From a virus, in the IMG/VR virus record IMGVR_UViG_3300011116_000388, positions 1-25,950 of that record: 25,950 nt of DNA. The stretch is one strand, 5' to 3'. Every line of letters begins with the position of its first letter. Within the stretch, counting starts at the first letter, position 1. The notes beneath the pieces are model-generated. The model did not search any database, was not told the origin of the DNA, and was given only the letters and a program-made list of their open reading frames with translations. Below are positions 1-25,950 of this stretch, one piece after another. A program made the translations under genes and the position numbers.

Positions 1-1893
1 GGTGATGTTGGTGATCTCGTCGATGGTAATTGGCAGGTTGTTCAGCACACCCAGTCGGTGAATCTTTGCAGCGGCTGTGTCCTTCCAGATAGATGCCAAC
101 CTCACCGGCTCACCGTACACGCTGTTGCAGACATACAGGGTTGTGGACTTACCCGACCCAGAGCGCGGGTAGATGACGTTGATGATGGCACCGCTCAAGC
201 CCGTGAACTTCAGCAGCGGCGACCCAAATGCAGTAAGTGCAGCAAACGCATGCGGCTCTAGCCCCTTGCGGGCGTACATGTTGAATACTTCTTTCCACTT
301 CTCAAGGCTACCCTTTGCGTAGATTAGTGCTGCCTCGTCTTTGGTAAGCGTCGATGGTGGGCTGTAGAACACACCGTCTTTGGTAATCTCGCGGTCGCCC
401 AAAATGAACTTGCTGTCTTTATCCACCCACCCAAATTGTGTTCTCATGATTTCTGCCTTGTTCGCGTATTGCAAGTTTTTAACAAACGAAGTGACGTAGA
501 ACAGCAGGGACTCAATCTGCTTGCCAGTCGGCGCAACACCGTGCGGGGCTAGCGCATCCCTGAGCTTCTCTTTGACCACGGCAGCTGCCAGCGGCACTGA
601 GAATTCACGCACTCCATCTCTTGGAAGGTGCAGCCTGAAGAGCAATGTCTCCCCTGTCTCGGGGTCATGCATCCGCTTAAGCACGTACAGGTCGTGCTCA
701 TATACAAGCTGCGGCTCAGTTTCATCTGAATCTTTGGGCGGGCGTTTATAAATTCCACCCGACTGCCCACGGAAAAACGGAAACGGATACTCAGGTATCA
801 CGTACCGCTGGGCTACCCCAGATTCCTCAACTACCTCAACTTCATCCGCTTCGGCCTCGGCTACCTCCGTACCCAGTACGATAGGCGACTTGATCAACCC
901 TTTGTTGGGGCATCCGTCGCAGCCGCCGGGGTTCAGCTTCTCGAACGTCTCACACTTGTACGGGCCACCTGTACGTTGTATGTACGCTACTTTTTTGTCC
1001 ACCTCGGCTGGGTCGTAGTCGGGGTATTGATTGGACAGCATTTGCTCCGAACGGTCACTATCAACACCGAATGACGCAATCGACAGCCCTGCTCTCCACA
1101 ATGGCTCTTCAAGCTCGGTCTGGTTGTTGTAGCAATGTAGCAACTGCTGACAGCCTTCGCCGTTGGCAGACTTAATCATGATGGTCTTGAACCGCTTGAT
1201 CTGGTTCGCCATCATTGCTTCCATCATCGGGCTTAGCTGCCCTGCTGGAATAAAGTCGGGCTTTTCTGGCAGAGGGTCGGGCGCACCGAGCAACTCCTTC
1301 ATCTGCTCGTACGAGACTGGAGGGCAGTCGGTGCTAATGATGGAGGCCCAGCTAGGCGGGTCGTACCGGTAGTTGTACGTGTCCGGCATGCGCATGATTC
1401 GCGCTGCTTCAAAGACCGCCGGGTCAACAATAAGATTATGTTCTGCGCAAAGCTCACGCAGTCGCTTGGCTAACGGTTCCCACTGCTGTCTGCTGATGAC
1501 CTCGGTGAGAGGCCAGTACATGTGCAGCCCGTTGCCTGAATTAACTAGGATTGGTTTAGGTAAGCCGACTGCTTTGCAGAACCGCTTGAACTCTGACATC
1601 CCCGTGGCTTGGTCGATGTAGCCCTCGCCTTTTTCGGCTTTTTCTGCGCCGCAATCAATGTCTATCCAGAGCGCCTTGAAATGCTGAGCATTCTCTTGCG
1701 TCCGTCTGTTTAGTGCGCCGTACTTGGCGGCACCGAAGTACACATTGAATTTTTGTTTGGCGAGACGCTGCGCAATCTCCAGCGCTTCTTCTCGTGTGTC
1801 TGCAAAGTTTTGGTCTGGGTACTTACCTAACCCCATGATGCAATACCGACCTTCAGTCGGCAGCACCAGATCGAGCAAGTCGAAGTTAGGCAT
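1..1893 (-). CDS. Primase-helicase (AEP primase domain + DUF927-like helicase), C-terminus cut by window edge
   Basis: Open for 631 codons from an ATG at 1893 to the left edge with no stop, so the 3' end lies outside the window. The N-terminal part looks like an archaeo-eukaryotic primase domain: ALWIDID gives the DxD metal pair (D78, D80), and SGNGLHMYW (about 119-127) is the sxH nucleotide-binding motif. A cysteine cluster ending in CDGCPNKG (about 315-335) may bind zinc. The last 200 residues match the DUF927 helicase pattern: Walker A RSGSGKST near residue 580 and Walker B ITIDEITN near the edge. It would prime and unwind DNA at the phage fork. It is the last visible gene of the leftward replication unit. 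No clear Shine-Dalgarno precedes the ATG, so the start is less certain than the identity. It was read by manual translation of the minus strand. Confidence 0.88.
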   Translation of the reverse strand, partial: MPNFDLLDLVLPTEGRYCIMGLGKYPDQNFADTREEALEIAQRLAKQKFNVYFGAAKYGALNRRTQENAQHFKALWIDIDCGAEKAEKGEGYIDQATGMSEFKRFCKAVGLPKPILVNSGNGLHMYWPLTEVISRQQWEPLAKRLRELCAEHNLIVDPAVFEAARIMRMPDTYNYRYDPPSWASIISTDCPPVSYEQMKELLGAPDPLPEKPDFIPAGQLSPMMEAMMANQIKRFKTIMIKSANGEGCQQLLHCYNNQTELEEPLWRAGLSIASFGVDSDRSEQMLSNQYPDYDPAEVDKKVAYIQRTGGPYKCETFEKLNPGGCDGCPNKGLIKSPIVLGTEVAEAEADEVEVVEESGVAQRYVIPEYPFPFFRGQSGGIYKRPPKDSDETEPQLVYEHDLYVLKRMHDPETGETLLFRLHLPRDGVREFSVPLAAAVVKEKLRDALAPHGVAPTGKQIESLLFYVTSFVKNLQYANKAEIMRTQFGWVDKDSKFILGDREITKDGVFYSPPSTLTKDEAALIYAKGSLEKWKEVFNMYARKGLEPHAFAALTAFGSPLLKFTGLSGAIINVIYPRSGSGKSTTLYVCNSVYGEPVRLASIWKDTAAAKIHRLGVLNNLPITIDEITNIT

Positions 1894-1922
1894 AGATTTT
1901 TAGGGGTGAAAAGGGCATCGAT

Positions 1923-1947
1923 GGGGAGCAAGCTCCCCGCGCTTTTT
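1923..1947 (+). terminator. Possible rightward hairpin terminator in primase leader
   Basis: GGGGAG-CAAG-CTCCCC (1923-1938) is followed by GCGC and five T on the plus strand. The T-run is on the plus strand, opposite to all local genes. It may stop antisense transcription, or the hairpin may act in the minus-strand mRNA just ahead of the primase gene. Weak call, based on structure only. Confidence 0.3.
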
Positions 1948-1950
1948 GTA

Positions 1951-2190
1951 TTACTTACGCTTTTTTAGTGTTTGCATGAACTTGGCAATTCGTTCACTTC
2001 GTTGGCGGTCTGGCACGGATGAACCCCAAAACCAGTTGTAAACTGTGGCGCGGCTAACACCCAGCTTATCCGCTACTTGATTGACCGAAATGCCAAGTTC
2101 GATACAGCGTCGGCCCAAAACTACACCCAGCGATTCAGTATCCGCTTGTTGATTAGCTTCGACTAATCGCTGACTGTATCCGTAGCTCAT
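1951..2190 (-). CDS. Small helix-turn-helix DNA-binding protein (XRE-like)
   Basis: 79 aa. The segment ELGISVNQVADKLGVSRATV (about residues 31-50) is a clear helix-turn-helix, followed by the usual 'YNWFWG' helix end and a basic C-terminus (KKRK). It is too short for any extra effector or peptidase domain, so it should be a simple DNA-binding regulator or a replication accessory protein. The start ATG at 2190 has GAGGAG about 8 nt upstream, lying inside the end of the preceding SSB-like gene, only 4 bp away, so the two are co-translated. It sits between the SSB-like protein and the primase. The target is unknown. Confidence 0.8.
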   Translation of the reverse strand: MSYGYSQRLVEANQQADTESLGVVLGRRCIELGISVNQVADKLGVSRATVYNWFWGSSVPDRQRSERIAKFMQTLKKRK

Positions 2191-2194
2191 ACGC

Positions 2195-3091
2195 TTACTC
2201 CTCGTCGCTCCATGCTTTCACCACCGCATCAAGGCTTTGCTTGGGTTGTGGGGCTTCGGCAGCTTTTTTAGACTCGCGCTTCTTTGGTTCGGCTACTGGG
2301 GCTACCGTTTCAAACGGCTCCTCAGCTTCTGCCTTAGTCATACCAAGTGCGCGACCTGATACATCTGCTTGGTACGGTGTCATGACCACCATCTTCTTAA
2401 CTTCCTCACGCTGCTGGGCAGGTTGAGTAACGTCGTAGATAGCACGGTTGATATGACCGACCGGCTCAAAGAGAACCGACTGATTGTCATTGTCCTCGTT
2501 GAAGCTGATCTCGGTGATGAACCAGTCAACAGACTTGCCGTTATTAGCAAGGTACTTGGCATAGTTCTCGAAGGTGAAGCGATCACCGACGTTGTCACCA
2601 AACAGCGACTTCGATGCTAGGTTCATCTGATATACCTCGCCTTCCAGCGCAGTACCAAAATCATCCAGCAACATCAAAGCCAAACGACGCGAGTAGCGAC
2701 AGGCTTTGGAACTACCCATACCCGAACCTTTGATATTGTTAGGGCAGCTATCGCAACGCGAAGCAGGTGGGTTTTGAACACTTGGATCAGGAGCGCGACC
2801 GTCGTTCGAAAAGCAATCTGGTGCAGCGGGTTCAGCGTCAGGCGACCATGCTTTTGCATAGAAGATACGACCAACATTCGGCGAACCGTGGATGATGATT
2901 GTTTTCAATGCGCTGCTGGTCTTACCCATCTCTTCACCACCGACGATTTTGCGGAAGATGCCGTTCTTTGGCACGATACGCTTTACGCCGGTCTTGCCAG
3001 ACTTACCGGCAAGTTGTTTGGTCAATTCACTGAGACCTGCATCACGCAGGAAGTCGGGTAGCTCTTGGTTCACTAATGTTAAGTTACTCAT
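2195..3091 (-). CDS. Probable phage ssDNA-binding protein (SSB-like, DUF2815-equivalent position)
   Basis: 298 aa. No single motif identifies the fold. The tail fits a single-stranded DNA-binding protein: a low-complexity region rich in Lys, Ala, Glu and Pro runs into an acidic end, WSDEE, like the partner-binding tip of SSB and gp2.5 proteins. A central CDSCPNN plus a later CRYSRR could form a zinc site. Context supports the role: in many siphophages a DUF2815 ssDNA-binding gene travels with a RecB-like nuclease, PolA, VRR-NUC, a SNF2-type helicase and a primase, exactly the neighbours here. A GAGG ribosome site precedes the ATG. Function is inferred from context and tail, not proven. Confidence 0.6.
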   Translation of the reverse strand: MSNLTLVNQELPDFLRDAGLSELTKQLAGKSGKTGVKRIVPKNGIFRKIVGGEEMGKTSSALKTIIIHGSPNVGRIFYAKAWSPDAEPAAPDCFSNDGRAPDPSVQNPPASRCDSCPNNIKGSGMGSSKACRYSRRLALMLLDDFGTALEGEVYQMNLASKSLFGDNVGDRFTFENYAKYLANNGKSVDWFITEISFNEDNDNQSVLFEPVGHINRAIYDVTQPAQQREEVKKMVVMTPYQADVSGRALGMTKAEAEEPFETVAPVAEPKKRESKKAAEAPQPKQSLDAVVKAWSDEE

Positions 3092-3098
3092 ATGGTCC

Positions 3099-3530
3099 TC
3101 ACGAAGAACGTCTAACAGTTATGGTGTACTCCCGCTCGACGTTTAAGCCCATCGGAAGTTTGTCTGGATTCTCAGATAGAAACTCTTTCATGTGTGTCTG
3201 ATGAAGTCTCTTCTCCAATAGGCCGAATGCATTGTTATCTTTGATAAACGAATACATTGAATCCCAGTCATTAGTCCAGTACCGTGACTTGACTTGACGA
3301 ATGACCGTGCCGTTTTCGGTGCGGATACTACTTGCGTTGTTTCTCTTACAAATTTCGAGCATTTGCCCTTCAATCATCTGCATCTGCTCTTCAAGAAGCT
3401 TATCCTCGGCATCGAAAGCACGTGCCTTCGCTTGCCTTGTGTCGCGAATCTTGATGTATATCTCGGTGAGTTTGTCTAACGGAATAGAGGGTTGTTCCTC
3501 TTCAGCGGTAGCATCTAATTCTTCAATCAT
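3099..3530 (-). CDS. Conserved hypothetical coiled-coil protein (Gp157/Gam-like layout)
   Basis: 143 aa. Residues about 15-65 are strongly helical and charged (KLTEIYIKIRDTRQAKARAF, then EDKLLEEQMQMIEGQML), predicting a coiled coil. They are followed by a compact domain with GTVIRQVKSRYW. That order (helical hairpin, then a 'gkkIkt..g.i' domain) recalls phage Gp157 and Gam-type proteins that bind DNA ends or nucleases, but no diagnostic residue is visible. GGAGG lies 5 nt upstream of the ATG. It is the first gene after promoter P3.7 and is 7 bp from the SSB-like gene, so a role in replication or recombination is likely but inferred. Confidence 0.7.
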   Translation of the reverse strand: MIEELDATAEEEQPSIPLDKLTEIYIKIRDTRQAKARAFDAEDKLLEEQMQMIEGQMLEICKRNNASSIRTENGTVIRQVKSRYWTNDWDSMYSFIKDNNAFGLLEKRLHQTHMKEFLSENPDKLPMGLNVEREYTITVRRSS

Positions 3531-3745
3531 ATTTCCTCCAATGCGCTAATAGTGCGGGGTCACTGAGTAGGAGACCTATGGGGAGAAGCAAACTAAGACC
3601 CACGGTTGTAGCCCAGCCCCCGCCGCTGTAGTTATTTGCCCCACACACAGCTTGGGTCACTTCGTTGCATTACCTCCCCCCGTCTTTCCGGGGTGTCACT
3701 ACTTACCGCCACCTCATCTATCCCTGACAAACTAGCGGCTTTCGA
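3531..3745 (-). other. Long, possibly structured 5' leader RNA
   Basis: About 215 nt lie between promoter P3.7 and the first start codon, unusually long for this phage. On the minus strand the leader holds a CCCCG-GAAAGA-CGGGG hairpin (around 3675-3695) and a nested pair set in which GACCCA pairs with TGGGTC, enclosing GCTGT with ACAGC (about 3596-3660). A 12-codon open frame also starts inside it (ATG about 3670), but its ribosome site is only 2 nt away. The structures were found by eye and no known riboswitch was recognised. Confidence 0.35.
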
Positions 3746-3751
3746 ACCTCT

Positions 3752-3779
3752 AATATACAACAGCATTGGACAATGTCAA
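3752..3779 (-). promoter_or_regulatory. Sigma70-type promoter P3.7 (leftward)
   Basis: On the minus strand there is a perfect -35 TTGACA (3774-3779), a 16-nt spacer and -10 TATATT (3752-3757). The -35 overlaps the stop codon of the helicase gene (3776-3778). It matches P8.8 in both hexamers and spacer length. It should drive the coiled-coil, SSB-like, HTH and primase genes. Confidence 0.75.
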
Positions 3780-5161
3780 GAGCTAATTTCCATCTCTTGG
3801 CGATAAAGCTCAATTATTTTTTCGTGATTGTCGATATTGCCGCGCAACATTGAGTAGACCTTTGACTCAACTGGGCTTCCGACAATATGCACAATGGTCA
3901 TGTTGTTCTGCTGACCGGGGCGATCAATCCGAGCATTTGCTTGTAGATAAGTTTCTACACTCGTAGTCGGTGCATACCAAATGATCGTATCTGCTGCGGT
4001 TAGTGTCAAGCCGTGGCTTGCTGCCTGTGGTTGGATTAGCAATACGTGCGGGTTGGGGTTGTTTTGAAACTCTTTGACAAGCTCGGCACGGCGATTGACC
4101 GGCACCGAACCATTAATTACTTCGCAAGAGATATGCTTGCTTTCAAGAAATTCTTTCAGTAAAGCAATAGTGTGCGTGTATGGCACGAACACCAACACCT
4201 TGTGGCTTGCTTCCTCAATAACTTCATGCACGACTCTTAGTCGGTTGCTAACGTCGAACTCAACGACTTCTTTTTTGTCGGAGTACACAGCACCGCCAGC
4301 GATCTGTAGGAGTTTGTTGAGCTTAGCTGCTGCGTTGATAGAACTAATCTCTTCCCCTGCGGCTTCGATCAGCATCTGCTTCTTCATCGCCATGTAGTAC
4401 TTAGTCTGCTGCGGGGTCATTGGCGCATCGCGGTCAACAAACGTGACGGGTGGTAAGTCTAGGCAGTCGGCTTTCTCGAACCGAATGGCGGGTTGCAGAA
4501 TCTTGTGGATCAACTGCTGTGCCCCCGGCTTGGGTATCCACGTGTACTCACTTACCTTAGTCATCACGGTGTCGCGGTACTGCCCGAAGAAAGGTGGAAC
4601 GCCTTGCGGATTGACCAGCTTAGCTAGCCCATACGCATCTAGTGGTGACTGTGCAGCGGGGGTGCCGGTCAGCATCCACAACCCTTTGACCGTCTTGCCG
4701 ACATCGCGGAGTGCTTTCCAGCGATCTGTCTGCGCGTTCTTGTATGCCGAGGCTTCATCAACCACAACCAAGTCGAACCCAGCTTTGGCTAGCTGATCCT
4801 TGACGATCTTCACGCCGTCGAAGTTGATGATGACAAACTCAGCGTTGCCGTTGATTATTTCTCGGCGCTTGTCTGCTGATCCGTGCGCAATAGCAACGGT
4901 GCGGTGTACAGCGAACTTGAATAAATCTTCTTGCCAAGCGGAGCGCATCACGGACAGGGGGCACACAATCAGCACCCGCCGTAGCACACCCTTGTTCATG
5001 AGATAGTCGGTTGCCCAAATGACCGACGCAGTCTTGCCGGTACCCTGCTCGTTGAAGCAGAAGGACTTGCGGTTGCTGACTAGGAACTTAGCCGTTTCTT
5101 TTTGATGGGCGAACGGGGCAAACCCAAATGGCCTAGGCCATTCGTAATCTTCTAAAAGCAT
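3776..5161 (-). CDS. SNF2/DEAD-type DNA helicase (superfamily 2)
   Basis: 461 aa, with the SF2 motifs in order: a Q-like motif FAHQKETAKFL (17-27), Walker A NEQGTGKT (37-44), motif II VVVDEAS (132-138), motif III LTGTPAAQ (164-171) and motif VI ARIDRPGQQ (410-418). The ARIDRxGQ form is typical of SNF2-family ATPases. Length fits the single-subunit phage SNF2 helicase found beside PolA and VRR-NUC genes. It should translocate on DNA during replication or recombination. The ribosome site is weak (GAGAG about 7 nt upstream) and the HNH-like gene ends 14 bp before its start. Promoter P3.7 overlaps its stop codon. Confidence 0.93.
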   Translation of the reverse strand: MLLEDYEWPRPFGFAPFAHQKETAKFLVSNRKSFCFNEQGTGKTASVIWATDYLMNKGVLRRVLIVCPLSVMRSAWQEDLFKFAVHRTVAIAHGSADKRREIINGNAEFVIINFDGVKIVKDQLAKAGFDLVVVDEASAYKNAQTDRWKALRDVGKTVKGLWMLTGTPAAQSPLDAYGLAKLVNPQGVPPFFGQYRDTVMTKVSEYTWIPKPGAQQLIHKILQPAIRFEKADCLDLPPVTFVDRDAPMTPQQTKYYMAMKKQMLIEAAGEEISSINAAAKLNKLLQIAGGAVYSDKKEVVEFDVSNRLRVVHEVIEEASHKVLVFVPYTHTIALLKEFLESKHISCEVINGSVPVNRRAELVKEFQNNPNPHVLLIQPQAASHGLTLTAADTIIWYAPTTSVETYLQANARIDRPGQQNNMTIVHIVGSPVESKVYSMLRGNIDNHEKIIELYRQEMEISS

Positions 5162-5175
5162 CTAACTCTCGCTGG

Positions 5176-5484
5176 TTACTTACGTTCTTTTTTACTGACC
5201 TCTGATACCACCTTGTGATTCGAACCTCTGCGGAATGATCTGTTGGCGGTCGCGGGTTGAATACGCAGCCCGTCACCATTTGATCCACCCTTAGACAGTG
5301 CTTTCGTATGCGCAACGTCTTTGCCCTCACGTGCATCAGCTTTGCCGTTGCCGTTACGGTCGGGGTACTTCTTATCAATCTTGGCTCGTGCGCGTTCACG
5401 CTCACGACGCTCATCAGTTTCGCCTCTGGCTAACTGCTGCTGGTATTCTTTCTTGTACGGTCTAGGCTTGTTAACGTAGGGCAT
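5176..5484 (-). CDS. Small HNH-like protein
   Basis: 102 aa, very basic. The core GKDVAHTKALSKGG (54-67), then a short spacer and RIQPATANRSFRRG, has the layout of a small HNH nuclease: a histidine after a hydrophobic strand (H59), a Gly-Gly turn and a final asparagine (N81). It has no zinc cysteines. Just before it, DRNGNGKADARE (42-53) looks like an EF-hand-type calcium loop. AGGAG lies 7 nt upstream of the ATG. It sits between the PD-(D/E)XK nuclease gene and the helicase gene, consistent with a recombination nuclease. The HNH call rests on pattern only. Confidence 0.65.
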   Translation of the reverse strand: MPYVNKPRPYKKEYQQQLARGETDERRERERARAKIDKKYPDRNGNGKADAREGKDVAHTKALSKGGSNGDGLRIQPATANRSFRRGSNHKVVSEVSKKERK

Positions 5485-5486
5485 GA

Positions 5487-6149
5487 TTAGCTCCTGTTGT
5501 ATTCACAGTCTTTAACAGCACAGAACTTGCACAGCGGTCCGCTGACTGGGTTCCATACGTTAGTCTTTAGTGCTGACTCGATCCGTGTGATGTCGGGCAG
5601 CATCTGCGCTACATAATGTAGTTCTTGTTCTTTAGCGTGGTCGGCCTTCACAAACTCCTTGCTGACCACAAATACCAAAGCGGACTTGATCTTCTTGACC
5701 TGCGGGAACTTGGCGAAGATACCTGCCGCGACTAAATCTAGTTGCTTGATGTCTGCATATCGTGCGCTCTTACTGGTCTTGTAGTCAACTGAATGTGCCA
5801 GACCTTTCTCTTCGTTAATAATTACCAAGTCGGCAATACCATGCCACCACACGTCAGGGGCATCGAAGTCACAGGCTTTCATCTCTCGGGTCAGCCCCAG
5901 CTTCACCTCGCAGTGCTTCTCGCCGGGGATAGCCGCTAGCATTTGCAGCGTAGGCTCAAGGTAGTCGAACTCTGGGGGAATCGGCTTACCGTCACGGATG
6001 AACTCCTCGGCTACCGTGTGCATCAGCTTGCCATACAGCGTAGCCTTCGTATCAGGCTCCTTTATGTCTTTGGCAACCTTCGTGTGATAGTACTTCCTCG
6101 GGCACTGCTGGAAGGTTTTCAGACTGCTGTATGACCAGACGATGCTCAT
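5487..6149 (-). CDS. PD-(D/E)XK nuclease, RecB/Cas4-like with four-cysteine Fe-S site
   Basis: 220 aa. The nuclease core is readable: H44 in GKLMHTVAEEF, D107 in HGIADLVI, D122-Y-K124 in SVDYKTSK, and Q136 in the following helix. An early cysteine (C16 in QQCPRKYY) plus C207, C210 and C215 at the C-terminus (LCKFCAVKDC) match the split 4-cysteine iron-sulfur cluster of AddB and Cas4 nucleases. It probably resects DNA ends for phage recombination, working with the SSB-like and helicase proteins. The ATG overlaps the stop of the upstream membrane gene (ATGA) and has GAGG 5 nt upstream. Confidence 0.9.
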   Translation of the reverse strand: MSIVWSYSSLKTFQQCPRKYYHTKVAKDIKEPDTKATLYGKLMHTVAEEFIRDGKPIPPEFDYLEPTLQMLAAIPGEKHCEVKLGLTREMKACDFDAPDVWWHGIADLVIINEEKGLAHSVDYKTSKSARYADIKQLDLVAAGIFAKFPQVKKIKSALVFVVSKEFVKADHAKEQELHYVAQMLPDITRIESALKTNVWNPVSGPLCKFCAVKDCEYNRS

Positions 6150-6346
6150 AGTTTCCTCTGGCAGCTGAAGGCTTGGATGTCCACACGGAACGCATTAGCA
6201 AATTTGCAGTCGGACGCGATGCGGCTCTCAGTATTCACCATGCCGATAAGCAACCCGACAAAGAATAGCAGTATGGCAACCATGGACTTGGCCCACCACG
6301 CGTTGATGACAGCCCATGCTTTATTGAAATTGATTGGCTCTAACAT
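6146..6346 (-). CDS. Small single-pass membrane protein
   Basis: 66 aa from the ATG at 6346. This start is chosen because AAGGAG lies 9 nt upstream and it overlaps the polymerase stop codon by 7 bp; the frame is open further upstream, but only inside the polymerase gene. One hydrophobic segment (SMVAILLFFVGLLIGMV, about residues 19-36) predicts a membrane helix, followed by a soluble tail with CKFANAF and two cysteines. The stop overlaps the next start as ATGA. Similar short membrane proteins sit inside phage replication clusters, but their role is unknown. Confidence 0.7.
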   Translation of the reverse strand: MLEPINFNKAWAVINAWWAKSMVAILLFFVGLLIGMVNTESRIASDCKFANAFRVDIQAFSCQRKL

Positions 6347-8166
6347 TCTCCGTAACTCCTTCCATATCCAGCTTCGCAGTTTAACGGAAGCTCGGACGCC
6401 CACATAGGTCGCAGTCTCATGCATAGTTCGACGAACTCCTTCCCTGTTTCAGCTTCACCCTCTGGTACTAGGCAAGTAACAGCATCGTGCACCGTCATAA
6501 CCACCGGATACTTTTTGGCAATCATCAGCATCTGGTCGCCGATGATGATCCTAGCTAGGGCTTGGCAGACGTTCTCGATTACCTTCCCACCGTAGATGCG
6601 GTTGGGTATCGTGGCTTTGCCGCGCTTGGTGTCGTACACATACTCGGGCTTGGCTCCCGGCTCCCGCTCTATCCAGCGCAGGTTGGGGTACTTGATGTAC
6701 AGGCCGTTGGGCAGTCGGATGCCTTTGGTGCCTTCAACCTTCAGCACTCCATCGCGCCCCAACTCCGTGGCTCTGTCACCAATGATGGCGTTCAAACAAT
6801 CTGCCGCCCTTTTCCATAGCTCAGGAATCTTCGGATAGGTGCGACGATAGGTTTCGATAATTCTCTTACACTCTTCCAGTTCGATTTCAACTTTAAAAGT
6901 TTTAAGTTGTGCTTGGAACTTCGCCGCCCCCATGCCATATCCAGCACCAAGGATCGTTGTCTTACCAACGAACCGCTCATCCGGATTAACCGACGCTTCT
7001 GGGATGCCATAAATCGCTGAGGCCATAATTTTGTAGACATCTTCACCTCTATCAAATGCATCTACCAAGTCATTCTGCCCCGCTAGCCATGCCAGCGTAC
7101 GTGCTTCGATCTGCGAAGAGTCCGAGTCGATCATCATGTAGCCCTCGGGGGCGATGATGGCTTTCTTGATGGGTGACTTGCGGGGTAAGTTCTGTAGGTT
7201 CAGCTTGTCGTCACCTCCCCAACGTCCAGTATGCGCAGCGTAGTAACGTAGGGGTACCGGCAGGGGGCCTCGTTGCCCTATGCTAATCATGCGCTCGGTG
7301 CGGGTTTCCTCCAGCGTTGACTTCACCCCAAGCCGTGCCGCCACGATGGTTTGCACTCGTGGGTCTGGATGCACTAGTAGTGCTTTGAACTCTTCATCGT
7401 TCTTTGCAAACGCCCATGTTTCTTTGCCGGTGGTCAGGCTAACCTTGCGCGGAGGCACCACACCCAGTAGTTTTAGTAGGTCGGCGAGTTGTTCGTTTGA
7501 CTGCAAGACCGACGCAGTTTTGTCGGCGTTCCTTAGTAGCTCGGCCTTCTTTACTCGAACAATCTCAAGGTGCTGACGTAGCCCTTCCACACCCACGCGA
7601 AGCTTTGGCTCCGAGAACATGCGGATGGTCAGGTCGATTAGCCGTAGCTCTTTGGCAGGGAACTGGTGGGACAAAAGGTTGAACAGCTTGTAGGTCAGCT
7701 CGACATCGTTCTTACAGTACTCACCGTACCGTGCCAGCTCACCGGGAAGGAAGTCGGCTCGGCGTTTGCCCAGCGCATTGACCACCTCATCGCCCTTCTC
7801 ACCTAATGCGTAGTACTTGGCTAGCGCCGCAAGGCTACCGCCCACTTCGATGCTATGAAGTGCACGTGACATGCTAAGCGTGTCAAGCCAGCCGCGAGGC
7901 TTAATACCGAAATGCCAAGTAAGAATAGCGGCATCAAACATAGCGTTATGAGCAAGCACCAGATGTTCGCCCATATTGAATGAGTCCAAGAACTCCTTGA
8001 TCTCCTCGGCGGTGCCACTGCACCACTCGGCTTCTGCATCGCCATCTTTGACCCCCACACCAATTGTTTCAAACCTATCTCCGCGCACATACTCTTCCGT
8101 GGTCAGCTTCGACAGGCTGAAGTCACGGTCATAGTACGTCTCAAAGTCAACGGTAATTATTTTCAT
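6340..8166 (-). CDS. Family A DNA polymerase with 3'-5' exonuclease domain
   Basis: 608 aa. Exonuclease motifs: Exo I VDFET (D7, E9), Exo II HNAMFDA (N74, D78), Exo III YCKND (Y150, D154). Polymerase motifs: HTGRWGGDDKLNLQNLPR (312-329), motif A DSDSSQIEAR with catalytic D349, motif B RFVGKTTILGAGYG (R398, K402, Y410), and motif C TVHDAV with catalytic D561. The residue equal to E. coli Phe762 is leucine (L406), and the usual glutamate after the motif C aspartate is alanine (A562). There is no 5' nuclease domain, as usual for phage PolA. It is the replicative polymerase of this phage. The start overlaps the VRR-NUC stop (ATGA). Confidence 0.97.
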   Translation of the reverse strand: MKIITVDFETYYDRDFSLSKLTTEEYVRGDRFETIGVGVKDGDAEAEWCSGTAEEIKEFLDSFNMGEHLVLAHNAMFDAAILTWHFGIKPRGWLDTLSMSRALHSIEVGGSLAALAKYYALGEKGDEVVNALGKRRADFLPGELARYGEYCKNDVELTYKLFNLLSHQFPAKELRLIDLTIRMFSEPKLRVGVEGLRQHLEIVRVKKAELLRNADKTASVLQSNEQLADLLKLLGVVPPRKVSLTTGKETWAFAKNDEEFKALLVHPDPRVQTIVAARLGVKSTLEETRTERMISIGQRGPLPVPLRYYAAHTGRWGGDDKLNLQNLPRKSPIKKAIIAPEGYMMIDSDSSQIEARTLAWLAGQNDLVDAFDRGEDVYKIMASAIYGIPEASVNPDERFVGKTTILGAGYGMGAAKFQAQLKTFKVEIELEECKRIIETYRRTYPKIPELWKRAADCLNAIIGDRATELGRDGVLKVEGTKGIRLPNGLYIKYPNLRWIEREPGAKPEYVYDTKRGKATIPNRIYGGKVIENVCQALARIIIGDQMLMIAKKYPVVMTVHDAVTCLVPEGEAETGKEFVELCMRLRPMWASELPLNCEAGYGRSYGEC

Positions 8167-8465
8167 GCGCGGCTATTCTCTGAAACGACTTGCTCTACTA
8201 ACTCAATGCTATCTTCACGCACAATCATTGCTAACCCCTTGCGTAGTTGTATCTCGCGTATCTCTCGCTCTTGCAGCGCGGTCGGTTGGTTCCTTCCAGC
8301 CTTGCACTCTATGGCTAGGAACTTCCCCCCATGCAGACAGCATATGATGTCCGGTACGCCTGAGCGTCCGTAGCCGTGTGTATTGGGGGAAAAGTAATAT
8401 ACGCCGTGCTTCTTTAGTACCCGCACGACTGCTGCTTTAACTTTTGCCTCTGGTGTCATTGCCAT
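8163..8465 (-). CDS. VRR-NUC domain nuclease
   Basis: 100 aa from the ATG at 8465, chosen because GGGAG is 7 nt upstream; an ATG two codons earlier (8471) has the same site only 1 nt away. The VRR-NUC core is complete: GRSGVPDI (G36, P38, D39), AIECKAG (E53, K55) and a glutamine-containing helix (Q60, Q65). Stand-alone VRR-NUC proteins of this size are common beside phage PolA and SNF2 helicases and are thought to cut branched DNA, as do related Holliday-junction resolvases. The gene overlaps the zinc-ribbon gene upstream by 29 bp and PolA downstream by 4 bp. Confidence 0.93.
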   Translation of the reverse strand: MAMTPEAKVKAAVVRVLKKHGVYYFSPNTHGYGRSGVPDIICCLHGGKFLAIECKAGRNQPTALQEREIREIQLRKGLAMIVREDSIELVEQVVSENSRA

Positions 8466-8784
8466 CGTCATACTCCCAATCCATTAGTGTTAAGCCCTTA
8501 TGCTGCGCGATCCGCAACATGAAGTCTGTATCTTGGCAGTGTTCGCACTCAAAGTGAATAATCAACCCTTGCCTACGGCTACTTGGGTTGTTGGAAGCGT
8601 CGTTTGGAATGGTCTGGGAATGTACGTTGCCGGAATCGACAACGGTGTAGCGGACGTTATCGTCATCTTCGTGGCGGTTGAAGACTTCGACGATACCTTG
8701 ATGGAGATACCCTTCACCGCAGGAAGGGCACAGGAGGTTACTGAGGTTGACGTTTAGCTCGTCTACTTTGACTTCTTTCTTCAT
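8437..8784 (-). CDS. Conserved hypothetical zinc-ribbon protein
   Basis: 115 aa from the ATG at 8784, where AGGAG lies 5 nt upstream; an in-frame ATG at 8799 has no ribosome site. Two cysteine pairs frame the protein: LLCPSCGEGYL near residue 19 and FECEHCQD near residue 82, a two-knuckle zinc ribbon with a long insert. The C-terminus (LTLMDWEYDD) overlaps the VRR-NUC start in another frame. It is the first gene after P8.8 and so is made at the head of the replication unit. It may be a DNA- or RNA-binding adaptor; the family function is unknown to me. Confidence 0.75.
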   Translation of the reverse strand: MKKEVKVDELNVNLSNLLCPSCGEGYLHQGIVEVFNRHEDDDNVRYTVVDSGNVHSQTIPNDASNNPSSRRQGLIIHFECEHCQDTDFMLRIAQHKGLTLMDWEYDDGNDTRGKS

Positions 8785-8814
8785 GATGGCTCCTAACAAA
8801 TGGTTCAGGCCACC

Positions 8815-8842
8815 AATATAACACGAGAATAGACTTTGTCAA
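8815..8842 (-). promoter_or_regulatory. Sigma70-type promoter P8.8 (leftward)
   Basis: Minus strand: -35 TTGACA (8837-8842), 16-nt spacer, -10 TATATT (8815-8820), identical in hexamers and spacing to P3.7. It begins only 3 bp past the T-run of the preceding terminator, so it restarts transcription for the replication unit (zinc ribbon to helicase). Confidence 0.8.
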
Positions 8843-8845
8843 CAA

Positions 8846-8869
8846 TAAAAAAGCCGCCCGAAGGCGGCT
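8846..8869 (-). terminator. Rho-independent terminator (leftward)
   Basis: On the minus strand AGCCGCC-TTCG-GGCGGCT is followed by six T. It lies 26 bp after the DUF3310 gene stop and ends the long unit started at P19.0. The hairpin and flank repeat at 22247-22268 over about 26 identical bases. Confidence 0.92.
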
Positions 8870-8878
8870 GGCTTACAA

Positions 8879-8894
8879 CCTAACAATTGTTAGG
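8879..8894. repeat. 16-bp palindrome copy 1 (perfect CCTAACAATTGTTAGG)
   Basis: Perfect copy that touches the stop codon of the DUF3310 gene (8895-8897), 9 bp before the terminator hairpin. It is the only copy outside 15-23 kb. In RNA it could fold as CCUAAC-AAUU-GUUAGG. Confidence 0.9.
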
Positions 8895-9434
8895 TCAGGG
8901 TGCTGTGGCTTTAGTTATCTCTCGGTCAAGGTACCACCGTGCTTTCATCAGGTCTTGCTTCCTGTTGCCCTTGTGGTCGGCACGTGTGATGTACTTAACA
9001 ACATTACCTAAGTTGTAAGAGAGTTGCTTGGCTTCAATAAAGTCGATAGTCTCGATGCCACCGGTAGTGTAGTGCGGTGGGTGGTTGACCAAATCGACAT
9101 TCGAGTTACCAAACTCTTTCTCACCCTCGAACGCTTCACTCAAGTACTTCACTACCTTCACACCCTGCTGCTTAGCCCGCCAAATAGAGAGCACTTTGGA
9201 TATGTACGAATAGCTATACGCTGTAGCAGCGGCGATCTCCCGCACACTCATATTGGGGAAAGTTACTGCGTACTTGCGTATCGTCTCGGCCTTATCGGGT
9301 TGGGGCCCACGCTTTGACGTGATACCGCGCAGCGACGAGCTTTTCGATTTCTTCTTCGCTGAGTCCAGCGTACTCGTCGGGAGTCGCTGGGGCTGGACTT
9401 GCTTGCGGGGTCGGCCTCGTTTCTTGGTAGTCAT
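8895..9434 (-). CDS. AT-hook + HTH + DUF3310 fusion protein
   Basis: 179 aa with three parts. Residues 4-11 (KKRGRPRK) form an AT-hook. Residues about 50-90 hold an HTH (MSVREIAAATAYSYSYISKV). Residues about 114-173 are a DUF3310 domain (DLVNHPPHYTTGGIETIDFI, later NVVKYITRADHKG and MKARWYLDRE). DUF3310 is the domain also present in the T7 gp1.7 nucleotide kinase, which suggests nucleotide metabolism, but DNA-binding parts on the same chain are unusual and point to a regulatory use. The ATG has AAGGAG 7 nt upstream. The first 48 codons overlap the ribbon-helix-helix gene in another frame by 143 bp. It is the last gene before the 8.85 kb terminator. Confidence 0.85.
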   Translation of the reverse strand: MTTKKRGRPRKQVQPQRLPTSTLDSAKKKSKSSSLRGITSKRGPQPDKAETIRKYAVTFPNMSVREIAAATAYSYSYISKVLSIWRAKQQGVKVVKYLSEAFEGEKEFGNSNVDLVNHPPHYTTGGIETIDFIEAKQLSYNLGNVVKYITRADHKGNRKQDLMKARWYLDREITKATAP

Positions 9435-9663
9435 ACTTAGCTCCTTCGTTAGTAGGTTTAGTTGTTTCTATTTGAACTTCTTTGTTCGTCTTGCGACGCA
9501 CATACTCAATCAACACCTCCCGCATCATGGCTTGCTTAGAATACGGATGGTGCTCATTGAAGTAATCCATCACCTCAATCGGCAATCTCACACTGGTGTT
9601 AAACATAGCTGGTCGCTTGCCCAGCCCTCTCCCCTTGCGCTTGGCGGGGACTTCTTCAGTCAT
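9292..9663 (-). CDS. Ribbon-helix-helix (Arc/MetJ-like) DNA-binding protein
   Basis: 123 aa. Residues about 20-58 fit a ribbon-helix-helix: the strand MFNTSVRLPIEVMDYF, then a helix pair around SKQAMMREVLIEYVRR. The N-terminus is basic (KRKGRGLGKR), and the C-terminal half is a Pro/Thr linker ending in a helix GLSEEEIEKLVAARY. A GGGGG-type site precedes the ATG, which overlaps the 69-aa gene by 8 bp. Its last 143 bp are read in a second frame by the start of the DUF3310 fusion. It is probably a repressor or antitoxin-like regulator; the target is unknown. Confidence 0.78.
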   Translation of the reverse strand: MTEEVPAKRKGRGLGKRPAMFNTSVRLPIEVMDYFNEHHPYSKQAMMREVLIEYVRRKTNKEVQIETTKPTNEGAKYDYQETRPTPQASPAPATPDEYAGLSEEEIEKLVAARYHVKAWAPTR

Positions 9664-9865
9664 TGGCTTCCCCCTTTATCAGTTTAAGCATCTTCAGATA
9701 AGCGGCTTTGCTCTGCTCATGTGTGTCTGCGTACGCCATGTCAAAAGCGACTTCATAGACTTTAGCTAACTGCTTTAACACCGCAGCTATCTCTATGTCG
9801 TTCTCGCCCATTGGCATTTCAAGCAACCCATTTGCGAACCGCTCAGCTTTTCTTGCAATTACCAT
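9656..9865 (-). CDS. Small hypothetical helical protein
   Basis: 69 aa with no recognised family. The sequence is almost wholly helical (IEIAAVLKQLAKVYEVAFDM, then EQSKAAYLKMLKLIKG), with heptad-like spacing of hydrophobics, which suggests a helical hairpin or coiled coil that may oligomerise. GGAG lies 7 nt upstream of the ATG at 9865, and the stop overlaps the ribbon-helix-helix start by 8 bp, so the two are probably coupled and may work together. Confidence 0.65.
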   Translation of the reverse strand: MVIARKAERFANGLLEMPMGENDIEIAAVLKQLAKVYEVAFDMAYADTHEQSKAAYLKMLKLIKGEAND

Positions 9866-9890
9866 CGTGCTTCTCCATATGTTGCTATTG

Positions 9891-10655
9891 TCATAAATAT
9901 TTTAGTATCCCGTTAGTTGCGCATGTCATGTTAGGGCCAAAGTAATCTACGTACTTCCTGTCTACCATTAAATTGCCACTGTCTTTTATTAGAGTCTTGA
10001 GATCGTGTTGTTTAGCTTCAGTGTCCTCAACAAACAAGTAGTCACCACTAACAAGAAACGCGTTGAAAAACTTTAGTACCTCTAAGGTATTGACGTGCGC
10101 ATCCTCAACAACCAGCCAAGGATGGGGCAGCTTGCTGTAATCAACGCCGCGAAACGTATCAAGGTCATTGCAGTCGGCGTGTAAAAACTGTATGCGATCA
10201 GTAGCAGCAGGAGGCGTAATATCAAAACTGTAAACCGTTGTATCTAAGCCAAACGCCTCAGTCATATCTTTCATGTACTCGGCACTAGCACCGCTACCAG
10301 AACCAATCTCGATGATCGTCTTTGGCTTTAGCTCCCATAGCAGCATATGCAGGATCGCCATGTCGTACGTTGTCTTAAGTATCGGCTTACCCTTCCACGT
10401 CATGCAGTCGATGAAGCCCTGACTAAAGTACATATATGTATCTGCCAGCTCGGGGCGGGGGAGCGATGGCTCGTCGGCCTGAGTAAACCGTTTATCCTCA
10501 AGCACCTTCCATTCATACCAACGAGACGCAGCAGAGCAGTCCTTATGCGACAGTTGATTCATATTGTTTAACAGCGCAAGCAGAAAGTTGTCAGAGAAGG
10601 TGCGCACGTTACCTTGCGCAGTTATCTTGTTTATTAAATACACGCCAAGATTCAT
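9891..10655 (-). CDS. CmcI-type SAM-dependent methyltransferase (cephalosporin hydroxylase family)
   Basis: 254 aa. The class I methyltransferase nucleotide loop is clear: TIIEIGSGSGASAEYM (113-128). It is followed by an acidic strand end VYSFDITPP (D145), HADCND (159-164), and VVEDAHVN and GDYLFVEDT (182-189, 204-212). The order IEiGsGsGaSa ... SfDi ... vEDaH ... GdYlfvED is that of the CmcI / rhamnosyl O-methyltransferase family, usually O-methylating small molecules or sugars. The ATG has GGGGG 4 nt upstream. It ends the oxygenase cassette and is 9 bp from the DUF6065-like gene. The substrate is unknown; phage or host glycans or a modified residue are possible. Confidence 0.85.
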   Translation of the reverse strand: MNLGVYLINKITAQGNVRTFSDNFLLALLNNMNQLSHKDCSAASRWYEWKVLEDKRFTQADEPSLPRPELADTYMYFSQGFIDCMTWKGKPILKTTYDMAILHMLLWELKPKTIIEIGSGSGASAEYMKDMTEAFGLDTTVYSFDITPPAATDRIQFLHADCNDLDTFRGVDYSKLPHPWLVVEDAHVNTLEVLKFFNAFLVSGDYLFVEDTEAKQHDLKTLIKDSGNLMVDRKYVDYFGPNMTCATNGILKYL

Positions 10656-10663
10656 CGCACCCC

Positions 10664-11374
10664 CTACTTAAAAGATTTTTTGCTATGAAATAGCTTCTTA
10701 TACCCACGCTCGAAATGTCGAGCAATAAAATTTGGTTGAGCGTTTTCGGCAAAGGTAACGCTTGCCGCCCATTCGTCGCGTTTATAAGGCAGCACAACTA
10801 TTAACGGGGTGCCAGCCTCAAGTTTGAATGACCCCCGCTTTAATAAATAGCCCGGAAAATTTACCTGTTGATTGTATGTGTCGCAATCTACGATAGCTGG
10901 CAATAAACGTAAGTGTTCGTTAAACAAAAACTCCGGCTGATAAAACAAGCATGAGTAACCGGATGGCACCTTTATGGTCCAAGGCAAACTAAATTTTATG
11001 TATGACTTTTTCACGCCCCCAATCTGCACAGGAAGCTGAACGTGATGGTGCATACTCACGCATTGGGGGCCGTTGCCCGTGTACCACCAAACCACTTCTT
11101 CCCCATTAACTTCCTCGACAGTAAACCCTACGTCGGTATGTAGCCGAAACACGTAGCCGCTAGTCAAGTAATCAAGTATTGGTATGCAGCCCTTAACTGA
11201 AAACTGTGTGCCGTGTGTTCTGTGCCCGCTTTGAACCCGATCTTTATATGTGCATTCAGAAACAGTTAAAGGCAGCGTTCTGTACCAGTCTGGAATTACG
11301 GCGGACGCAGGGACGGGCGGGAACATTTCCAACGTCAACTTGTCTTGCGTCGTGAACTCTATTAGCTTTGTCAC
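10664..11374 (-). CDS. DUF6065-like conserved protein of oxygenase cassettes
   Basis: 236 aa with a GTG start at 11374 (GGGGG 8 nt upstream), directly after the cupin stop (TAAGTG). Motifs: PPVPASAVIPDWYRTLP near 19-35, GCIPILDYLTSGYVFRLHTD near 62-81, SLPWTIKVPSGYSCLFYQPE near 129-148, and a late PLIVVLPYKRDEW. This pattern, with alternating strands and PWTIKVPSGYS, is what I recall of DUF6065 proteins from marine viruses and bacteria, probably a beta-helix fold. No catalytic residues are evident apart from a histidine run (MHHHVQLP). The name is from memory and moderate; the place between a cupin and a methyltransferase suggests a shared pathway. Confidence 0.65.
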   Translation of the reverse strand: MTKLIEFTTQDKLTLEMFPPVPASAVIPDWYRTLPLTVSECTYKDRVQSGHRTHGTQFSVKGCIPILDYLTSGYVFRLHTDVGFTVEEVNGEEVVWWYTGNGPQCVSMHHHVQLPVQIGGVKKSYIKFSLPWTIKVPSGYSCLFYQPEFLFNEHLRLLPAIVDCDTYNQQVNFPGYLLKRGSFKLEAGTPLIVVLPYKRDEWAASVTFAENAQPNFIARHFERGYKKLFHSKKSFK

Positions 11375-11782
11375 TTATGAAACCCCCATCGATATGCCCG
11401 CTCGTGGAGTCAGCGGGATGACATTGTGATAAACCCCCCTTGGTACATAGATCATGTCGCCGGGAGTCAGTATGTACTCGTGCCCTTCCACTTCCCACTT
11501 AGTACTACCTTGGCATTGCCAGAAGTACACATCAACATCGTCTACGTGTTTGCCAAAGCTGCCGCCGTGTTGACTGACATTCATGTACAAGTGGGCGGTA
11601 TCGCATCCGAGTTTCTTCATTAATGACTGAACCTTTTGCATACGGTCAGCCGTGTGTGACACAAAGAACCCAAGCGGTACATGCCTGACATGCTCCTGTC
11701 GCTCAACAGACTCATTAAAGTTGTTCAACAGTTCTTGCCAGCCGATGACATTTGTATCGTACTGAGAGTAAAAAGTAGTCAT
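11375..11782 (-). CDS. JmjC-like cupin, probable Fe(II)/2-oxoglutarate oxygenase
   Basis: 135 aa, a compact double-stranded beta-helix. GSFGKHVDDVDVYFWQCQG carries an HxD pair (H79, D81), followed by WEVEGHEYILTPGDMIYVPR and a distal histidine H119 in GVYHNV. HxD...H with the PGDxxYVPxGxxH cupin strand is the iron-binding layout of JmjC-type hydroxylases. The protein is shorter than cellular JmjC enzymes but is complete for the core. It overlaps the upstream oxygenase gene by 4 bp (ATGA) and is directly followed by the DUF6065-like gene, so the four-gene cassette is translated together. The substrate is unknown. Confidence 0.78.
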   Translation of the reverse strand: MTTFYSQYDTNVIGWQELLNNFNESVERQEHVRHVPLGFFVSHTADRMQKVQSLMKKLGCDTAHLYMNVSQHGGSFGKHVDDVDVYFWQCQGSTKWEVEGHEYILTPGDMIYVPRGVYHNVIPLTPRAGISMGVS

Positions 11783-12375
11783 AGCACTAACTCGCCTAAC
11801 TGTGTAGCATCACCTATCGTGCCACGTAGGTATGAGTTAAACGCAATGCTAACTCGTGTGTCGTTAGTAGTAGCGCGTTCTACCATATGCATGAGAGACG
11901 ATGGAAAAATAACTAACTCGCCGGGGCGCACGGTGAACGGCATTATGTTCTGGTTCCACTCGTTCGTGGTACGCGTAGCCATCTCGATAGCTGGTGGGGA
12001 GTCTTTTATAAATACAATCTTATCTTCTGGGGTTACAGATACGTAGAACACCCCAGATAAGAAACTATTAGGGTGCCTGTGTGCGTGGTGGTTCTGCCCT
12101 TTGGTGGTGTAGTTAGCCCATGCCTGAGTTATATACGCCGACACGTCTGTCGATGGGCAGTATATGGTCTGTAAAAAATCATTTAGACACTCCGTTGCGA
12201 AGTCCGCTATCCGTTTTAGTTCCGGTTTATGAAAAATATAATTCTCTTTCGAGTTCATGTTGCTCATATTAGCTACACGCGGTAGCCGGTTCACGAAAAA
12301 CATTTCCTCTGTAAGAATCTTATCTATCGAGTACACCGCGATGGGAGTGGGGAACGCTGCGTATAACTCCTTCAC
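11779..12375 (-). CDS. 2OG-Fe(II) oxygenase (2OG-FeII_Oxy_5 type)
   Basis: 198 aa from a GTG at 12375. This start is chosen over an upstream ATG (12441) because it has AAGGAG 8 nt before it and forms a GTGA overlap with the preceding stop. The start fits the family (FPTPIAVYSIDKIL). The core is AWANYTTKG (86-94), a histidine cluster HHAHRHPNS (96-104), SGVFYVSV (107-114), PGELVIFPSSLMH with distal H163, and R174 in TRVSIAFNS for 2-oxoglutarate. This matches the putative prolyl-hydroxylase-like family common in aquatic phages. It probably hydroxylates a protein or nucleotide target. It heads the oxygenase cassette. Confidence 0.87.
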   Translation of the reverse strand: MKELYAAFPTPIAVYSIDKILTEEMFFVNRLPRVANMSNMNSKENYIFHKPELKRIADFATECLNDFLQTIYCPSTDVSAYITQAWANYTTKGQNHHAHRHPNSFLSGVFYVSVTPEDKIVFIKDSPPAIEMATRTTNEWNQNIMPFTVRPGELVIFPSSLMHMVERATTNDTRVSIAFNSYLRGTIGDATQLGELVL

Positions 12376-12698
12376 GTGTTCTTCTCCTTCAGCTTGGCTT
12401 CTGTCATCGATACGCACTCCGGCCCATTGTTTGATTCCCACGCCAAGAATGTTCGCTCCTCATCCGTCAGCCCTTGCCATTCGCGCTGTGGTGGCGTTAT
12501 GTACAAATACTCTTGGTCAAAACAAGCAGCGTTGATACCTTCCATCCAAATAACGTGAGGATGGTAATCCTCGGCTACGTGAACTTGCGCCACCGGCTCT
12601 GGCTTCACCGCATTCCTCGCAGTCACGCACGTACCGCACTCAGCCCCATCATCCGGCATGATCTGATCCCCGCAGCCACAGAACACCGGCTTAGTCAT
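12372..12698 (-). CDS. Conserved hypothetical phage protein with N-terminal zinc site
   Basis: 108 aa. The N-terminus has FCGCGDQIMPDDGAECGTCV (C7, C9, C21, C24), a likely zinc knuckle. The C-terminal half holds YITPPQREWQGLTDEERTFL, a tail often seen in small hypothetical proteins of proteobacterial phages. AGAGGTG precedes the ATG, which overlaps the upstream stop (ATGA); its own stop overlaps the oxygenase GTG. No function can be assigned. Confidence 0.75.
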   Translation of the reverse strand: MTKPVFCGCGDQIMPDDGAECGTCVTARNAVKPEPVAQVHVAEDYHPHVIWMEGINAACFDQEYLYITPPQREWQGLTDEERTFLAWESNNGPECVSMTEAKLKEKNT

Positions 12699-13003
12699 GG
12701 CGCACCTCTCTCGCGGATAGCCAGCGCAGCTACAACGTAATAGTTCGACAGCTTGTCCTTCGCTGCCATCTCATCAAGCACCTTCGCACACGCCTCGCGT
12801 TCCTCTAATACAGCTTTACGTATCGCTACGCACACAGGCTTGTCGCACTCTGGATGACAGGAATGAATGGTGTCCCATTTAATTCTCTCGCGCTCCGCTG
12901 CTGCGACTAGAGCGGCGAACTCGCAAACCTGCTCGACCGTCATTTCCCAGCCAAAGTCCCAGCCGGTTTGCTGCGCCATGCCGATAATGTCATCTCTGTT
13001 CAT
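12695..13003 (-). CDS. Conserved hypothetical phage protein (MNRDDIIGMA family)
   Basis: 102 aa from the ATG at 13003 (GGAGG 4 nt upstream). The frame is open 27 codons further but that part lies inside the HTH gene and lacks a ribosome site. MNRDDIIGMAQQTGWDFGW, then FAALVAAAERERIKW and a CHPECDKPVC cysteine/histidine patch, and LEEREACAKVLDEMA are typical of a widespread short phage family with helical ExEACAKV repeats. The function is not known. It overlaps its neighbours by 14 bp upstream and 4 bp downstream. Confidence 0.78.
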   Translation of the reverse strand: MNRDDIIGMAQQTGWDFGWEMTVEQVCEFAALVAAAERERIKWDTIHSCHPECDKPVCVAIRKAVLEEREACAKVLDEMAAKDKLSNYYVVAALAIRERGAP

Positions 13004-13319
13004 CGCTCCTCCGATCAAACAATCTGCGCCCCGCCATAATTGCTTTTTGGTCTGTGTCGAACTCCACAATCTTCGCAATCTCATCGTCCAATCTAGGGCT
13101 AAATTCAGACACGTGGCAGTTCAAATGCCTAGCAAATGCCATAGCAGACTTAAGGTTCAACATAACTTTCCCAGTCAGGCATTGATGAATGTACCCTTGT
13201 ATTCCAACACCATAACGCTTTCCAAACTCACTTTGAGACAGGCTGCTTTTTGCTTTCCATATCTCGTATAGCTTTCTGCTCTCCTCTTTCTGTTCGTCTG
13301 GTGTAGGTTTTCTTTTCAT
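12990..13319 (-). CDS. Cro/CI-like helix-turn-helix regulator without peptidase domain
   Basis: 109 aa. Residues about 27-50 (LSQSEFGKRYGVGIQGYIHQ, then CLTGK) form an HTH of the phage CI/LexA-fold repressor type, followed by LNLKSAMAFARHLNCHVSEF and SPRL, the usual end of that domain. Full CI proteins add an autocleavage domain; this one stops about 20 residues later, so it resembles a Cro-type regulator. It is the best visible candidate for a protein binding the dispersed palindrome, but that link is inference. GGGGGAG precedes the ATG, which overlaps the upstream stop (ATGA). Confidence 0.82.
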   Translation of the reverse strand: MKRKPTPDEQKEESRKLYEIWKAKSSLSQSEFGKRYGVGIQGYIHQCLTGKVMLNLKSAMAFARHLNCHVSEFSPRLDDEIAKIVEFDTDQKAIMAGRRLFDRRSDEQR

Positions 13320-13489
13320 GCGCTCCCCCTCGCCTTAACAGCATCGGCTCTCTGGCTCTTGTATATGCTCACCGCTTTGCGATCCAGACAGGCTCGGCAG
13401 ACCCAACGTGATACACCACGTGTAATCTTGCGCTCTCCACCCCCTACCGAACGCGTTGCTTGGCAGCTTGTGCAAAACTTGGTATCCAT
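13316..13489 (-). CDS. Small zinc-finger protein (57 aa)
   Basis: 57 aa, ATG at 13489. MDTKFCTSCQATR and WVCRACLDRK supply two CxxC pairs (C6, C9, C31, C34), a minimal zinc ribbon, with a basic tail. The ATG overlaps the previous stop (TAATG) and its own stop overlaps the next start (ATGA), so it fits a tightly coupled gene run. It is a typical small phage zinc protein, probably nucleic-acid binding. The function is unknown. Confidence 0.72.
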   Translation of the reverse strand: MDTKFCTSCQATRSVGGGERKITRGVSRWVCRACLDRKAVSIYKSQRADAVKARGSA

Positions 13490-13695
13490 TACTTGCGCCC
13501 CAATGCGCCGAGTCTTGTCGGCATACCTACAATGAACAATGTTTCAGCGGCAGTCTTAGCTTGCTCATCGGTCATGTTGTTCAAGTCGATGGTCTCCCCA
13601 AACTGAGTAGTCACCACTGAAATGTCGCCTAGCATTGCTTGGTTAGCCGCAAGGAACTCTTTGATCTCTTGGCGGTAGTTAATTCCGTCACTCAT
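13489..13695 (-). CDS. Small hypothetical protein (68 aa)
   Basis: 68 aa from the ATG at 13695, preferred to the ATG at 13701 because AGGAG is 6 nt upstream and it forms a TAATG junction with the 42-aa gene. The sequence is acidic to neutral and helical (YRQEIKEFLAANQAMLGDIS, then MTDEQAKTAAETLFIVGMPT). No family is recognised. Both ends overlap neighbouring genes. Confidence 0.68.
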   Translation of the reverse strand: MSDGINYRQEIKEFLAANQAMLGDISVVTTQFGETIDLNNMTDEQAKTAAETLFIVGMPTRLGALGRK

Positions 13696-13823
13696 TACCA
13701 TCTCCTATGTATTGGTTCGCGGTAGGGCAGTCGCGTATCTGGGTTCTCAACCCACGCTTCAACTAAGAAGCAACACGCAACTATCCCCACGACTGCGTAA
13801 AAGAAAAGTATCAGTTTGACCAT
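13695..13823 (-). CDS. Tiny membrane protein (42 aa)
   Basis: 42 aa, ATG at 13823. MVKLILFFYAVVGIVACCFL is one strongly hydrophobic helix, followed by a short charged tail (EAWVENPDTRLPYREPIHRR). The ATG overlaps the previous stop (TGATG) and the stop overlaps the next start (TAATG), which supports translation despite its size. The tail would face one side of the membrane. The function is unknown. Confidence 0.6.
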   Translation of the reverse strand: MVKLILFFYAVVGIVACCFLVEAWVENPDTRLPYREPIHRRW

Positions 13824-14005
13824 CACACTTTTAGGATGAAGCCAAACACCTTCGACAAGAACGAATGTCGCTCATCCCGATACCCTAGTAGTAGGTTCTG
13901 CATGAACTGTTCCTCGGGCGTACGATCTTCCTCTTTGATCTGCGGGGTGTAGAACTTGCCGATCTTAGGTAGCTCTTCTTTAATGAATTGTCCATCGCGT
14001 AGCAT
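13823..14005 (-). CDS. Small hypothetical protein (60 aa)
   Basis: 60 aa from the ATG at 14005, where GAGGAG lies 6 nt upstream. A longer reading would need a TTG at 14023 without a ribosome site. The sequence is charged (GKFYTPQIKEEDRTPEEQFM) with an amphipathic C-terminal helix (SFLSKVFGFILKV) that may touch the membrane; the next gene encodes a tiny membrane protein, so the two may act together. No family is recognised. Confidence 0.68.
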   Translation of the reverse strand: MLRDGQFIKEELPKIGKFYTPQIKEEDRTPEEQFMQNLLLGYRDERHSFLSKVFGFILKV

Positions 14006-14019
14006 CGTGATCTCCTCAA

Positions 14020-14877
14020 TCAAAATACAAGCACAAAGGTGTTGCGGCTAATACGGCAGCCGTTGCCAGCTACCATCTGACCATCATCTACCAGCTTTAG
14101 TAGGCCAACCTTCCCACGGTAATCCATAGGTAACGTAGCATCATCATACGTCTCCGGCAACTTGTCTTTGAATTGGACAGTGTATATACCATCATTCATC
14201 AGAACCAAGCAACTGTTGCCAGCACGGTAACGTGCCGTGACCTCCCTGATAACCTCGTGGTTAGCCTTCTGTTCTAAGTATTTATCTAGCGAATCGATAA
14301 GTGTCGCGCCGTTCGGCAGCATCTGCAAATGCTCTCGGTACTCCTGCATCTTTTGATTCCACACGAACTCGAACACCGTTCTCTGTATCTTTGCTAGCGT
14401 ATCCTTAGCATCAGTACCCGTCCTGTAGTCTGCATTGCTGAGTGTCTGCGACGCTTGTTTCCATGCTTCCTCTAGCTGCTCGGACTGCGTACGTTTAGCG
14501 AACATCTTCTTGGCAAGCGAGATTGCTGCGTTCGCATGCTTGGTGTACTTCGTGTCGCCCCGCGTTAGCTTCTCCCTTACCAGTCGGCTAGTAATAGCAA
14601 CCGACTGTTCGCCCCGGTAATACTCAGATGCGATAGTGCCTAGTTTCTCATCGTCGTGGCGTATCTCGAACTTATTGACGCGCAGTGTCTGCCCATCCAA
14701 GACCGTTCTGGCATCTATGGCTATGAATGTCCAGTAAGGGTGCGTAGTAGCTAGCTTCCACACAGCGTCGGTAAAGTTAGACTGCCCACGGTACTCACTC
14801 ACAGGCGCACTCAACTGATCTCTGATCCTCGGTGCCAGTACCACATTCGACAACTTCATAATGTCTTGCATGCTCAT
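14020..14877 (-). CDS. Conserved hypothetical phage protein (285 aa)
   Basis: 285 aa, ATG at 14877 with AGGAGG 8 nt upstream. No known domain is recognised. The middle (about 110-215) is helical and charged (AISLAKKMFAKRTQSEQLEE, later QKMQEYREHLQMLPNG); both ends look like beta structure, with VRRNTF-like strands at the C-terminus (GNGCRISRNTFVLVF). It lies between the oxygenase-side small genes and the MoxR module, in the same transcription unit, so it may belong to that module, but nothing shows this directly. Confidence 0.75.
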   Translation of the reverse strand: MSMQDIMKLSNVVLAPRIRDQLSAPVSEYRGQSNFTDAVWKLATTHPYWTFIAIDARTVLDGQTLRVNKFEIRHDDEKLGTIASEYYRGEQSVAITSRLVREKLTRGDTKYTKHANAAISLAKKMFAKRTQSEQLEEAWKQASQTLSNADYRTGTDAKDTLAKIQRTVFEFVWNQKMQEYREHLQMLPNGATLIDSLDKYLEQKANHEVIREVTARYRAGNSCLVLMNDGIYTVQFKDKLPETYDDATLPMDYRGKVGLLKLVDDGQMVAGNGCRISRNTFVLVF

Positions 14878-14889
14878 CTTCTAATCCTC

Positions 14890-15276
14890 CTATACTTCAC
14901 ACGTTATGCTGCGACTTACACCCAATATGCACTCACAATCGACACCTTCGTACTCAGCAACGATGTCATCGTAGTTCTCACCTAGCCGCACGAACTCGTA
15001 GGAGAACACAGGGAAGTCATCGGGAGCGGGCGTTTTACTTTCCGTGTCCATCAACATTAAGTACTTCTGCACCGCATAGTTGAACGCTTTGACCTCATCG
15101 TAATCGTCGTACCACTTGACACTCTTCTCCTCTATCACTACTCCCCTATCGAACCAGCGTATAGAATCTCCGAACGTCTCCATCGGGAAGTTTGCCGTTA
15201 GCCATATCTTTAGTATCGGCAAGTGCTTTGCTTCCCTCACGTAGAACGCCGCCGTCACATCGCTTCGGTATCCCAT
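14890..15276 (-). CDS. Conserved phage protein, MGYRSDV family
   Basis: 128 aa from the ATG at 15276 (GGAA 7 nt upstream); an in-frame TTG at 15288 is less likely. It begins MGYRSDVTAAFYV, the signature start of a short protein found in many tailed phages, and continues with alternating strands and acidic loops (WYDDYDEVKAFNYAVQKYLM). Its function is unknown to me. It follows the DUF3150-like gene after palindrome copy 2. Confidence 0.78.
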   Translation of the reverse strand: MGYRSDVTAAFYVREAKHLPILKIWLTANFPMETFGDSIRWFDRGVVIEEKSVKWYDDYDEVKAFNYAVQKYLMLMDTESKTPAPDDFPVFSYEFVRLGENYDDIVAEYEGVDCECILGVSRSITCEV

Positions 15277-15291
15277 CGTTATTTCCAATCA

Positions 15292-15307
15292 CCTAACAAT
15301 TGTTATG
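15292..15307. repeat. 16-bp palindrome copy 2 (core exact, one outer base changed)
   Basis: CCTAACAATTGTTATG: the 12-bp core TAACAATTGTTA is intact and the right outer arm is altered. It abuts the stop codon of the DUF3150-like gene (15308) and lies 16 bp before the next ATG. Confidence 0.85.
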
Positions 15308-16171
15308 TCACCAATCGAACCGCTTCAGGATGTCATCGACGCGGTGCTTCAAGTCGTTGCGTACTTCAGCACTTTCCTTGATGCTCTCGATGTCTGCACC
15401 TAGCATCGTAGTCTCAAGCTCCCGACGTGCTTGCTCCAGCTTGGGGTCTTTGGTGACGTTCAGCTTGGTCAGCAAGTCGCAGAGTTCTTGTGCATTGGTA
15501 ATCAACGTCTCGTGATACCGCTTCTTGGATACCTCACCGTTACTATCCACCTCGTCGGTCAGCTTGCTGCTGGTGTCTTGCAGTATCTTGTGCAGCCGCT
15601 CCCACGGTGCTCTCATTGCATCAGCTAGCCGCTCGTCGAACTTGCGCGAATACTCCTGCTTGATCTCTTCCAAGTCGGCAATGTTTACATCCAGTCGGAA
15701 GTCCCCCGCTTCTGGTAGTGGGTTGACTGCTCGGCGGAACCCGAACTTCTCTCGCACTACGTCAATATCCGGATAGTCATCCGCCTTGTACATAGACCCG
15801 AGATTAGACTGCGCCTGTTGCACAAGCGTTGGGTACGCAGTAAAGAAGTTGTCGCACATGATGGTGAACGTCTGCGCGTAGTTGTCCATCATCTGCTTGT
15901 AGTCCATAAACAATGCAGTCGGTAGCAGCCGCTCACCCTTATCAGCCCACGGCAAAGTGTGCTGGTTGTGAAACAGTCGGACTCGTGCAGCGAACTTCTC
16001 GATGTCCTTACGCATGCTAGTACCAGCGAATAGGTTCTTCTTAGTCTGCGCTGCACCATGCACCGCACCCGCATCGTGGTTGACTTGCTCGGTGATCTCC
16101 TTGTCCACCTTCGACGCAGGCCACACGGAGATGTTCAGTTCTACCAATACTGCGCTACTTGCTATGCTCAT
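15308..16171 (-). CDS. DUF3150-like protein of the MoxR/VWA module
   Basis: 287 aa. Key segments: SAVLVELNISVWPASKVDKE (6-25), FHNQHTLPWADKGERLLPT (about 67-85), MDYKQMMDNY, AYPTLV, DYPDIDVVREKFGF and PLPEAGDFRLD (about 152-162), then a long helical region. The string 'TLPW.D.G.RLLP', 'YP.LV', 'DYP' and 'PLP..gDFR' is what I know of DUF3150 proteins, which occur in phages next to a MoxR ATPase and a VWA protein, as here. The role is unproven; it is presumably a partner or substrate of the MoxR-VWA pair. GGAG lies 6 nt upstream of the ATG. Confidence 0.8.
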   Translation of the reverse strand: MSIASSAVLVELNISVWPASKVDKEITEQVNHDAGAVHGAAQTKKNLFAGTSMRKDIEKFAARVRLFHNQHTLPWADKGERLLPTALFMDYKQMMDNYAQTFTIMCDNFFTAYPTLVQQAQSNLGSMYKADDYPDIDVVREKFGFRRAVNPLPEAGDFRLDVNIADLEEIKQEYSRKFDERLADAMRAPWERLHKILQDTSSKLTDEVDSNGEVSKKRYHETLITNAQELCDLLTKLNVTKDPKLEQARRELETTMLGADIESIKESAEVRNDLKHRVDDILKRFDW

Positions 16172-16173
16172 AA

Positions 16174-16428
16174 TTAGCTCCCATAGTTTTGATTGCTTCG
16201 TAACAACTTCACAAACGCATGCGCCCGATTACGCTTCAAGTCGGTTGCAAGCTCTCTTGTTTCCAACACTTCATCACCTGCCTTCTTCACTTCTACTACC
16301 TTCCACAGCTTAGGGTCAGCATCAGTACGCCTAGCGTGATACTCGATAACCTCATACTCCATACCGAACAACTTGTTCAGCCCCGGCAGCAGCTCTCTTA
16401 GCAGTTGCTTTCTAGTCACGATGCCCAT
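16174..16428 (-). CDS. Small conserved protein of the MoxR/VWA module (84 aa)
   Basis: 84 aa. It begins MGIVTRKQLLRELLPGLNKL and FGMEYEVIEY, a pattern seen in short phage proteins next to VWA genes, and ends in a basic helix (LKRNRAHAFVKLLRSNQ). It is 1 bp from the VWA gene (TGATATG) with AAGGA upstream, and 2 bp from the DUF3150-like gene, so it is an integral member of that gene set. The function is unknown. Confidence 0.72.
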   Translation of the reverse strand: MGIVTRKQLLRELLPGLNKLFGMEYEVIEYHARRTDADPKLWKVVEVKKAGDEVLETRELATDLKRNRAHAFVKLLRSNQNYGS

Positions 16429-16429
16429 A

Positions 16430-17626
16430 TCAGTCCTTCACGTGGACAGTCTTGCCCTTAGCCGCCATCACGTCGTTGCCACCGACGATCACCCACAGCA
16501 CAGGCGAAGGCCAGTTGCCACCCCAGTCGTTGCCCACATGCCCATCGGTCAGCACGATGCAGCACTCGGGCTCGATGTGCTTCTCTTCCAGATACTTCGT
16601 GATGCAGGAAGGCGAAGTGCCACCACCGCCCCTCGGCTTGGTCGATGTGATGATGTTGGCTACGTTGGTGTCGGTGTACTCCTCATGCCCCGCTATCGAA
16701 CTGTCCCAGTACAGCAAGTCCACCTTCTCTGGATTGACCTCCTCGGCGATACCCTTCACCTCGGATAGGAAGTCCTTCAGCTCGTTCACACCTACCGATC
16801 CTGACGTATCCACAGCTACCACCAAATGCCCCACTCTCTCACCGATCAGACTCGGCATGTATGTGTCACCCGATAGGAACCGCCGATTGACTCTGCGCCA
16901 CGATGACGCATCCCTTGCGCGGCACGTTGTCTTGACGAACTCACGCAACACTTCACGCCAATCGATTTTTGGCTGCATCAACTCGGCAAGATCGCGGGAC
17001 ATCCCACCAGTTCCTTGTCCTGCTATCTTCTGCTGCGCCATTAGCCCCTGCCGCATAGCTTGGTCAATGCCACGCGCTAGCTTCTCCTTCTCTTCCTCGG
17101 ATAAGTTCTGCGCCCCATCCCAGTCGTGCTCATCGAAGCCATCGCCTACACCATCACCGTCGCCGCCATACTCCTCTTTCAGTAGGTCGAACACTTGCTT
17201 TGAATTCAGCCCGCGATACTTCTCATCGATCAAGCCCATCACCTTGCCGCGATTCTCTCCCTCACGAAACACCGGCATGCTAATGAACCTACCCTCTGGG
17301 TCAAGGTCTCGCAGTTCCAAGTTAATGACGTAGTCACACGCAGCGTTGGCTAGCATATGGTTCTCATCATGCAGCTTCTTCCACGTAGTCAAGTGTCGAT
17401 ACGCTTTGTGCATTGCTTCGTGCAGCACCACGAATGCAAGCTCGTTGTCACGCAGCTTCTTGACGAACTCCCGCCCATACATCTCGTCGCGCCCATTGGT
17501 GCATGCAGTCGGTATGTCATCCTTCACGAATGTTCTACCTACCATCAGCACACCAGCGAACAGCGCGAACTTCTCGTTGCGCATCAGGCTAATCTTCGCC
17601 TTCTGCAACCTACGCTCTTCTTGCAT
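16430..17626 (-). CDS. DUF2201-type zincin + von Willebrand factor A domain protein
   Basis: 398 aa. The N-terminal half has a metallopeptidase-like HExxH (H69, E70, H73 in VVLHEAMHKAYRH) with NAACDYVIN (D98) behind it. The middle is Gly/Asp rich (YGGDGDGVGDGFDEHDWDG). The C-terminal half is a VWA fold with a full MIDAS: DTSGS (D273, S275, S277), T337 in GGGGTSPS, and D361 in VLTDGHVG. This is the DUF2201 layout. VWA proteins next to MoxR ATPases act as chaperone or activation partners, for example in metal insertion. An AGGGG site precedes the ATG. Its plus-strand shadow is open for 293 codons but looks spurious. Confidence 0.9.
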   Translation of the reverse strand: MQEERRLQKAKISLMRNEKFALFAGVLMVGRTFVKDDIPTACTNGRDEMYGREFVKKLRDNELAFVVLHEAMHKAYRHLTTWKKLHDENHMLANAACDYVINLELRDLDPEGRFISMPVFREGENRGKVMGLIDEKYRGLNSKQVFDLLKEEYGGDGDGVGDGFDEHDWDGAQNLSEEEKEKLARGIDQAMRQGLMAQQKIAGQGTGGMSRDLAELMQPKIDWREVLREFVKTTCRARDASSWRRVNRRFLSGDTYMPSLIGERVGHLVVAVDTSGSVGVNELKDFLSEVKGIAEEVNPEKVDLLYWDSSIAGHEEYTDTNVANIITSTKPRGGGGTSPSCITKYLEEKHIEPECCIVLTDGHVGNDWGGNWPSPVLWVIVGGNDVMAAKGKTVHVKD

Positions 17627-17628
17627 AG

Positions 17629-17832
17629 CTAGCCCCTTTCATCTACTAATAGTTTGATGTAGTTGTTGAACTGCTCTACGTCTAAGTCCCATGCTACGAA
17701 CTCACCGTCACGCATCAGTCCGTACTTGTCGGTGTGCGGGAAGCGCACCATCCTGTACCCCGCCATCCACACTGCGTTCTTCAGTATGGCGTTGCCCATC
17801 CACTCCCGCTCGATTGGGTCGTATGAGATCAT
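17629..17832 (-). CDS. Small hypothetical protein (67 aa)
   Basis: 67 aa from the ATG at 17832 with AAGGA 5 nt upstream; the longer frame begins with a TTG inside palindrome copy 3 and is less likely. MISYDPIEREWMGNAILKNA and MAGYRMVRFPHTDKYGLM suggest a small mixed fold with aromatic residues. It lies between the MoxR and VWA genes, so it may be an adaptor of that module. No family is recognised. Confidence 0.68.
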   Translation of the reverse strand: MISYDPIEREWMGNAILKNAVWMAGYRMVRFPHTDKYGLMRDGEFVAWDLDVEQFNNYIKLLVDERG

Positions 17833-17851
17833 CTCAATCCTTCTCGATTCA

Positions 17852-17867
17852 CCTAACAATTGTTAGC
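17852..17867. repeat. 16-bp palindrome copy 3 (CCTAACAATTGTTAGC)
   Basis: Copy with an intact 14-bp core and one changed outer base. It fills most of the 38-bp gap between the MoxR stop (17871) and the ribosome site of the 67-aa gene. Confidence 0.88.
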
Positions 17868-17870
17868 CCC

Positions 17871-18935
17871 TTACAGCAAGTCCTGATTCTTAGCCACCCA
17901 GTCAGAGAACGCTTTGCTGCTGAACGCTACTTGTTGCTTAGCATGGGCTTTGGATAGGTTGATAGCGAACACCGCTTGCCACTCGGGTTGCATCCGGTCA
18001 AGGTATTGCATGAACGGCGAGATGGTCTCTTTGGTTATCCGCGCAATAGCACCGAACACCACGATTGCACACGCGCCGGGATCGGTCGGTATCTTGGTGG
18101 TGGTCGGATGCTCGATGGTCTGCTCCCACGTCGGCAACTGATCCGAGAACTCCAAGTAGGCTTGCATGTCACGCGCACCCGCTTCACCGATAGCACCGGT
18201 CAATGCAGCTATCACCGCATCCGGATGGTTCTGGGCGCGGGATTTAACTATGTCCGATGCAGTCACCAATGAACGCGGCGATACGAACGCCATCTGCGGT
18301 CGCTTCGGGTTGAAGATGTACGGATTGTCCGCTTGGCTCGGGTCGGTGTAGCTTGCCAATACGTGCGGATACCTAGACACCCAAGCAATGACCTCCGCTT
18401 CCACGTCATTGTTCATCGCCCACGCCACCCACTGGTCGCTGTCGGGTTTCTGGACTGTCACCGGCACGATGCGGTTTAGTGTGTGCGCTTTTAATGTGTC
18501 GCCCACGCCGTCGGTCGCCAAGTTACCCGTCAAGAAGATGATGTTGTCCTTGTGGATCGGCACGTCACCCAGTCGCGGGTTAGCCTTCTCCAGCATGGGG
18601 TGCAGCATATTCTTGATGGGGTCAGCACCCTTCGAAAACTCATCCAACATGATGACCATCGGCTTGCCGGTATGTAGTCCGAACCTAGCGTTAGGGTAGT
18701 AGCGGGTAGTCTTAGTCTCGTGGTCGATGACCGGCATAGCCACGTCGCCCAAGTCTAGGTTAGGCACGTCAATGTAGGCATAGTCATAGCCCAGCTTGTC
18801 GGCGATGGTTTTAAGCATCCAGCTCTTGCCGATGCCCGGCTCACCACGCAGCATGAACCGAGTCTGTGGGTTGGTACGAATAAGGGTCTCGGCTTGGTCG
18901 AGTGTGACCGTCTTACCGAACTGTACTTCAGCCAT
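17871..18935 (-). CDS. MoxR-type AAA+ ATPase
   Basis: 354 aa. Walker A GEPGIGKSW (31-39), Walker B VIMLDEFSK (94-102), sensor 1 FLTGN (N138) and arginine finger region HTLNR (R155) are all present. The insert PNARFGLHTGKPMVIMLDEF before the Walker B and the 'ATDGVGDTLKAHTLNR' stretch are typical of MoxR proteins, ATPases that act with VWA partners to remodel or activate other proteins. The partner is the VWA gene 245 bp downstream. The ATG has AAGGAG 7 nt upstream. It is the first gene after promoter P19.0, so the whole long unit starts here. Confidence 0.93.
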   Translation of the reverse strand: MAEVQFGKTVTLDQAETLIRTNPQTRFMLRGEPGIGKSWMLKTIADKLGYDYAYIDVPNLDLGDVAMPVIDHETKTTRYYPNARFGLHTGKPMVIMLDEFSKGADPIKNMLHPMLEKANPRLGDVPIHKDNIIFLTGNLATDGVGDTLKAHTLNRIVPVTVQKPDSDQWVAWAMNNDVEAEVIAWVSRYPHVLASYTDPSQADNPYIFNPKRPQMAFVSPRSLVTASDIVKSRAQNHPDAVIAALTGAIGEAGARDMQAYLEFSDQLPTWEQTIEHPTTTKIPTDPGACAIVVFGAIARITKETISPFMQYLDRMQPEWQAVFAINLSKAHAKQQVAFSSKAFSDWVAKNQDLL

Positions 18936-18972
18936 GTTTAGCTCCTTCTGTTAATGGACTTACGTTGTTATG

Positions 18973-18988
18973 CCTAACATTTGTTAGG
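18973..18988. repeat. 16-bp palindrome copy 4 (CCTAACATTTGTTAGG)
   Basis: Copy with one central base changed; G and C on either side extend the arms. It lies between promoter P19.0 and the MoxR ATG, in the leader. On the minus strand it contains an ATG (CTAACAAATGTTAGG) that opens a six-codon frame MLGITT without a good ribosome site. Confidence 0.88.
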
Positions 18989-19020
18989 CGGCTTGGTGCT
19001 ACTTGATTTCCCACTATTAT

Positions 19021-19049
19021 ATTATACCACAATGTTACACTTACTTCCA
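19021..19049 (-). promoter_or_regulatory. Extended -10 promoter P19.0 (leftward)
   Basis: Minus strand: perfect -10 TATAAT (19021-19026) preceded by TGTGG, an extended -10 element; 17-nt spacer; weak -35 TGGAAG (19044-19049). The surrounding bases (CTAAA upstream, TAACATTGTGGT, ATAGTGGGA downstream) are nearly the same as at P21.6. It drives the MoxR unit. Confidence 0.72.
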
Positions 19050-19052
19050 CCT

Positions 19053-20048
19053 TTAGTCGTTGCCCGATGACTTAGCGATGTTGACCCATGTGTCGTACTT
19101 GTTGCTCGGCACTTGCCCCTCGGGTACATCCTTCAGCACGAACACCTCATCCGAGAAGTACTTGAACAGCACCTCGTCGAAGTAAGCCATCAGCCCCTTG
19201 CTCTCGAACTCAAATATGTCGGTCGTTATGCCGTCGATGGGGATGTTTGCTCGTATCCCAGCGATCAGCCCTAGTGCTGCTTTGTAATAGTTAGCTAGCC
19301 GCCCCTCCTCCGGCTGGTCGTTGCGGATTAAGTTATAGAACGCATCCAGTTTTTGCAGGTGGCGGTCAGTCCCCTTCTGATCTATCCGGTAGAACGGATC
19401 GGTGGTAATGAATGTCGCTCGGTTGGGGCTTTGATGCACCCCAAGCTGGTCGCATAGCTCATCGACGCCCACCCTGATCATTGCCACGTCACCTCGCCAC
19501 CTACTCGGCACGATCTCCTCTCGCAGACTAATGAAGCCACGGAAATAGTCTCGGAACCCCTTCACCCTTTCCCTTACGTTGTTAGCCGCAGTCCTGTTGA
19601 CCGCCCACTGCTTGTGGGTCTGGGCTTGCTTGACGTTGTAGCTCGGGCATAGTCTCCCCTCCTCGGCTTGCAGCACTAACTTGCTGCCCTTGCCCTTGAT
19701 GGAATACTTGATGCCGTTGACCTCGTACACGCAAGCACCTCGGGTGCGGTACGCCCTGATGCCCAGCACCGATTGGATGAAGGCCATCGTTAGTGCCGTT
19801 GCCCACCCGCCATGCTCGATGACGATAGTGTTATCAGGGTGGAACGTGATGACGTTCGTTTCCCAAAGCCTAGCAGCGTAGGAGTAAGGTTCTGTATCTG
19901 CACCGAGTCGTACTACTTGATACTGCTTGTCACGCCGCGCACCTATCGGTCGCACGTTGCTGCCCCGCACCGGCTTGATGTTGTCGTAGGCGTACTTGGC
20001 ATCTGCGTAGTGACGCAGCGTCTGCACTCGCCTTGTTGTCTCAAACAT
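19053..20048 (-). CDS. Conserved hypothetical phage protein (331 aa)
   Basis: 331 aa, ATG at 20048 with GAGG 7 nt upstream. NVRPIGARRDKQYQVVRLG and YAARLWETNVITFHPDNTIV, then GGWATALTMAFI, recall a common phage protein with 'TdvvtfhpDgtiv...gGW.T' repeats of unknown function. The middle is basic (NNVRERVKGFRDYFRG); the C-terminal third is helical (GRLANYYKAALGLIAGIRAN). It ends the P21.6 unit; the stop is 4 bp from P19.0. Confidence 0.75.
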   Translation of the reverse strand: MFETTRRVQTLRHYADAKYAYDNIKPVRGSNVRPIGARRDKQYQVVRLGADTEPYSYAARLWETNVITFHPDNTIVIEHGGWATALTMAFIQSVLGIRAYRTRGACVYEVNGIKYSIKGKGSKLVLQAEEGRLCPSYNVKQAQTHKQWAVNRTAANNVRERVKGFRDYFRGFISLREEIVPSRWRGDVAMIRVGVDELCDQLGVHQSPNRATFITTDPFYRIDQKGTDRHLQKLDAFYNLIRNDQPEEGRLANYYKAALGLIAGIRANIPIDGITTDIFEFESKGLMAYFDEVLFKYFSDEVFVLKDVPEGQVPSNKYDTWVNIAKSSGND

Positions 20049-20057
20049 AACGCGCCC

Positions 20058-20138
20058 TCACACTAATAGAATAAAAACCACAAACAGGATGATGCAACCG
20101 ATCACCACAATGTTATCTTTTGGATCATCACCTAACAT
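20058..20138 (-). CDS. Micro-gene: 26-aa membrane peptide starting inside a palindrome
   Basis: 26 aa: MLGDDPKDN, then one hydrophobic helix (IVVIGCIILFVVFILLV). The ATG is the central ATG of palindrome copy 5 and GGAGG lies 8 nt upstream, in the end of the preceding micro-gene, which it overlaps by 11 bp. The stop is followed by the GAGG of the 331-aa gene. Spacing and ribosome sites support a real gene, but the size makes this tentative. Confidence 0.5.
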   Translation of the reverse strand: MLGDDPKDNIVVIGCIILFVVFILLV

Positions 20139-20241
20139 ATGTTAGCCCTCCGAAGTAGACAAGCAGCGCAAGTCCAAGCACCGCCCCGATCACTGCGCCT
20201 AGCACCGCAGCACCAATAGCTAGCCATTCGTTCTCATCCAT
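20128..20241 (-). CDS. Micro-gene: 37-aa membrane peptide
   Basis: 37 aa, ATG at 20241. MDENEWLAIGAAVLGAVIGA, then VLGLALLVYFGG: one glycine/alanine-rich membrane helix with a zipper-like GxxxG spacing. Its last codons (LTYVR) are encoded by palindrome copy 5. A ribosome site (AGGAG) sits just upstream, inside the end of the 55-aa gene. It is tentative because of its size, but it joins two neighbours without a gap. Confidence 0.52.
   Translation of the reverse strand: MDENEWLAIGAAVLGAVIGAVLGLALLVYFGGLTYVR
20131..20146. repeat. 16-bp palindrome copy 5 (CCTAACATATGTTAGC)
   Basis: Variant with ATAT at the centre, creating CATATG. It lies at the overlap of two micro-genes: it codes for the end of one and supplies the start codon of the next on the minus strand. 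Confidence 0.85.
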
Positions 20242-20243
20242 GT

Positions 20244-20411
20244 TCACTCCTTGTTCAGTAGGTCTATGCACTTGTTGAGCTTCTTTTTGCCGTGCTTCTT
20301 GTGTAGGTGGAGGATGGCCTTGCGTACATCCTGATCCATCGTGGCCTTCGCTAGGTCGATCTCTGCCGCAGCCCTGATCAGCCGCAGGATTATCCAGTCG
20401 GTCTTTTTCAT
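20244..20411 (-). CDS. Small basic hypothetical protein (55 aa)
   Basis: 55 aa, ATG at 20411 with GGAGG 5 nt upstream. It is helical and lysine-rich: DWIILRLIRAAAEIDLAKAT, then KAILHLHKKHGKKKLNKC. A single cysteine is near the end. It sits 1 bp from the upstream gene and 2 bp from the next. It is too short to call a function; a nucleic-acid-binding role would fit its charge. Confidence 0.65.
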   Translation of the reverse strand: MKKTDWIILRLIRAAAEIDLAKATMDQDVRKAILHLHKKHGKKKLNKCIDLLNKE

Positions 20412-20412
20412 T

Positions 20413-20595
20413 TCACCCTCCGTTCAAGTCAGCCATCGTCAGCACCCTGCGGAAATAAATCCGTGCGTACCGCTTGCTCTCGGTTTCATCAGGGAACAGC
20501 ACCCGCGCATACACCTCAGCGGCTTCCTTAGTGTCAAACAGCGTAGGTGCAAACCCCGCTGTCTCCTCCTCCGATACGTACCAAACTTGGTTCAT
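20413..20595 (-). CDS. Small hypothetical protein (60 aa)
   Basis: 60 aa. MNQVWYVSEEETAGFAPTLF, then DTKEAAEVYARVLFPDE: a strand-helix pattern common in short phage proteins ('VwyVs....ptlFdtkeaAe.yAR..fP'). GAGG is 5 nt upstream, and the ATG overlaps the previous stop (ATGA). The function is unknown. Confidence 0.7.
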   Translation of the reverse strand: MNQVWYVSEEETAGFAPTLFDTKEAAEVYARVLFPDETESKRYARIYFRRVLTMADLNGG

Positions 20596-20822
20596 GTTGT
20601 CCTCTTTGGGTTGAGTTGTTTCAGTTGTGCTAAGTCCCTGATGTGCATGTAGTTGCTTTTGTTTAGTGGTGCGATGGTGTGCTTGACTTGTCTCGCCGCA
20701 GCTTCACCGCACTTGTCGCAGGTGATCAGCACTTCCTCGTCGATGCACCGCCTTGCTCGGGCGTATGGCACAGGCTCCCAATAGCACATCTGGCAGATGT
20801 ATTTAGTGTCCTCATCTAACAT
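20592..20822 (-). CDS. Small zinc-ribbon protein (76 aa), start codon inside a palindrome
   Basis: 76 aa. YICQMCYWEPVPYARAR (C10, C13) and ITCDKCGEAA (C35, C38) make a two-CxxC zinc ribbon, followed by a basic helix (RDLAQLKQLNPKRTT). The ATG is inside palindrome copy 6: GGGGAG, then CCTAACAA, then ATG. The palindrome thus lies between the ribosome site and start codon and would cover the start if bound or folded. It overlaps the upstream stop by 7 bp and the next start by 4 bp. Confidence 0.72.
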   Translation of the reverse strand: MLDEDTKYICQMCYWEPVPYARARRCIDEEVLITCDKCGEAAARQVKHTIAPLNKSNYMHIRDLAQLKQLNPKRTT

Positions 20823-20830
20823 TTGTTAGG
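20815..20830. repeat. 16-bp palindrome copy 6 (TCTAACATTTGTTAGG)
   Basis: Variant copy. On the minus strand it encodes the last residues of the 86-aa gene (P, N, K, C and stop) and holds the ATG of the zinc-ribbon gene. Confidence 0.86.
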
Positions 20831-21076
20831 CTCCCCTCTCGTTAATATGTAGTCCAACATCAGGTCGTTGCGTAGCTTTTCTTCCGACGTGGTTGCTTGG
20901 TTGATAAGCTGGTCAGGTGGGTTACCTAAACGCGAAAGGCTATTCCACATTACGTGCCACGTGCCGTGATACTCGCGGTACGCGATAACCCAATCTTTAC
21001 TCTTGGGGTCGCGCAGGTCAGTCCACACCACGCCCTCGGGGTCAGGCCTACACCGTCTCCAGAATACGTTGCTCAT
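20816..21076 (-). CDS. Small hypothetical protein (86 aa)
   Basis: 86 aa. It begins MSNVFWRRCRPDPEGVVWTD and continues with an aromatic-rich segment (WVIAYREYHGTWHVMWNSLS) and a charged helix (TTSEEKLRNDLMLDYILTRG). No family is recognised. The ATG overlaps the stop of the 52-aa gene (ATGA), and its own stop TAG is part of palindrome copy 6, which also holds the next start. Confidence 0.68.
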   Translation of the reverse strand: MSNVFWRRCRPDPEGVVWTDLRDPKSKDWVIAYREYHGTWHVMWNSLSRLGNPPDQLINQATTSEEKLRNDLMLDYILTRGEPNKC

Positions 21077-21231
21077 TGGCGGGTCTCGAACGGCTCGTAG
21101 TTATCTTCGTAGCCGTAGGCTTGCTGAGATTGCAGCCACTCCTCATAGAGTCGGTCGAAGTAGGCATCTTGCTCTAGCTCGGCAATGTGCCGTGCCAGTA
21201 GCTCGTGGTAGTAGGCTTTGATTGCGCCCAT
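21073..21231 (-). CDS. Small acidic hypothetical protein (52 aa)
   Basis: 52 aa, ATG at 21231 with GGGAG 6 nt upstream in a CATTAACAGAAGGGAG context nearly the same as before MoxR. The sequence is acidic and aromatic: MGAIKAYYHELLARHIAELE, then QDAYFDRLYEEWLQSQQAYG. It is likely one long helix. The stop overlaps the next ATG. The function is unknown. Confidence 0.66.
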   Translation of the reverse strand: MGAIKAYYHELLARHIAELEQDAYFDRLYEEWLQSQQAYGYEDNYEPFETRQ

Positions 21232-21266
21232 GTTGGCTCCCTTCTGTTAATGGGTTTGGTGAGATA

Positions 21267-21282
21267 CCTAACAATTGTTAGG
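21267..21282. repeat. 16-bp palindrome copy 7 (perfect)
   Basis: CCTAACAATTGTTAGG. On the minus strand its first bases hold the TAA stop of the 103-aa gene (21278-21280); the next start is 36 bp on. Confidence 0.9.
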
Positions 21283-21589
21283 CTTTTGCTGCTACTAAAG
21301 CGCGAGTAACTATGCGCTTGCTACCATCGGGGCGTGTTGCTTGCGCCCCAGACCTAATAACGGTGACTTGCTCTACCCCATCGCTAAGTTCCCCGATTAA
21401 GAAATGCTCAAGGGGTTTGAACTGCACTTGTTCCCCTTCTGTTGCGAACATTGCTACTTCTGCTTTAGTGGCAACGCGCTCTATTAACTGCTCGATTGCT
21501 GCCGCAGATGCTTCACCCACTTTGAAGGCTTCCCATTCAAGTAACAAAGCACCGACATAATCTTGAATACTTACTAGCTGATTGCTCAT
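21278..21589 (-). CDS. Hypothetical protein, first gene of the P21.6 unit (103 aa)
   Basis: 103 aa from the ATG at 21589, chosen because GGGGG lies 5 nt upstream; ATGs at 21592 and 21601 are also in frame, the last touching palindrome copy 8. VSIQDYVGALLLEWEAFKVG, then an Ala/Glu-rich helix and a C-terminal beta part (EQVTVIRSGAQATRPDGSKR). No domain is recognised. It lies between two palindromes, one at its start and one in its stop codon. Confidence 0.72.
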   Translation of the reverse strand: MSNQLVSIQDYVGALLLEWEAFKVGEASAAAIEQLIERVATKAEVAMFATEGEQVQFKPLEHFLIGELSDGVEQVTVIRSGAQATRPDGSKRIVTRALVAAKA

Positions 21590-21600
21590 CATGTCCCCCA

Positions 21601-21616
21601 TCTAACAATTGTTAGG
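21601..21616. repeat. 16-bp palindrome copy 8 (TCTAACAATTGTTAGG)
   Basis: Intact core, one outer base changed. It lies in the leader of the P21.6 unit, 39 bp from the -10 box, and runs into the ATG at 21601 (TTAGATG). Confidence 0.88.
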
Positions 21617-21654
21617 TGCAGCGGGAAAAAATCTTTGCTCTCCCACTATATAAC

Positions 21655-21683
21655 ATTGTACCACAAAGTTATGTTCAGTTCAA
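21655..21683 (-). promoter_or_regulatory. Extended -10 promoter P21.6 (leftward)
   Basis: Minus strand: -35 TTGAAC (21678-21683), 17-nt spacer ending TGTGG, -10 TACAAT (21655-21660). The block is homologous to P19.0 over about 50 bp and to P22.9 over the core. It starts the unit of small genes at 21.6-19.05 kb. Confidence 0.78.
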
Positions 21684-21773
21684 GTTTTAGTCGTTGGGGT
21701 GTGACTAAAGGTGCAGGGGATGTTACGAAAGGCGTTATGGAAAAAAGTTAAAATGCGATAAAACGTAATGGGA

Positions 21774-22069
21774 AACGTAACAGGCAAAACGCTGAGTGGG
21801 CGCGGGTTTTCAGAGAAAATATTGTATATAGTTATAATGTTATGAGATTTAAGATTGTATGAGTTTTGCAGAATTGTGCGAATGGTAATAGTTATGCACT
21901 TGCCGAAGGCCTTAAACAATCTCACAGCCACTCACAATCCCGAAAATTAACGTAACATATAACATTGCTTTATAATCAAGGACTTACGAAAAACAAAACG
22001 TAACAAAGCCCCTTTTTCTGTAACATTACTGCGTAACAAAGCCCAAAAAATAACGCTTGACAAAGCCCC
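21774..22069. repeat. Short AACGTAAC and CGTAACAAAGCCC repeats
   Basis: AACGTAAC occurs at 21774-21781, 21949-21956 and 21997-22004. The longer CGTAACAAAGCCC occurs at 21999-22011 and 22032-22044, and a related TTGACAAAGCCCC at 22057-22069. Same strand, irregular spacing. Iteron-like, purpose unknown. Confidence 0.55.
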
Positions 22070-22100
22070 AAAAAACTACTAAGCTGCGTGCAGCTTAGTA
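22070..22100 (-). terminator. Probable leftward terminator (11-bp arms)
   Basis: TACTAAGCTGC-GT-GCAGCTTAGTA (22077-22100) forms a perfect hairpin; on the minus strand it is followed by G and six T. A further ACTAAGCT at 22112-22119 could pair instead with the arm at 22092-22099, giving an alternative fold. Confidence 0.6.
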
Positions 22101-22113
22101 CCCATAACACAAC

Positions 22114-22207
22114 TAAGCTACCCCCGCACAGAGAACTGGTTGGACTAACAACCGCGCCCGATCCCGCCCACCGCATAAGCTACCCCCGCATAGAGAACTG
22201 GTTGGAC
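22114..22207. repeat. Two 32-bp direct repeats, 30 bp apart
   Basis: Copies at 22114-22145 and 22176-22207 differ at one base (C or T). Each starts TAAGCTACCCCCGCA and ends ACTGGTTGGAC. Only two copies and one spacer exist, so this is not a supported CRISPR array. They flank the region upstream of palindrome copy 9. Confidence 0.85.
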
Positions 22208-22219
22208 AAACTTTCGTGA

Positions 22220-22235
22220 CCTAACAATTGTTAGG
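22220..22235. repeat. 16-bp palindrome copy 9 (perfect, 18 bp with flanks)
   Basis: Perfect CCTAACAATTGTTAGG with A and T outside extending it to 18 bp. It lies just past the tandem terminators of the P22.9 unit. Confidence 0.9.
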
Positions 22236-22246
22236 TGACAGGCAAT

Positions 22247-22268
22247 AAAAAAGCCGCCCGAAGGCGGC
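22247..22268 (-). terminator. Rho-independent terminator (second of tandem pair)
   Basis: Minus strand GCCGCC-TTCG-GGCGGC plus six T. About 26 bp including the flank are identical to the 8.85 kb terminator. Confidence 0.9.
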
Positions 22269-22272
22269 AAAG

Positions 22273-22298
22273 AAAAAACCCAGCCTTGCGGCTGGGTT
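22273..22298 (-). terminator. Rho-independent terminator (first of tandem pair)
   Basis: Minus strand AACCCAGCC-GCAA-GGCTGGGTT with a run of T; nine-pair stem with a GCAA tetraloop. It lies 10 bp after the stop of the 186-aa gene. Confidence 0.92.
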
Positions 22299-22308
22299 AG
22301 GTTACTGA

Positions 22309-22869
22309 TTACAGCGCAGAGATATCGATGCCCAGTGCGCCCAGTGCGGCTGCAATGTGTACTAGCGCAGCCGCTTCGCGTTGCTGAATCGTGCCATCTT
22401 TTTCGGCACGCTTGCCCGCCTTGTAATCAGCGGTCAAGTTCTCAGTGAACCGCAGCGTCAACGATTTGCGGTGGCGAGCGCCGGTAGATTCAGCCGACTC
22501 CATCAACTCAGCCGGTATCTCAGCGCCGGACTCAGCCGCCTCGCGCAGTACAGCCGCCTTGATCTGATCAGCCGCCTCCTTACGCACACGTGCCCACGGC
22601 GTTGACGGATTCGGATGCTTGCCCTTGTGATGCTTTTCGTGCAACACTTTAAAAAATGCCGCCTTCTCAGCATGAATCAACTCAGCCTCAGCGCCTTTGG
22701 CGTTGTGCTCAATAGTGAACCATGCAACCGACAAACCCTCGAAAGCCTCGTTCAACGCGATAGCATAATCGCGCTCGGCGCTACCGCTAAGGGATGACGC
22801 CTCAGCAACCGCCAAGCGGCGCTCGGCTAGCATATCGGCAACCGCCGACGATATTTGATTCAATTGCAT
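22309..22869 (-). CDS. Hypothetical protein, sole gene of the P22.9 unit (186 aa)
   Basis: 186 aa from the ATG at 22869 (GGAGG 4 nt upstream); a longer frame would use a TTG inside palindrome copy 10. No known family. It is nearly all helical and Ala/Glu/Lys rich: ISSAVADMLAERRLAVAEAS, later HAEKAAFFKVLHEKHHKGKH, then WARVRKEAADQIKAAVLREA and a basic SLTLRFTENLTADYKAGKRA. The mix of helices and basic patches could bind DNA or RNA. It has its own promoter, an operator-like repeat at the start point and two terminators, so it is likely the most highly or most tightly controlled leftward gene, perhaps the first made. Confidence 0.8.
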   Translation of the reverse strand: MQLNQISSAVADMLAERRLAVAEASSLSGSAERDYAIALNEAFEGLSVAWFTIEHNAKGAEAELIHAEKAAFFKVLHEKHHKGKHPNPSTPWARVRKEAADQIKAAVLREAAESGAEIPAELMESAESTGARHRKSLTLRFTENLTADYKAGKRAEKDGTIQQREAAALVHIAAALGALGIDISAL

Positions 22870-22888
22870 AAATCCTCCAACAAAGGGA

Positions 22889-22904
22889 TATAACAATTGT
22901 TAGG
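22889..22904. repeat. 16-bp palindrome copy 10 (TATAACAATTGTTAGG)
   Basis: Intact core, two outer bases changed. It lies in the P22.9 leader, 19 bp before the ATG of the 186-aa gene. Confidence 0.86.
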
Positions 22905-22920
22905 TGAACCGCCTAACCGG

Positions 22921-22941
22921 ATGACATATCGGTTATGTCAT
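22921..22941. promoter_or_regulatory. Operator-like inverted repeat at P22.9 start point
   Basis: ATGACATA-TCGGT-TATGTCAT: perfect 8-bp arms and a 5-bp centre. It begins 7 bp past the -10 box of P22.9, so it covers the expected start of transcription; a bound protein would block it. It differs from the 16-bp palindrome and occurs once in the window. Confidence 0.65.
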
Positions 22942-22947
22942 GATTAA

Positions 22948-22976
22948 ATTAGACCACAAAATAATACCTAATTCAA
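22948..22976 (-). promoter_or_regulatory. Extended -10 promoter P22.9 (leftward)
   Basis: Minus strand: -35 TTGAAT (22971-22976), 17-nt spacer ending TGTGG, -10 TCTAAT (22948-22953). Same design as P21.6 and P19.0. It drives the isolated 186-aa gene. Confidence 0.72.
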
Positions 22977-22998
22977 CTTTACGGGAAACAATAAAACA

Positions 22999-23014
22999 CC
23001 TAACAATTGTTAGG
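22999..23014. repeat. 16-bp palindrome copy 11 (perfect)
   Basis: Perfect copy 22 bp upstream of the P22.9 -35 box, at the inner edge of the divergent region. With copy 10 it brackets the promoter. Confidence 0.9.
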
Positions 23015-23210
23015 GTACGGGGGGCGTACACACCCAATCAGCAGCAGGGACTCCGGCAAACCCATACACACTAATCCGCTCACTCGATTCCGCGTTTTAA
23101 AAACCCCCCCACCCCCCTTATTAAATCTGCAACGCAGACCCCACCCCCTCTATATAGAAACACCCCCCGTCAATGGTACCTAATTGTCAAAATGGCTAGG
23201 GGGTACCTAG

Positions 23211-23239
23211 TTGAACACTCCTGCTAAGTTGTTTATACG
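23211..23239 (+). promoter_or_regulatory. Possible rightward promoter
   Basis: TTGAAC (23211-23216), 17-nt spacer, TATACG (23234-23239) on the plus strand. The -35 equals that of P21.6, but the -10 is imperfect and the TGTGG extension is missing. It would read into the terminase genes through the iterons. Confidence 0.4.
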
Positions 23240-23242
23240 TAC

Positions 23243-23448
23243 GAGCGTCGAAATCCCGTAAAGGATGTTTTCCTGAACAAACTAAACGAGCGTTGAGTTC
23301 CCGTAATTTGACGTTCAGGAAGAAGTCCAAAAAGTCCAAAAAGTTACTAGCTAGCTACTTGCGTTTTTCTCAGCGAACGTCAAAACCCCGTAAGAATCAA
23401 GGGGTTAAAGCAAAAAGTGAGTCAAGTATGAACGTCGAATTCCCGTAA
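23243..23448. repeat. Four 19-bp iterons upstream of terminase
   Basis: Consensus GARCGTYRARNYCCCGTAA, same orientation, at 23243-23261, 23288-23306, 23375-23393 and 23430-23448. A shorter inverted GACGTTC follows copy 2. Spacing is 45, 87 and 55 bp. Possible binding sites for TerS, a late regulator or a replication initiator. Confidence 0.82.
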
Positions 23449-23562
23449 GTGCGCATTAGAAAAGTCGGAACCCCCCTTCCGAGTTCATCCCCCGGCATCC
23501 CCCTCTTGCATTTCTGATCACCTATGTTAAATTTCGTCTACTTCCCGTGTTAACGGTGCGAC

Positions 23563-24162
23563 ATGATCAACTTAGAACCCACGAAAGATCATCCGATCCC
23601 TTTCGACTTGTCTGAAGAGAAACCTAAGACACTCTCGGACAGCATTGCTATTGCCGCAAATACTGCGGACATGATTGACTCCTTGGGTGGAAGCATCGAC
23701 TTCAACGAAAAGGACGAGCAGGCAGCGCGGGAACTTATCAAAGGTCAGTCCAAAACCACCACCCCCCAACACGTAACTCAGCCCGGTGTGGCTCGGTACG
23801 CATCAGCAATCCTGAAGAAGTACGACTACCAAGCAATTGAGGATGCGCAGCAAGCCCGAAGCTTCATTACGAACAAACTGATTGAGCTTGCCGACTGCGG
23901 CGACGCTAAGATTGAGATCAAGGCGCTCGAACTGCTGGGCAAACACTCCGATATTGGTATCTTTACTGAGCGCAGTGAGATTACTATTCACCACAGAAGC
24001 TCCACAGAGCTGGAGAACTCTATTAAAGAGCGCATCAAGCGCCTCTTGAATAGCGATATTGTGGACGTGACCCCCTTGGATGATCTGGATGCACAGCTAG
24101 GCACACCGCAATTGATCAATGGTTCTGAAGAAACACCTGAGAACGAAGGAGAAGCGGAGTGA
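23563..24162 (+). CDS. terS: Terminase small subunit
   Basis: 199 aa, ATG at 23563. The middle (about 88-145) reads YDYQAIEDAQQARSFITNKL, then KIEIKALELLGKHSDIGIFT and ERSEITIHH, the 'A.kALelLGKhsdvglFteRseV' pattern of small terminase subunits, which bind the packaging site and recruit the large subunit. The N-terminus would usually hold an HTH but none is obvious; the C-terminus is acidic. It overlaps TerL by 4 bp (GTGA). Position right before TerL adds strong support. The ribosome site upstream is weak (GGTGCG). Confidence 0.8.
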   Translation: MINLEPTKDHPIPFDLSEEKPKTLSDSIAIAANTADMIDSLGGSIDFNEKDEQAARELIKGQSKTTTPQHVTQPGVARYASAILKKYDYQAIEDAQQARSFITNKLIELADCGDAKIEIKALELLGKHSDIGIFTERSEITIHHRSSTELENSIKERIKRLLNSDIVDVTPLDDLDAQLGTPQLINGSEETPENEGEAE

Positions 24163-25685
24163 GTGAGGTGTCGCTCAAGGATATCTCTGCTTTACTAGCT
24201 GCTGGAAAGCTGTCGGAATCCGATCTACGGACGCTAGAAGCCCAGTTGACGCACTTAGAACGCCTAAAACAGCGTGAATTGGCGCAGAATAGGTTCCTAA
24301 AGTTCGTCGAAAAGGTCTGGCCTACCTTCATTGGGGGGAAACACCATGCGCGGATGGCTGATGCGTTTGAAAGGGTGGCTCGCGGAGAGTGCAAACGACT
24401 CATCATCAACATGCCACCACGGCACACGAAGTCCGAATTCGCCTCATACCTGCTGCCAGCATGGTTTCTGGGCAAGTTTCCTCACAAAAAGGTGATTCAG
24501 ACCTCCCATACCGCTGAATTGGCGGTGGGTTTTGGTCGAAAAGTCCGAAATTTGGTGGATTCTGACGTGTATGCGGACATTTTCCCCGGTTTATCTCTGC
24601 AATCAGACTCAAAAGCGGCGGGTCGATGGAACACATCCAAGGGCGGTGACTACTTCGCTATCGGTGTGGGCGGTGCGGTGACCGGTAAGGGTGCAGACAT
24701 CCTGATTATTGACGATCCGCACTCCGAACAAGAAGCTGCCATGGCAGCAATCAACCCAGATGTCTACGACAAGGTCTATGAGTGGTACACCTCGGGGCCT
24801 CGTCAGCGTTTGCAGCCCGGTGGCGCTATTGTGATCGTGATGACGCGCTGGGCGCAGCGGGATTTGACAGGCCAAGTGCTAAAAGCAGCAGCGGCACGGG
24901 GCGGTGAGGAATGGACGGTCATTGAGTTCCCAGCGATTCTACCTAGTGGCAACCCGCTGTGGCCTGAGTTCTGGTCGCTTACTGAATTAGAAGCCCTGCG
25001 TGAAGAACTGCCTAATAGTAAGTGGCAGGCGCAGTATCAACAGAACCCCGTGGGTAACGAATCCGCTATCGTCAAACGCGATTGGTGGAAGTGGTGGGAG
25101 GGCGAGCGCCCGCCGGTCTGTAACTACATCCTGCAAACATGGGATACGGCCTTCGAGAAGAACAACCGCGCTGACTATTCAGCGGGCACAACGTGGGGCA
25201 TCTTCGACAACGACGAGGATAACGGTGCGCCTAACATCGTCCTATTAGATACCTACAAGAAGCGCGTTGAGTGGGTTGAACTGAAGAAAGACGTGCTGGA
25301 GTGGTACCACCAATGGGAGCCAGACGGGATGCTGATCGAAAAGAAGGCAACCGGAGCGCCGCTGATATATGAACTGCGCAGCATGGGCATCCCAGTACAG
25401 GAGTACACCCCCAGCAAGGGCCAAGATAAGATTGCGCGTCTGAACTCAGTGTCAGACATTATTGCCTCGGGTAAGGTCTGGGTACCCCGGACACGATGGG
25501 CTGAAGAATTAGTGGATGAAATTGCAGCATTCCCCAGCGGAGAGCACGATGACTTAGTCGATGCCACAACGCTTGCATTAATGAGATTCCGTCAGGGCGG
25601 CTTCATTCGCTTGCCTATCGACGAGCCGGAAGAGATCAAGTGGTTCAAAGGAAATCGCGGACGCGAACGCTACTACACAGTTTAA
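24159..25685 (+). CDS. terL: Terminase large subunit
   Basis: 508 aa, GTG start at 24159 with AAGGAG 7 nt upstream, overlapping the TerS stop (GTGA). ATPase: Walker A MPPRHTKSE (85-93), Walker B ILIIDDPHS (181-189) and coupling motif VMTRW (227-231). Nuclease: D329 in QTWDTAFE, E394 in MLIEKKATG, and D464/D465/D468 in GEHDDLVDAT, the RNase H-like triad. It drives DNA into the capsid and cuts it. Full length and intact. Confidence 0.97.
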   Translation: MSEVSLKDISALLAAGKLSESDLRTLEAQLTHLERLKQRELAQNRFLKFVEKVWPTFIGGKHHARMADAFERVARGECKRLIINMPPRHTKSEFASYLLPAWFLGKFPHKKVIQTSHTAELAVGFGRKVRNLVDSDVYADIFPGLSLQSDSKAAGRWNTSKGGDYFAIGVGGAVTGKGADILIIDDPHSEQEAAMAAINPDVYDKVYEWYTSGPRQRLQPGGAIVIVMTRWAQRDLTGQVLKAAAARGGEEWTVIEFPAILPSGNPLWPEFWSLTELEALREELPNSKWQAQYQQNPVGNESAIVKRDWWKWWEGERPPVCNYILQTWDTAFEKNNRADYSAGTTWGIFDNDEDNGAPNIVLLDTYKKRVEWVELKKDVLEWYHQWEPDGMLIEKKATGAPLIYELRSMGIPVQEYTPSKGQDKIARLNSVSDIIASGKVWVPRTRWAEELVDEIAAFPSGEHDDLVDATTLALMRFRQGGFIRLPIDEPEEIKWFKGNRGRERYYTV

Positions 25686-25694
25686 GGACTAATC

Positions 25695-25950
25695 ATGGCT
25701 ATTGATAAAAGCTTGTACGCCGCCCCGATGGGCTTGGAGCAAATGGCGCAAGGCCCGGAACTTGAGATTGAAATTGAGAACCCGGACGAAGTGAAGGTGG
25801 GCATTGATGGCGAGATCATTATTGATCTAAAGCCTGTCAAAGAAACCGCTGAAGACTTTGACGCAAACCTTGCCGACTACATCGACGAGAAAGAACTACA
25901 GACGCTGGCGTCTGACTTGATCGATGACTACGACAAGGACACACGCGACC
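25695..25950 (+). CDS. Start of a probable portal protein (cut by window edge)
   Basis: ATG at 25695, 9 bp after TerL, open to the right edge for 85 codons. It begins MAIDKSLYAAPMGLEQMAQG, then an acidic stretch and ASDLIDDYDKDTRD at the edge. A run 'L...li.dyd.D...R..W' is how P22-like portal proteins begin, and the gene after TerL is usually the portal. The motif is cut off, so the call rests on position and a short match; a scaffold or head protein remains possible. AAGGAC lies about 7 nt upstream. Confidence 0.6.
   Translation, partial: MAIDKSLYAAPMGLEQMAQGPELEIEIENPDEVKVGIDGEIIIDLKPVKETAEDFDANLADYIDEKELQTLASDLIDDYDKDTRD

Follow-up and report, generated by a model that had tools for sequence, protein, structure and literature searches.

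A four-gene oxygenase, cupin, DUF6065 and methyltransferase cassette in a virus record: a possible exchangeable system for hydroxylating and capping a virion protein

What might a virus modify with two predicted Fe(II) oxygenases, a methyltransferase and a DUF6065-family protein encoded side by side? The question is raised by IMGVR_UViG_3300011116_000388, a single virus record of 25,950 bases (probably a fragment of an incomplete genome), which we analyzed at full length and refer to as the window. An original prediction, made from the sequence, held that the four genes are made as one set and act by stepwise hydroxylation and methylation of one target. The four open reading frames are intact on the minus strand in the predicted order (PF13759 oxygenase, JmjC cupin, DUF6065 protein, CmcI-type methyltransferase), and profile matches bear out their families. 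The families are conserved, as are the metal-site residues, and homologues occur in viruses that are not related, which places the cassette beyond chance.

As predicted, the oxygenase and cupin genes overlap by 4 bp (11779–11782) and the cupin stop touches the GTG start of the DUF6065 gene (TAAGTG, 0 bp between them); the gap before the methyltransferase gene is 8 bp (10656–10663) rather than the 9 bp expected. The set does form a single unit, but it lies within a longer operon and is not free-standing, because the oxygenase GTG start at 12375 overlaps by 4 bp the stop of an upstream 108-aa gene (12372–12698, minus strand). The nearest upstream copy of an operator-like palindrome, ACCTAACAATTGTTATGT, lies at 15291–15314 (no strand assigned), and there are 0 copies inside the cassette. 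On the minus strand, 3′ of the DUF3310 gene, a hairpin followed by a T-run (8852–8869) resembles a terminator by consensus match only and is the probable 3′ end of the cassette-bearing transcription unit. Given these landmarks, the four genes are probably part of an early unit of roughly 6 kb and not a separate operon. Their surroundings (PolA, VRR-NUC, DUF3310) are those of a replication region. Profile searches of the 25,950-base record found neither a halogenase nor a carbamoyltransferase, and no tail-fibre gene was recognized in these 26 kb.

The oxygenase (11779–12375, minus strand, 198 aa) matches PF13759 at E=9e-24 (84.2 bits, curated cut-off 27) and phrog_81 at 2e-41, and carries the pattern H99-x-H101...H163...R174xS. 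Among 134 aligned relatives, H99 is kept in 131, H163 in all 134 and R174 in 113, while the residue at 101 is His in 89, Asp in 33 and Glu in 9. The site thus reads HxH where HxD/E is expected, as it also does in the matched solved chains 3bvc and 2rg4. By homology we assign the protein to the Fe(II)/2OG family PF13759, with 2OG turnover putative given the HxH site.

The cupin (11375–11782, minus strand, 135 aa) is a minimal JmjC protein of the JmjC_2, ribosomal-oxygenase-like type. It matches PF08007 (JmjC_2) at 8e-14, and its putative site residues H79xD81...H119 and R127 are invariant in 17 relatives. Foldseek searches with its AF2 model (pLDDT 95.9) returned MINA53, YcfD and NO66 as top matches (E 9e-8 to 1e-6), and the modeled HxD...H metal site lies in a double-stranded beta-helix, as in the JmjC ROX group. 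Unlike those ribosomal oxygenases, with which it has the JmjC core and HxD...H site in common, the window cupin lacks the additional dimerization and C-terminal (winged-helix) domains, being only 135 residues long. At what we take to be the position of YcfD Arg140 there is no conserved arginine; instead another arginine, Arg127, is invariant.

The third enzyme (9891–10655, minus strand, 254 aa) is a SAM methyltransferase of the CmcI/rhamnosyl O-methyltransferase type. It matches PF04989 (RMNT_CmcI) at 1.6e-12 (48 bits, cut-off 23.2) and CmcI itself (2br3) at 2e-21, with EDAH and VED aligned to CmcI DDAH and IED; the SAM-binding and acidic metal-site segments are retained in this alignment. Its full-length relatives (35–37% identity) adjoin TPR-fused oxygenases in two alphaproteobacterial genomes of 0.9–1.4 Mb, in one order, and one such relative is itself TPR-fused. 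Around two remote matches (L364 and L365), no oxygenase was found within 3.4 kb.

The DUF6065 protein (10664–11374, minus strand, 236 aa) has by itself no Pfam match at E≤1. However, 32 of 63 aligned viral relatives match PF19541 (best 3.5e-35, full-length homology), so the family label given originally is correct but indirect. The protein also matches phrog_7084 at 5e-43. Its AF2 model (pLDDT 90.6) retrieved dUTPase/DCD structures in all of the 50 PDB matches listed (E 4.6e-5, TM 0.60–0.77 over several targets), indicating a dUTPase/dCTP-deaminase-like beta-clip, and the best PDB sequence match of its profile, a weak one, covers dUTPase motif III. With the dUTPase motifs as generally defined, the family has the beta-clip core and motif III/IV-like segments of that superfamily, but alignment column counts show no motif I Asp and no C-terminal motif V, and the window protein has Val where motif IV would have Gln. 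Additional features are an extra N-terminal part with an invariant C63, an invariant G73, and conserved D163xD165 and K198-R199. We therefore consider a dUTPase reaction unlikely and rejected catalytic dUTPase as the function, although the depositors of S-CREM1 named a homologue ‘triphosphate nucleotidohydrolase’. SapC was dropped as a candidate relative, having no SapC Pfam match. Cellular DUF6065 genes have no oxygenase or halogenase neighbors, and those of alphaproteobacteria have no conserved partner. We found no mention of DUF6065 in the open-licence papers searched, and the family gains a fold from the present analysis.

The stretch was also predicted to be AT-rich and acquired. The GC content of 9891–12375 is indeed 46.4% against 51.0% for the window, within the lowest 0.6% of equal-sized stretches. 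After the nearest carrier, L001, the closest relatives by polymerase are L198 and L197 (86 and 84%); their other genes are up to 97% identical to those of the window, and they keep the neighboring genes in the same order with the cassette missing at that site. This empty site, together with the low GC, supports recent acquisition (or recent loss). L001 has the cupin, DUF6065 and methyltransferase genes with a 63-aa ORF in place of the oxygenase gene. The swap occurs at a shared upstream junction, CTGAAGGAGAAGAACAC (12376–12392, minus strand), identified by blastn within a 24-base match (window 12372–12395, L001 152–175). DNA identity to L001 is 0.6–0.8 in the cupin and DUF6065 genes and about 0.9 or higher across the methyltransferase gene and onward to the start of the polymerase. 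Judging from the empty site and the swap, the cassette is modular, with an oxygenase that is separately exchangeable. Elsewhere in L001, a 60% identity patch at 4601–4800 (in PolA, at about 7300–7550 of the window) lies between stretches of 84–98% identity, which suggests recombination inside the polymerase gene.

How often do these genes travel together? Profiles of the cassette proteins were searched against about 120 loci from viruses and cells that had been retrieved for DUF6065, the cupin or the methyltransferase; scans of IMG/VR with single proteins gave few loci, making profile scans necessary, and a scan with a five-member DUF6065 alignment gave 5. The control, 159 loci (1.98 Mb) around PolA/TerL relatives of this window and not a random draw of all viruses, contained 6 oxygenases, 1 DUF6065 gene and 0 cupin, halogenase, carbamoyltransferase or methyltransferase genes. 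A PF13759-type gene occurs within 1 kb in 12 of 17 non-redundant cupin loci (about 0.1 expected) and in 14 of 48 DUF6065 loci (0.28 expected), figures inflated by sampling that follows the query families and obtained from mechanical gene calls on contigs. The original prediction had named rare co-occurrence of the four genes in other genomes as evidence against it, and on this point the picture is mixed: the exact quartet was not found in any other locus examined, the methyltransferase is rare in viruses and the L001 cassette is without the oxygenase, but the core of oxygenase, cupin and DUF6065 recurs. The window itself has these three adjacent, as would be expected of a viral oxygenase/halogenase/DUF6065 island.

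Four isolated cyanophages (syn9, S-RIM44, S-CREM1 and P-TIM40) carry the core in the conserved order halogenase(s), DUF6065, oxygenases, JmjC cupin, oxygenases. The annotated genes preceding the island are collagen-like tail-fibre/structural in S-CREM1, putative fiber in syn9 and tail-fibre/structural in S-RIM44; those of P-TIM40 are unannotated. In these islands, known for 2OG-Fe(II) oxygenases, a PrnA halogenase and a carbamoyltransferase, DUF6065 and a JmjC cupin share a tight same-strand cluster with PF13759-type oxygenases, as in the window, although here the oxygenases are several. The islands differ in lacking the CmcI-type methyltransferase, in having 1–2 halogenases and as many as seven oxygenases or more, and in lying among virion structural genes whereas the window cassette lies in a replication region. 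In the literature, the cyanophage 2OG oxygenases have been explained as acting in DNA repair or in modulating 2OG/NtcA (2OG/nitrogen sensing), and the halogenase and carbamoyltransferase are listed as sporadic genes (PMC2984593, PMC3037559); a marine viral halogenase is cited elsewhere as an iodinating enzyme (PMC10452541). Larger islands occur in L018–L025 and L029 (except L022); these contain at least three DUF6065 paralogues and two to three halogenases alongside runs of several oxygenases, and fibre-like genes adjoin them where the contig extends that far. Within this group, L018, L020, L023, L025 and L029 have three or four DUF6065 paralogues in tandem per island, together with at least six oxygenases and two to three flavin halogenases.

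The neighbor of the cupin differs by lineage. It is DUF6065 plus the methyltransferase in the window and L001, a carbamoyltransferase in L094–L101 (carbamoyltransferase-cupin-oxygenase, most being near-identical copies), a halogenase in L007 (halogenase-cupin-oxygenase), and a weak sulfotransferase-like protein plus a halogenase in L107, the pattern to be expected if oxygenases were combined with exchangeable caps. The sulfotransferase-like gene (L107:7745–8491) sits between the cupin and halogenase genes and matches Sulfotransfer_3 at 2e-4, below the curated cut-off.

The reading we tentatively favor, at somewhat less than even confidence, is that of a compact ‘hydroxylate and cap’ cassette, exchanged horizontally, that amounts to a reduced form of the oxidative-tailoring islands seen in many tailed viruses of aquatic habitats. 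Either or both of the Fe(II) oxygenases (the PF13759 enzyme and the JmjC cupin) would hydroxylate a substrate, and the CmcI-type enzyme would then methylate the hydroxyl, a cap role that a carbamoyltransferase, sulfotransferase or halogenase may fill in other viruses. DUF6065, with its dUTPase-like beta-clip lacking the full dUTPase motifs, would most likely recognize or present the substrate. This reading is favored by the short-range linkage of the core families, by the cyanophage islands and by CmcJ/CmcI chemistry. In CmcI/CmcJ (cephamycin) and SulO/SulP, hydroxylation and O-methylation are sequential, and a CmcI-type methyltransferase is grouped with an Fe/2OG oxygenase, as it is with putative ones in the window; this chemistry is documented for cephamycin and, through another pair of enzymes, for sulfazecin (PMC6097109). 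Unlike CmcI/CmcJ, the window has no beta-lactam genes, and DUF6065 has no counterpart there; the window oxygenases, of families PF13759 and JmjC_2, are set beside CmcJ without sequence comparison. With these precedents and the bacterial methyltransferase relatives beside TPR-oxygenases, the predicted stepwise hydroxylation and methylation holds up as a model; the 2OG dependence of both oxygenases, of which the PF13759 member has HxH, and a single shared target are assumptions of that model. That HxH, the oxygenase-free cassette of L001 and the solitary cellular DUF6065 genes weaken the hydroxylate-and-cap reading.

The substrate is most likely a protein, and the first candidate would be a receptor-binding or tail-fibre protein of the virion. 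This is suggested by the fibre genes adjoining islands in relatives, by a prophage (L123) in which the DUF6065 gene overlaps a tail-fibre-like gene, by haloviruses in which it lies at a fibre/adhesin module, by the ROX-like cupin and by the TPR fusions. DUF6065 neighbors include tail-fibre assembly, Gly-rich, fn3 and collar proteins. In a comparison of Pfam domains near and far from DUF6065, Gly_rich_2 occurred in 5 of 93 near and 1 of 94 far, and fn3 (4) and collar (3) occurred near but were not among the 25 far domains listed; the comparison favors near, weakly when taken alone, because distant genes of the same loci are also structural, which partly dilutes the tail-fibre association. The position of the cassette in a replication region, in a record with no recognized fibre gene, and a methyltransferase family whose known members act on sugars and small molecules rather than on proteins weaken the case for a protein target.

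That position could instead indicate nucleotide or DNA modification, the main rival reading, in which DUF6065, being related to dUTPase/dCTP deaminase, would bind a (deoxy)nucleotide, the oxygenases would hydroxylate a base in the manner of TET/JBP or AlkB, and the methyltransferase would cap it. The dUTPase-like fold and weak motif III similarity fit this idea, as do the RNR or thymidylate synthase genes in the vicinity of DUF6065 in S-RIM4 and the haloviruses, the L006 methyltransferase, whose neighbors are a DUF3310-like ORF and a large metabolic gene, and the DNA repair role proposed for cyanophage 2OG enzymes (PMC2984593). We nevertheless consider it unlikely, since DUF6065 is without the motif I Asp and motif V and has Val for the motif IV Gln in the window protein, fibre genes lie next to the islands, the cupin looks like a protein hydroxylase and CmcI-type enzymes are not known as DNA methyltransferases.

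Rather unlikely, too, is that the cassette oxidizes and O-methylates a sugar or metabolite, whether of the capsule, the O-antigen, a virion glycan or host metabolism. PF04989 takes its name from rhamnosyl O-methyltransferase and CmcI, the CmcJ/CmcI substrate is a cephalosporin, and related islands contain carbamoyl-, sulfo- and glycosyltransferases; yet no sugar-nucleotide or glycosyltransferase gene was recognized in the window, the closest folds to the cupin act on proteins, and the TPR fusions of methyltransferase relatives point to protein partners. It is very unlikely that the enzymes are host-directed effectors modifying host proteins, for example ribosomal ones, early in infection like YcfD, NO66 and MINA53: the cupin fold and the position among early, replication-region genes would suit such a role, but in relatives the same set sits with late tail genes. 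Chance packing of unrelated accessory genes with no joint function, which a quartet unique to the window and an exchangeable oxygenase (L001) would allow, is highly improbable given the strong short-range recurrence of the core families and their conserved order in the four isolated cyanophages.

It is tempting to speculate further that tailed viruses infecting cyanobacteria, other bacteria of aquatic habitats and haloarchaea have in common a modular system that hydroxylates, halogenates, carbamoylates or methylates their own receptor-binding proteins post-translationally, in which DUF6065 would be the substrate adaptor, with its dUTPase fold, and the window the smallest methylating form, although we regard this broader proposal as doubtful. 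If it is right, viruses would use chemistry after translation to diversify the proteins by which they recognize hosts. Natural substrates are not established for dozens of viral 2OG oxygenases, for marine viral halogenases or for DUF6065; the linkage described here points to virion-protein modification, which mass spectrometry on already cultured phages could address. Our search of the open-licence literature for tail-fibre hydroxylation joined with 2OG oxygenases returned nothing pertinent.

Several smaller features of the window also stood out. The DUF3310 gene (8895–9434) and a gene at 9292–9663 overlap by 143 bases (9292–9434) in different frames, and both are retained in L001 and L198. 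At 16430–18935, a VWA-like protein and an AAA+ (MoxR-like) ATPase, named by eye and not by profile, are encoded as a same-strand pair conserved in L198, L200 and L223. The palindrome ACCTAACAATTGTTAGGT is found in about 10 perfect or near-perfect copies at gene starts and in intergenic positions (8878, 15291, 17851, 18972, 20130, 21266, 21600, 22219, 22888 and 22998); their distribution looks like a genome-wide operator/stoperator set, whose partner could possibly be a small HTH protein encoded at 1951–2190 or 12990–13319. The terminator-like hairpin is part of an exact 26-nt duplicate (8843–8868 and 22243–22268), each copy adjoining an operator-like palindrome.
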